Made by a program: the position numbers and the translations under genes | The notes under the pieces: model-generated | Seen by the model: the letters and a program-made list of their open reading frames with translations, nothing else | Database searches by the model: none | What the model was told of the DNA's origin: nothing | From: Pseudobdellovibrionaceae bacterium | GTDB taxonomy: Bacteria; Bdellovibrionota; Bdellovibrionia; Bdellovibrionales; Bdellovibrionaceae | Assembly: GCA_021731025.1 (NCBI GenBank) | Contig: JAKFYD010000067.1 | Coordinates: 1 to 34,896, forward strand | Reading direction: 5' to 3' | Length of the DNA: 34,896 nt | Part shown: positions 1-34,896 of the stretch, piece by piece | Layout: each line of letters begins with the position of its first letter | How positions within the stretch are numbered: position 1 is the stretch's first letter

Positions 1-59
1 CGACTGACACTGGATTTTCCTGAAGCGGCTGGGCCGTCAATTGTTATTACTTTTCCCAT
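1..59 (-). CDS. cmk: Cytidylate kinase, N-terminal fragment (cut by window edge)
   Basis: Only the first 19 codons are inside the window. Reading the minus strand from the ATG at 59-57 gives a short lead-in and then the P-loop IDGPAASGKSSVS, which is the very conserved N-terminal nucleotide-binding loop of cytidylate kinase (CMP/dCMP phosphorylation by ATP in the cytoplasm). The start lies inside the end of hisC, overlapping it by 23 bases, so the two are probably co-transcribed and translationally coupled. No strong Shine-Dalgarno is visible. The rest of the gene lies to the left of the window. The identification rests on the P-loop alone but that motif is distinctive. Confidence 0.85.
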   Translation of the reverse strand, partial: MGKVITIDGPAASGKSSVS

Positions 60-1173
60 CAATCGGTATCTCTTTTAAGACCTCTCGTAAGGCAGCTATT
101 GCTGCTTTGTTTTCATTCTCAAGTCCTACACTCATTCGCAAGTGTCGAGGGAATCCATAATTCTTAACGGGACGTAAAATTATTCCCCGACGAAGTAAGG
201 CCTGATCCACTTTCAGCGCGTCTCTTAAAGTATCAAAGAGAACAAAGTTTCCCTGTGATTCAATGAAAGGCAACTGCAATTTTGTAAGTTCTTGGTAAAA
301 GTAATCAAGACCTTTCCATGTGACTTGTTGCGAAGCTGCGATAAATTCATGATCCTGCAGGGCAGCGATAACCGCCACCTGCGCCAGATTGTTGACATTG
401 AAAGGTTTTCGTACGCGATTGAAAATTTCGATCACTTCTGTGGGCGCTACTAATGCCCCAACGCGAATTCCCGCGAGACCAAAAATTTTGGAAAAAGTTC
501 TCAACACACAAACATTTTTATAGCGACGAAAGAAATCAAAGGCATTGGGACAATCTTTGGCCCGCACAAATTCCGTATAAGCTTCGTCGAACACAACGAG
601 AACATCATCTCGATTTCCCACCTGCTGTAAAAACGATTCGACTTCGTCCTTACTGACATAAGTTCCAGTGGGATTATTGGGATTAGCAATGAAAATTAAA
701 CGAATCTTTTCTTCAGGATGTTCAAAAAAATATTTGGCCATCGCAGGCAAATCCATTTTGTAATCGTTGGTCAGTAAAGTTTTTTTCACTTGAGTTCTTG
801 AAGCGTGGGCGCTGACTTCATAGGCAGCAAAAGCCGCTTCCGAAGTCAGTATGGCATCACCGGGTTCACAATAAATTCGACAAAGGAGATCAATGATCTC
901 GTCACTGCCATTTCCAAAACTGAGCTGGCTTTTGGGAATTCCCCAAACAGATGATACTTTTTCAAGCAATTCATAGTGAGTCGGATCAGGATAGTAATGC
1001 AGTTCTTTTAACTGAGCTGTTATCGCTTTTAAGGCCATTGGACTGGAACCCAAGGGGTTTTCATTGCTGGCCAATTTAAAAACCTGGCTTAATCCATATT
1101 CTCTCTGAGTCTCAGAGATGGGTTTACCTGGTTTGTAAGGAACCAGATTTAAAATTTCCTTTGAAATTTTCAT
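37..1173 (-). CDS. hisC: Histidinol-phosphate aminotransferase
   Basis: A PLP-dependent class I/II aminotransferase that makes histidinol phosphate from imidazole-acetol phosphate in histidine synthesis. Visible family marks are SNENPLGSSP near the N-terminus, NPNNPTGTYVS, FDEAYTEF, and RTFSKIFGLAGIRVG with the PLP-binding lysine around residue 229; the C-terminal RPVKNYGFPRHLRMSVG is also typical. I start it at the ATG at 1173 (378 residues), because an AAGGAAAG Shine-Dalgarno lies about 9 bases upstream and the family normally begins near this point. The frame stays open to an ATG at 1263, but that extension looks non-homologous. It is divergent from the gene at 1265 and overlaps cmk at its 3' end. 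Close relatives act on other aromatic amino acids, so the exact substrate is inferred. Confidence 0.9.
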   Translation of the reverse strand: MKISKEILNLVPYKPGKPISETQREYGLSQVFKLASNENPLGSSPMALKAITAQLKELHYYPDPTHYELLEKVSSVWGIPKSQLSFGNGSDEIIDLLCRIYCEPGDAILTSEAAFAAYEVSAHASRTQVKKTLLTNDYKMDLPAMAKYFFEHPEEKIRLIFIANPNNPTGTYVSKDEVESFLQQVGNRDDVLVVFDEAYTEFVRAKDCPNAFDFFRRYKNVCVLRTFSKIFGLAGIRVGALVAPTEVIEIFNRVRKPFNVNNLAQVAVIAALQDHEFIAASQQVTWKGLDYFYQELTKLQLPFIESQGNFVLFDTLRDALKVDQALLRRGIILRPVKNYGFPRHLRMSVGLENENKAAIAALREVLKEIPIDGKSNNN

Positions 1174-1264
1174 GCTCGCGCACTTTCCTTTATGCTTTCC
1201 TTTAAAAAAATCTTCAGCTATAGATGACAGGACAGTATTAAACTGCACCTGATGGGAAGTCATC

Positions 1265-2650
1265 TTGAAAAACTATAGTTTAGGTCTGTTCATCGGTGAA
1301 TCTTTTGCAGAGTTAAGCCTGCTCGACACTCAGACCAAAGAAAAATTAGATTTTCAGCGTTGGTATTTGCCAAGGGCCAATCTTAAATCTTTTTTAAGCA
1401 AATACATTAGCGAAAAATCCATCGAAAAGCTGGATCACGTTTTTGTAGCCCATCGTTTTTTAGAAAAACTTTTTTCTTATCGCTTAGGGGGCTCGGTCGC
1501 TCAAGTCGTGACCAATGGTTTTGAAAAAGTTTTGCAGTTGGAAGAACTTTCCATTTCCAATTCCTTGGTTTGGCCACAAAAACCACCGGCGCTTTCCTCT
1601 TCGGAATTGATTTTTAGTGTTCACGAAAAAGTCAGTGAAACTGGAAAAACAATTACGCCCATAGATGTCAGCACTCTAGAGCCCATTTCAGCAAAACTAA
1701 AGATGATGGAAGTCAAACGAGTTTGCTTGCACTTTCACCATTCATCCTTGAACAAAGAAAATTTATCGCAAGCGCAGAGCTTTTTTGAAGCGGCTGGTTT
1801 TGATGTTTTTGTTCCGCCAGTCACTGAGCCCGCTCTGGAATTTCAAGCTTGGAGAAAAAATTTACTCGAGGCCGCCGTCACGGGAACTTTTTTGGAAATC
1901 CAGGAAGATATCCAAGGAGCTTTGGCTTCCGTTGTCTCTGAAGAAAAAATTCACTTTTTAGGTTCACAATTAAATTGGTTCAGAAATGAAAAAAACGAAA
2001 GATTGGGATCTTTGGTCGCCTTGGAAAATTTATGGATGAAGTTCTTTCCAGAAATTTTAAAATCAAACGAAAAGATCGACATCTTTCATTTCGGTTTAGA
2101 AAATTTTTCTTTGATTAAGAGTGAACTTTCTCCCTGGAAACTGACCTGGGGCCGCCTTCCAGTATTAAGCCACGAAAGAAAAGATTTTCGGATTCAACCC
2201 ACCCAAAGTTTAAAAGTCACTGAGAGCAGCCAGCTGATTTTTGATCGCAAAGAACTTTCCTTTGAGCCCGGTCCCATTTCAATGGGTCGCGGAGTTGTCC
2301 CTTGCGTGTATGATGTTCTTTACTTCTCTGAAAACTCCCCTCCTGAAATGCAAGAAAAAATAAAAAGATCCTTGCAGGTTTTGGTGAAAAGCACAGGAAG
2401 ATCTGTGACACCCTTGCAGTCTCTAAAACAACTCAAGGGTGATATCCTTGATCAAATTGCCCTCGATATTGAATTTTCAAAATCTCTTTCAAGCAATCAA
2501 GTCGTGCTTTATGGACTGTGCGCCGACCTGCTTGAAGATGATCTTAAAAAACACTCTTTGTTTTCAAAAATGAAAAAGATTTCTGAAAAAGCTTGGTCAA
2601 AGTCAGCGATGATTGGGCATTGGGGCCTAAGGACGGTTTATGAGCAATAA
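1265..2650 (+). CDS. Short, divergent hydantoinase A / oxoprolinase-like protein
   Basis: A 461-residue protein resembling the HyuA (hydantoinase A/5-oxoprolinase A) family, an ASKHA-fold ATPase subunit. The N-terminal LGLFIGESFAELSLLD corresponds to the family's first strand-loop, but the usual GGTFTD signature is missing. The segment VFVAHRFLEKLF followed by VVTNGFEKVLQL matches the Hydant_A_N 'HGTT..TNAll..GF.dvl' region with the threonines replaced. The family is normally about 650-700 residues, so this copy is clearly reduced. It begins with TTG (1265), with a GGGAAG-like Shine-Dalgarno a few bases upstream. Its end overlaps the following HyuB-like gene by 11 bases, so the two probably form one complex. 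Loss of nucleotide-loop residues raises the possibility that it is not an active ATPase. The assignment rests on motif reading only. Confidence 0.6.
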   Translation: MKNYSLGLFIGESFAELSLLDTQTKEKLDFQRWYLPRANLKSFLSKYISEKSIEKLDHVFVAHRFLEKLFSYRLGGSVAQVVTNGFEKVLQLEELSISNSLVWPQKPPALSSSELIFSVHEKVSETGKTITPIDVSTLEPISAKLKMMEVKRVCLHFHHSSLNKENLSQAQSFFEAAGFDVFVPPVTEPALEFQAWRKNLLEAAVTGTFLEIQEDIQGALASVVSEEKIHFLGSQLNWFRNEKNERLGSLVALENLWMKFFPEILKSNEKIDIFHFGLENFSLIKSELSPWKLTWGRLPVLSHERKDFRIQPTQSLKVTESSQLIFDRKELSFEPGPISMGRGVVPCVYDVLYFSENSPPEMQEKIKRSLQVLVKSTGRSVTPLQSLKQLKGDILDQIALDIEFSKSLSSNQVVLYGLCADLLEDDLKKHSLFSKMKKISEKAWSKSAMIGHWGLRTVYEQ

Positions 2651-4049
2651 TCCCCACTTTTTCTCGCAATTTTTTATTGAGTTGGAAGCTTTACTTCCTC
2701 GCTTTGCGATTTTGAATCGCGAGCTGCAACTGCTGCATGTGCAAAGTCAACATCCTGAAGATTTCACCTCTCTTTCCCAAGCGGCCATTCAAGCCATGCA
2801 ATTTTTCACTTTGAAGGAAGGCGATTTGGTTTTAATGAATGAGCCCACCTGTGGCGGTTTAGGCTCTGGGGATTTGACTTGGGTCACAGTTTCCAATGGT
2901 CTCGTGATTAGCTTTCGAAATAGTCATGCTAACCCGTGGACTATATCTACTAAACGCGAAGACGAAGGCTTAAGAATTCCACCAACGCCTTTGCGAATGA
3001 ACGGCGAGCTGAACTCAAGCTTACTTGATATTCTCTGCGAGCAGGGAGCTTCTCGCTGCCGCTCGGATGAATTTAAAAAATCAGTGATGAACGCCATCGA
3101 AGTTTTGCGACCTTTGAGTGAGCGCATTGCCAATGCTTTAAGAATTCGCCCCGAAATTTTGGATCGGGATAAACAAAAATCTTATCTGACATTTTCCAGA
3201 AACTACTTCTTAAAAAAAGTTATCGATCGCATTCACGGGGAAACACGAATCGATTTGCCACTGCGAACAGGAGAGTCTTTAAAACTACGAGTCCTTACTG
3301 AAGATGTTGGAATAAAAATTGATTTTAGTGGATCAACCCCAGGACAAAAGCTATTTATCCCTGAATTCTGGAGCCAAAGCGCAGTGATCGCCTTTGTGAT
3401 GGATCAAATGAATGAAAAAGAATTTTTCAATCAGGGTTGTTTTTCCGCTATCAATTTAATTAAACCTCAACAAAGTTTCCTATCGACAAAAAGTCAGCCT
3501 GCCTTAGGACCCGCTCAGCGCCTGGCCGTGCCAACAATTTGGACGGCAATGCATTTAGCCTTTTATGACTTACTTCCTAAATCTTTCCCGGCGCCTCATG
3601 ACTATTTCCCGATGCAAATTCAATGGAGCACAGACAATGGCGTTCAAGAATTTGTTCTCCCTTCGGGAAGTGGGGCCTTCCGCGAAAGAGAATCGGCGCC
3701 CAGCTATTTGCTGAATAAAAATCATCAGACCAGTTTAGGAATTTTTAATCGCACATCTGAGTTCGAGGTCTTAGATCTTCACGAGCGCAAACTGAGCGCG
3801 CAACGAACTTCCACTAGTGGCGGAGCTGGCTGGTCATTGAAATTGAAAACACAGAAACCTGTTTCGATTCAGTGGTACGGAAATAATATTAAATTCCCCT
3901 ATCGTTTTGCAAAGACCCTTACCGCCATCGAGCCTGCCGAAATTATGATAAACAACGAAGTCCGATCCGAAGTTTTCGGCCGTATGGACTTGCAAGTGGG
4001 CGACGAAGTTATTCTGAATTCAGGCCAGGGTGCAGGTTTTAATTCTTAA
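2640..4049 (+). CDS. Hydantoinase B / oxoprolinase-like protein
   Basis: A 469-residue protein resembling HyuB, the partner subunit of ATP-dependent hydantoinases and oxoprolinases. Recognisable stretches are EGDLVLMNEPTCGGLGSGDLTWVTV (family form 'GDvfitNDPy.GGtH..Dvt'), the NSHANPW region, and IKIDFSGSTPGQK (family 'DfsGT..q'). It is slightly shorter than typical HyuB (about 520-580 residues), and the histidine-rich part that normally follows GGTH is altered. It overlaps the HyuA-like gene by 11 bases and is therefore probably translated with it. I cannot tell the substrate, and the motif changes leave open whether it is catalytic. It converges on the threonine ammonia-lyase gene, with 92 bases between them. 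Confidence 0.65.
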   Translation: MSNNPHFFSQFFIELEALLPRFAILNRELQLLHVQSQHPEDFTSLSQAAIQAMQFFTLKEGDLVLMNEPTCGGLGSGDLTWVTVSNGLVISFRNSHANPWTISTKREDEGLRIPPTPLRMNGELNSSLLDILCEQGASRCRSDEFKKSVMNAIEVLRPLSERIANALRIRPEILDRDKQKSYLTFSRNYFLKKVIDRIHGETRIDLPLRTGESLKLRVLTEDVGIKIDFSGSTPGQKLFIPEFWSQSAVIAFVMDQMNEKEFFNQGCFSAINLIKPQQSFLSTKSQPALGPAQRLAVPTIWTAMHLAFYDLLPKSFPAPHDYFPMQIQWSTDNGVQEFVLPSGSGAFRERESAPSYLLNKNHQTSLGIFNRTSEFEVLDLHERKLSAQRTSTSGGAGWSLKLKTQKPVSIQWYGNNIKFPYRFAKTLTAIEPAEIMINNEVRSEVFGRMDLQVGDEVILNSGQGAGFNS

Positions 4050-4075
4050 AAAATTTTACCACATGGCAAATTCCA

Positions 4076-4087
4076 CCATCATGATGG
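4076..4087. repeat. Perfect 12-base palindrome between convergent genes
   Basis: CCATCATGATGG is its own reverse complement, and CAAAT and ATTTG flank it a few bases further out. It sits between the convergent ends of the hyuB-like and threonine ammonia-lyase genes. There is no T-run on either side, so it is not a classic intrinsic terminator. It may be a weak transcript-end structure or chance. Confidence 0.35.
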
Positions 4088-4141
4088 CTATTTGGAAGCA
4101 AAATCGCCATTACGATATAAGAATTTGCCTAAGCCGTAGAT

Positions 4142-5365
4142 TTAAATAAGGAATCGGCCGCCCGCTCCGGCTAGAGCCTGTTTAATTTTTTCAACATGAT
4201 CAGGACTCGTCGTTTCAAGCACAAAATCAATGCGGGTTTCACGCAGTGAAAGGCCTCGGGTTACACGATCGTGATGAACTTCAAGCACGTTGGCTTTTTC
4301 CGCAGCGATAGCCTGAGTTAATCGGTTCAAACTTCCCGGCAAATCTTCGGTGATCACCGACAACTGCACCAGTCGTCCTCGCTTGATTTGTCCCCGCTCG
4401 ATCACTTTTGAAATAATATTCAGATCAATATTTCCGCCCGACAAAAAGACGCAGGTTTTCGCGCCCAGTTTGATTTTTTTATTCATCACTGCGGCCCAAG
4501 CGGCAGCACCGGAGCCTTCGGTCACGGTTTTTATTCTTTCCATAAGATAAACAATACCTTCAGCAATTTCGTCGTCAGAGACTGTGACGATTTCATCAAC
4601 ATATTTAGAAATAAAATTTTCGTACATCAGTGGGCTGGGATTTTTAACAGCAATTCCATCAGCAATTGTGGAAATTCTTTTCTTCGTGACAGCTTGCGGG
4701 CTTTGCTTAGCAAACATTTGCGCCATTCCAGGGGTTTGGTCCGATTGCACACCGATGATACGGCACTGAGGCCGTAAAGCTTTAACTGCCAAAGAAATTC
4801 CGCTGATCAAACCACCACCACCAACAGGAACAATCAAAGTATCAATCTCTGGCAACTGATCTAAAATTTCCAGACCAATACTTCCCTGTCCCGCAATCAC
4901 TCGCGGATCCTCGAAGGGATGCACGAACACCAAGCCTTTTTCTTTTTCTAAATTTCGGGCGAAGGCATAAGCGTCATCGTAAATTTCTCCATGCAAAATA
5001 ATTTCAGCGCCATAAGCACGGGTCGCTGCAACTTTGTTCAGTGGTGCTGTCTCGGGCATAACGATAGTCGATTTTACCCCGGCAAGGCTTGCGCTCAAAG
5101 CTACACCCTGGGCGTGGTTCCCTGCAGAACTCGCAACGACTCCCCGTTTTTTTTCTTCGTCTGTCAGATTTTTAATTTTATTGAAAGCACCGCGAATTTT
5201 AAAGCTTCCGGTGCGCTGAGTATTTTCAAATTTGAAAAATATTTCCGAACCAATCAATTGACTTGCACTCAACGAGTGCGAAGTCTCGGTGCACTTAACT
5301 AGATCTTTCAGCAGCTCGCGAGCTCGCTGAATATCACCGAGCTCCACTTTCATTGATGTTTTCAT
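4142..5365 (-). CDS. ilvA: Threonine ammonia-lyase (dehydratase) with ACT domain
   Basis: A cytoplasmic fold-type II PLP enzyme that deaminates threonine to 2-oxobutanoate, the entry to isoleucine synthesis, or acts catabolically. The PLP lysine is K56 in SFKIRGAF, the substrate loop is SSAGNHAQG (about 79-87), and the phosphate-binding glycine loop is GGGGLISG (about 182-188). The last 70 residues or so look like an ACT regulatory domain (QLSVITEDLPGSLNRL onward). The length of 407 matches the medium-length form with one ACT domain, shorter than E. coli IlvA, which has two. The start at 5365 has GGGAG just upstream and lies inside the preceding zinc-ribbon gene (32-base overlap), so translation is probably coupled. 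The biosynthetic versus catabolic role cannot be settled from sequence. Confidence 0.88.
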   Translation of the reverse strand: MKTSMKVELGDIQRARELLKDLVKCTETSHSLSASQLIGSEIFFKFENTQRTGSFKIRGAFNKIKNLTDEEKKRGVVASSAGNHAQGVALSASLAGVKSTIVMPETAPLNKVAATRAYGAEIILHGEIYDDAYAFARNLEKEKGLVFVHPFEDPRVIAGQGSIGLEILDQLPEIDTLIVPVGGGGLISGISLAVKALRPQCRIIGVQSDQTPGMAQMFAKQSPQAVTKKRISTIADGIAVKNPSPLMYENFISKYVDEIVTVSDDEIAEGIVYLMERIKTVTEGSGAAAWAAVMNKKIKLGAKTCVFLSGGNIDLNIISKVIERGQIKRGRLVQLSVITEDLPGSLNRLTQAIAAEKANVLEVHHDRVTRGLSLRETRIDFVLETTSPDHVEKIKQALAGAGGRFLI

Positions 5366-5600
5366 TCGCGTTCTCCCAGTAGGCCGTTAGACCCCACAAA
5401 GGAGGATACTCTCGCAAAGGCAATTTTGTTTCTTGCACTTTTTGAGACTGCACAGCAAGGCCCATGACTTTACTTTCATCGAAATAAAAGAAGGGCGCAA
5501 GCGTCTTTCCACATTGATGACAATGGCGAACAAGATCATCGGCAGCTTCGTTCAATTCTCCACAAACATGACAGCGACGGAAGTGGACTTTTTGGCTCAT
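5334..5600 (-). CDS. Small zinc-ribbon protein
   Basis: An 88-residue protein beginning with MSQKVHFRRCHVCG. Two CxxC pairs, CHVCG and CHQCG, are spaced about 18 residues apart and form a classic treble-clef or zinc-ribbon. No other domain is recognisable. The start at 5600 is preferred over the open frame back to 5645 because AAAGG lies about 9 bases upstream and the motif starts right after it. It overlaps the threonine ammonia-lyase start by 32 bases, so the two are likely one transcription unit. The function is not known; similar small zinc ribbons can be nucleic-acid- or protein-binding. Confidence 0.75.
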   Translation of the reverse strand: MSQKVHFRRCHVCGELNEAADDLVRHCHQCGKTLAPFFYFDESKVMGLAVQSQKVQETKLPLREYPPLWGLTAYWENANENINESGAR

Positions 5601-5948
5601 ACGGTTTGACCTTTCTGGTACTTGATCCCTAATACGAGCCCACACAATTAAGTTCAGGCTACGTTGTCTTTATCAGAACTGCAATCCAGGGTCTCAATAT
5701 AAGTTGTTGTTTTCAGGCCACTTTCTGTCTAATGACTTGACGCGTTGAGACGTTTTAGAGCGAAAGGACTAGAGGTTTTTCGGTCTGAGAAAAGCTTTCC
5801 CTATCGGCTGAAAATTTTCTTGATATGTCTCGGTGATCTGAAATGATGCGATTTTATAGCCCAGAGGTGTCTTATCGAGAAAAAGAGAATTGATATCGAA
5901 AGTAAGTCTTCCGAGAAAAAAGGACTAGCCGGTCTTTACGAAATTTTG
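5601..5948. other. Intergenic stretch between divergent genes
   Basis: About 350 bases lie between the zinc-ribbon gene and the acyltransferase. It should hold both promoters, but I see no convincing -35/-10 pair. The decamer AAAGGACTAG occurs twice (about 5763 and 5919), each followed within a few bases by CGGTCT. A mini-ORF of 16 codons starts at the ATG pair at 5843/5846. The acyltransferase frame itself is open from 5847 without a standard start codon; the associated finding treats this as a possible frameshift. Confidence 0.5.
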
Positions 5949-6650
5949 ATGAGACGCTTTTCTACTCCCATCATTATTTTGAGCATGCTCATCGTTTACA
6001 TGATCCCGAGCATTTGCATTGCTTTGTCACTACTTCCTGGATTTTATTTGGTTACCTACGCAAACAGTTGGAATATCGAAACCGAATTTTTGCGATATTT
6101 TGTTTTAAGTCTGAGTGTCGTGGTTTCTTATTTGGTGTATGGCTTGTGCCTGATCGTAGTCTTGCCAACAATGAATTTTATCATTCGCGCTTATCCAAAA
6201 CCTTGCCGTGAAAATATGTATTCGATCGAATCTGTGAAGTGGTTCACTCACAACGCTTTAACCTATGTCATGCGCTACACTTTTTTAGATTGGATCACAC
6301 CCACTCCGCTGAATGTTTTATTTTATAAATTTATGGGAATGAAAATCGGTCGAGGCGTCCACATCAACAGTTCCAATATTTCTGATCCCAGTTTGATCAG
6401 TTTAGGAAACAAAGTCGTCATCGGCGGATCTGCCAGCATTATGGCCCACTATGGACAAAAGGGAGTTATGATCATAGCTCCCGTAAAAATCGACGACAAA
6501 GCCACCATTGGCATTCGTGCGACAATCATGGGCGACGTTGAAATTGGCAAAGGCGCTACTGTACTTCCGAATTCAGCAGTGATGCCGAAGACGCGCATTC
6601 TTGATGGCGAAGTTTGGGGCGGAGTTCCTGCGGTGAAGTTGAGTCCGTGA
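5949..6650 (+). CDS. Membrane-anchored hexapeptide-repeat acyltransferase
   Basis: A 233-residue protein with two or three hydrophobic segments in the first 80 residues and a left-handed beta-helix in the C-terminal half. The helix is built of [LIV]-G-x-x-x-x hexapeptides, for example MKIGRGVHI, LGNKVVIGGSAS, IDDKATIGIRATIMGDVEIGKGATVLPNSAV. The GGSASIMAHYGQ segment carries the likely catalytic histidine of this acyltransferase fold. The C-terminal arrangement recalls the membrane plus beta-helix ends of Pls/PosA-type synthetases, but there is no adenylation domain here. It probably acetylates or acylates a cell-envelope molecule at the inner membrane; the substrate is unknown. The ATG at 5949 follows a TTG codon and has no good Shine-Dalgarno, so the true N-terminus is doubtful. 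Confidence 0.75.
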   Translation: MRRFSTPIIILSMLIVYMIPSICIALSLLPGFYLVTYANSWNIETEFLRYFVLSLSVVVSYLVYGLCLIVVLPTMNFIIRAYPKPCRENMYSIESVKWFTHNALTYVMRYTFLDWITPTPLNVLFYKFMGMKIGRGVHINSSNISDPSLISLGNKVVIGGSASIMAHYGQKGVMIIAPVKIDDKATIGIRATIMGDVEIGKGATVLPNSAVMPKTRILDGEVWGGVPAVKLSP

Positions 6651-6680
6651 ATGAGGTTGCCTGGTTCGTTAAAATCCTCG

Positions 6681-6716
6681 CAAAAAAGATTTTTTGTATT
6701 GCTTTAAGATATACAA
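6681..6716. promoter_or_regulatory. Candidate operator/promoter of the toxin-antitoxin operon
   Basis: Two overlapping inverted repeats lie directly upstream of the BrnT-like gene: CAAAAAA-GA-TTTTTTG (6681-6696) and TTGTAT-N11-ATACAA (6694-6699 and 6711-6716). The second arm overlaps a -10-like TATACA at 6710-6715, 12 bases before the start codon. Ribbon-helix-helix antitoxins commonly bind such repeats to repress their own operon, so autoregulation is inferred. Confidence 0.45.
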
Positions 6717-6727
6717 CATGTTAGGGT

Positions 6728-7036
6728 ATGAAAGTGCGGATCATTATTTATTCTTCCATCTTAGATAAGCTTAAACACAAGCATGATGTATCAGCCGAAG
6801 ATGTCGAGGAAGCATTCTTGAATCGGCAAGCTGGGCTTGCCAAAGAGTTGCGACCGCAGAACCAAGGAGCGGAGGATCGCTTCTGGTTTATATCAACTAC
6901 GGATAAGGGCCGCGAATTAAAGGTGGTTTTCTTCTTTGACCTTGAAAAAAACGTGCCCGTGATTATTACGGCGTATGAACCAAACAATGACGAGGTAGAC
7001 TTATATGAAAAAATCCAGCGGCAAAAAAAGAAATAA
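6728..7036 (+). CDS. BrnT-like toxin
   Basis: A 102-residue basic protein with the layout of BrnT-related ribonuclease toxins: a short N-terminal strand, KLKHKHDVSAEDVEEAF (the helix that corresponds to BrnT's 'KH.v..eea...F'), then RFWFISTTDKGRELKVVFFF and VIITAYEPNNDEVDLYEK. The last stretch is typical of the relatives often labelled 'ADP-ribosyl-(dinitrogen reductase) hydrolase' in databases, a name that is probably a misannotation. The toxin activity (RNA cleavage) is inferred from the family. The next gene encodes a ribbon-helix-helix antitoxin and overlaps it by 32 bases, the usual toxin-first order of brnTA. The upstream Shine-Dalgarno is weak (TTAGGG). Confidence 0.7.
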   Translation: MKVRIIIYSSILDKLKHKHDVSAEDVEEAFLNRQAGLAKELRPQNQGAEDRFWFISTTDKGRELKVVFFFDLEKNVPVIITAYEPNNDEVDLYEKIQRQKKK

Positions 7037-7355
7037 TGAGAAAGAGCTTTTGGCCGAGGCCAGTGATTGGGAGTCTGGCAAACGTGGCCCCCAATCTGCA
7101 CCAGCCTCCGACGAGGACGAAGCTGCTCTAGACGAATCAATGGAATTACAAATGATTTCCATTCGCTTACCGCAATCTGTTGTTGAAGATTTAAAAACAA
7201 TGGCCAAGAAGGAGGGCATTGGCTATCAACCCTATACCCGCCAAGTTTTAATTCACCACACGCAAGGCGATGGCGAAAGTGGCAAATTGCATGATCTGGA
7301 TGAACGCTTACGTTCAGTTGAGCGGGCCGTATTTAAAAAGACTGGCGGTCGTTAA
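7005..7355 (+). CDS. BrnA/CopG-like ribbon-helix-helix antitoxin
   Basis: A 116-residue protein with a charged, probably disordered N-terminal half and a ribbon-helix-helix at about residues 48-85: LQMISIRLPQSVVEDLKTMAKKEGIGYQ followed by TRQVL. This is the BrnA/CopG pattern, in which the MISIRLP strand contacts operator DNA. A GAGG Shine-Dalgarno sits about 9 bases before the ATG, inside the toxin gene. It is expected to neutralise the BrnT-like toxin and repress the operon through the inverted repeats upstream of 6728. The C-terminal tail (LDERLRSVERAVFKK) could be a short coiled coil. Confidence 0.75.
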   Translation: MKKSSGKKRNNEKELLAEASDWESGKRGPQSAPASDEDEAALDESMELQMISIRLPQSVVEDLKTMAKKEGIGYQPYTRQVLIHHTQGDGESGKLHDLDERLRSVERAVFKKTGGR

Positions 7356-7389
7356 TCACCTTAGCCTAACAAAGAAAGTAATTTTGTTT

Positions 7390-7649
7390 GTGAGTAAGCT
7401 GAAAAAACCAAAACCATCTGAAATGTGTCCGCCCGGGTATCATGTTGTTCGTGGTCATGAGCGGGTATGTCATTCAGGGACAGTGGCCTGGGTAGATGAT
7501 TATTAGCTCACAAATTTTCGCAAATTCCAAAACGATATCCCAAGAACGCCAAAGGCACAGTGATAGGCTATCACTCCTTCGACAAGGCCGGAGAAAAGTA
7601 TGCTGAAAAAGTTTTTTCGCGATATGAAAATACACAAAAGAAGAAATGA
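7390..7649 (+). pseudogene. Small Cys/His-rich gene, probably frameshifted
   Basis: From the GTG at 7390 a 38-residue frame carries C-x4-H-x4-H-x3-C-H and SGTVAWVDDY, then ends at a TAG (7504-7506). The reading frame shifted by one base is open from 7500 to 7649 and encodes a protein-like tail with KNAKGTVIGYHSFDKAGEKY and AEKVFSRYEN. Joining the two with a single-base shift near 7497-7505 would give one protein of about 85 residues. I do not recognise it. It lies just after the toxin-antitoxin pair and its tail overlaps the start of the exported-protein gene at 7600. Alternatives: the first frame is a complete tiny Zn-binding protein, or the second is a remnant of another gene. Confidence 0.4.
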
Positions 7650-8079
7650 TTTTTTGATTTCAACTTTATTCGTTATCCTGCTTGGTGCGCAAATTTGTTT
7701 TGCCGGTGATGTTCCGGTTGATAGAGATTTTCTAAAATTACCTGATCAGCGTTGGATTTGGCTTGAGAAAACAGGTTGGCATACGACTCGAATTATCCTT
7801 GGTAAGGGGGAAAAATCTTTTAAAAACAGAATATGGTCTGAAACTCGCGAAACAGACGGCACACATACGTGGGCTTATGCTTTCTTTGTTCGCATGCGTC
7901 CGAACCAATTCATCACTTTTGATGCTGATAAAAATCCACAGGTTGCAGTTTCCACCTACGATATGGGGAACAATATTATTCGGTATGCGATCGTCTATCG
8001 TGTGCATGCGGAACGGCTGGAGATGATTCAAGAGATTCCTGGCTTCAATGCCGCAACTGATGCCAGTGTCTATAAATAG
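7600..8079 (+). CDS. Exported protein of unknown function
   Basis: A 159-residue protein with a basic N-terminus and a hydrophobic signal segment (FLISTLFVILLGAQICFAG; cleavage likely after CFA). The mature part is about 125 residues, rich in aromatic residues and beta-strand-like, with no recognised family. A GGAG Shine-Dalgarno lies 6 bases before the ATG at 7600; a second in-frame ATG at 7624 lacks one. The gene start overlaps the tail of the frameshifted small gene. It may act in the periplasm, but nothing in the sequence points to a role. Confidence 0.65.
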   Translation: MLKKFFRDMKIHKRRNDFLISTLFVILLGAQICFAGDVPVDRDFLKLPDQRWIWLEKTGWHTTRIILGKGEKSFKNRIWSETRETDGTHTWAYAFFVRMRPNQFITFDADKNPQVAVSTYDMGNNIIRYAIVYRVHAERLEMIQEIPGFNAATDASVYK

Positions 8080-8117
8080 CCTTTGCATAAGATCTCTTAA
8101 GACTCAGCGGTGGACGT

Positions 8118-8294
8118 TCAATGGAGGTCAAAAACTAAGTATCTGAAATTACGAACGAAAAATGCCCCGCGACGAATCCGCCAATCTTGGTCTACAAAAA
8201 CAAAGCGAGTCGAATAACCCAAAACAAAATAAACACCCAGCAAAGCAAACCCGATTGAGCTTCCAAGTCCAATATTTCTCTAAAATGCGCCCAT
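8118..8294 (-). pseudogene. Remnant of a small membrane protein with a stop codon at position 5
   Basis: On the minus strand an ATG at 8294 overlaps the TGA of the barrel gene, reads four codons, meets a TAG, and then continues open to a TGA at 8120-8118. The downstream 53 codons look protein-like: one transmembrane stretch (SIGFALLGVYFVLGY) followed by STRFVFVDQDWRIRRGAFF, which resembles the 'T.r.l.IRrG' strands of bacterial PH-like membrane proteins. The start/stop overlap suggests it once followed the barrel gene in an operon. Alternatively it is translated from an internal TTG, or is chance. Confidence 0.35.
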
Positions 8295-8914
8295 CAAAAC
8301 AAAAATGTACCTAAGATACTTATGATCGTGGTTCTTTGATTTACAGTTCCAGTTGCGCCCGATGTGGCATTGATATTCGTCAAACCATGATGGTATTCAA
8401 TCTCACCGGAAACTTTAAAACTTTCAAAATTCCAAAGCATGTAGCCTAGACCCAGATTTATAAGCATATCCGATTTTGAAAGTTGATGAGGATTTGTCTC
8501 TGCTAATCCTATACTCGCTAACGAAGGAGAGTATTCGTAAGAATCACTCAACTTAGCAGCGTAGAGTAAACCACCAAAAACATACAAATCTATCGAAGGA
8601 ATTTTGTATTCTACATTGAGTGGAATATCTAGATAAGTTACCTTTTGAGCATATTCGAGTCGAATATTAAATCCCGTATCAACTGATCCAGAGAAATTTC
8701 TCTGATTCCAGATGAAACCTGTTCGTAGGGACAAAGATGGTGCTAGTTCAATATGGCTTAAAGCTCCTAACCTCATACCTTGGCCTGACGAACCTTGGTA
8801 ATTCATCTTATCGTTTGAAGGCGAGTTTTGCTGCCCCCCTATGATAGGGGAAAGGTTCATCGAAAAAGCTTGAAATGAAATTAGGAATAAAAATATAAAA
8901 ACGATTTTTTTCAT
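8294..8914 (-). CDS. Outer-membrane beta-barrel (porin-like) protein
   Basis: A 206-residue protein with a clear signal peptide (MKKIVFIFLFLISFQAFS) and then alternating amphipathic strands such as MRLGALSHIELAPSLSLRTGF, YLDIPLNVEYKI, LYVFGGLLYAAKL, MLINLGLGYMLW. It ends in Phe after FLF, the usual C-terminal signal for Bam-dependent insertion. This fits small 8-strand barrels of the OmpX/PorT type; the ligand or function is unknown. The ATG has a GAGGG sequence about 10 bases upstream. The remnant of a membrane protein follows directly downstream. Confidence 0.75.
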   Translation of the reverse strand: MKKIVFIFLFLISFQAFSMNLSPIIGGQQNSPSNDKMNYQGSSGQGMRLGALSHIELAPSLSLRTGFIWNQRNFSGSVDTGFNIRLEYAQKVTYLDIPLNVEYKIPSIDLYVFGGLLYAAKLSDSYEYSPSLASIGLAETNPHQLSKSDMLINLGLGYMLWNFESFKVSGEIEYHHGLTNINATSGATGTVNQRTTIISILGTFLF

Positions 8915-9038
8915 GTCCTTTTATCCCTCAAGTTCAACTCAGTTTCAACTTCAAGTTCGTAGGCTTGTAAATGAAAGGTTGAGTTCGGCCCCAGAAAAAT
9001 TGACTTTCGTTACAAAACCATCACAAACTTCATAGCAG

Positions 9039-10087
9039 ATGCAACGATTGAAGCAGTCCCTTGTAGGGCAAATCATGGTCGCAATTGTCCTCGGAACAAT
9101 TGTTGGATTAATATTTAAGGACCAAACAGCCTCATTGGGTGCTTTAGGCTCTTTACTCGTTCAGGCCATAAAAACTGTGGCAGCGCCACTGGTCTTTTTT
9201 GCCATAGTCGATGCCATTATTAGTTCCGATATAAAATGGAAAAGTGTTCGCCATCTTCTGGTGATCATCGGAATCAACAGTTTAGTGGCAGGGCTTATTG
9301 GAATGGTTTTAGCCAATACCATCAAGCCGGGTTCCTATTTACAAATGGAGAGCCTTACTTCCTCACCGGAAAGCTTAGCAAAATTTCAACAACTCGAAAA
9401 AATCAACTTGCTCAAATCATTGGGCCAAGTTTTACCCTCCAACATTGTTTCCCCTTTTTTAGAAAACACCATTATTTCAATCGTCGTTTTAGCTGTATTT
9501 TTTGGTGCTGGGTTACGTGTTGCCAAGAAAAAGAATACGTCATCGTTGCGGTTCTAGGACTTACTCTGCATGTTGTGATTGTCTATCACGGCTGGCTTTT
9601 GCTGCTGAAAATGAATATCCGAAATTTTTGGAGTATCGTGAAAGTGCCCGTACTCAATGCTTGGGGTTGCAATAGCAGTCTTGCAGCTTTGCCTCTGACG
9701 CTGGATGCTCTTGAAAAACTCAAAGTCTCAAAAGCTTCTTCACGCCTTGGCGCCTGTGTTGCGACAAATTTAAATAACGACGGCATTTTGCTTTACGAAG
9801 CGATGGCTGTTTTATTTGTAGCGCAAGCTCATGGCCTACATCTTGGGGTTGGCCAACAAATCGAAATTCTACTTTTATGTGTGATTGCTGCTATTGGAAT
9901 CACGGGAGTCCCGGAAGCGGGAATCATTTCGCTTTCGATCGTTTTAGTAACCGTCGGAATGCCGCTAGAAATTTTGCCGTTACTTCTGACCGTCGATTGG
10001 GTCATTGCCCGCGGCCGCTCGGTAGTGAATGTTTTAAGTGACATCATCGTTTCCTTAGCAGTAGATCGCTGGCCTAAAAAGCGCTAA
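9039..10087 (+). pseudogene. Decayed dicarboxylate/amino acid:cation symporter (DAACS family)
   Basis: Two frames together spell a GltP/DctA-type transporter. Frame 1 (9039-9557) gives the first three or so membrane segments (VGQIMVAIVLGTIVGLIF, TVAAPLVFFAIVDAI, IVVLAVFFGAGLRVAKKK). Near 9530 the homology jumps to the -1 frame (VIVAVLGLTLHVVIVYHG onward), which carries NSSLAALPLTLD, the NNDGILLYEAMA motif and VDWVIARGRSVVNVLSD to the stop at 10087. Besides the frame change, about 60 residues that normally separate these parts (a helix pair) are missing, so an internal deletion rather than a one-base error is indicated. The encoded transporter should be non-functional. The SSS and NMDGT motifs are also altered. 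Confidence 0.85.
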
Positions 10088-10104
10088 GCTGATGATCAAA
10101 AAAT

Positions 10105-10130
10105 AAAGCTAGGTTTTTATTCCTAGCTTT
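10105..10130 (-). terminator. Intrinsic terminator (mainly for the minus-strand gene)
   Basis: Arms AAAGCTAGG (10105-10113) and CCTAGCTTT (10122-10130) are perfectly complementary around an 8-base loop. Read on the minus strand, the second arm is followed by a T-rich run, so it ends the gene at 10162-10710. On the plus strand the following bases are less T-rich, so it may only weakly end the symporter pseudogene. Confidence 0.75.
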
Positions 10131-10161
10131 GATGAGTTTTGAACGCTCGAGTAACAAGGGG

Positions 10162-10710
10162 TTAATGGACCGTGATAAAATAATAACAGTAGTAGTAGGT
10201 AGAACCATCTTTGTGTTCGACCTTTTTATAAACATAACGGCCATCAGCTCTGTAAAAAACAGACATTCTTTCAAAAGTTTTCATGAGAGCATCTGCGGTG
10301 GAGTCCAATGAATAGACGTAAAAGTGGGATTCATTTCGAGCTCGAAGCAAAAGATCTCCGTAACTTTTATCATCATAAAACTCGGCAGAGTAGAGTTGTA
10401 AGGCTGCAATTTCTTTATCTTTCGTTGAAGAAATGGGTCCAGCAGGATTTTTTACGTTACGTATCAGAATCGCGGTGCCGACAATATCTTCATCTCCTCT
10501 AGTGAAACAGCGGCCCACCAGTGCCGTATCATTTGGGACAGAATCCACGTTGTATGCGTGTGCCGAGTTATACATGTCTGCCAATTTGTCAAAATAGGGT
10601 AACTGCGAAGAGGAACCTGAAGAAATGTTGCTTTGAGTAAGCTGATTCTTTTCTGCTGCGAAACCTTTAAAGGCAGTCATTAAACTAAATAACAGTAATA
10701 CAAAATTCAT
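10162..10710 (-). CDS. Exported protein of unknown function
   Basis: A 182-residue protein with a signal peptide (MNFVLLLFSLMTAFKGFAA; cleavage near FAA/E). The mature part has a serine-rich start and then mixed alpha/beta sequence containing ALVGRCFTRGDEDIVGTAILI and a very tyrosine-rich end (TYYYCYYF). No family is recognised. A strong Shine-Dalgarno (TTAGGAGAG) lies about 7 bases before the ATG. A consensus -35 TTGACA is seen on the minus strand at 10805-10800, but the matching -10 is poor. The gene ends just before a strong terminator. Confidence 0.65.
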   Translation of the reverse strand: MNFVLLLFSLMTAFKGFAAEKNQLTQSNISSGSSSQLPYFDKLADMYNSAHAYNVDSVPNDTALVGRCFTRGDEDIVGTAILIRNVKNPAGPISSTKDKEIAALQLYSAEFYDDKSYGDLLLRARNESHFYVYSLDSTADALMKTFERMSVFYRADGRYVYKKVEHKDGSTYYYCYYFITVH

Positions 10711-10977
10711 TTTTCTCTCCTAATTCCTATCAATCAATAGTGGCTTAGTTAAAGACTTAGGTTATGAAATGCAAGAAAATTTTCAACATTAGACGTACTT
10801 GTCAACAAACAATATCACCACCAGAAACAAGTGGCTGGCAATGCTCCTTGATCGACTACAGGTCTGATTAAAAGGGGATAATTTTCGAGCTAATTTAACA
10901 CTCTTCCGAGTAGCCTTTTAGTCTTTCTAGATATATTACGCACAAACTCGACACCCTATAGACCAAATTGGTGCCGC

Positions 10978-11955
10978 TTATTTTTCAGAGCTCTTCAATA
11001 ACAAGGAAGGAATTTTAGAATCATCGGCATCTGTGACAAAGTAAAACTGAGTTCTACCTTCGCTCTTATCGACAAAAATTCCTTCAGGCTTCTGCGGGAA
11101 TTTCAGCTGCTGTAGTTCGGAAATTTTATTCCCTATGGATACTTGGCCTAAAAATCCGCCGAGGAATTCCCCGTCGTCATAACTTGAATCTGTTTTTTCA
11201 GCGACGGCTAAAAACCAAATCTCGCCTGAGGCCGTTAGGTGAGCATCAGTAAACGAAATCGGAAACCCTTGTTCTTTGCCCAATTCAACCCGGGAAATTC
11301 TCTTAAGCTTCGCCGCGAAAGGAGACAAACTGTAATCAACATCAATGATGGCATTTGAAGAACCCACTTCATTACCACGATTAAACAATTTCATTGAAGT
11401 TTTTGAAATGACCAGTCCTTCAATATTTATTTTTTTTAATTCTTTTTTTATTTGAGAATACAGTGGAGCAAAATCAATCTCTTCTACTTTTGGAGACACT
11501 GTTCCCTTTGCAGAAAAAAGAATTAAAGCACCTTTCATTCTTTGTGACTTTGATCCCGAGGGAATAACTAAAAGCGCACCAAAGGTTAATTCTGTTGAGG
11601 GCTCTACAAAACCTAGAGCTTCAAGATCAGCCTTCTTCTTTTTTCGTTCAGCATGATCTAAAGGAAGCTCCCTTGGGAAAATGCGAAAAGTTTCACAGGC
11701 TTTTGTTTTATCCGTGGGAATGCGGATCAAATGATTTTCGTCATCGCTAATAGCGAAAAAATCGCCGTGGGCTTTAACCAATCCGCTGGTCGCGGAAATG
11801 TGCTTTGGGCGGCCGGGCTCGAGAGATTGTGATAAATTTAATTCACGCAAAATCTCGAGCTTCATGGATCCCCGGCTTTGAGAGCTGTTTTCAGCCATCG
11901 CCATTAGATTTACGGCCATTATAAAAATAATAATTCGAAATGGATTCAAGCTCAA
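10978..11955 (-). CDS. Exported beta-propeller-like protein (DUF6929/SdiA-regulated type)
   Basis: A 325-residue protein with an N-terminal hydrophobic signal (RIIIFIMAVNLMAMA). The mature part has repeated strand patterns and motifs such as ATSGLVKAHGDFFAISDDENHLIRI, EGLVISKTSMKLFNRG, FTDAHLTASGEIWFLAVAE and KPEGIFVDKS, which resemble six-bladed propeller proteins of the DUF6929/SdiA-regulated group. The substrate or partner is unknown. The track start is TTG (11955) with no clear Shine-Dalgarno; an internal TTG two codons on is equally possible. It lies 3 bases after the small exported-protein gene and is probably co-transcribed with it. Confidence 0.6.
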   Translation of the reverse strand: MSLNPFRIIIFIMAVNLMAMAENSSQSRGSMKLEILRELNLSQSLEPGRPKHISATSGLVKAHGDFFAISDDENHLIRIPTDKTKACETFRIFPRELPLDHAERKKKKADLEALGFVEPSTELTFGALLVIPSGSKSQRMKGALILFSAKGTVSPKVEEIDFAPLYSQIKKELKKINIEGLVISKTSMKLFNRGNEVGSSNAIIDVDYSLSPFAAKLKRISRVELGKEQGFPISFTDAHLTASGEIWFLAVAEKTDSSYDDGEFLGGFLGQVSIGNKISELQQLKFPQKPEGIFVDKSEGRTQFYFVTDADDSKIPSLLLKSSEK

Positions 11956-11958
11956 ATT

Positions 11959-12267
11959 CTACTGATGAACGAAATTGCAAACATACTGGGGGGACATGCC
12001 TTCGCCGACAACATATTGACAGTTAACAAGTGTATAGCCGGCATTGATGAATTTAGCAATTTGTCCTGAAATTTCCGCGAAAGTAGCGTCGCCCTTAGAA
12101 ACATTCTCGAGTTGAACCGGGGCTTCCCCGTCGCAGGAATAAGCAGAAACTATCGACCTGGCTCCTTCGATCATGAGCGTGCAGACTTTTTTATCTGTAG
12201 GAATAGTTTGAGCCGCAAGTGCTTGAACAGAAACCAACATCATCATCAGACCAAAAAACTTTTTCAC
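11959..12267 (-). CDS. Small exported protein of unknown function
   Basis: A 102-residue protein with signal peptide (MKKFFGLMMMLVSVQALAA) and an approximately 83-residue mature part containing four cysteines (KKVCTLMI, YSCDGE, VNCQY, YVCNF), which could form two disulfides in the periplasm. The start is GTG at 12267 with AAAGGAG 7 bases upstream. It is followed after 3 bases by the propeller-like gene and seems to head that two-gene unit. I do not recognise the family. Confidence 0.6.
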   Translation of the reverse strand: MKKFFGLMMMLVSVQALAAQTIPTDKKVCTLMIEGARSIVSAYSCDGEAPVQLENVSKGDATFAEISGQIAKFINAGYTLVNCQYVVGEGMSPQYVCNFVHQ

Positions 12268-12415
12268 TGAAATCTCCTTTTGAAAAAAGTTAAAAAACTT
12301 CGCTCAAGCTAATCGCTGTTTTTTAAGAGAATCAATTTAAAAAATTTTGTTGGAGATTAAGCTTTGCGTCGCCGATTTTCTTCACATGGATTTCAAATGG
12401 GAACAAAATTAAGAT

Positions 12416-13156
12416 CTAACTTCGAGCAATGCCCAAAAATGAAGCCGGTTCTAAGGATGCTCCGCCAACTAAAAACCCATCAACATGGGGAATCTGCAAA
12501 AGTTCCTTCGAATTATCAGGTTTCACACTGCCACCATACAAAATGGGCGCTGTTGCAAAACCAATCGCCAGTAAAACTTCGTGCACCAACGCATGAGTTT
12601 CTTTAACTTGGGCTGGCGTCGCCACTTTCCCAGTACCGATAGCCCAAACAGGTTCGTAAGCTACAACCAAAGGTTTTTTAGCATCGGCCTTTGAGAGACC
12701 GACATGAATTTGTTTTTCTAACACAGATTGAACTTGCTGAGCTTCCCGCTCTTCTAACGTTTCTCCAATACAGAAAACCGGTGTTAAACCTAAACTTTGA
12801 ACGTGAGCCAATTTCTCGGCAATCAACACATCTTGTTCACCAAAAATTTTACGACGTTCACTGTGACCTAGCAAAATTAACTGCCCGCCCAAGTCTTTCA
12901 CCATCTGCGCGGAAATTTCGCCCGTAAAAGCGCCCTGGCTTTCGCGATAGCAATTTTGTGAACCAAATTTAACTTTAGAATTTTTTAAACTTCCGGCAGC
13001 GGCTTCCAAAGAAACAGCTGGGGGAAAAAAATAAATCTCGCAGTCTAAGCCCTGAGCTTCTGGTAGAAAGTTTTTAAAAAACTCTCGCGTCTGATCAGGA
13101 TTTTTATGCAATTTCCAATTGGCCGCAAAAATTTTTTTCTCTTTAGCCTCACTCAT
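12416..13156 (-). CDS. tpiA: Triosephosphate isomerase
   Basis: A TIM-barrel glycolytic enzyme that interconverts dihydroxyacetone phosphate and glyceraldehyde 3-phosphate. The catalytic set is complete: N13 and K15 in ANWKLH, H98 in LGHSERR, E168 in YEPVWAIGTG, with the phosphate loops YGGSV and GFLVGGASL near the end. The length of 246 is standard. Its ATG overlaps the pgk stop by 4 bases, and it is the last gene of the gapA-pgk-tpiA string. No clear intrinsic terminator is seen downstream. Confidence 0.97.
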   Translation of the reverse strand: MSEAKEKKIFAANWKLHKNPDQTREFFKNFLPEAQGLDCEIYFFPPAVSLEAAAGSLKNSKVKFGSQNCYRESQGAFTGEISAQMVKDLGGQLILLGHSERRKIFGEQDVLIAEKLAHVQSLGLTPVFCIGETLEEREAQQVQSVLEKQIHVGLSKADAKKPLVVAYEPVWAIGTGKVATPAQVKETHALVHEVLLAIGFATAPILYGGSVKPDNSKELLQIPHVDGFLVGGASLEPASFLGIARS

Positions 13157-14382
13157 ACTTTGGCTTCCATTTTTTCCGAAGTTTTTGCTTTACGCAAAAC
13201 TTCAAGACCAGGAAGTTTGTCACCTTGAAGATATTCTAAACTTGCACCGCCGCCAGTCGAGATATGACTCATCTGTGAAGCATAGCCTGAAGCTTCAGCT
13301 GCCGCGGCGCTGTCCCCGCCGCCTACAACTTTCAAAGCTTTACTTTCAGCAACAGCTTTCGCTAAGCCGAAACTGCCCTTTGAAAATTCTGGAGTTTCAA
13401 AAACCCCCATAGGGCCATTCCAAAAGATCGTGTTCGCTTCGCTCAAAAGATTTGAATAATTTTTTAACGTTTGGGGACCGATATCAACGCCCATCCATCC
13501 TTCAGGAATAATCGCATTCGTGGTCGTCTTCGCTGAAGCGCCATCTTTAATACCCGTTGAAATCACGTGGTCCACAGGAAGCAATAATGTTTTATTGCGC
13601 GCTTTAATTCTTTCGACCATCTCGCGAGAATATTTCAGACGATCTTCTTCGACCAAAGATTTTCCCACTGGAGTTTCGAGAGCCTTCAAAAAAGTGTAAG
13701 CCATGGCACCGCCAATGATAAAACCGTCAACAACGTCGATCAGTTTTTCAATCACGGCGATCTTGTCAGAAATTTTTGCTCCACCCAAAACGGCGATGTA
13801 AGGACGTTTTGGATTGTCCAACAACTGATCCAGCATTTGGATTTCTTTTTCGATCAAGAAACCAATACCTTTCTCACGAACCATTTCCGGCAAAGCATGG
13901 ATACTTGCGTGAGCCCGGTGACTAGCACCAAAAGCATCATTGATGTAAATTTGAGTGAAGCCCGCCAAAGTCTGCGCAAATTCAGCCGAGTTTTTTGTTT
14001 CGCCAGACTCAAATCGCAAGTTTTCTAGAAGAATCATTTGGTTCTTCTTCAAACTCATCGTTAAACCTTTGATCGCCTCGGCCAGCGGCTCTTCCGCTAA
14101 AATAACTTCGGCATCAAGAAGTTCTGATAATCTTTGAGCCACGGGCTCTAAAGAAAATTCTTTGTCATTAGCCGATTTTGGTCTTCCCAAATGAGAAGCC
14201 ATGACAATCTTTCCACCTTTTTCTTGGATGTACTTGATTGTTGGCAAGCTCGCTCGCAAACGAGTTTCATCGGTGATTTTTCCATCTTCAATCGGCGCAT
14301 TTAAGTCCAAGCGAAGAAACACAACCTTATCTTTAAATTCAAAATCACGAACCGTGCGAATTCCGCGAAGACCTGAAGCCAT
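13153..14382 (-). CDS. pgk: Phosphoglycerate kinase
   Basis: Transfers phosphate from 1,3-bisphosphoglycerate to ADP in glycolysis. Typical motifs are present: FLRLDLNAPIEDGKITDETR, ASHLGRPK, ENLRFESGE, GGAKISDKIAVI, WNGPMGVFE and the nucleotide-loop GGGDSAAAAEA. The length of 409 is usual. The start follows gapA by 2 bases and has AAAGGT about 8 bases upstream; it overlaps tpiA by 4 bases. The last residues (KTSEKMEAKV) form a short charged tail beyond the common end of the family. Confidence 0.97.
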   Translation of the reverse strand: MASGLRGIRTVRDFEFKDKVVFLRLDLNAPIEDGKITDETRLRASLPTIKYIQEKGGKIVMASHLGRPKSANDKEFSLEPVAQRLSELLDAEVILAEEPLAEAIKGLTMSLKKNQMILLENLRFESGETKNSAEFAQTLAGFTQIYINDAFGASHRAHASIHALPEMVREKGIGFLIEKEIQMLDQLLDNPKRPYIAVLGGAKISDKIAVIEKLIDVVDGFIIGGAMAYTFLKALETPVGKSLVEEDRLKYSREMVERIKARNKTLLLPVDHVISTGIKDGASAKTTTNAIIPEGWMGVDIGPQTLKNYSNLLSEANTIFWNGPMGVFETPEFSKGSFGLAKAVAESKALKVVGGGDSAAAAEASGYASQMSHISTGGGASLEYLQGDKLPGLEVLRKAKTSEKMEAKV

Positions 14383-14384
14383 AA

Positions 14385-15389
14385 TTAAAGACCTTTCTCG
14401 GCCATGTACAAAGCCATGTCGATCATACGGTGTGAAAAACCAGTTTCGTTGTCATACCAAGACATCACTTTTGCCATACGAGGATTCACAGCCATAGTGC
14501 ATTTCAAATCCACGATGGAGCTGTGAGAATTTCCGTTGAAGTCGATAGAAACAAGTTCTTTAGGTTCAACGAACAATATGCCTTTCATTGGACCTTGTGC
14601 CGCTTTGGTTAAAGCTTCGTTGATTGCGGCAACAGTGACGTCTTTCATGGGACGGAAAGTAAAATCCACTAAGCTCACATTTGGAGTAGGCACTCGCACG
14701 GAAAGTCCGTCAATTTTTCCTTTGAGCTCCGGAAGAACAAGACCAACAGCTTTCGCGGCACCTGTTGTTGTTGGAATCATACTGAGAGCTGCGGAACGAG
14801 AACGACGTAAATCTTTGTGGTGAGTGTCCAAAATTCTTTGATCATTGGTGTAAGAGTGAATGGTGGTCATTACTCCGTGTTCAATTCCGAAAGTTTCGTT
14901 AATGACTTTTGCTAGCGGAGTTAAACAATTCGTGGTGCAAGATGCATTCGATAAGAAAGTGACTTTGCTTGGATCGTATTGCTCGTGGTTGATGCCGTAA
15001 ACAGCAGTCATATCAACGCCATCGGCAGGAGCAGAGATCAAAACTTTTTTTGCTCCAGCAGTGATGTGTTTTTGGTAGTCTTCACGATTTTTTAAAGCGC
15101 CCGTGCACTCGAGCACAACATCCACTCCCCATTGCTTCCAAGGAATTTCGGCAGGGTTTTTAGAAGCCGAACAAGGAATTTTTTTACCATTCACAATCAG
15201 ATTTTTTTCATCGTGACTGACTTCCCCCGGAAAAATTCCGTGAGTGCTGTCGTACTTCAACAAATGGGCTGCTCCTTCAACGGAGTCCAAACTGTTGATA
15301 CCAACGATGTCTAATTTTTCGTAACCCGCGCGAAAAAGAACGCGACCGATACGACCAAAACCATTAATTCCTACTCTTAATTTTGCCAT
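14385..15389 (-). CDS. gapA: Glyceraldehyde-3-phosphate dehydrogenase
   Basis: NAD-dependent glycolytic dehydrogenase. The Rossmann start is VGINGFGRIGR, the catalytic cysteine is C151 in SNASCTTNCL, and the base histidine is H178 in TIHSYTNDQ; SWYDNETGFS near the C-terminus is also diagnostic. I start at the ATG at 15389 (334 residues) because GGGAG lies 7 bases upstream and the family begins here; the open frame back to 15419 is not homologous. The gene follows tatD with a 75-base gap, large enough to hold its own promoter. Asp near the NAD pocket is not preserved in an unambiguous way, so cofactor choice is inferred from the family. Confidence 0.96.
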   Translation of the reverse strand: MAKLRVGINGFGRIGRVLFRAGYEKLDIVGINSLDSVEGAAHLLKYDSTHGIFPGEVSHDEKNLIVNGKKIPCSASKNPAEIPWKQWGVDVVLECTGALKNREDYQKHITAGAKKVLISAPADGVDMTAVYGINHEQYDPSKVTFLSNASCTTNCLTPLAKVINETFGIEHGVMTTIHSYTNDQRILDTHHKDLRRSRSAALSMIPTTTGAAKAVGLVLPELKGKIDGLSVRVPTPNVSLVDFTFRPMKDVTVAAINEALTKAAQGPMKGILFVEPKELVSIDFNGNSHSSIVDLKCTMAVNPRMAKVMSWYDNETGFSHRMIDMALYMAEKGL

Positions 15390-15464
15390 GACTTTGCTCC
15401 CTGTGATTGAAGCGCCCAATCTCGAGCTTCAAGAAGAAAAAATCAAGTCCTTGTGGGAATTTTT

Positions 15465-16256
15465 TTAAGACAATGACGCAGCCTGAGCCGCACGCATTTT
15501 TGGAAAAAGTTTCAAGGCATTTTGGTGAGTGGCTTCAGCCAACTTCTCTAAGCTAATCCCTTGTAGATCTGCAACCACTTGGGCCGTGTGAACAACAAAA
15601 GCAGGTGTGTTCTTTTTCCCTCGGTGAGGCATTGGCGCCAAAAACGGAGCATCAGTCTCGACATGAATGCGGTCCAAAGGCAAAGACTTCACAGTCGCGC
15701 GCAAGTCAGATGCGTTTTTAAAAGTCACGACTCCTGAAATTGAAATGTTGAATCCTAAATCGAGAGCTTGCTCAGCCAACCACGATGTCCCTGTAAAACA
15801 GTGAATCAAACCCGTCACTTGCCCCTTAAACTCTTTTAAAATCTCTATGGTGTCGGCCTCGGCATCGCGAGTGTGAATTTCAACAGGCAAATTGTGCTTT
15901 CTCGCAATCTCCAACTGTTGTCGAAAAGCCTCCTGCTGTTCTTTTTGAGGCGATTGATTGTAATAATAGTCTAAACCAATCTCGCCAATGGCGATAACTC
16001 CAGGATCATGAAGATGTTTCTCAATCCACTGCCCGATCTCGGCAGTGTACAGAACACCTTCATGAGGATGCACCCCCAGGGTGCAAAAAACTTCGGGGTA
16101 ATATTTTTGTGAAAGGGCCAACACAACGGCATGATCAGCAGGCTCAGTTCCGATGGTGACAACTTGCTTAACGCCGGCAGCGCGAGCTGAAGCCAGCGCA
16201 GCTTCAACTCCTTCTTCGAGTTTATCCAAATGGCAGTGCATATCGATCCAGGTCAT
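15465..16256 (-). CDS. tatD: TatD-family metal-dependent hydrolase (DNase)
   Basis: A 263-residue TIM-barrel hydrolase. Metal ligands are visible: DMHCHLD (H7, H9), GEIGLDYYY (Glu), PVEIHTRDA (His), LIHCFTG (His) and VETDAPFLAP (Asp). TatD/YcfH proteins act as 3'-5' exonucleases on DNA or RNA in other bacteria; the role here is inferred from the family. The ATG has GAGGGAAC upstream. It lies between holB and gapA, and the holB-tatD order is common in bacteria. Confidence 0.9.
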   Translation of the reverse strand: MTWIDMHCHLDKLEEGVEAALASARAAGVKQVVTIGTEPADHAVVLALSQKYYPEVFCTLGVHPHEGVLYTAEIGQWIEKHLHDPGVIAIGEIGLDYYYNQSPQKEQQEAFRQQLEIARKHNLPVEIHTRDAEADTIEILKEFKGQVTGLIHCFTGTSWLAEQALDLGFNISISGVVTFKNASDLRATVKSLPLDRIHVETDAPFLAPMPHRGKKNTPAFVVHTAQVVADLQGISLEKLAEATHQNALKLFPKMRAAQAASLS

Positions 16257-16273
16257 GCTTGTTCCCTCGGAAA

Positions 16274-17155
16274 TTATTTTAGCATGGAAGTGGGATTCAT
16301 TTCCACAATGAATTCTTCGGTCATCAGGAGCGCATCACGATTAAAGGTGAGATCTCGCTCAAAACCCAATAAAATTTCGAAGGCTGCGAGCAATTTTTCC
16401 CGAGGCAACACGGCTAGCTCCTTCAGATTTCCTTTTAATGAAGAATGAAAAAATGGTCCTGCTGAATGAATTTGCATCACCAAAGCGTCACGAAGAATTT
16501 CCATCCAAAAGCTCAGGCGCTCGGCAAATACCTCGCGGTCTTTAAGACCGTCGCGCCAACCATGACTCGCCAAAAGATCGGGCTCATTCAAAAATCGCGT
16601 TAGCTCCTGACTCCATTTCTGGATTGCCTCTTCGTCAACATCTTCAGATGACCGAGTTGGTCCCGCAGGAAAATGGACTCGTAAGGATCGCGATCTTAAG
16701 GTCGAAAGCATCATCGACGGAGTCGAAGTGATCAGAAAGAAAAAACTATTTGTTGGAGGCTCCTCAAGAACTTTCAATAAAGAGTTTGCGGCTGTCGCAT
16801 TCAAACGATGAGCTTCATTGATAATGATCACCCGAAATCGGCTAAGACTTTGCAAGCTGAGAAATTCCAAAATCTTTCGCGCTTCATCGATACGAATTTG
16901 ATTCTGCGAAGGATCGATGATCAACAAACTTTCGTGCGCCCCTTTTTCAACTCGCAAACAGGCTGGGCATTGACCACAAATTTTGGGATAATTTTGACAG
17001 AGAAGAAATTGCGCCAAATAATGAGCCGTCTTTTTTTTTCCAGCGCCCGAAGGTCCTGTGAATAAATACGTGCGCCCCACAGGATTGCCGGAAAAGTCCT
17101 CGGTCAGTCGATCGACGATAAGAGCTTGCTCTTTTAAAGTGGGGACGAGACCCAT
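16274..17155 (-). CDS. holB: DNA polymerase III delta-prime subunit
   Basis: A clamp-loader AAA+ subunit. Walker A is GPSGAGKKK (34-42), followed by the zinc module Cys53, Cys60, Cys63, Cys66 (C-x6-C-x2-C-x2-C), a region matching Walker B/sensor elements (VIIINEAHRLNATAANSLLKVLEEPP) and the STLRSRS sensor segment. The Walker lysine is followed by KK instead of the usual T/S, as expected for delta-prime, which does not hydrolyse ATP. The length of 293 is slightly short. A strong AAGGAGG lies 5 bases before the ATG, inside the end of tmk (22-base overlap). Confidence 0.9.
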   Translation of the reverse strand: MGLVPTLKEQALIVDRLTEDFSGNPVGRTYLFTGPSGAGKKKTAHYLAQFLLCQNYPKICGQCPACLRVEKGAHESLLIIDPSQNQIRIDEARKILEFLSLQSLSRFRVIIINEAHRLNATAANSLLKVLEEPPTNSFFFLITSTPSMMLSTLRSRSLRVHFPAGPTRSSEDVDEEAIQKWSQELTRFLNEPDLLASHGWRDGLKDREVFAERLSFWMEILRDALVMQIHSAGPFFHSSLKGNLKELAVLPREKLLAAFEILLGFERDLTFNRDALLMTEEFIVEMNPTSMLK

Positions 17156-17778
17156 CCTCGCCTCCTTAAATCAGTCCAAAGGTTTTCAAAGAGTTGTTCC
17201 GTGGATTTTTCAGCATCTAAAACTAACCAAGTTTGTGAATTCTGTTTGGCCTGAGAAAGAAAAGAGTCTCGCACGCGCTGATGAAAATCTTGTTTTTCTT
17301 TTTCAATACGATCGGATTGGATCCCTGTATTTTGTTCTCGTTGCTGACGACGAATTTCTGATTTTTCGACAGGCAAATCCAAAAGCACCGTCAGATCAGG
17401 AAAAAGATTTTGCGTTGAAAAAGAATTCAGCCAAAGAACATCAGATTCAGCGATCGAGCGACCACCGGCTTGGAAAGCCAAGGAACTGGCAGCAAAACGA
17501 TCACTCAAAACCCACTGTTTCTGCACTAAAGCAGGACGGATTTTTTGATCGACATGCTGAGCGCGAATGGCTTGATACAAAAGTAGCTCTGTTCGTGGAG
17601 TGGGCGCCTCGCCAGAAATGCGCAAAATAATTTCGCGAATTTCCTCGCCCAGCTGGGTGCCACCTGGCTCGCGGGTGCGCACAACCGAAATTTGATTTTT
17701 CTTGAGCTGAGTCTCGAGTTGGTTCATCAGAGTGCTTTTTCCTGAACCATCAAGACCTTCAAAAGCAATAAATGGCAT
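17134..17778 (-). CDS. tmk: Thymidylate kinase
   Basis: Phosphorylates dTMP to dTDP. The P-loop GLDGSGKST is at 8-16, followed by TREPGGTQLGE and VLSDRFAASSLAFQAGGR, which are TMP-binding and lid-region signatures; LDLPVE lies in the middle. The usual DRY is DRF here, a mild change. The length is 214, standard. The start has AAGGA upstream. tmk-holB is a common pairing, and the 22-base overlap points to one transcript that continues through tatD. Confidence 0.93.
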   Translation of the reverse strand: MPFIAFEGLDGSGKSTLMNQLETQLKKNQISVVRTREPGGTQLGEEIREIILRISGEAPTPRTELLLYQAIRAQHVDQKIRPALVQKQWVLSDRFAASSLAFQAGGRSIAESDVLWLNSFSTQNLFPDLTVLLDLPVEKSEIRRQQREQNTGIQSDRIEKEKQDFHQRVRDSFLSQAKQNSQTWLVLDAEKSTEQLFENLWTDLRRRGWVSSPL

Positions 17779-17860
17779 AAATCCTTATGTCCCTTCCCTG
17801 AATTTCTTTCAAGCCTTGCCTGAAATAAGTCTTAGCGCTGTTTTTGCTCAGCGTTATGAA

Positions 17861-17889
17861 TTGGAATTCCCAGGTCAAACACATAGATT
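17861..17889 (+). promoter_or_regulatory. Candidate promoter of secG
   Basis: TTGGAA (17861-17866) and TAGATT (17884-17889) are separated by exactly 17 bases and lie 25 bases before the secG start. Both hexamers match the sigma-70 consensus at four of six positions. This is a motif reading only. Confidence 0.4.
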
Positions 17890-17914
17890 AGCTTTTTTTC
17901 AAGGAGATTCCATA

Positions 17915-18310
17915 ATGATGACTTTTGTTGCCGTCTTACACATTCTTGTTGCGTTGCTTTTGATTGGCTTGGTTTTGGTTCAAGATTCAAAAGGGGGCGG
18001 AGCACTTGGAATGGGCGGAGGAGGCTCGAACAGTGTGGTTGGTGCCGCTGGCGCGCAAACTCTGTGGGCCAAAATAACTCGATATGTAGCTCTCGTTTTT
18101 GCTATTACCTGCGTCAGCTTAACTTACATGACGGCATCAAAAACAAAATCCATCATGGATTCAGCTCCTGTTCCTGCTGCAACAACAGGTTCGGCAGCTG
18201 GTGGAGCCGCTGCAACGACTCCGGCAACAACTGAACCAGGACCAGTAGTGCCTGCGGGAAAAGCGGCGCTTCCTGTGGATACGCCAAAAGCTGATGATCC
18301 TAAAAAATAA
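17915..18310 (+). CDS. secG: Sec translocase subunit SecG
   Basis: An inner-membrane subunit of SecYEG. Two membrane segments (FVAVLHILVALLLIGLVLV and ITRYVALVFAITCVSLTYM) flank the conserved SKGGGALGMGGG loop. The protein has 131 residues because of an Ala/Thr/Pro-rich C-terminal tail of about 55 residues, longer than in E. coli. The start at 17915 is set by AAGGAG 8 bases upstream; the frame open further left is tmk antisense. It is transcribed away from tmk and its end is overlapped 17 bases by the next gene. Confidence 0.93.
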   Translation: MMTFVAVLHILVALLLIGLVLVQDSKGGGALGMGGGGSNSVVGAAGAQTLWAKITRYVALVFAITCVSLTYMTASKTKSIMDSAPVPAATTGSAAGGAAATTPATTEPGPVVPAGKAALPVDTPKADDPKK

Positions 18311-19091
18311 TTCTTGGCCCAAGCTCCTTTTAGCTGCTGGCTTAATTTTCATTCTTATTTCGTTTTTCTTACTGAAAAGATGGAACGAATCTATTTCAAC
18401 AGGAAATGTCCTGGCCCGCACCGAAGATATTCAAGGGCCTGTTTTCCTCACTAAAAAATTCAGCTCGCAAAAAATAAAAATTTCCGCAAACACTTCACTA
18501 TCATCACTAGACACAATTGAAACATCCTCCGATGGCCAAGTTCTTTTGGAGTTCCCAAACACTTATCGAGTTCGTATGCTCGGTGGCAGTGTGGCCACTT
18601 TGGAAGAAAACGGCGAACAAACTTTGCTGATTTTAAAGCAAGGCGATGTTCAGGTCGAAAACTTTGGTCGCGAAGGCAGTCTGTTGATTTCCAAAGGCGG
18701 CCGGCGCATTTCCGCCACCGAATTCGAGCTCGAGAAACAAGGAAAATCATCTGCCGGCGCTTCACTGCCAATACCCTCTTCTCCAGGCGGAACTATGGCT
18801 AACACCGGGATGCTTTCGCAAGATGAAGTGCAAGGAACTTTGCAAAAACACAAGCCGATGTTTTTCAAATGTTACACTCAACTCCTGCAAAAAACTCCGG
18901 GCATCACGGGTCAAATCACTTTATCTTTCGTCATCGAAAAAAACGGAAAAATTTCCCAACCCGAAATTCCCACCTCAAGCATCAGCGACGCCAAGTTTCG
19001 CTCTTGCCTTCTTGAAGCTTTAAGTCGAGTGGAGTTCCGTGCGTTTTCGGGAGATCCTGTTTCGACACTGTATCCACTAAGGTTTGAGTAA
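18294..19091 (+). CDS. Membrane-anchored FecR/AgmX-type protein
   Basis: A 265-residue protein with one N-terminal membrane helix (KLLLAAGLIFILISFFLL). Residues from about 40 to 150 read like a FecR domain (ISANTSLSSLDTIETSSDGQVLLEF, then LILKQGDVQVENFG). After a Ser/Gly/Pro-rich linker, residues about 175-265 match the AgmX/PglI C-terminal domain (TonB-C-like): QGTLQKHKPMFFKCYTQLLQKTPGITGQITLSFVIEKNGKI. Such domains sit in the periplasm and link inner-membrane and envelope machinery in predatory and gliding deltaproteobacterial lineages. It overlaps secG by 17 bases, so it is probably expressed with it. The partner and role are unknown. Confidence 0.7.
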   Translation: MILKNNSWPKLLLAAGLIFILISFFLLKRWNESISTGNVLARTEDIQGPVFLTKKFSSQKIKISANTSLSSLDTIETSSDGQVLLEFPNTYRVRMLGGSVATLEENGEQTLLILKQGDVQVENFGREGSLLISKGGRRISATEFELEKQGKSSAGASLPIPSSPGGTMANTGMLSQDEVQGTLQKHKPMFFKCYTQLLQKTPGITGQITLSFVIEKNGKISQPEIPTSSISDAKFRSCLLEALSRVEFRAFSGDPVSTLYPLRFE

Positions 19092-19231
19092 AAACAAAAT
19101 TCGCGGCGCCGAGAAAAGTCACCGTCAAATTTCTAGACACCCTTGAAGATCCTCAAAGCAAAGAAGTCTCGCATAGCATCGGCATATTTGTCGCAATTAA
19201 AAGTGCTAACCATATTTAAACTGAGGCACCC

Positions 19232-21799
19232 ATGAAATCCTTTTCGAAAATCTTAGGCTTTGTTTTATCTTTTCAATTAGCTTTCTCGCCCTTAGCGCAA
19301 GCTCAGGTCGCCTCCGACGGTTCAGAAATTGGAGAACACAACCCCGGTCCAGATCCATCGACTCCAGAGGGGCGCGAATTGATCGACATCTACGCTGAAC
19401 TTCCTGAGTATATGGAAATGTCTGATGCATTAATGGAATCCCAAAAGTTTCGCTATATTTTTGGAATGATGATGAGTCGAACTTACTTTGAAAAAAACGC
19501 GGTTAAAGTTCTCTTTATCGGCCAAGATGCCACTCACATTGCTGAAGCCGCGAAACAACCTGGAACTTCGGGCTTTGGAGCTCGCGTACAAAGCATCGGA
19601 AACTACTTTGGTGTTGATCAAAGCGTAGCGACAACCAACGCTTTTCTATCCACTATCAAAGGACAATATGGAGCTTTTGACCACGTCATGGCTGAAGAGA
19701 ATAAGAAAGTACTTCGCCCCAAGGATGAAAAAATTATTCTTGAAATTGGCCAAGACGGAAAAGCGCAAGTTCGTCAATCGGCATTTGTTGACAGTGAACT
19801 CTGGGCAATTGCCAATGGTCGTGACAGCGAAATCCTTATAAAACGCGAAGCCTTCTGGGAGTGGATGATTAAAAATAATCCTGAGGCTTTAAGTTTAGTC
19901 ATTCTCTTTGGCGGAGCTGCCCGTGACGCTTGGGCTGAATTTCTTATTGGTCGTGGAGCTAAAGTGGGAACAAAGCTGGATCCTGAGCGATTGAAGAATA
20001 TTCAAGTGCCAGAAACCAAAATGGTTTATGCTGGGGGGAATAATGAATTCCCAGTTCCTGTAAATAAAGATGGTAAAGACATTTATGAAATCTTAGTTGG
20101 CCGCAAACTCGATTACTCAAAACCCAATGAACAAAAGTTAGCCGTTGATACATTAAAAAAAGCCGGTCAGAAAGCTATTGATATGATGGTATTCACTGGT
20201 GGTGGAATTTATGGCAGCGGTATTTTAAATGCGGCTCAATTAGGTGGCTACGACCTAAACAATGTTGAGATTAATGGTAAAAAAACAAATTCCATAAAGG
20301 GACTCAGACTTTCTGATGGCACTTACGTTAAACATGATATTGGTTTTACAACCTCGACTCATCCAAGCGCATTAAGCAAACTGACTCCTCAAATGGCTTC
20401 GATAGAATTAAAAAAGTCTTTTGCTCGATTAAACGATCTTAAAAAGCAAGGTTGGAAAGTAGAACCTGATCTCGATAGCAATGGTCGTCCTCGTCGAAAT
20501 GCTTGGCATGAAGGTGAAGATTATAAATATGGACGTGCTGATATTCGCGCAGGCTATTTTGAATTCGGTGCTCCAGATGATCGCCGGGTATCCCGTGCTG
20601 ATGCCAGTCGCTTAGATGCACAAACGATCGTCGCAGGGTCTCGCGACCGAGTTAAATTTGATAGCAAACTCATAGAAGCTGCAAAAGCAGCGATGCCTTC
20701 GACACCTAAAAATCCTGATGACCTTTGGTCCGTGCGCCAGCGACAAAAAGAAACTCGCTATATTTTTGACCGTGGCCCCGGCCGCGAGATCGCAAAATTA
20801 ATCATGTCGAACTTAGATCGAGAAAAAATCTTTGAGCCTAAGCCCGGAATGAAAGTTATGAGCGGCAGCAACGACGTCACTTTCGAAACTCATGGTATCG
20901 ATGCCTACTACACGAAAACTCATCCAGGCACTGGCTTCTTCGGAATTCACCGCGGGAGCTTTGAAAAATCTCGTGCGCTTATCTTGGCAGATCCTCATGG
21001 ACTTGATGATTGGAATACAGCTCGTGCAATGACGGGAGCTCGTGGTCAGTATTTGAATGGACTTATGAACGACATCGGATTTGGTGAAGATTATCTTGTC
21101 CTGAAAACTGTTCCGGTGGGAATGGATGGAGCAACGGCCGAAGAATGGGAAGTTGTTCGCGAAAGAACAGAATCTTACCGTGAAGTGGCCATCAAAGAGG
21201 CCTTAAAAAGAAGCCCTGTGGAAATGATTTTTACTGATGGTGAAATTGCCAAAGCTGAAATGACACGGATTTTAGCAAAGCTAAAAATTAAAAATATTTC
21301 CGTTGTGAATATTCAACGCAAAGGAATGGATCCTGCTTCAGGAATTAAAGAAGCTGGTCTTGCTTTGAAAGAAAATTTTAAACAGTTAAAAAATTCGACG
21401 ATCAGTGGAAAAATGTTAGATATCCCCCGCTCTCACTTAACTTGGTGGAGTCGTTTGTGGGAAGGCACCAGTGGTGATCGTGTGATTGATGCTACTGGAA
21501 AACACCGTGGTGGAGTTCGCGCTCTTGTGGCGCCGACGTGGGTTGTTCGCCAAAAGGTAAAGCCTTTACCTGCAGTAACGAAATCAATTGAGAAATTAAA
21601 AGAGCTCTTTGAAAGAATGAAAATTCGTTTTGACAGCGAACCCATCGATAAATTTATTGAGCGCAAACAGGTCAATTGGAAGTACTCTGCGAATAAAATT
21701 ACACCTCAATCTGCGACGATTATTGATCTTGTAGAGCATGCGAAAGCAGCTCCAAAGCTTGCACCGACTGGTTCCTGCCCCGCCGTCTTTGTAAAATAA
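19232..21799 (+). CDS. Exported protein with two uracil-DNA-glycosylase-like folds
   Basis: An 855-residue protein with a signal peptide (VLSFQLAFSPLAQAQ; cleavage near AQA). Fold 1 (about 60-400) shows the UDG superfamily order: VKVLFIGQDA at about 90, GTSGFGARVQSIGNYFGV, TTNAFLS at about 133, LVILFGGAARDAW at about 222 and THPSALS at about 375, which fits motif B (HPS). Fold 2 (about 555-745) repeats it: ALILADPHGLDDWNTARAMTG, ARGQYLNGLMNDIGF, KTVPVG, VEMIFTDGEIAKAEM and SHLTWW near 734. The 4Fe-4S cysteines of family 4/5 are absent and motif A differs (GQDATHIAEAA; ADPHG instead of GExPG), so activity on uracil is unproved. Shine-Dalgarno GAGG precedes the ATG. Superfamily assignment is motif-based. 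Confidence 0.7.
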   Translation: MKSFSKILGFVLSFQLAFSPLAQAQVASDGSEIGEHNPGPDPSTPEGRELIDIYAELPEYMEMSDALMESQKFRYIFGMMMSRTYFEKNAVKVLFIGQDATHIAEAAKQPGTSGFGARVQSIGNYFGVDQSVATTNAFLSTIKGQYGAFDHVMAEENKKVLRPKDEKIILEIGQDGKAQVRQSAFVDSELWAIANGRDSEILIKREAFWEWMIKNNPEALSLVILFGGAARDAWAEFLIGRGAKVGTKLDPERLKNIQVPETKMVYAGGNNEFPVPVNKDGKDIYEILVGRKLDYSKPNEQKLAVDTLKKAGQKAIDMMVFTGGGIYGSGILNAAQLGGYDLNNVEINGKKTNSIKGLRLSDGTYVKHDIGFTTSTHPSALSKLTPQMASIELKKSFARLNDLKKQGWKVEPDLDSNGRPRRNAWHEGEDYKYGRADIRAGYFEFGAPDDRRVSRADASRLDAQTIVAGSRDRVKFDSKLIEAAKAAMPSTPKNPDDLWSVRQRQKETRYIFDRGPGREIAKLIMSNLDREKIFEPKPGMKVMSGSNDVTFETHGIDAYYTKTHPGTGFFGIHRGSFEKSRALILADPHGLDDWNTARAMTGARGQYLNGLMNDIGFGEDYLVLKTVPVGMDGATAEEWEVVRERTESYREVAIKEALKRSPVEMIFTDGEIAKAEMTRILAKLKIKNISVVNIQRKGMDPASGIKEAGLALKENFKQLKNSTISGKMLDIPRSHLTWWSRLWEGTSGDRVIDATGKHRGGVRALVAPTWVVRQKVKPLPAVTKSIEKLKELFERMKIRFDSEPIDKFIERKQVNWKYSANKITPQSATIIDLVEHAKAAPKLAPTGSCPAVFVK

Positions 21800-21840
21800 A
21801 CAGGGCGGCATCCCCTATCATGAAGATATTGTTAGGATTT

Positions 21841-21871
21841 CGTCAAAGCCGCGCCAAAAGCGGCTTTGACG
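21841..21871. repeat. Perfect 12-bp hairpin between the UDG-like and nuclease genes
   Basis: CGTCAAAGCCGC (21841-21852) and GCGGCTTTGACG (21860-21871) are exact reverse complements around a 7-base loop GCCAAAA. The G+C-rich stem is long enough to be an RNA hairpin, but no T-run follows on either strand, so it is not a classic terminator. It may be a transcript-processing or attenuating structure, or a DNA-level repeat. Confidence 0.6.
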
Positions 21872-21911
21872 GCGCGCAATAACGCCCTTCTTGGTGGACA
21901 TTCTTAAATTC

Positions 21912-22832
21912 ATGAAATTGAATGGCGATATGAAATACAAAAAACTCATATTAATATTCATTTTATTTCCAATGTCAGCCTTCAGCTTTGGACCGATTGC
22001 TCATCGATCCGTTGGCTTAATTGCTCAAGCTAATCTGACACCGAAAGCTCAAGCTGTTGTTCGCCAGCTTTTAGGACAAGAGAGTTTAGCTGATGTTTCG
22101 AACTGGGCTGACCAAGTTCGCGGAGACGGTAAAGTCTATCAGCAAGCCAATTGGTACCACTTTGAAAAAATGAATGATGGCATCAACTACATTAACAACT
22201 TAAAAGCGATGCCCCAAGAACAAAGACTCAAAGGCGGAGTGGTCACTGCGGTCTTAGCAGCTTTCGATGCCATTCGCGCCCAAAACACACCTCCTCAAGA
22301 ACGGAAAGACGCTCTTAAATTTTTGGTTCACTTTGTCGGTGATATTCATCAGCCTCTTCACACAGGAAGAAATGAAGACATGGGTGGAAACAAAATCGAA
22401 GTGAATTGGTATGGCTACCCATCGAATTTACACGCGGTTTGGGACTCGGGCCTTATCATCGTTGGCCATAAAGATATTTTAAACCCCGCTGCTCCTGTCG
22501 AAAATCAAAGCGTAATTTACGCTCAATATTTAGTCGGAAAATTTGCTAAAGCCCCCGTTGATTTCAGCATGAATGTCGAACTGTGGTTGAATGAATCAAT
22601 TTCAATAAGGCCCGCGGCCTACAATCCAACTTATGCAACGAACCAACCTCTGTATTTATCCCAACAACTTCCTGTCGTTGATTTTCGAGTCTACCAAGCA
22701 GGAATTCGTTTAGCTGCGGCCTTGAACCAGATATTTGGTCAAGCCCCTATGCAAACGGTTGAAAAAGACATGTGGCAAAGAGTAACCTCGGTGCTTGGTG
22801 ATTTCCGCAAGTACATTTTCTTTAGACCATGA
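21912..22832 (+). CDS. Exported S1/P1 nuclease
   Basis: A zinc nuclease that degrades single-stranded DNA/RNA and removes 3'-phosphates. After a signal peptide (LILIFILFPMSAFS) come the family metal-binding blocks in order: FGPIAHRSVGLIA, DVSNWADQVRG, WYHFEKMNDG, HFVGDIHQPLHTGR, DMGGNKIEVNWYG, NLHAVWDSGL. The mature end is expected near Phe where the family has an N-terminal Trp that ligates zinc, an unusual change. I chose 21912 as start; the ATG at 21930 and the TTG at 21891 are also possible, none with an ideal Shine-Dalgarno. The end overlaps the next gene by 4 bases (ATGA). The exported location suits degradation of prey or environmental nucleic acids. Confidence 0.9.
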   Translation: MKLNGDMKYKKLILIFILFPMSAFSFGPIAHRSVGLIAQANLTPKAQAVVRQLLGQESLADVSNWADQVRGDGKVYQQANWYHFEKMNDGINYINNLKAMPQEQRLKGGVVTAVLAAFDAIRAQNTPPQERKDALKFLVHFVGDIHQPLHTGRNEDMGGNKIEVNWYGYPSNLHAVWDSGLIIVGHKDILNPAAPVENQSVIYAQYLVGKFAKAPVDFSMNVELWLNESISIRPAAYNPTYATNQPLYLSQQLPVVDFRVYQAGIRLAAALNQIFGQAPMQTVEKDMWQRVTSVLGDFRKYIFFRP

Positions 22833-23500
22833 GAAAAACTTTTGCTCTCGGCCTTATCCTAGCAAATCTGTTTAGCTTTGCCTGTCAAACATCGGCCTTT
22901 AAAAATACTTCTCTCTATCCTGAACATTGGTGGTCCCCTGTTTCTCGCGAAGATGCGCCCGATTGGGAAATACTTCCCCAGGACGCTGCTCGGGGCGAAG
23001 TTATTCTGTCGAAGAGAAATGAATTGGGGATATTATCCAACTTTGCGGCAACTCCATTCGAGTTTCATGGAAAGACCTACGCTAGCGTTGAAGGCTTTTG
23101 GCAAATGATGAAGTACCCTGAAGGCCCCGATGATTTACGCCGAAAGAATCCAAAAATACTTTGGCCTTACACGCGAGAACAAGTTGCGCAGATGACAGCT
23201 TTCGAGGCGAAAAAAGCGGGAAGCTTAGCGAACGCCAATATGAAGATTCTAAAAATCAATTGGGTCACCTTTGAAGGAAAAAAATTAATTTACCGTGAGC
23301 CAAAAAAGGGCGAGTTCTACCAGCTGATTTACGAAGCCGAGTGGAGCAAACTCAAACAAAATCCCCAGGTGCGTGAAATTCTTTTAAAAACCGGTGACTT
23401 AAAACTTCGTCCTGATCATAAGGTTGAGGCCGAGGCCGCTCCGGCCTGGCGCTATTATGAGATATGGATGGAAATCCGCGCCCAACTGCAATCTCCCTAA
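22829..23500 (+). CDS. Exported NADAR-type (YbiA-like) N-glycosidase
   Basis: A 223-residue protein. After a hydrophobic N-terminal segment ending in SFACQTSA (signal peptide; the cysteine could be a non-standard lipobox) comes a NADAR/YbiA domain at about 60-215: LSKRNELGILSNFAATPFEF, GKTYASVEGFWQMMKYP, REQVAQMTAFEAKKAG, YEAEWSKLKQNPQVREILLKTG, APAWRYYEIWMEIR. NADAR enzymes cleave N-glycosidic bonds in riboflavin intermediates or remove ADP-ribose from guanine in DNA/RNA; they are normally cytoplasmic, so an exported copy is odd. It overlaps the S1/P1 nuclease gene by 4 bases and is surely co-translated. The usual DxxWG near the C-terminus is replaced, so the exact substrate is open. Confidence 0.75.
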   Translation: MRKTFALGLILANLFSFACQTSAFKNTSLYPEHWWSPVSREDAPDWEILPQDAARGEVILSKRNELGILSNFAATPFEFHGKTYASVEGFWQMMKYPEGPDDLRRKNPKILWPYTREQVAQMTAFEAKKAGSLANANMKILKINWVTFEGKKLIYREPKKGEFYQLIYEAEWSKLKQNPQVREILLKTGDLKLRPDHKVEAEAAPAWRYYEIWMEIRAQLQSP

Positions 23501-23644
23501 GACGCAAGCTATATTTCCTGAAAAGTTCTATCTATTATTCCGCCGTTATGTTAGCCTGATCAAAGTTTAAGATACTGTCTGTTTCGAGTCTTTTGGCATA
23601 GGGCCTTTAATCTCTGAAGCGACTCCCAAGCCTTGGAGGTTATA

Positions 23645-23956
23645 ATGGGTAAAAAACTATACGTGGGCAACTTGCCTTTCTCTACAACTGAACAATCATT
23701 GACTGATCGTTTTTCTGAATGCGGAACTGTTGAGTCTGTAAAAATCATTACAGATCGCGATTCAGGTCGCAGCAAAGGTTTTGGATTTGTTGAAATGTCA
23801 GCTGACAATGAAGCTCAAGCTGCTATTTCTAAATTCAATGGCACTGATTACGACGGTCGCGCAATGACTGTTAACGAAGCTAAACCAATGGCTCCCCGTG
23901 AAAATCGCGGCGGTGGTTTTGGTGGCGGCGGCGGTGGCGGAAGAAACCGTTACTAA
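23645..23956 (+). CDS. RRM RNA-binding protein with glycine-rich tail
   Basis: A 103-residue cytoplasmic single-stranded RNA-binding protein of the bacterial/cyanobacterial Rbp type. RNP2 is KLYVGNL (residues 4-10) and RNP1 is KGFGFVEM (about 45-52), followed by a Gly-rich end (GGGFGGGGGGGRNRY). The start at 23645 is fixed by GGAGG 6 bases upstream; the open frame back to 23633 is part of the leader. The untranslated leader before the ATG is about 145 bases, which is long for this window and could be regulatory, as cold-shock-type RNA-binding genes often have structured leaders. Function in mRNA handling is inferred from the family. Confidence 0.9.
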   Translation: MGKKLYVGNLPFSTTEQSLTDRFSECGTVESVKIITDRDSGRSKGFGFVEMSADNEAQAAISKFNGTDYDGRAMTVNEAKPMAPRENRGGGFGGGGGGGRNRY

Positions 23957-23965
23957 TATTCTCTT

Positions 23966-24439
23966 TTAGAATTCAATATTTGCCGGTGATCGGCTTTGAA
24001 ATTTAAACTTATGCGCCACCTGAACATCTTCTTGTAAGGGTGGCGGCGAAAAAGCTGCTGATTTCACTTGATGAAAAACGCAGTTTTCCAAGTTTTCGTT
24101 CTTTAAGTCGGAGCCGAGCAATTTAAGATCGGTTACATTTCCATCTTTATTGATAATCCAACTGACCCGAATAGCTCCTCGAGTTTTTTCGGGTTCGGTT
24201 TTCAAAAAACTCTCATAACACTCTTCAATAGCCTGATTTTTTTCTGCTAGAATCGATCGCACAATTTCATTGCGATAGTTTTCGACTAATAATTTGGGAT
24301 CATTCTTTTTTACGAACTTGGTCTTCACCGGTTCGATCTTTGGTTTTCCTAATTTAATAGTAACGATATATGCGGCACTTGCAACATTGCCCATAAATAA
24401 AAATACAATCAGAGCTCGAACTGAAAATACGTCCCTCAT
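23966..24439 (-). CDS. Exported AgmX/TonB-C-like protein
   Basis: A 157-residue protein with a signal or anchor segment (VRALIVFLFMGNVASA) and one AgmX/PglI C-terminal domain: IEECYESFLKTEPEKTRGAIRVSWIINKDGNVTDLKLLGSDLKNENLENCVFHQVKSAAF. It is a short relative of the C-terminal half of the gene at 18294, without the FecR part. The pattern 'C...L...p...G.v.v.w.I...G.v......s.l.n..l..C' is kept. AGGAG-like GGGAG lies 6 bases before the ATG. Two operator-like palindromes lie upstream. Function in the periplasm is not known. Confidence 0.7.
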   Translation of the reverse strand: MRDVFSVRALIVFLFMGNVASAAYIVTIKLGKPKIEPVKTKFVKKNDPKLLVENYRNEIVRSILAEKNQAIEECYESFLKTEPEKTRGAIRVSWIINKDGNVTDLKLLGSDLKNENLENCVFHQVKSAAFSPPPLQEDVQVAHKFKFQSRSPANIEF

Positions 24440-24532
24440 AATAACTCCCGAGTCTTCAATTTATCGTGGAATCGAATCTCAAGGAGATAATTTTATATAA
24501 GTGAATTGAGTTCTTTTAACGGCAGAGTTTAA

Positions 24533-24583
24533 TTTCAAATTGAAATGCTGTTTAGGGCTGAGTCAGTGTTTCAGATTGAAACA
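24533..24583. repeat. Pair of operator-like palindromes
   Basis: TTTCAAATTGAAA (24533-24545) and TGTTTCA-GAT-TGAAACA (24567-24583) share the core TTTCA-N3-TGAAA, and are about 34 bases apart centre to centre. They are upstream of the AgmX-like gene at 24439 and just downstream of the protease gene. No T-run follows them, so a binding site is more likely than a terminator. Confidence 0.45.
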
Positions 24584-24587
24584 GAGT

Positions 24588-25994
24588 TTAATCTTTACCA
24601 CACAGACTTGTGTCTTTTTTAACTAAAGCTTGCGGAGATCCTTCGATCCTTCTTGTCATTGAACCTTGGCTTTCGTCTGCAGACGTACAGCTGGGTATAT
24701 CTATCACGGACTGAGCGGCAGAACCTAGACCATTTCCTGTGCTCAATAGAGAAAGCTGACCTTTCCATCGGTCACCTGATTTGGTGAGACTAATCTGGTA
24801 ATTGCTTTCTGATTTTTTAAAGAAGTTGGTCTTTCGCAGTAGACGGAATTCAGCATCAAAATGCAAAGGCATCGCATACTTAACTTCACCGGGGTAAACA
24901 ACCAGAAGTTTATTCGGTGATTCGACTCTTACACAGCGGGGAACTGCGCGTTTAAGTTCCTGAGCCATGTCCGTTTGAAATTCATAAATGAAATTCCGCG
25001 GTAACCGGTCAGTCCATTCTTTGTTCACCTTAAGTTCGCCGGCGCTTGCTGTTGAGGAATCGAGACTGATGCAATCAGTGATTCTTAAATTTTCTGCAGC
25101 TGCACATTTTTCCCGTTCGTAACGGCCGTTCACGGGATGGGGAACACAAGCCAGATTTGTCAGAATAATATTTGGAATTAATTTATCGGGCATCTGGGTA
25201 CCGACCGGAGCCAGCCGTTTCATTTCCTGCAGCTGTTTTTCTTTATAAGCACTTTGTAAAATCCCGACGACTTGATTTTTTTTATCTAAAACTGGAGATC
25301 CTGAATTCCCCTCGGCCGAATGACAATTAATGGCTGCACTTGTTTTCGACCAAGCACTTGCACTTGAAAAATTCAGAGCGGAATTTAAAGCCGAGACACA
25401 GGCTTCAGATTGCAAACGAGCACCTTTTTCCCACGGAACAACTTTCACAAGACGAAGCTGTTGCCTGTTAGGAATTCCCGTTTGAGAAATACCGAGTGGA
25501 GCAATTCCCGTGCGAGCGATTTCAAAAAAGGCATAATCAGGTAAAATCTTAGTGGGATCAAATTGACTATAGTTGAGAAGACGCTGACAGGGAAAGACAT
25601 CGGGTTGCCCAGGTCCACGTCGCACAAATTTAATCGCCATCAGCCCAGCACAAGACATTTGATTTTGTTTAATAATGTCGGGCACGCAGTGACTGTTCGT
25701 CGCAACGATATTGTCTTGCACTAAAAATCCAGTGCACTTAAGGACTTGAGGTTTAGGAAAGCTATTGAGATTTTCTGCGCTGTAAACCATGCCGACATTC
25801 TCGGGGCAAGCGGCTGGCGAGTCGCAAACCAAAGGAGCTGTGCGAAGTTCATTTTCGACAGAAGTGAATGTCTGTGTTCCTGAATGAGGTTGGTAGAGAG
25901 GTCTATTGGTAGAAGGTCCTGAACAAGCTCCAAGAAAAGCCATCGCTAGGAACAGAAAAACCATCATTTTTTCAGCCGCAAATTTTTTATTCAT
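24588..25994 (-). CDS. Trypsin-like serine protease lipoprotein
   Basis: A 468-residue protein whose signal peptide ends in a good lipobox (AFLGAC, C24), so it is expected to be an outer- or inner-membrane lipoprotein. The chymotrypsin-fold triad is visible: H102 in TNSHC, D153 in LPDYAFFE and S231 in GNSGSPV. It is followed by about 200 residues without a recognised domain (from about 300 on). Several cysteines suggest disulfides. It may process envelope or prey proteins; the target is unknown. A TATAAC on the minus strand at 26008-26003 lies only 8 bases before the ATG, so transcription may start almost at the start codon. It is divergent from the Ig-repeat lipoprotein at 26198. Confidence 0.82.
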   Translation of the reverse strand: MNKKFAAEKMMVFLFLAMAFLGACSGPSTNRPLYQPHSGTQTFTSVENELRTAPLVCDSPAACPENVGMVYSAENLNSFPKPQVLKCTGFLVQDNIVATNSHCVPDIIKQNQMSCAGLMAIKFVRRGPGQPDVFPCQRLLNYSQFDPTKILPDYAFFEIARTGIAPLGISQTGIPNRQQLRLVKVVPWEKGARLQSEACVSALNSALNFSSASAWSKTSAAINCHSAEGNSGSPVLDKKNQVVGILQSAYKEKQLQEMKRLAPVGTQMPDKLIPNIILTNLACVPHPVNGRYEREKCAAAENLRITDCISLDSSTASAGELKVNKEWTDRLPRNFIYEFQTDMAQELKRAVPRCVRVESPNKLLVVYPGEVKYAMPLHFDAEFRLLRKTNFFKKSESNYQISLTKSGDRWKGQLSLLSTGNGLGSAAQSVIDIPSCTSADESQGSMTRRIEGSPQALVKKDTSLCGKD

Positions 25995-26046
25995 CTGTGC
26001 ATGTTATAACTGAGCAAACCCTAGAGCGAAACTGACCACATTTTTG

Positions 26047-26065
26047 ACAGGTAAAAAGTACCTGT
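26047..26065. promoter_or_regulatory. Inverted repeat in a divergent promoter region
   Basis: ACAGGTA (26047-26053) and TACCTGT (26059-26065) are exact reverse complements with a 5-base gap. The repeat overlaps a plus-strand TTGACA at 26044-26049 and sits between the protease and the Ig-repeat lipoprotein genes. It could be a repressor or activator site. No partner -10 is convincing. Confidence 0.4.
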
Positions 26066-26197
26066 TTGAGAAAACAATTTCGAGAAATTCTCTGTCTTCT
26101 CAAAATGAGATCTCACTGCGGCTTTAGGAGAGTTTGAGAAGCTTTTCTTTTCAAAATCCCTTAACAGCCTTAGACTATTTGAATCGGGGGAATACCT

Positions 26198-28582
26198 ATG
26201 AACAAGATGAACTTACCACGTTCACTCACGTGGCTTGCAGTGACCGTAGGTCTTTTAATTGCCTTTCAAAACTGTGGACAACCTGGCGAACTTGCTTTGA
26301 CCAGAAATCCATCGACGGATAACGTTCTGGCTACACCCAATCCTACTCCGGGCCCAACGCCAGTACCTACTCCAGATCCAATCGCTCTCATTGTGAATCC
26401 AACGTTGACCATTAATAATGGAGCACCGTTCACAAATTCGAAAAATGTGACTTTGCAAATTTCAGCCGTTGGTGCCGAGAGAATGCAAATCTCGAAAGAA
26501 GCTGATTGCGGTAAAGAAGACGAAAATTGGGAATCTTATGCCCAAAATAAATCTTATGTGCTGACTGATGGCAATAATAGCAATTCTGTTTATGCCCGTT
26601 TTCAAAAAACTGGAGCTCCAAATACAGCATGTATTAAAGCTTCGATAGTGCATGATGATGTGGCTCCAACTTTAGCGGTGACGAAGAATGCGGATGCTGT
26701 GACATCGGCTGCGAATGTTCAAGTGGGCTTCATGGCGCAAGATGCTGGTAGCGGTATTTCTGCTGTCTACTGCAAACGCGGCACTAATGCAGAGGCTATT
26801 TGTAATAACACTTTTGACTTTGCAGGTTTGGCTGAAGGTGCTCATGGTGTTGTTATTCGTGCCATTGATAAAGCCGGCAATGAATCTTCTCCTGCATCTG
26901 TAAATTTTATCGTCGACCGTACGGCTCCCGTTATCACAATCAATGGACCAACTGGAATCATTGGCGCAACCAAAGTCGCTTACCAAATTACAGTTGTTGA
27001 AGCCAACGGATTAAAATCTGTTGAATGTCGCTTGAGTCCAAAAGAAGCTAACTACAAAGATTGCTCAACTTTAAAAGCTGAATACGATGCCTTAACTTCA
27101 GGAGCTTATACCTTTGAAGTTAAAGTTGTCGACAAGGCTGGAAACGCAGCCAGCAAATCTCAGACAGTGACGATCGATGCGAGCATGCCGACCGTGACCA
27201 TCACGAAATCTCCTGCTGCTATTGGCAATGTGAAAAATGTTGGTTTTGAATTCACAGGAATGAGTGGAACAAAACCCATCACGAAATTTAAATGTGCTAT
27301 CGACAACGCCGTATTGTCGACTTGTACTTCACCCATCGCTTACTCGAATTTAACTGACAAAAGTTACACATTCTCGGTCATGGGGACAAATGATGTGAAT
27401 GTCGATTCAGCTGTACAAAAATACACCTTCGTTGTCGATACTGTGGCTCCGACAGTGAAAATTGTTTCTGCTCCCAGCGGAACGACAAAAGACAAAAATG
27501 TTGTCATTATCTTGGATGCGACTGATATCAATGGAATTAAATCCATCGAATGTACTCTTGATGGAGTTGTTTCCAATTGCTCGAGCAAAACGGCAACTTA
27601 CACTTTGCCCGACGGAACTCACACTTTTACAGCTCGCGCGACTGACAATGCTGGGAATACAGCAACAACGGCTCCTATCACTTTCAGAGTTGATACAACA
27701 CCGGATTCAGCCATCATTGCGAATATGGCAACAAATCCTGTGAAGGAAGGTACGACAGGAACTATGAATGTCAGTTTGACATTGGTAACTGGTGCTTACT
27801 ACAGCTGTAAAACAGTTGCTGGCAATGTTGAAGTGGTCAAGGGCGCTATCACTGGCACTTCGGCTTCAGTAAATTTTACTGTTAGCGAAGACATCAAATG
27901 TACTGTTGCGGGTAAAGATAAAAACAATGCAGACATTTCAAAAATCGTCTTGGCTGAAGTGGGTTGCGGCAACCGCGTTAAAGACGGAAATCGTTGTACT
28001 GACTTTAAGTGTTTGAAAATGGTTGAATTGCCTTACAGCAAAAAATTCACTGTACCTAAACGGACAACTGAAGGTCTTTGCTATGCGATGAAGCTTTTTG
28101 ATCCGATTGCAAATAGCGGTTCAAGTTTGAATAAAGAATTGGATTCAACTGTTGTTTCGCGTGATCACGACAGATCAGGAATGAATTTAAGAAATCCATA
28201 TGTACTGGATCGTGATCTTCTTAACTTCATTCTTGAAGGAAAACGGATTGCAAAACTTTCTGGTGGAGCAAATATCACTTCATCCATTAAAGTTGATAAC
28301 TTTGTCCTTGTCGGCTTGTACCCTGATGCTATTCAACCTGTGACTGCACATTACACGGCACAAGGGACTTTAGATTCTACAGTAACTTCGGCCCAAACTC
28401 ACATCCTGCTGAACAATCAGCCTGTTCCTTTGAAATCTTTCGGTCCTATGGGAACCGCGACTGTAGCTCCGATTGAAATCATCAGTGAAGCTGATGAAAA
28501 TTTAGGATACATGTTAGATCTGCGCGCCTTAGATTGTGGCGGAGCCAGAGAGCTTTCCAATATTTATCTGATCTTCCAGTAA
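26198..28582 (+). CDS. Large Ig-like-repeat lipoprotein
   Basis: A 794-residue surface protein. The signal peptide ends in IAFQNC (C26), a lipobox of the FQN-C type rather than the classic LAGC; a proline-rich linker (NPTPGPTPVPTPDP) follows. Then at least four Ig-like (Big-type) repeats of about 90 residues recur, each with APVITINGP-like starts and DKAGN- or DNAGN-type turns (at about 224, 314 and 485), and cysteine pairs at similar places. The C-terminal 200 residues begin with a Cys-rich turn (VGCGNRVKDGNRCTDF) and form another domain with no family I recognise. A GGGGAA Shine-Dalgarno lies near the ATG. Likely an adhesin or cell-surface scaffold, inferred from architecture. Confidence 0.8.
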   Translation: MNKMNLPRSLTWLAVTVGLLIAFQNCGQPGELALTRNPSTDNVLATPNPTPGPTPVPTPDPIALIVNPTLTINNGAPFTNSKNVTLQISAVGAERMQISKEADCGKEDENWESYAQNKSYVLTDGNNSNSVYARFQKTGAPNTACIKASIVHDDVAPTLAVTKNADAVTSAANVQVGFMAQDAGSGISAVYCKRGTNAEAICNNTFDFAGLAEGAHGVVIRAIDKAGNESSPASVNFIVDRTAPVITINGPTGIIGATKVAYQITVVEANGLKSVECRLSPKEANYKDCSTLKAEYDALTSGAYTFEVKVVDKAGNAASKSQTVTIDASMPTVTITKSPAAIGNVKNVGFEFTGMSGTKPITKFKCAIDNAVLSTCTSPIAYSNLTDKSYTFSVMGTNDVNVDSAVQKYTFVVDTVAPTVKIVSAPSGTTKDKNVVIILDATDINGIKSIECTLDGVVSNCSSKTATYTLPDGTHTFTARATDNAGNTATTAPITFRVDTTPDSAIIANMATNPVKEGTTGTMNVSLTLVTGAYYSCKTVAGNVEVVKGAITGTSASVNFTVSEDIKCTVAGKDKNNADISKIVLAEVGCGNRVKDGNRCTDFKCLKMVELPYSKKFTVPKRTTEGLCYAMKLFDPIANSGSSLNKELDSTVVSRDHDRSGMNLRNPYVLDRDLLNFILEGKRIAKLSGGANITSSIKVDNFVLVGLYPDAIQPVTAHYTAQGTLDSTVTSAQTHILLNNQPVPLKSFGPMGTATVAPIEIISEADENLGYMLDLRALDCGGARELSNIYLIFQ

Positions 28583-28600
28583 GATTATCGAAACAGAATA

Positions 28601-28639
28601 AAAAAATCGCTAGGACATTAATCCTAGCGATTTTTTTTT
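28601..28639 (+). terminator. Strong bidirectional intrinsic terminator
   Basis: A perfect 15-bp stem pairs AAAAAATCGCTAGGA (28601-28615) with TCCTAGCGATTTTTT (28622-28636) around a six-base loop and is followed by T bases to 28639. It ends the Ig-repeat lipoprotein gene. The A-run on the other side makes it equally usable for the minus-strand barrel gene that ends at 28667. Confidence 0.95.
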
Positions 28640-28666
28640 AGATTTTGCTCATCTATTCTATTAAAA

Positions 28667-29254
28667 CTAAAACCAATATTTAATAACGCCATTCAAGTTG
28701 AACGTGTCCGGTGCACCGCTATTCACGATAAGGTATTGAGCACTAGCTCCTAAAGTCACATCGTGATCAGCTTCTTGTTGAATTGGGATATCAAAGCCCA
28801 ATGAAGGAGCAATGCCTGTATCTGTTCCGTCACGACGGAAAATGGGACCAGCAGCGACACCTACCCAACTATTTCTCACAACGTCAATATTGCCACCGAA
28901 ATTATAGGCAGCTTGAGCTAAAACAGTTGTGCGCTCTAAATCGTCTCCAGGACCTTTGATCATATTTGTCGAACGTGTCACTGACAAACCAAGGCTAAAC
29001 GGAATGTAGGGTTGGTAACCAACGTTTAAACCCAACAATGGAGCGTTGTAATAGCTGCCTTCTGGGCTTGCCATACCTGCAATCACTCCAATATGAGGGC
29101 GCTGTTCGCTGCGATCAGCAACTGCAGCTGGTTTAGGAAAGGTCGAAGTTTGAGCAGGAGTTGCTGCTCGAGTGTTTTCATTTTGCGCTTGAACTTGAGG
29201 CGCTAAAAGCACAGTCAATGCGGCTAAAGTTAAAAGGTGTTTTCGTGTTTGCAT
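28667..29254 (-). CDS. Outer-membrane beta-barrel protein
   Basis: A 195-residue protein with signal peptide (LLTLAALTVLLAPQVQAQ), a flexible Ala/Pro/Thr-rich stretch, and then strands such as RPHIGVIAGMA, LGLNVGYQPYIPFSLGLSVTRS, TVLAQAAYNFGGN, WVGVAAGPIFR, VTLGASAQYLIV, ending in YWF, the Bam C-terminal signal. A small 8-strand OmpX/OmpA-like barrel fits. The ligand is unknown. The start has GTGAGGAAA upstream, and the leader can form a large stem just before it, so expression may be controlled at the RNA level. Confidence 0.78.
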   Translation of the reverse strand: MQTRKHLLTLAALTVLLAPQVQAQNENTRAATPAQTSTFPKPAAVADRSEQRPHIGVIAGMASPEGSYYNAPLLGLNVGYQPYIPFSLGLSVTRSTNMIKGPGDDLERTTVLAQAAYNFGGNIDVVRNSWVGVAAGPIFRRDGTDTGIAPSLGFDIPIQQEADHDVTLGASAQYLIVNSGAPDTFNLNGVIKYWF

Positions 29255-29267
29255 ATTTTTTCCTCAC

Positions 29268-29328
29268 AGAAAATGGTTAAAAGTTATTCAACTGATGTAT
29301 GACATAAGCATGTTGAATGCCATTTTCT
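29268..29328 (-). promoter_or_regulatory. Nested inverted repeats in the leader of the barrel gene
   Basis: AGAAAATGG (29268-29276) pairs with CCATTTTCT (29320-29328), and inside it TTCAAC (29287-29292) pairs with GTTGAA (29312-29317). In the minus-strand transcript the outer stem ends a few bases before the Shine-Dalgarno (GTGAGGAAA) of the gene at 29254. A leader hairpin controlling translation, or an operator, are both possible. Confidence 0.4.
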
Positions 29329-29385
29329 AAAATGATCTGAGTGAGTTCAGATGCAATTCAGGTGCAAATTTTACCCTTAACTCGT

Positions 29386-30243
29386 CTATTTTGCCACAAA
29401 GTTTCCCCTTTTCACAAAAAGCTCGATGATCTCTTTTTGCAAAGGAGTGTAAAAACTTTGTCTGTAGTATGAAAAATAAATGGGGCTTTTCGATTTATTG
29501 TCCTTTGCTCTGATTTCGATTCCTTTGATATCTTTAAGAAGATGCACAGGGACAACTGCTAGACCAATGCCTTGCTTAACAGCTTCAATCAAAACATCGA
29601 TGTTATTAAAGTAACTTCTTTTTAAAGAGATGTTTTTCTGTCCCTGGTTTTTAAAAAAATCAAAGGTCGTTAGATCTTCCATGTCGTGATCCAGATAAAC
29701 GTCTTGACGCGAACCCTTTTTAGTTCCGCCGATAAGGACATACTCTTCCGACCCAATAAGATGATTTTCAGCTCCATTCAATGGGGATGCCTGATTTAAA
29801 AAAATAAAATCCGCACTGCCTGATGTAAGAAGCCCAGGGATATCTCTTAATTCTGCCGAAATCATTTCTATTTGCACATTCGGATGAGTCCTCACCCACG
29901 GGCCTAAAAGTGGAATGACTAAGGACTTTGCAATACTCGAGAAGGCAGCGATTCGAACGAAGCCTGCCAAACTTCCTGTCGACTTTGTTTTAAGCCCCGA
30001 CAAGACATCAGATTCAAGCATTTCTTTGGTCTGACAGTATCTCAGTAGCTTCTCTCCCTGCTCGGTAAGCCTTAGACCCGAGGTCTGACGAATAACTAAT
30101 GTTGTTCCCAGCTCATCTTCGAGATTCAGCACTCTCTGAGAAAGCGCGGATTGAGTTATTCCTAATTTATTTGCAGCCTCGGAAAAACTTTTTTCTCGAG
30201 CGACAGCGGCAAAAGCATCCAGTTGGAGAGATGAAAGAGACAT
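29386..30243 (-). CDS. LysR-family transcription regulator
   Basis: A 285-residue regulator. Residues 1-60 carry the LysR helix-turn-helix: LQLDAFAAVAREKSFSEAANKLGITQSALSQRVLNLEDELGTTLVIR. The rest is the usual periplasmic-binding-like effector domain (residues about 90-285), a little shorter than average. The HTH resembles ArgP-like members. It is divergent from the gene at 30331, with 87 bases between, and so may regulate that gene and itself through the shared control region. The effector is unknown. Confidence 0.9.
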   Translation of the reverse strand: MSLSSLQLDAFAAVAREKSFSEAANKLGITQSALSQRVLNLEDELGTTLVIRQTSGLRLTEQGEKLLRYCQTKEMLESDVLSGLKTKSTGSLAGFVRIAAFSSIAKSLVIPLLGPWVRTHPNVQIEMISAELRDIPGLLTSGSADFIFLNQASPLNGAENHLIGSEEYVLIGGTKKGSRQDVYLDHDMEDLTTFDFFKNQGQKNISLKRSYFNNIDVLIEAVKQGIGLAVVPVHLLKDIKGIEIRAKDNKSKSPIYFSYYRQSFYTPLQKEIIELFVKRGNFVAK

Positions 30244-30248
30244 ATGCC

Positions 30249-30284
30249 ATTAATTAAATCGATAAGTACATAAAATCAATTAAT
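30249..30284. promoter_or_regulatory. AT-rich inverted repeat between LysR gene and target
   Basis: ATTAATT (30249-30255) and AATTAAT (30278-30284) are exact reverse complements 22 bases apart in the divergent control region. They could be parts of a LysR-type binding region, but AT-rich repeats also occur by chance. Confidence 0.35.
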
Positions 30285-30330
30285 TTTACAGATAGAGTAA
30301 AAAGTCTTATGTTCCATTGGCGAGGATATA

Positions 30331-31815
30331 ATGACAAAATTTATTTTATTGAGTTTAACTTTACTTTTTCCATGGGCTACTTGGTCGGCCTGCCCTGTTT
30401 TAAATTCCAATGGCAGCCTGGCGAGCGCGAAACGAGATGGGCATTATCTTATGCTCACGCTTGCGCAAAGCTGCCCCGAGAATGTTTTGAGTTACAAAAA
30501 CTTACTTTTGAATTCGGGGCTTACGGTAAAACCCTCGATGGTAGCTAACCGTGGAAGAAATAATCCCGAAATGGGAAGCTTTAGTTTTTTTGAAGAAGTT
30601 ACCGGCTTATTAAAATTCAGTTCTAACTTTTCATTGAATTTGAAGAGAGGTGAATTCTTTTTCGGTCATTTTACCGCAAAACAAAATGGAGAAATTGTTT
30701 TAGATCAAGCTCAAAGGAAAGGTCAGTTGCTCATTGAATTGATCGCATGGGATGACTCAAAAAAATTATTTAATTTTTATGAATTGATAGGAATTGGGTC
30801 AGGCGCGAAATGGTTTTATCGTGGTGATAGCCAAGACATTTTACAAGATAATCAATTTCTCTATTTAAGTTCATCACCGCAATTTGGAAAAAGACTGAGA
30901 TGCTCAGCCTGTCACACTTCGGGTGGTCCTATCATGAAAGAGTTAGCACCTCCTCACAATGATTGGTGGACACAGAAAAGACCTTTGTCTTTTGGTTCGG
31001 CTAAGCCTTCAGCGACAGTTTCAAAATGGGTTGGGAACTTGCAAAGCGCAGAAGACTTTAGTTTTTCAGTTCAACAAGGAACGCAAAAACTTTTTTCCAG
31101 TAGCATCTATCAGCAAATTAAATCGGGATTAAGCCTAAGAGAACAATTGAGACCCCTCTTTTGTGATACAGAAATAAATTTAATTTCAAGTTTAGCCCCG
31201 TCATCCGGAGGTTCAAGGAATTTCACTGTTTCTTCTTCTGGCTTTTTGAATCCTTTAATGGCGCAGACTCAGTTGAACTTCTCGACGGCCGCTTATACGG
31301 CTTTTGCGAGCAAATATAAACTTCAGTTTCCAGAGACTGGCTTCAAGGATGCCGATCATCTTTGGCTAGCTCCTGTGAAAAGCTACGCCGATCTTTTATC
31401 TATAGAGATTTTAGTTAGAAAAGGTTTGATTGATCTAAAATTTGTTTACGATGTCTTGAGTCTTGATGCAAAAAATAGTCTTTTTTCAGCAGAAAGATGT
31501 CAGCTTTTAAAATTACTGCCTACTTCAACTTCTGGAGGGTGGAAAAATCAATTTGCTCTGAATCTTAAAGCTTCGCCCCTACCCGCGGCTCAAGCTTTAT
31601 CTTCAGCTCTTACAGACAAGACGAGAACTGTGGGGTTTTATCAAAAGTCTGCACAGGATTATCTGATTACTATTCAGAAACAAGGACTCAATGAAGAGCT
31701 ATTTTTGAAACTGCTCAAGGATAGGAATGCGGTCTTCTCATCGGAAATTTCTAAAAATCCAATGGGACAGATTTTAGAGCCGGGCTTTCGAGTGATTTTT
31801 CCAGTGCCTCACTGA
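30331..31815 (+). CDS. Exported protein with one CxxCH haem-type motif
   Basis: A 494-residue protein with signal peptide (FILLSLTLLFPWATWSA). One CSACH motif (residues 191-195) is followed by TSGGPIMKELAPPHNDWW, which looks like a c-type haem site in a di-haem peroxidase-like or copper/haem setting; no other CxxCH is seen. The remaining length, about 190 residues before and 300 after, does not match a family I recognise. GAGG lies a few bases upstream of the ATG. It is divergent from a LysR gene that may control it. Periplasmic electron-transfer or redox sensing is the inference; a heme-free Cys pair is possible too. Confidence 0.65.
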   Translation: MTKFILLSLTLLFPWATWSACPVLNSNGSLASAKRDGHYLMLTLAQSCPENVLSYKNLLLNSGLTVKPSMVANRGRNNPEMGSFSFFEEVTGLLKFSSNFSLNLKRGEFFFGHFTAKQNGEIVLDQAQRKGQLLIELIAWDDSKKLFNFYELIGIGSGAKWFYRGDSQDILQDNQFLYLSSSPQFGKRLRCSACHTSGGPIMKELAPPHNDWWTQKRPLSFGSAKPSATVSKWVGNLQSAEDFSFSVQQGTQKLFSSSIYQQIKSGLSLREQLRPLFCDTEINLISSLAPSSGGSRNFTVSSSGFLNPLMAQTQLNFSTAAYTAFASKYKLQFPETGFKDADHLWLAPVKSYADLLSIEILVRKGLIDLKFVYDVLSLDAKNSLFSAERCQLLKLLPTSTSGGWKNQFALNLKASPLPAAQALSSALTDKTRTVGFYQKSAQDYLITIQKQGLNEELFLKLLKDRNAVFSSEISKNPMGQILEPGFRVIFPVPH

Positions 31816-31897
31816 TTTTTGAAAATTCTCTTTCTGAGTTTACTCGCTGTTCAAGTAATGCCATGATGCCTGAAATTGAGTTTAATCAGGAGGCTCC

Positions 31898-32854
31898 TTG
31901 ACGAAGCAGTATTTCAAATATGAAGGCACCGGAAATCAACTGGCCTTGGTTCTAATTAAGAATTTTCTTCTGACAGTTATCACATTAGGTATCTATCGAC
32001 CTTGGGCTCGAACCAATTTTCGCCGCTATATTTGGAGTCACGTTCGATTTACTGGTGATCGAGGCGCTTACGACGGCACCGGCCGAGAACTTTTCAATGG
32101 CTGGGCACTTTTAGTTTTTTATACGATTGTTTTTTTGGTGGCTTCTCGAATTGTTTTCACCGTGCTGAGCTTTGTTTTTCCAGAACAGCTTTCTGCCCTA
32201 TTGATTTCGATCGCTACGGGAGCCGTTTATCTTTATGTTTTTTCCGTGGCCACTTACTCGGGCTTTCGTTACCGAATGTCCCGCACCCAGTGGAGACAAA
32301 TCCGTTTTGGAGCTGATCGAGACAAAGCCAAGGCTAAAGAGTTTTCGATCCTCTACATCAAAGGAGCGGTCTTAACAGGTCTGAGTTTAGGAATTTATTA
32401 TCCTTATTTTAAAAATAATATTCATAGCTATCTGGTCAATCGCGCCCGCATAGGAACGAAAAACTTTCGTTACGATGGAAAAAGCTCTGATTACGCCGAG
32501 ATCTATTGGATACAGATGTTGCTTTGCTTTGTAACTCTGGGGTTTTATACTCCTTGGTTTATCCAAAAAACTTTGCAATTTCGACTTCAGCACACTTACT
32601 TGGATCAGGCTCAATTTGGGATCGATCTCAGGGGAAAACAGCTTTTGGTTTATGGCATTGCCACCTACCTGCTTTTACTTCTCACTTTCGGTTTAGCTTC
32701 TCCATGGATTATCAATTGGGGCTATCGTTTATTTACAGATCATATGTATATCGACGGAGCTATTGACTTTGAAAGCATTAAACAAGCTCCTGCTGAAGGT
32801 AAAGCCATCGGAGATGAAATCGTTACCGACTACGAATTGGATTTTGGATTTTAA
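31898..32854 (+). CDS. DUF898 (YjgN-like) membrane protein
   Basis: A 318-residue inner-membrane protein with about six to eight membrane helices. The family's repeated motif, [YF]-W-G-x-G-N-type start followed by LGIYRPWARTNFRRY, occurs near residues 30-45 and again as LGFYTPWFIQKTLQFRL near 213, and FGLASPWIINWGYRLF close to the end, which is the DUF898 repeat pattern. The start is TTG at 31898, supported by AGGAGG 5 bases upstream. The stop and the next start share bases (TAATG). DUF898 next to an M48 peptidase is, as I recall, a common pairing; the function is unknown. Confidence 0.85.
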   Translation: MTKQYFKYEGTGNQLALVLIKNFLLTVITLGIYRPWARTNFRRYIWSHVRFTGDRGAYDGTGRELFNGWALLVFYTIVFLVASRIVFTVLSFVFPEQLSALLISIATGAVYLYVFSVATYSGFRYRMSRTQWRQIRFGADRDKAKAKEFSILYIKGAVLTGLSLGIYYPYFKNNIHSYLVNRARIGTKNFRYDGKSSDYAEIYWIQMLLCFVTLGFYTPWFIQKTLQFRLQHTYLDQAQFGIDLRGKQLLVYGIATYLLLLLTFGLASPWIINWGYRLFTDHMYIDGAIDFESIKQAPAEGKAIGDEIVTDYELDFGF

Positions 32855-33906
32855 TGGGCACAGCACGCTACTATGATGGAGAATCAGCCCAAAGTCAGAC
32901 AGTGAATCTTAAAATTGCAGGTGGCAATCTTTTGATTCTGGCCGAGGGCGCTGGCGAACAACTTGATTCTTGGCCACTGAAGGATTTGCGATTAGATCCA
33001 CGGATGCCCACAGTCCCCGTCCTGATGTGCAAACACGAAGCTGAGGCACGGCTGGAATTAACAGATACCGAAATCCTCGAAAGCCTGCGGGAATTAAATT
33101 CTTCGCTCAAGAAAAAGTCCATGAGCAAAAAGAAATTAGGAATTTTAGTTTCGCTGTTTGTTTCTGTTTTAATTTTCATCTATTTTGGAGTGCAATTATT
33201 CTCGGCCCAAATCGCTCGCCGCATTCCTTTTCCGATCGAACAGAAACTAGCAAAAAAAGTAAATATCGAAAAACAATTCGATTCTTGCGTGCTTAGTTTA
33301 GAGCAAACTGCGGCGCTCGATAAATTGGTCGCTTCCGTTTACCCCGCACTTCCGGGCGATTCTGATTTTTCGATTAATGTCCAAGTTTCTCGAGAGAAAA
33401 TTGCAAATGCATTTACTCTTCCCGGGGGGTATATTCTTTTAACTCAAGGGCTTTTAAGCCAAGCCGAATCTCCCGAGGAAATTGCAGGAGTTCTCGCCCA
33501 CGAGTTAGGCCATGTTCAACATCGCCATCTTTTACAAAAAATTATTCGCGGCTCTATAATGGTATCGCTGGTGAACTTTATCAGCTTGGGGCCATCGGGA
33601 ATGCTGTTGATCGACCCTGGCACTGCGGCCCAATTGCTGCTTCTAAAGTTTGATCGCAGCATGGAAGAGGAAGCTGATCAAGCAGCCTTGCTCCGTTTGG
33701 AAGAACAACGCATAGATCTGAAAGGCTTTCAGGATTTTTTCAAAAGATCCCATCCCGAGCTTCCGAGTGGTCTGGGATTTTTGTCCACTCACCCTGGAAG
33801 CCGCGAGCGCATGGAACTGATTGAGAAAAACATTTTATCAGAGATGGAAGCGCGAGAGATTTTAACACCGGAAGAATTTCAGGCGTTGAAAAGCGTCTGT
33901 TTATAA
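32854..33906 (+). CDS. M48 family membrane metallopeptidase
   Basis: A 350-residue zinc peptidase. Residues 1-80 form a small N-terminal domain seen in M48 proteins next to DUF898. A membrane helix follows (LGILVSLFVSVLIFIYFGVQLF, about 110-132), then the catalytic domain with HELGH (about 216-220) and the downstream ligand glutamate in EEEADQAA (about 270-277). STHPGSRERM near the C-terminus is typical of BepA/LoiP-type M48 peptidases. It probably acts in the periplasm on misassembled membrane proteins. The start overlaps the DUF898 stop by one base (TAATG), which implies translational coupling. Confidence 0.92.
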   Translation: MGTARYYDGESAQSQTVNLKIAGGNLLILAEGAGEQLDSWPLKDLRLDPRMPTVPVLMCKHEAEARLELTDTEILESLRELNSSLKKKSMSKKKLGILVSLFVSVLIFIYFGVQLFSAQIARRIPFPIEQKLAKKVNIEKQFDSCVLSLEQTAALDKLVASVYPALPGDSDFSINVQVSREKIANAFTLPGGYILLTQGLLSQAESPEEIAGVLAHELGHVQHRHLLQKIIRGSIMVSLVNFISLGPSGMLLIDPGTAAQLLLLKFDRSMEEEADQAALLRLEEQRIDLKGFQDFFKRSHPELPSGLGFLSTHPGSRERMELIEKNILSEMEAREILTPEEFQALKSVCL

Positions 33907-33919
33907 AGTTGGATATCCT

Positions 33920-34699
33920 ATGAAAGATTGGTGGAAAGATTTTTTTAAGCCAGTAACTGGCGAAGTCATGTTCAAGTCGCGCGCAGGGAAACCAACGCGA
34001 CTTGAAGTCGAAGAAGTCTTGAAACAACTACGAATAAAACACCCTCTAAAAATTTTAGATTTATGCTGTGGCGAAGGCCGCCACTCTATCGTATTTGCCC
34101 AAAATGGTCATAAAGTTGTCGGCCTCGATTACGCAAATAACTTCCTAAAGGTTGCGCGAAAAGAAGCTGGTCAACTAAAACTCCCAATAAAATTTATTAA
34201 AGCAGATATGAAACAGACTTCTCGTTATTTCAAGAAAGAGGAATTCGATGTCGCAGTTTCCCTTTACAATAGTTTCGGTTACTTCGATAAACGTTCCGAT
34301 GATTTTAAGACCATTAAAGAAGTCAGCAAAGTCCTAAAGTCCAATGGGTATTTTGTTATTAACACAATCAATGGCAGTGGCGCCAAAGTGAGGTTAAAAA
34401 ATCCAATATCTATGGGTCATGAAGTTTTCAAAAATCTTTTTATGATTGATAAAGCTTATTTGGATTTTAAGAAGATGCGAACACATGCTGATTGGACGAT
34501 TATCGATGCGCGTAAGAAAAAAACATCCATTTTCCGGGGATCCTTTCAGCAAAATGTTTATTCCCATAACGAAATGAAAGACATGCTAAAAAAAGCGGGT
34601 TTTAAAATTGTAAAAACCTGGGGAGTTCTGCATGGCGGAGCCTTTGACGAAAGAACTTCGTGGCATCAAACGATTCTGGCCCAAAAAATTCGAAGCTAA
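33920..34699 (+). CDS. Class I SAM-dependent methyltransferase
   Basis: A 259-residue Rossmann-fold methyltransferase. Motif I is ILDLCCGEGRHS (about 45-56), motif II is GLDYANNFLKVARKEA, and KADMKQT with FDVAVSLYNSFGYF forms motifs III-IV. The C-terminal half is not distinctive, so the substrate cannot be read. The gene is 13 bases after the M48 peptidase gene and may belong to the same transcript. It is followed by a likely terminator. Confidence 0.85.
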   Translation: MKDWWKDFFKPVTGEVMFKSRAGKPTRLEVEEVLKQLRIKHPLKILDLCCGEGRHSIVFAQNGHKVVGLDYANNFLKVARKEAGQLKLPIKFIKADMKQTSRYFKKEEFDVAVSLYNSFGYFDKRSDDFKTIKEVSKVLKSNGYFVINTINGSGAKVRLKNPISMGHEVFKNLFMIDKAYLDFKKMRTHADWTIIDARKKKTSIFRGSFQQNVYSHNEMKDMLKKAGFKIVKTWGVLHGGAFDERTSWHQTILAQKIRS

Positions 34700-34787
34700 A
34701 AAATTTAATTATTTGTTGGGATCTTTCTAAATTCAGTGGGAAAGATGTGGATAAGTAAGCTAGACCAACAATAAAAAAGCCCCGGAC

Positions 34788-34815
34788 AACCGGCTGAAGT
34801 TCTGGTTTGATTTTT
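34788..34815 (+). terminator. Likely intrinsic terminator after the methyltransferase gene
   Basis: AACCGG (34788-34793) and CTGGTT (34802-34807) can pair (one G-T wobble) across an 8-base loop and are followed by TGATTTTT. It lies about 90 bases after the methyltransferase stop and before the gene starting at 34850. The stem is short, so confidence is moderate. Confidence 0.5.
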
Positions 34816-34849
34816 GTGCGACGAAAACTCAAACAAAGGAGCTTCAGGC

Positions 34850-34896
34850 ATGGATGCCAAGGGCAACAATATTTACATTCCCTATGTTTTTCGATC
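34850..34896 (+). CDS. N-terminal fragment of an unidentified gene (cut by window edge)
   Basis: An ATG at 34850 has AAAGGAG nine bases upstream and opens a frame reading MDAKGNNIYIPYVFR to the edge of the window. The good Shine-Dalgarno makes a real start likely. Fifteen codons are too few to name the product. Confidence 0.6.
   Translation, partial: MDAKGNNIYIPYVFR

Follow-up and report, generated by a model that had tools for sequence, protein, structure and literature searches.

What would a bacterium do with an exported protein that carries two UDG-superfamily domains, when DNA glycosylases are, to our knowledge, cytoplasmic or organellar repair enzymes? The question is raised by an open reading frame on the forward strand (19232..21799) of a 34,896-nucleotide stretch of a Pseudobdellovibrionaceae genome, the whole of which we call the window. 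From the ORF, its homologues and its matches to UDG profiles, we describe its 855-aa product, UDG2, as an exported tandem BdiUng-type protein of the UDG superfamily. We asked whether the gene is real and conserved, what its two halves are, where the protein is directed, which genes accompany it, and what the two domains could do.

UDG2 is a conserved gene of Bdellovibrionota

The ORF is intact, running from an ATG at 19232 to a stop codon at 21797-21799, and a GAGG ribosome-binding site lies upstream of the start. Full-length homologues with 30–66% identity occur in Bdellovibrionota genomes (60 of the 291 genomes of the phylum, with 34 genomes counted across the order), and the presence of these homologues in many genomes, together with the ribosome-binding site, indicates a real, conserved gene. 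The source assembly is near-complete (3.49 Mb in 81 contigs), and the named relatives are MAGs of Bdellovibrionaceae or Bdellovibrionales. Searches of phage and plasmid sequences and of IMG/VR with UDG2 returned no relatives, nor did a plasmid search with a fragment of BdiUng. An ordinary family-1 Ung (GQDPYH, HPSPLS) is encoded elsewhere in the source genome, so UDG2 is not its housekeeping uracil repair enzyme.

UDG2 was absent from all sampled genomes of one genus, which we take to be that of the best-known predator, Bdellovibrio bacteriovorus, and to include its type genome (the member G004, presumably HD100). Nine sampled genomes of this presumed B. bacteriovorus genus carry a NADAR gene without UDG2, and G045, presumably Bdellovibrio exovorus, carries both. 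The absence from the presumed B. bacteriovorus genus suggests that predation as such does not depend on UDG2.

Both halves are BdiUng-type domains

Single-sequence searches with UDG2 (Pfam, NCBIfam, PHROGs, phmmer against the PDB) gave nothing usable, including no match to PF03167. A match to DUF6730 at residues 784-842 (E = 0.006, below the cut-off) was set aside as a chance match in the helical tail. A profile of 25 homologues matched the PDB entry for BdiUng, 5gn2 (E = 3.6e-19), while other UDGs trailed weakly, and 14 of the 25 family members individually matched the Pfam UDG family PF03167 (best 1.7e-7). In HHalign comparisons, the first domain (D1, residues 66-470; 19427..20641, forward strand) aligned with BdiUng at a probability of 98.5 (P = 3.1e-15), the second (D2, residues 560-778; 20909..21565, forward strand) at 96.6 (P = 5.2e-10), and the two with each other at P = 6.3e-6. 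In the homologue alignment, a stretch of about 110 aa inside D1 (residues ~255-365) stands out as an insertion specific to one clade. Within the order, neither domain exceeded a probability of 18.7 against Ung, UdgX-like or GQAP-type UDGs; among UDG families, both are thus nearest to BdiUng, with families 1, 4/5 and UdgX no closer.

Predicted structures bear on D2. The full-length AlphaFold model was built from four sequences and has a mean pLDDT of 41.7; its D1 region lies below 50 in large part, and the fold assignment of D1 rests on sequence profiles. For D2, the best-aligned part of the same model, VIA-align ranked 5gn2 first (Z 11.2, rmsd 3.9, 156 residues). A separate model of the D2 crop (pLDDT 65, core 70-90) retrieved 5gn2 first in Foldseek (E = 2.5e-6), followed by SMUG1 and family-4 UDGs, and aligned with 5gn2 in VIA-align at Z 10.4 and rmsd 4.6 over 169 residues. 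An earlier note on this DNA, made from the letters alone, had proposed two UDG-like blocks in one chain and a check by structure prediction and Foldseek, which for D2 returned a UDG fold. We conclude that both blocks are UDG-superfamily domains of the BdiUng type, homologous to each other. As a matter of anatomy, UDG2 very probably consists of two fused BdiUng-type domains that arose by internal duplication.

BdiUng (Blr0248, from Bradyrhizobium diazoefficiens) is the best profile match of both domains and the best predicted-fold match of D2. It has been reported to represent a new class of UDG, outside the classical six families, that accepts a broad range of substrates. UDG2 shares with it the order RG(R/S), strand, motif A, as well as the VN/TN strand, the YR helix, and the LGG/FGG or DG turn, and D1 additionally shares the GQD and the HP(T/S) motif. 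However, BdiUng is a single 272-residue domain, whereas UDG2 fuses two domains in an exported chain of 855 aa, in which a large insertion interrupts D1, the D1 motif is of the HPSALS type and D2 lacks the catalytic residues. BdiUng is said, in a paper from 2017, to be homodimeric; by analogy, UDG2 may then be a covalent pseudo-dimer. BdiUng also reportedly prefers single-stranded DNA (Chembazhi 2017). BdiUng-like enzymes have a wide specificity, with U derivatives, hypoxanthine and xanthine as possible substrates (PMC8307549).

Similarity to other UDG families is more limited. Family-1 UDGs (Ung; GQDPY/HPSPLS) resemble D1 in GQD and in HPSALS (the D1 motifs being GQDATH and HPSALS), but the profile match to the order's own Ungs is weak (the probability of 18.7 given above) and Ung is cytoplasmic. 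Family 4/5 UDGs have four Fe-S cysteines, whereas the only cysteine of UDG2 is Cys849, in agreement with the earlier reading that Fe-S cysteines are missing.

UDG2 and its partners carry export signals

UDG2 begins with a classic signal peptide, MKSFSKILGFVLSFQLAFSPLAQA/Q (residues 1-24; 19232..19303, forward strand), for which the sequence and the N-termini of homologues suggest cleavage at AQA/Q. A signal peptide had been proposed from the ORF alone, and the family bears it out: by a simple rule, 38 of 40 inspected homologues have export signals, 26 SPI-like and 12 SPII (lipobox), and one of the two homologues without a signal is cut by a contig end. We note that this rule was relaxed to tolerate a single Gln, Asn or His in the hydrophobic core, as the strict version missed obvious cases. 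Among 483 background ORFs of the same loci, the same rule assigned 184 to SPI/SPII and a further 21 as transmembrane-like; among five Ung controls, four had no signal and one was flagged as transmembrane-like. Switching between SPI and SPII within the UDG2 family suggests selection for export rather than for one exact site. Export signals were also found on the NADAR and amidohydrolase partners described below.

UDG2 co-occurs with an exported NADAR protein

In the window, UDG2 is followed by a perfect inverted repeat (12 bp, 7-base loop, no T tract; 21841..21871), a gene for an exported S1/P1-type nuclease (21930..22832, forward strand; Pfam E = 7.5e-53), and a gene for an exported NADAR/gp30.3-like protein, a putative lipoprotein (22829..23500, forward strand). 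The NADAR start overlaps the nuclease stop as ATGA, and for the nuclease itself an ATG start at 21930 was preferred over a TTG at 21891. The window also encodes an exported TonB_C-like small protein (23966-24439) beside a trypsin-like protease with a lipobox-type signal (24588-25994), and a 794-aa lipoprotein-like protein with several bacterial Ig-like repeats (26198-28582).

The NADAR assignment draws on matches to PF08719 and PF08010 (E = 6.5e-5 and 1.4e-5, respectively), neither of which reaches the gathering cut-off, and to TIGR02464 (E = 2.4e-7), as well as on co-occurrence and linkage with UDG2. Candidate catalytic residues, with roles assigned by analogy with PMC11543638, are kept in nearly all family members (Glu88 in 26/26, Lys95 in 24/26, Asp196 in 26/26, His197 in 25/26), and 23 of the 26 proteins have a signal peptide or lipobox by the simple rule. 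The partner belongs to the same superfamily as the NADAR, YbiA and phage gp30.3 hydrolases, but differs in being exported and in being tied to UDG2 rather than to DarT. Exported NADARs of this kind are a common feature of Bdellovibrionota, present in 84 of 282 genomes; some of these genomes lack UDG2, including those of the Bdellovibrio genus.

Across the order, NADAR was found in 43 genomes, 31 of the 34 with UDG2 compared with 12 of the 106 without (p = 6e-18), a statistic that, like those that follow, treats genomes or genera as independent and corrects only partly for phylogeny. The pattern held by genus (17/19 with UDG2 versus 4/47 without, p = 3e-10) and within one family (7/7 with UDG2 compared with 1 of about 19 lacking it, p = 1e-5; the genus total of 26 for this family is an approximate count). 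Phylum-wide, NADAR is present in at least 53–54 of the 60 UDG2 genomes. The two genes lie no more than 3 kb apart in seven genera from four families (the window, G136, G108, G076, G168, G211 and G292), where about 0.1 such cases would be expected by chance; in most genomes they are unlinked.

Other neighbours of UDG2 recur by lineage

A search for a conserved operon around UDG2 gave no single constant neighbour among the inspected loci; there are instead recurrent neighbours that differ by lineage. The S1/P1 nuclease gene adjoins UDG2 homologues in two further genera (G002 and G039), with a weaker association overall (19 of 34 UDG2 genomes compared with 18 of 106 others). An exported amidohydrolase (Pfam Amidohydro_1) was found in 15 of 34 UDG2 genomes compared with 3 of 106 others, and in ten inspected loci it lies no more than 1.6 kb from UDG2. 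Its family alignment has the pattern HxH...HxxE...H...D, which we take to mark the cytosine/guanine-deaminase-like class. Examples beside UDG2 or NADAR are L133:6320-8407, L167:7698-9806 and L039:11664-13859, and in G076 the order NADAR-amidohydrolase-UDG2 is contiguous. In G049, the amidohydrolase (L052:3479-6823) is part of a 1115-aa lipoprotein-like ORF. An exported EEP-family nuclease directly adjoins UDG2 in three loci of one family. A family of lipoproteins of ~280–330 aa, with no Pfam match in the one member scanned, adjoins the amidohydrolase in five UDG2 loci (L163:4897-5742, L166:8948-9835, L167:6819-7685, L039:10685-11677 and L047:9752-10660).

These associations could reflect lifestyle rather than a joint pathway, with UDG2, NADAR and the amidohydrolase being independent exported scavenging genes retained by the same kind of bacterium. 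The lack of linkage to the partners in most genomes is consistent with this, as is the weaker association shown by the S1/P1 nuclease too. However, UDG2 is almost never found without NADAR, also within single families, and the close linkage in seven genera greatly exceeds the chance expectation, so we regard coincidental co-inheritance as rather unlikely.

The strength of the NADAR association also raises the possibility that UDG2 and the exported NADAR are a repair or detoxification pair for ADP-ribosylated nucleic acids or NAD-related compounds, guarding the envelope or imported DNA against ADP-ribosylating toxins, with UDG2 excising or binding what NADAR leaves behind. NADARs hydrolyse guanine-ADP-ribose in DNA (PMC11543638, PMC11125620), and the repeated linkage and the near-complete retention of candidate catalytic residues in the 26 NADAR proteins fit such a role. 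Against this, DarT transferases show no association with UDG2 (2 of 34 UDG2 genomes compared with 11 of 106 others), so that a role of this NADAR as a DarT antitoxin was not supported either, and what UDG2 otherwise has beside it are nucleases and a deaminase-like amidohydrolase, not ADP-ribosyltransferases. We consider a dedicated ADP-ribose repair pair improbable. The window's genome does encode a DarT-family ADP-ribosyltransferase (G000:C58:19223-19789), unlinked to the NADAR gene.

D1 retains active-site residues that D2 has lost

In Ung, the motif-A catalytic acid, a base-contacting Asn and the motif-B His have established roles. We counted conservation at the corresponding positions over 58 UDG2 homologues, with UDG motifs as defined in PMC10359453. 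Motif A of D1 is GQDATH (residues 97-102; 19520..19537, forward strand), whose Asp99 takes the place of the catalytic Asp of GQDPY in the alignment. The motif is GQ[D/E] in 56 of the 58, with GQE in a distant clade, and the Pro-Tyr that usually follows GQD is missing. The equivalent of the base-recognition Asn is Asn136 (19637..19639, forward strand), aligned with VNTF of BdiUng, and the motif-B-like element is HPSALS (residues 377-382; 20360..20377, forward strand); Asn136 and His377-Pro378 are each conserved in at least 95% of the homologues.

In D2, the motif-A equivalent is ADPHGLDD (residues 586-593; 20987..21010, forward strand). The position of the catalytic Asp is Pro or Gln (ADP/ADQ), with the preceding Asp587 nearly invariant, the Asn position is mostly Lys or Arg, and the His is not conserved. 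Nonetheless, D2 has a near-invariant set of its own (Asp587, Ala599, Gly602, Gly605, Gln606, Pro628, Gly670, Ala673, Ile731, Gly745) and a conserved element, IPRSHL...WEGTSGDR (residues 731-750; 21422..21481, forward strand), apparent in both the alignment and the motif counts. Retention of the active-site set in D1 compared with its loss in D2 suggests that D1 is probably the catalytic half, as judged from residues, and the near-invariant residues of D2 point to strong selection on that domain for something else.

These counts refine what had been read from the sequence of this one protein. The earlier note took motif A to be divergent in both copies, which holds for the second (ADP/ADQ) but not for the first, where GQDATH is close to GQDPY and GQDPA. 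It was right about the His motif THPSALS in the first copy, as His377 is near-invariant. The SHLTWW that it proposed as a second His motif (residues 734-739) does fall within the conserved IPRxHL...WEGTSG element, but its His is replaced by Asp in the distant clade. Its suggestion that the reaction is new or lost would apply to D2 only, where the catalytic residues are gone, and not to D1, which keeps the motif-A acid, the Asn and the His.

A non-catalytic protein is nevertheless conceivable, with both domains capturing or sensing nucleobases, nucleotides or DNA outside the cytoplasm without cleaving them. The motif-A acid and the Asn are gone from D2, D1 lacks the pocket-shaping Pro-Tyr, and ligand-binding folds appear among the matches in the D2 fold list. 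Pure binding would not, however, need the D1 acid, Asn and His-Pro to be kept across such large divergence, and a binder seems unlikely to us. Repair or screening of natural-transformation DNA while it is single-stranded in the periplasm would suit the likely periplasmic or lipoprotein location of UDG2 and the reported preference of BdiUng for single-stranded DNA (Chembazhi 2017), but we recognised no competence gene beside UDG2 in the inspected loci (neighbours mostly read by eye), and transformation would suffer, not gain, from abasic sites that lack repair partners, which makes this explanation very improbable.

UDG2 as a putative extracytoplasmic N-glycosidase

All recurrent partners that have a family assignment are exported and, going by that family, have nucleic acids, nucleotides, bases or ADP-ribose as their substrates. 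The simplest explanation is a set of proteins that processes nucleic acids outside the cytoplasm and in which UDG2 would cleave N-glycosidic bonds. Exported NADAR, S1/P1 and EEP nucleases and a deaminase-like amidohydrolase as associates speak for an extracytoplasmic substrate that is a nucleic acid or a nucleotide. We infer a mechanism in which D1, acting outside the cytoplasm, would hydrolyse the N-glycosidic bond of a deaminated or otherwise modified base; this base would belong to a nucleotide or to DNA, the DNA being probably single-stranded. D2 would most likely form the other half of a pseudo-dimer, which would bind nucleic acid or a nucleotide ligand. UDG2 would work with the exported NADAR hydrolase, likewise a putative cleaver of N-glycosidic or ADP-ribose bonds. 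Further partners would differ between lineages (the exported deaminase-like amidohydrolase and the exported S1/P1 or EEP nucleases), the set together processing nucleic acids from prey or the surroundings. To this reading, that UDG2 is an extracytoplasmic DNA or nucleotide N-glycosidase in a nucleic-acid processing set, with D1 catalytic and D2 repurposed, we assign a probability of roughly 45%. More speculatively, and with considerable doubt, the secreted UDG2, the NADAR N-glycosidase or ADP-ribosyl hydrolase, and the nucleobase-deaminase-like amidohydrolase with the nucleases could form an undescribed extracytoplasmic base-excision module of Bdellovibrionota whose target would be DNA of prey or from the environment.

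Neither BdiUng-type UDGs nor NADARs are new in themselves; the tandem exported BdiUng-type protein, the exported NADARs and their association appear to be new. A literature search for which most subscription papers were out of reach found no tandem or secreted UDG, no exported NADAR and no association of UDG2 with NADAR, and the NADAR paper PMC11125620 makes no mention of "signal peptide".

If such a base-excision module exists, base excision chemistry would serve outside the cell for digestion or attack, not for genome repair. An exported, duplicated UDG in which one half has an intact active site and the other is repurposed would be a new use of the fold. The association with NADAR provides a testable partner for both proteins; stand-alone NADARs have no settled role. 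UDG2 also hints at a way in which predatory-type bacteria may deal with modified bases in the nucleic acids of their prey or environment.

Follow-up and report, generated by a model that had tools for sequence, protein, structure and literature searches.

Three adjacent genes, here called A, B and C, lie on the plus strand at positions 19232-23500 of the window (the whole stretch of 34,896 nucleotides that was analysed), whose host is a relative of predatory Bdellovibrio, and the open reading frames of all three were confirmed (Table 1). The first-pass annotation had described three neighbouring genes of UDG-like, S1/P1 nuclease and NADAR type, the last two overlapping by 4 bases; the reading frames and the ATGA overlap are as it described, and its family assignments are borne out by the fold, profile and Pfam evidence given below. 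Only B and C overlap. A perfect hairpin, for which a pattern search of the genome found no second copy, stands between A and B, so that these two genes may not share a transcript, and a three-gene operon A-B-C is not supported; no T-run terminator was called in the A-B gap on the plus strand.

Table 1. Coordinates of the genes, domains, motifs and other features at the A-B-C locus.
Feature	Position	Strand	Description	Evidence
Gene A	19232..21799	+	putatively exported tandem UDG-superfamily protein, 855 aa	ORF, model, fold matches, family alignments
Signal sequence of A	19232..19306	+	residues 1-25, predicted cleavage after AQA	by eye
A domain 1	19361..20467	+	residues 44-412	UDG fold
A domain 1, motif A	19520..19546	+	G97-Q98-D99-x-T-H-I-A-E	G97, Q98, D99 invariant in 35/35 relatives
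A domain 1, Asn136	19637..19639	+	position of the UDG base-reading Asn	invariant in 35/35
A domain 1, motif B	20360..20365	+	His377-Pro378	invariant in 35/35
A domain 2	20744..21550	+	residues 505-773	BdiUNG-like fold
Inverted repeat between A and B	21842..21870	+	perfect 11-bp arms, 7-base loop, no T-run	
Gene B	21912..22832	+	putatively exported S1/P1-type nuclease; start at ATG 21912 or 21930	Pfam PF02265, PDB S1/P1 nucleases
B stop/C start overlap	22829..22832	+	ATGA	
Gene C	22829..23500	+	putatively exported NADAR-fold protein, 223 aa	ORF, model, NADAR-only PDB matches
C catalytic Glu88 and Lys95	23090..23113	+	E-x6-K	invariant in 20/20 family members

The protein encoded by A begins with MKSFSKILGFVLSFQLAFSPLAQAQ, a Sec-type signal by eye, and its structural model (pLDDT 89.0, pTM 0.87) contains two UDG-superfamily domains; fold and profile searches agree on the superfamily. 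This double-domain make-up was absent from the first-pass annotation. A single-sequence Pfam search with the window's A gave no match to back the UDG-like label; the Pfam UDG family was matched by 17 of 35 relatives (best E 2.3e-8), and the top Foldseek match of the model is BdiUNG (5gn2, E 4.7e-9). Domain 1 resembles the family-4 UDG 4zby (VIA Z 13.2, 188 aligned residues, 3.6 Å) and UdgX (VIA Z about 11), and its profile matches BdiUNG at E 2.9e-9 (E 3.7e-22 with the subfamily-2 profile). Position 99, invariant among the 35 relatives, is Glu in 6 of 18 sequences of a wider alignment (A1), and the role of the Asn at the position of Asn136 is known from UdgX (PMC10359453). Domain 2 superimposes on 5gn2 (VIA Z 21.4, 237 aligned, 2.8 Å) and retains D587, with T/P at the Asn position. 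Comparison of the two domains with hhalign gave a probability of 91% (E 9e-7) with alignment A1 and only 11% with alignment A5, and because of this difference the sequences are only suggestive of a tandem duplication.

Among known enzymes, BdiUNG (Blr0248) from Bradyrhizobium, of a broad-specificity UDG class (PMC8307549), is the best match of A in both profile and fold and has the GQD motif A in common with it, but its chain is 272 residues long with one UDG domain, whereas A carries a second such domain and a predicted export signal. Family-4 UDG and UdgX share the fold, the Asn and the HP motif with domain 1 of A; their motif A reads GE(A/G)PG or GEQPG rather than GQD (PMC10359453), and, unlike them, A is a tandem protein with a predicted export signal.

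Gene B has in-frame starts at TTG 21891, ATG 21912 and ATG 21930; from the last of these the protein begins MKYKKLILIFILFPMSAFSFG..., which by eye is a signal sequence. It matches Pfam S1-P1_nuclease (PF02265) at E 6.5e-53 (180.6 bits against a cut-off of 29.5) and S1/P1 nucleases in the PDB from E 6.4e-26. The motifs H, WAD, WYH, HFVGDIHQPLH and NLHAVWD were all located, and their His and Asp residues are those that we take to be the S1/P1 metal ligands.

The N-terminus of C is hydrophobic and ends in AC, and the model (pLDDT 87.9, pTM 0.80), set against 157 aligned PDB chains, reached Z >= 2 for three NADAR-fold structures only (2b3w, 8bau and 8bat, Z 10). Its sequence stays under the curated cut-offs of the corresponding families (NADAR 23.7 bits against 35.1, Phage_30_3 25.4 against 36, TIGR02464 31.2 against 73.7), and Phage_30_3 was matched by all 20 members of the C family. 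The Gly-rich loop of YbiA (WGxG) was not seen in the protein either. The Glu and Lys of C, spaced by 7 residues as are E43/K50 and E88/K95 of characterised NADARs, correspond to residues essential in those enzymes (PMC11543638). The third NADAR residue, in the last strand, is Glu, Asp or His according to subfamily, and C has an invariant D196-H197 at roughly this place, the exact equivalence being ambiguous in the YbiA alignment. With NADAR, YbiA and phage gp30.3, C thus shares the fold, the Glu and the Lys, but differs in its predicted export and in an N-terminal part of its own (YP.HWW...WEI.PQ). The DarT1-NADAR toxin-antitoxin system likewise includes a NADAR-fold member, but C has a signal sequence and does not stand beside a DarT, the sole DarT match in the window genome lying on another contig (C58).

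Judged from their N-termini, A, B and C are all probably exported, as the first-pass annotation had proposed, and the sequences uphold the three signals. Two crude rule-based signal tests were poor at telling these proteins from the rest and overlooked signals that the eye picks out; the second was passed by 47 of 70 A, 17 of 17 B, 32 of 46 C, 8 of 8 EEP and 12 of 15 amidohydrolase proteins (the last two families are described below) against a background of 571 of 1607 other ORFs, and the window's own A fails it. A crude scan picked up a lipobox-like motif in 11 of the 46 C proteins and in 8 of the 70 from the A family.

Across the 368 Bdellovibrionota genomes surveyed, A was found in 79 and C in 111, and 71 of the 79 A genomes contain both (OR 55); at genus level C is present in 46 of 50 genera with A vs 13 of 131 without it, both comparisons being raw counts that ignore kinship (no tree). 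C occurs without A in 40 genomes. The two genes lie within 2.5 kb of each other in 10 of the 71 genomes with both, against 0.49 expected, and S1/P1 adjoins A in 3 of the 43 genomes that have both of these, against 0.08 expected (Poisson expectations, which take placement to be random and independent; G098 and G099 belong to one genus). S1/P1 is present in 157 of the 368 genomes, and its presence in 43 of the 79 A genomes is a weak co-occurrence (OR 1.8, p 0.02). The association of A with C is beyond chance, and that of B with them weakly so. Of the cluster first proposed, the tie between the UDG-like and NADAR genes therefore stands, whereas S1/P1 is seldom beside A and was rejected as a fixed member. 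Nor are the three genes neighbours in relatives: the exact trio was seen in the window only, and in the same-genus relative G001 A, B and C are each on a different contig. A did not turn up in any genome listed for another genus of the same family (g7), and several of these genomes have C.

Most genomes with both genes have A and C on separate contigs, and in four (G003, G163, G031, G087) they share a contig but are 0.1 to 2.9 Mb apart. They are direct neighbours on one strand in G116 and G079 and divergent in G243. At five loci A and C have as a neighbour a putatively exported EEP-family nuclease, unrelated to S1/P1, and in four of these it lies between them, where the window has S1/P1: the order is A-B-C on one strand in the window, A-EEP-C on one strand at L135 (genome G086), C-EEP on the strand opposite to A at L179, L180 and L181, and C-A-EEP at L163. 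Pfam confirms the EEP assignment for the nuclease neighbours of L135, L163, L174, L179, L180 and L181. The nuclease thus appears to be an exchangeable partner, S1/P1 in the window and EEP elsewhere. A deaminase-like amidohydrolase with a predicted export signal, which has atrazine chlorohydrolase, SAH/MTA deaminase and guanine deaminase among its closest solved structures, was found in 40 genomes, 34 of which have A (357 genomes searched, test total taken as 368, a count less affected by model seeding); it lies at most 2.1 kb from A in 18 genomes and at most 0.7 kb from C in 4. Near A, EEP was found at 7 and the amidohydrolase at 15 of 70 distinct A loci, compared with 1 and 0 of 62 loci that lack A, an enrichment that is partly by choice because the models were seeded from A neighbours. 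The neighbour ORF caller dropped A or B in a few loci (e.g., L093, L177, L183, L203), so neighbour counts there are lower bounds.

UDG-type enzymes are known from intracellular repair. NADARs are known as cytoplasmic glycosidases or antitoxins (see also PMC11543638; PMC11125620). Bdellovibrio secretes nucleases (Bd0934, Bd3507 and others), which provide the same exported nuclease context in predatory bacteria; the work on them deals with nucleases, and the excerpts mention no glycosylase or NADAR partner (PMC7925074). In the open-licence literature, titles and abstract openings contained nothing relevant on Bdellovibrio with NADAR or uracil-DNA glycosylase, nor, among the matches listed, an exported NADAR, and no article was found on a uracil-DNA glycosylase with a signal peptide together with a secreted nuclease. 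PADLOC gave no defence-system model above trivial scores, and tblastn with C matched nothing among plasmids or phages, with A nothing among phages and with a subfamily-2 A nothing among plasmids; on these negatives a defence system and phage or plasmid cargo were rejected.

The UDG folds of A with D99, N136 and H377 invariant, the NADAR fold of C with its invariant Glu and Lys, the co-occurrence and close linkage of the two genes, their varied arrangements and their EEP and amidohydrolase neighbours lead us to favour, tentatively and short of calling it probable, a reading in which an exported module of A, C and a nuclease, often with the amidohydrolase, cleaves the N-glycosidic bonds of foreign nucleic acid. 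The module would act outside the cytoplasm on prey or environmental nucleic acid, perhaps in the following order. Domain 1 of A may be an active UDG-type glycosylase that takes out uracil, or other bases that are deaminated or modified, to leave abasic sites, with domain 2 perhaps a partly degenerate copy that binds DNA or reads another base; the nuclease partner could then cut at or near abasic or single-stranded places, C might take off a group in N-glycosidic linkage, for example ADP-ribose on guanine, or split a related nucleotide, and in other genomes the amidohydrolase would deaminate freed bases or nucleosides. Observations that sit less easily with such a module are the restriction of the trio to the window, the mostly separate contigs, the weak S1/P1 tie, the genomes with C alone and the A-B hairpin, as well as the missing Asn of domain 2, the missing Gly-rich loop of C and its scores under the family cut-offs.

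An unlikely, if by no means negligible, alternative is that these proteins scavenge, working on free nucleotides, nucleosides and bases and not on DNA: the nuclease would yield nucleotides, the NADAR and UDG-like proteins would split base from sugar and the amidohydrolase would deaminate the base. UDG-superfamily enzymes act on DNA, and domain 1 of A retains the full UDG motif set, both of which count against it, whereas the strongest neighbour of A is the amidohydrolase, with its resemblance to small-molecule deaminases, and small riboflavin intermediates are among the compounds that NADAR/YbiA enzymes can split (PMC11543638, in excerpt). Bdellovibrio, however, reportedly takes prey nucleotide monomers in directly (PMC7925074, in excerpt), so splitting them would be wasteful. 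It is quite improbable that the proteins serve counter-defence, the second idea of the first-pass annotation, with C stripping guanine ADP-ribose from foreign DNA or RNA, and A other blocking bases, for nucleases to digest. The NADARs tested, including phage gp30.3, hydrolyse guanosine-ADP-ribose (PMC11125620, in excerpt), and C has the family-wide Phage_30_3 match and both catalytic residues, but an unsystematic reading of the neighbour genes turned up no ADP-ribosyltransferase, the only DarT found is on another contig, and by eye the ADP-ribose-contacting loop residues are not obviously retained in C.

That genomes rich in exported hydrolases have placed three unrelated ones side by side by accident would fit a trio confined to the window, an S1/P1 family that is widespread and weakly tied to A, and a crude signal rule that so many neighbouring ORFs pass; for A and C this explanation is already strained by the linkage counts, and the excess of S1/P1 beside A, the EEP nuclease in the same place as S1/P1 and the linked amidohydrolase also speak against it, so that we give it little credence. 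We regard it as equally doubtful that A and C are non-catalytic surface or matrix proteins that bind extracellular DNA or ADP-ribose-like ligands: the Asn is lost in domain 2, and some A and C members have a lipobox-like motif as in surface-anchored proteins, but the invariance of the domain 1 motifs and of the NADAR Glu/Lys is what one expects of enzymes.

The exported module may, in a more specific form that we consider rather unlikely, amount to an extracellular base-excision system of a double-domain UDG-like enzyme, a NADAR glycosidase, a base deaminase and a nuclease that can be exchanged, in which abasic sites would be made in foreign DNA outside the cytoplasm and the DNA then dismantled. 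If so, base-excision chemistry would serve digestion or attack and not repair. An exported tandem UDG family travelling with an exported NADAR across a predator phylum suggests an extracellular role for the cleavage of base-sugar bonds, hints at an undescribed route for dismantling foreign nucleic acids outside the cell, possibly a missing step in how predators or scavengers do so, and would raise, for two large families, a question about substrates that can be tested. A canonical UDG is encoded separately on contig C50 of the window genome, so A is not the only UDG there.

In 10 of the 71 genomes that carry both, the genes for the putatively exported tandem UDG-superfamily protein (A) and the putatively exported NADAR-fold protein (C) lie less than 10 kb apart, with gaps of 0.15-2.4 kb, against 0.49 expected; on four other contigs carrying both, they are 0.1 to 2.9 Mb apart. 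Of 368 genomes across the phylum, 111 carry C, 79 carry A and 157 carry S1/P1 nucleases; C was present in 71 of the 79 A-bearing genomes (46 of 50 A-bearing genera), in contrast to the looser pairing of A with S1/P1 (43 genomes, OR 1.8, p 0.02). Among near relatives, counting the window genome, A, C and B (the S1/P1-type nuclease) occurred in 18, 20 and 20 of 59 genomes, respectively. The first-pass annotation treated the three as one cluster, and the A-C linkage does recur in relatives, but in G001, of the same genus, A, B and C lie on three contigs. A scan with alignment A3 across named genomes returned 41 loci, mostly titled as Bdellovibrionota groups and otherwise as Deltaproteobacteria, Proteobacteria, Pseudomonadota or no group; C was near A in five, of which L163 is apparently an extra genome and the other four apparently already belong to the 368. 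Arrangements differ between loci: in L135, L179, L180 and L181 C is separated from A by a putatively exported EEP-family nuclease, which in L163 is on the far side of A. In the window the position between A and C is occupied by S1/P1, which adjoins A in the window genome, G002 and G014 (3 of the 43 genomes with both).

As previously annotated, the three genes each appear by eye to encode a hydrophobic export-type N-terminus, and B and C overlap by four bases (ATGA). The A-B spacer (about 110-130 bases) contains an 11-bp perfect inverted repeat lacking a T-run, the sole copy in the genome by pattern search, and the spacer's fold was beaten by just 1 of 200 shuffles; this hairpin may mark the end or processing of the A transcript. 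The two proteins flanking the cluster have a similar C-terminal stretch, around 'SFVIEKNGKI / SWIINKDGNV ... C', and are possibly one family.

Coordinates of the genes and features discussed (window positions unless a locus or contig is named)
Feature	Position	Strand	Length
A	19232-21799	+	855 aa
B	21912 or 21930-22832	+	about 300 aa
C	22829-23500	+	223 aa
A-B inverted repeat	21842-21870		
Flanking proteins	18294-19091; 23966-24439		
DarT-family gene (L235)	G000 (window genome) contig C58, 19223-19789		
Amidohydrolase within 5 genes of A	L082, L087, L088, L090, L092, L146, L189, L190, L193, L194, L195, L196, L198, L199, L205		
Lipoprotein-like family	L194:8090-8980; L195:10948-11838; L196:6819-7688; L189:7894-8742; L146:7634-8545		about 290 aa

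Window A as a single sequence had no Pfam UDG match, and 17 of 35 relatives did. An AlphaFold2 model (pLDDT 89.0, pTM 0.87), for which 35 sequences were taken from the window and from named MAG contigs, had BdiUNG (5gn2) as its top PDB match in Foldseek (E 4.7e-9), with family-4 UDGs, UdgX and SMUG1 next, upholding the 'UDG-like' label. With VIA-align, residues 505-773 superposed on BdiUNG (Z 21.4, 237 residues aligned at 2.8 A); for residues 44-407 the match was family-4 UDG 4zby (Z 13.2, 188 aligned at 3.6 A). The sequence match to BdiUNG comes from domain 1 (E 2.9e-9; domain 1 of subfamily 2, E 3.7e-22). Domain 1 has GQD, N136 and H377-P378 invariant in 35/35; domain 2 keeps D587, with Thr and Pro at the expected Asn site. 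The second subfamily (about 690-890 aa) has GQE as motif A.

The C model (pLDDT 87.9) reached Z >= 2 with only YbiA (10.2), 8bau (10.0) and 8bat (10.0) among 157 chains aligned, all NADAR-fold, and Foldseek likewise matched it to NADAR folds only, which supports the earlier NADAR assignment. Phage_30_3 matched 20/20 family members and NADAR 10 (E 0.001), window C scoring under all curated cut-offs. E88 and K95 are unchanged in 20/20, spaced as are residues shown important in NADARs in PMC11543638, and an invariant D196-H197 lies near the third catalytic place, where phage gp30.3 NADARs have His according to PMC11125620; the NADARs tested there hydrolysed guanosine-ADP-ribose in vitro. The window genome's DarT-family gene (149.8 bits) lies at a contig end and, judging from the assembly, a long way from C, with no antitoxin partner visible there.

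The recurrence of the neighbourhood in differing arrangements, together with conserved catalytic residues, fits a single function: the glycosidase-fold proteins, predicted to be exported, along with interchangeable nucleases and a deaminase-like enzyme, would act outside the cytoplasm to open N-glycosidic bonds in foreign nucleic acid or in its components. The substrate may be polymer or free nucleotide. Prey digestion and ADP-ribose removal had been proposed, and predatory use we only infer. No A was found in the genomes listed for g7, a genus of the same family, some of which carry C. Our searches of the open-licence literature turned up no report of an exported UDG and none of NADAR in Bdellovibrio.

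The deaminase-related amidohydrolase, also putatively exported, was found in 40 of 357 genomes (not the window genome), 34 of these with A. It carries HxH and HLAEG motifs (Pfam PF01979 where tested) and is tied to the A neighbourhood more strongly than C is, lying <= 2.1 kb from A in 18 genomes and 6.9 kb from it in another, and <= 0.7 kb from C in four. In several genomes, A and the amidohydrolase are separated by a member of a lipoprotein-like family with no clear Pfam match. B itself is an ordinary S1/P1-type nuclease, family matches and His/Asp motifs agreeing with its first assignment. A second S1/P1 gene of the window genome is on contig C18 (L126); its neighbour families F32, F10, F33, F34 and F35 are also found next to A in G003 and G031 (L082, L087).
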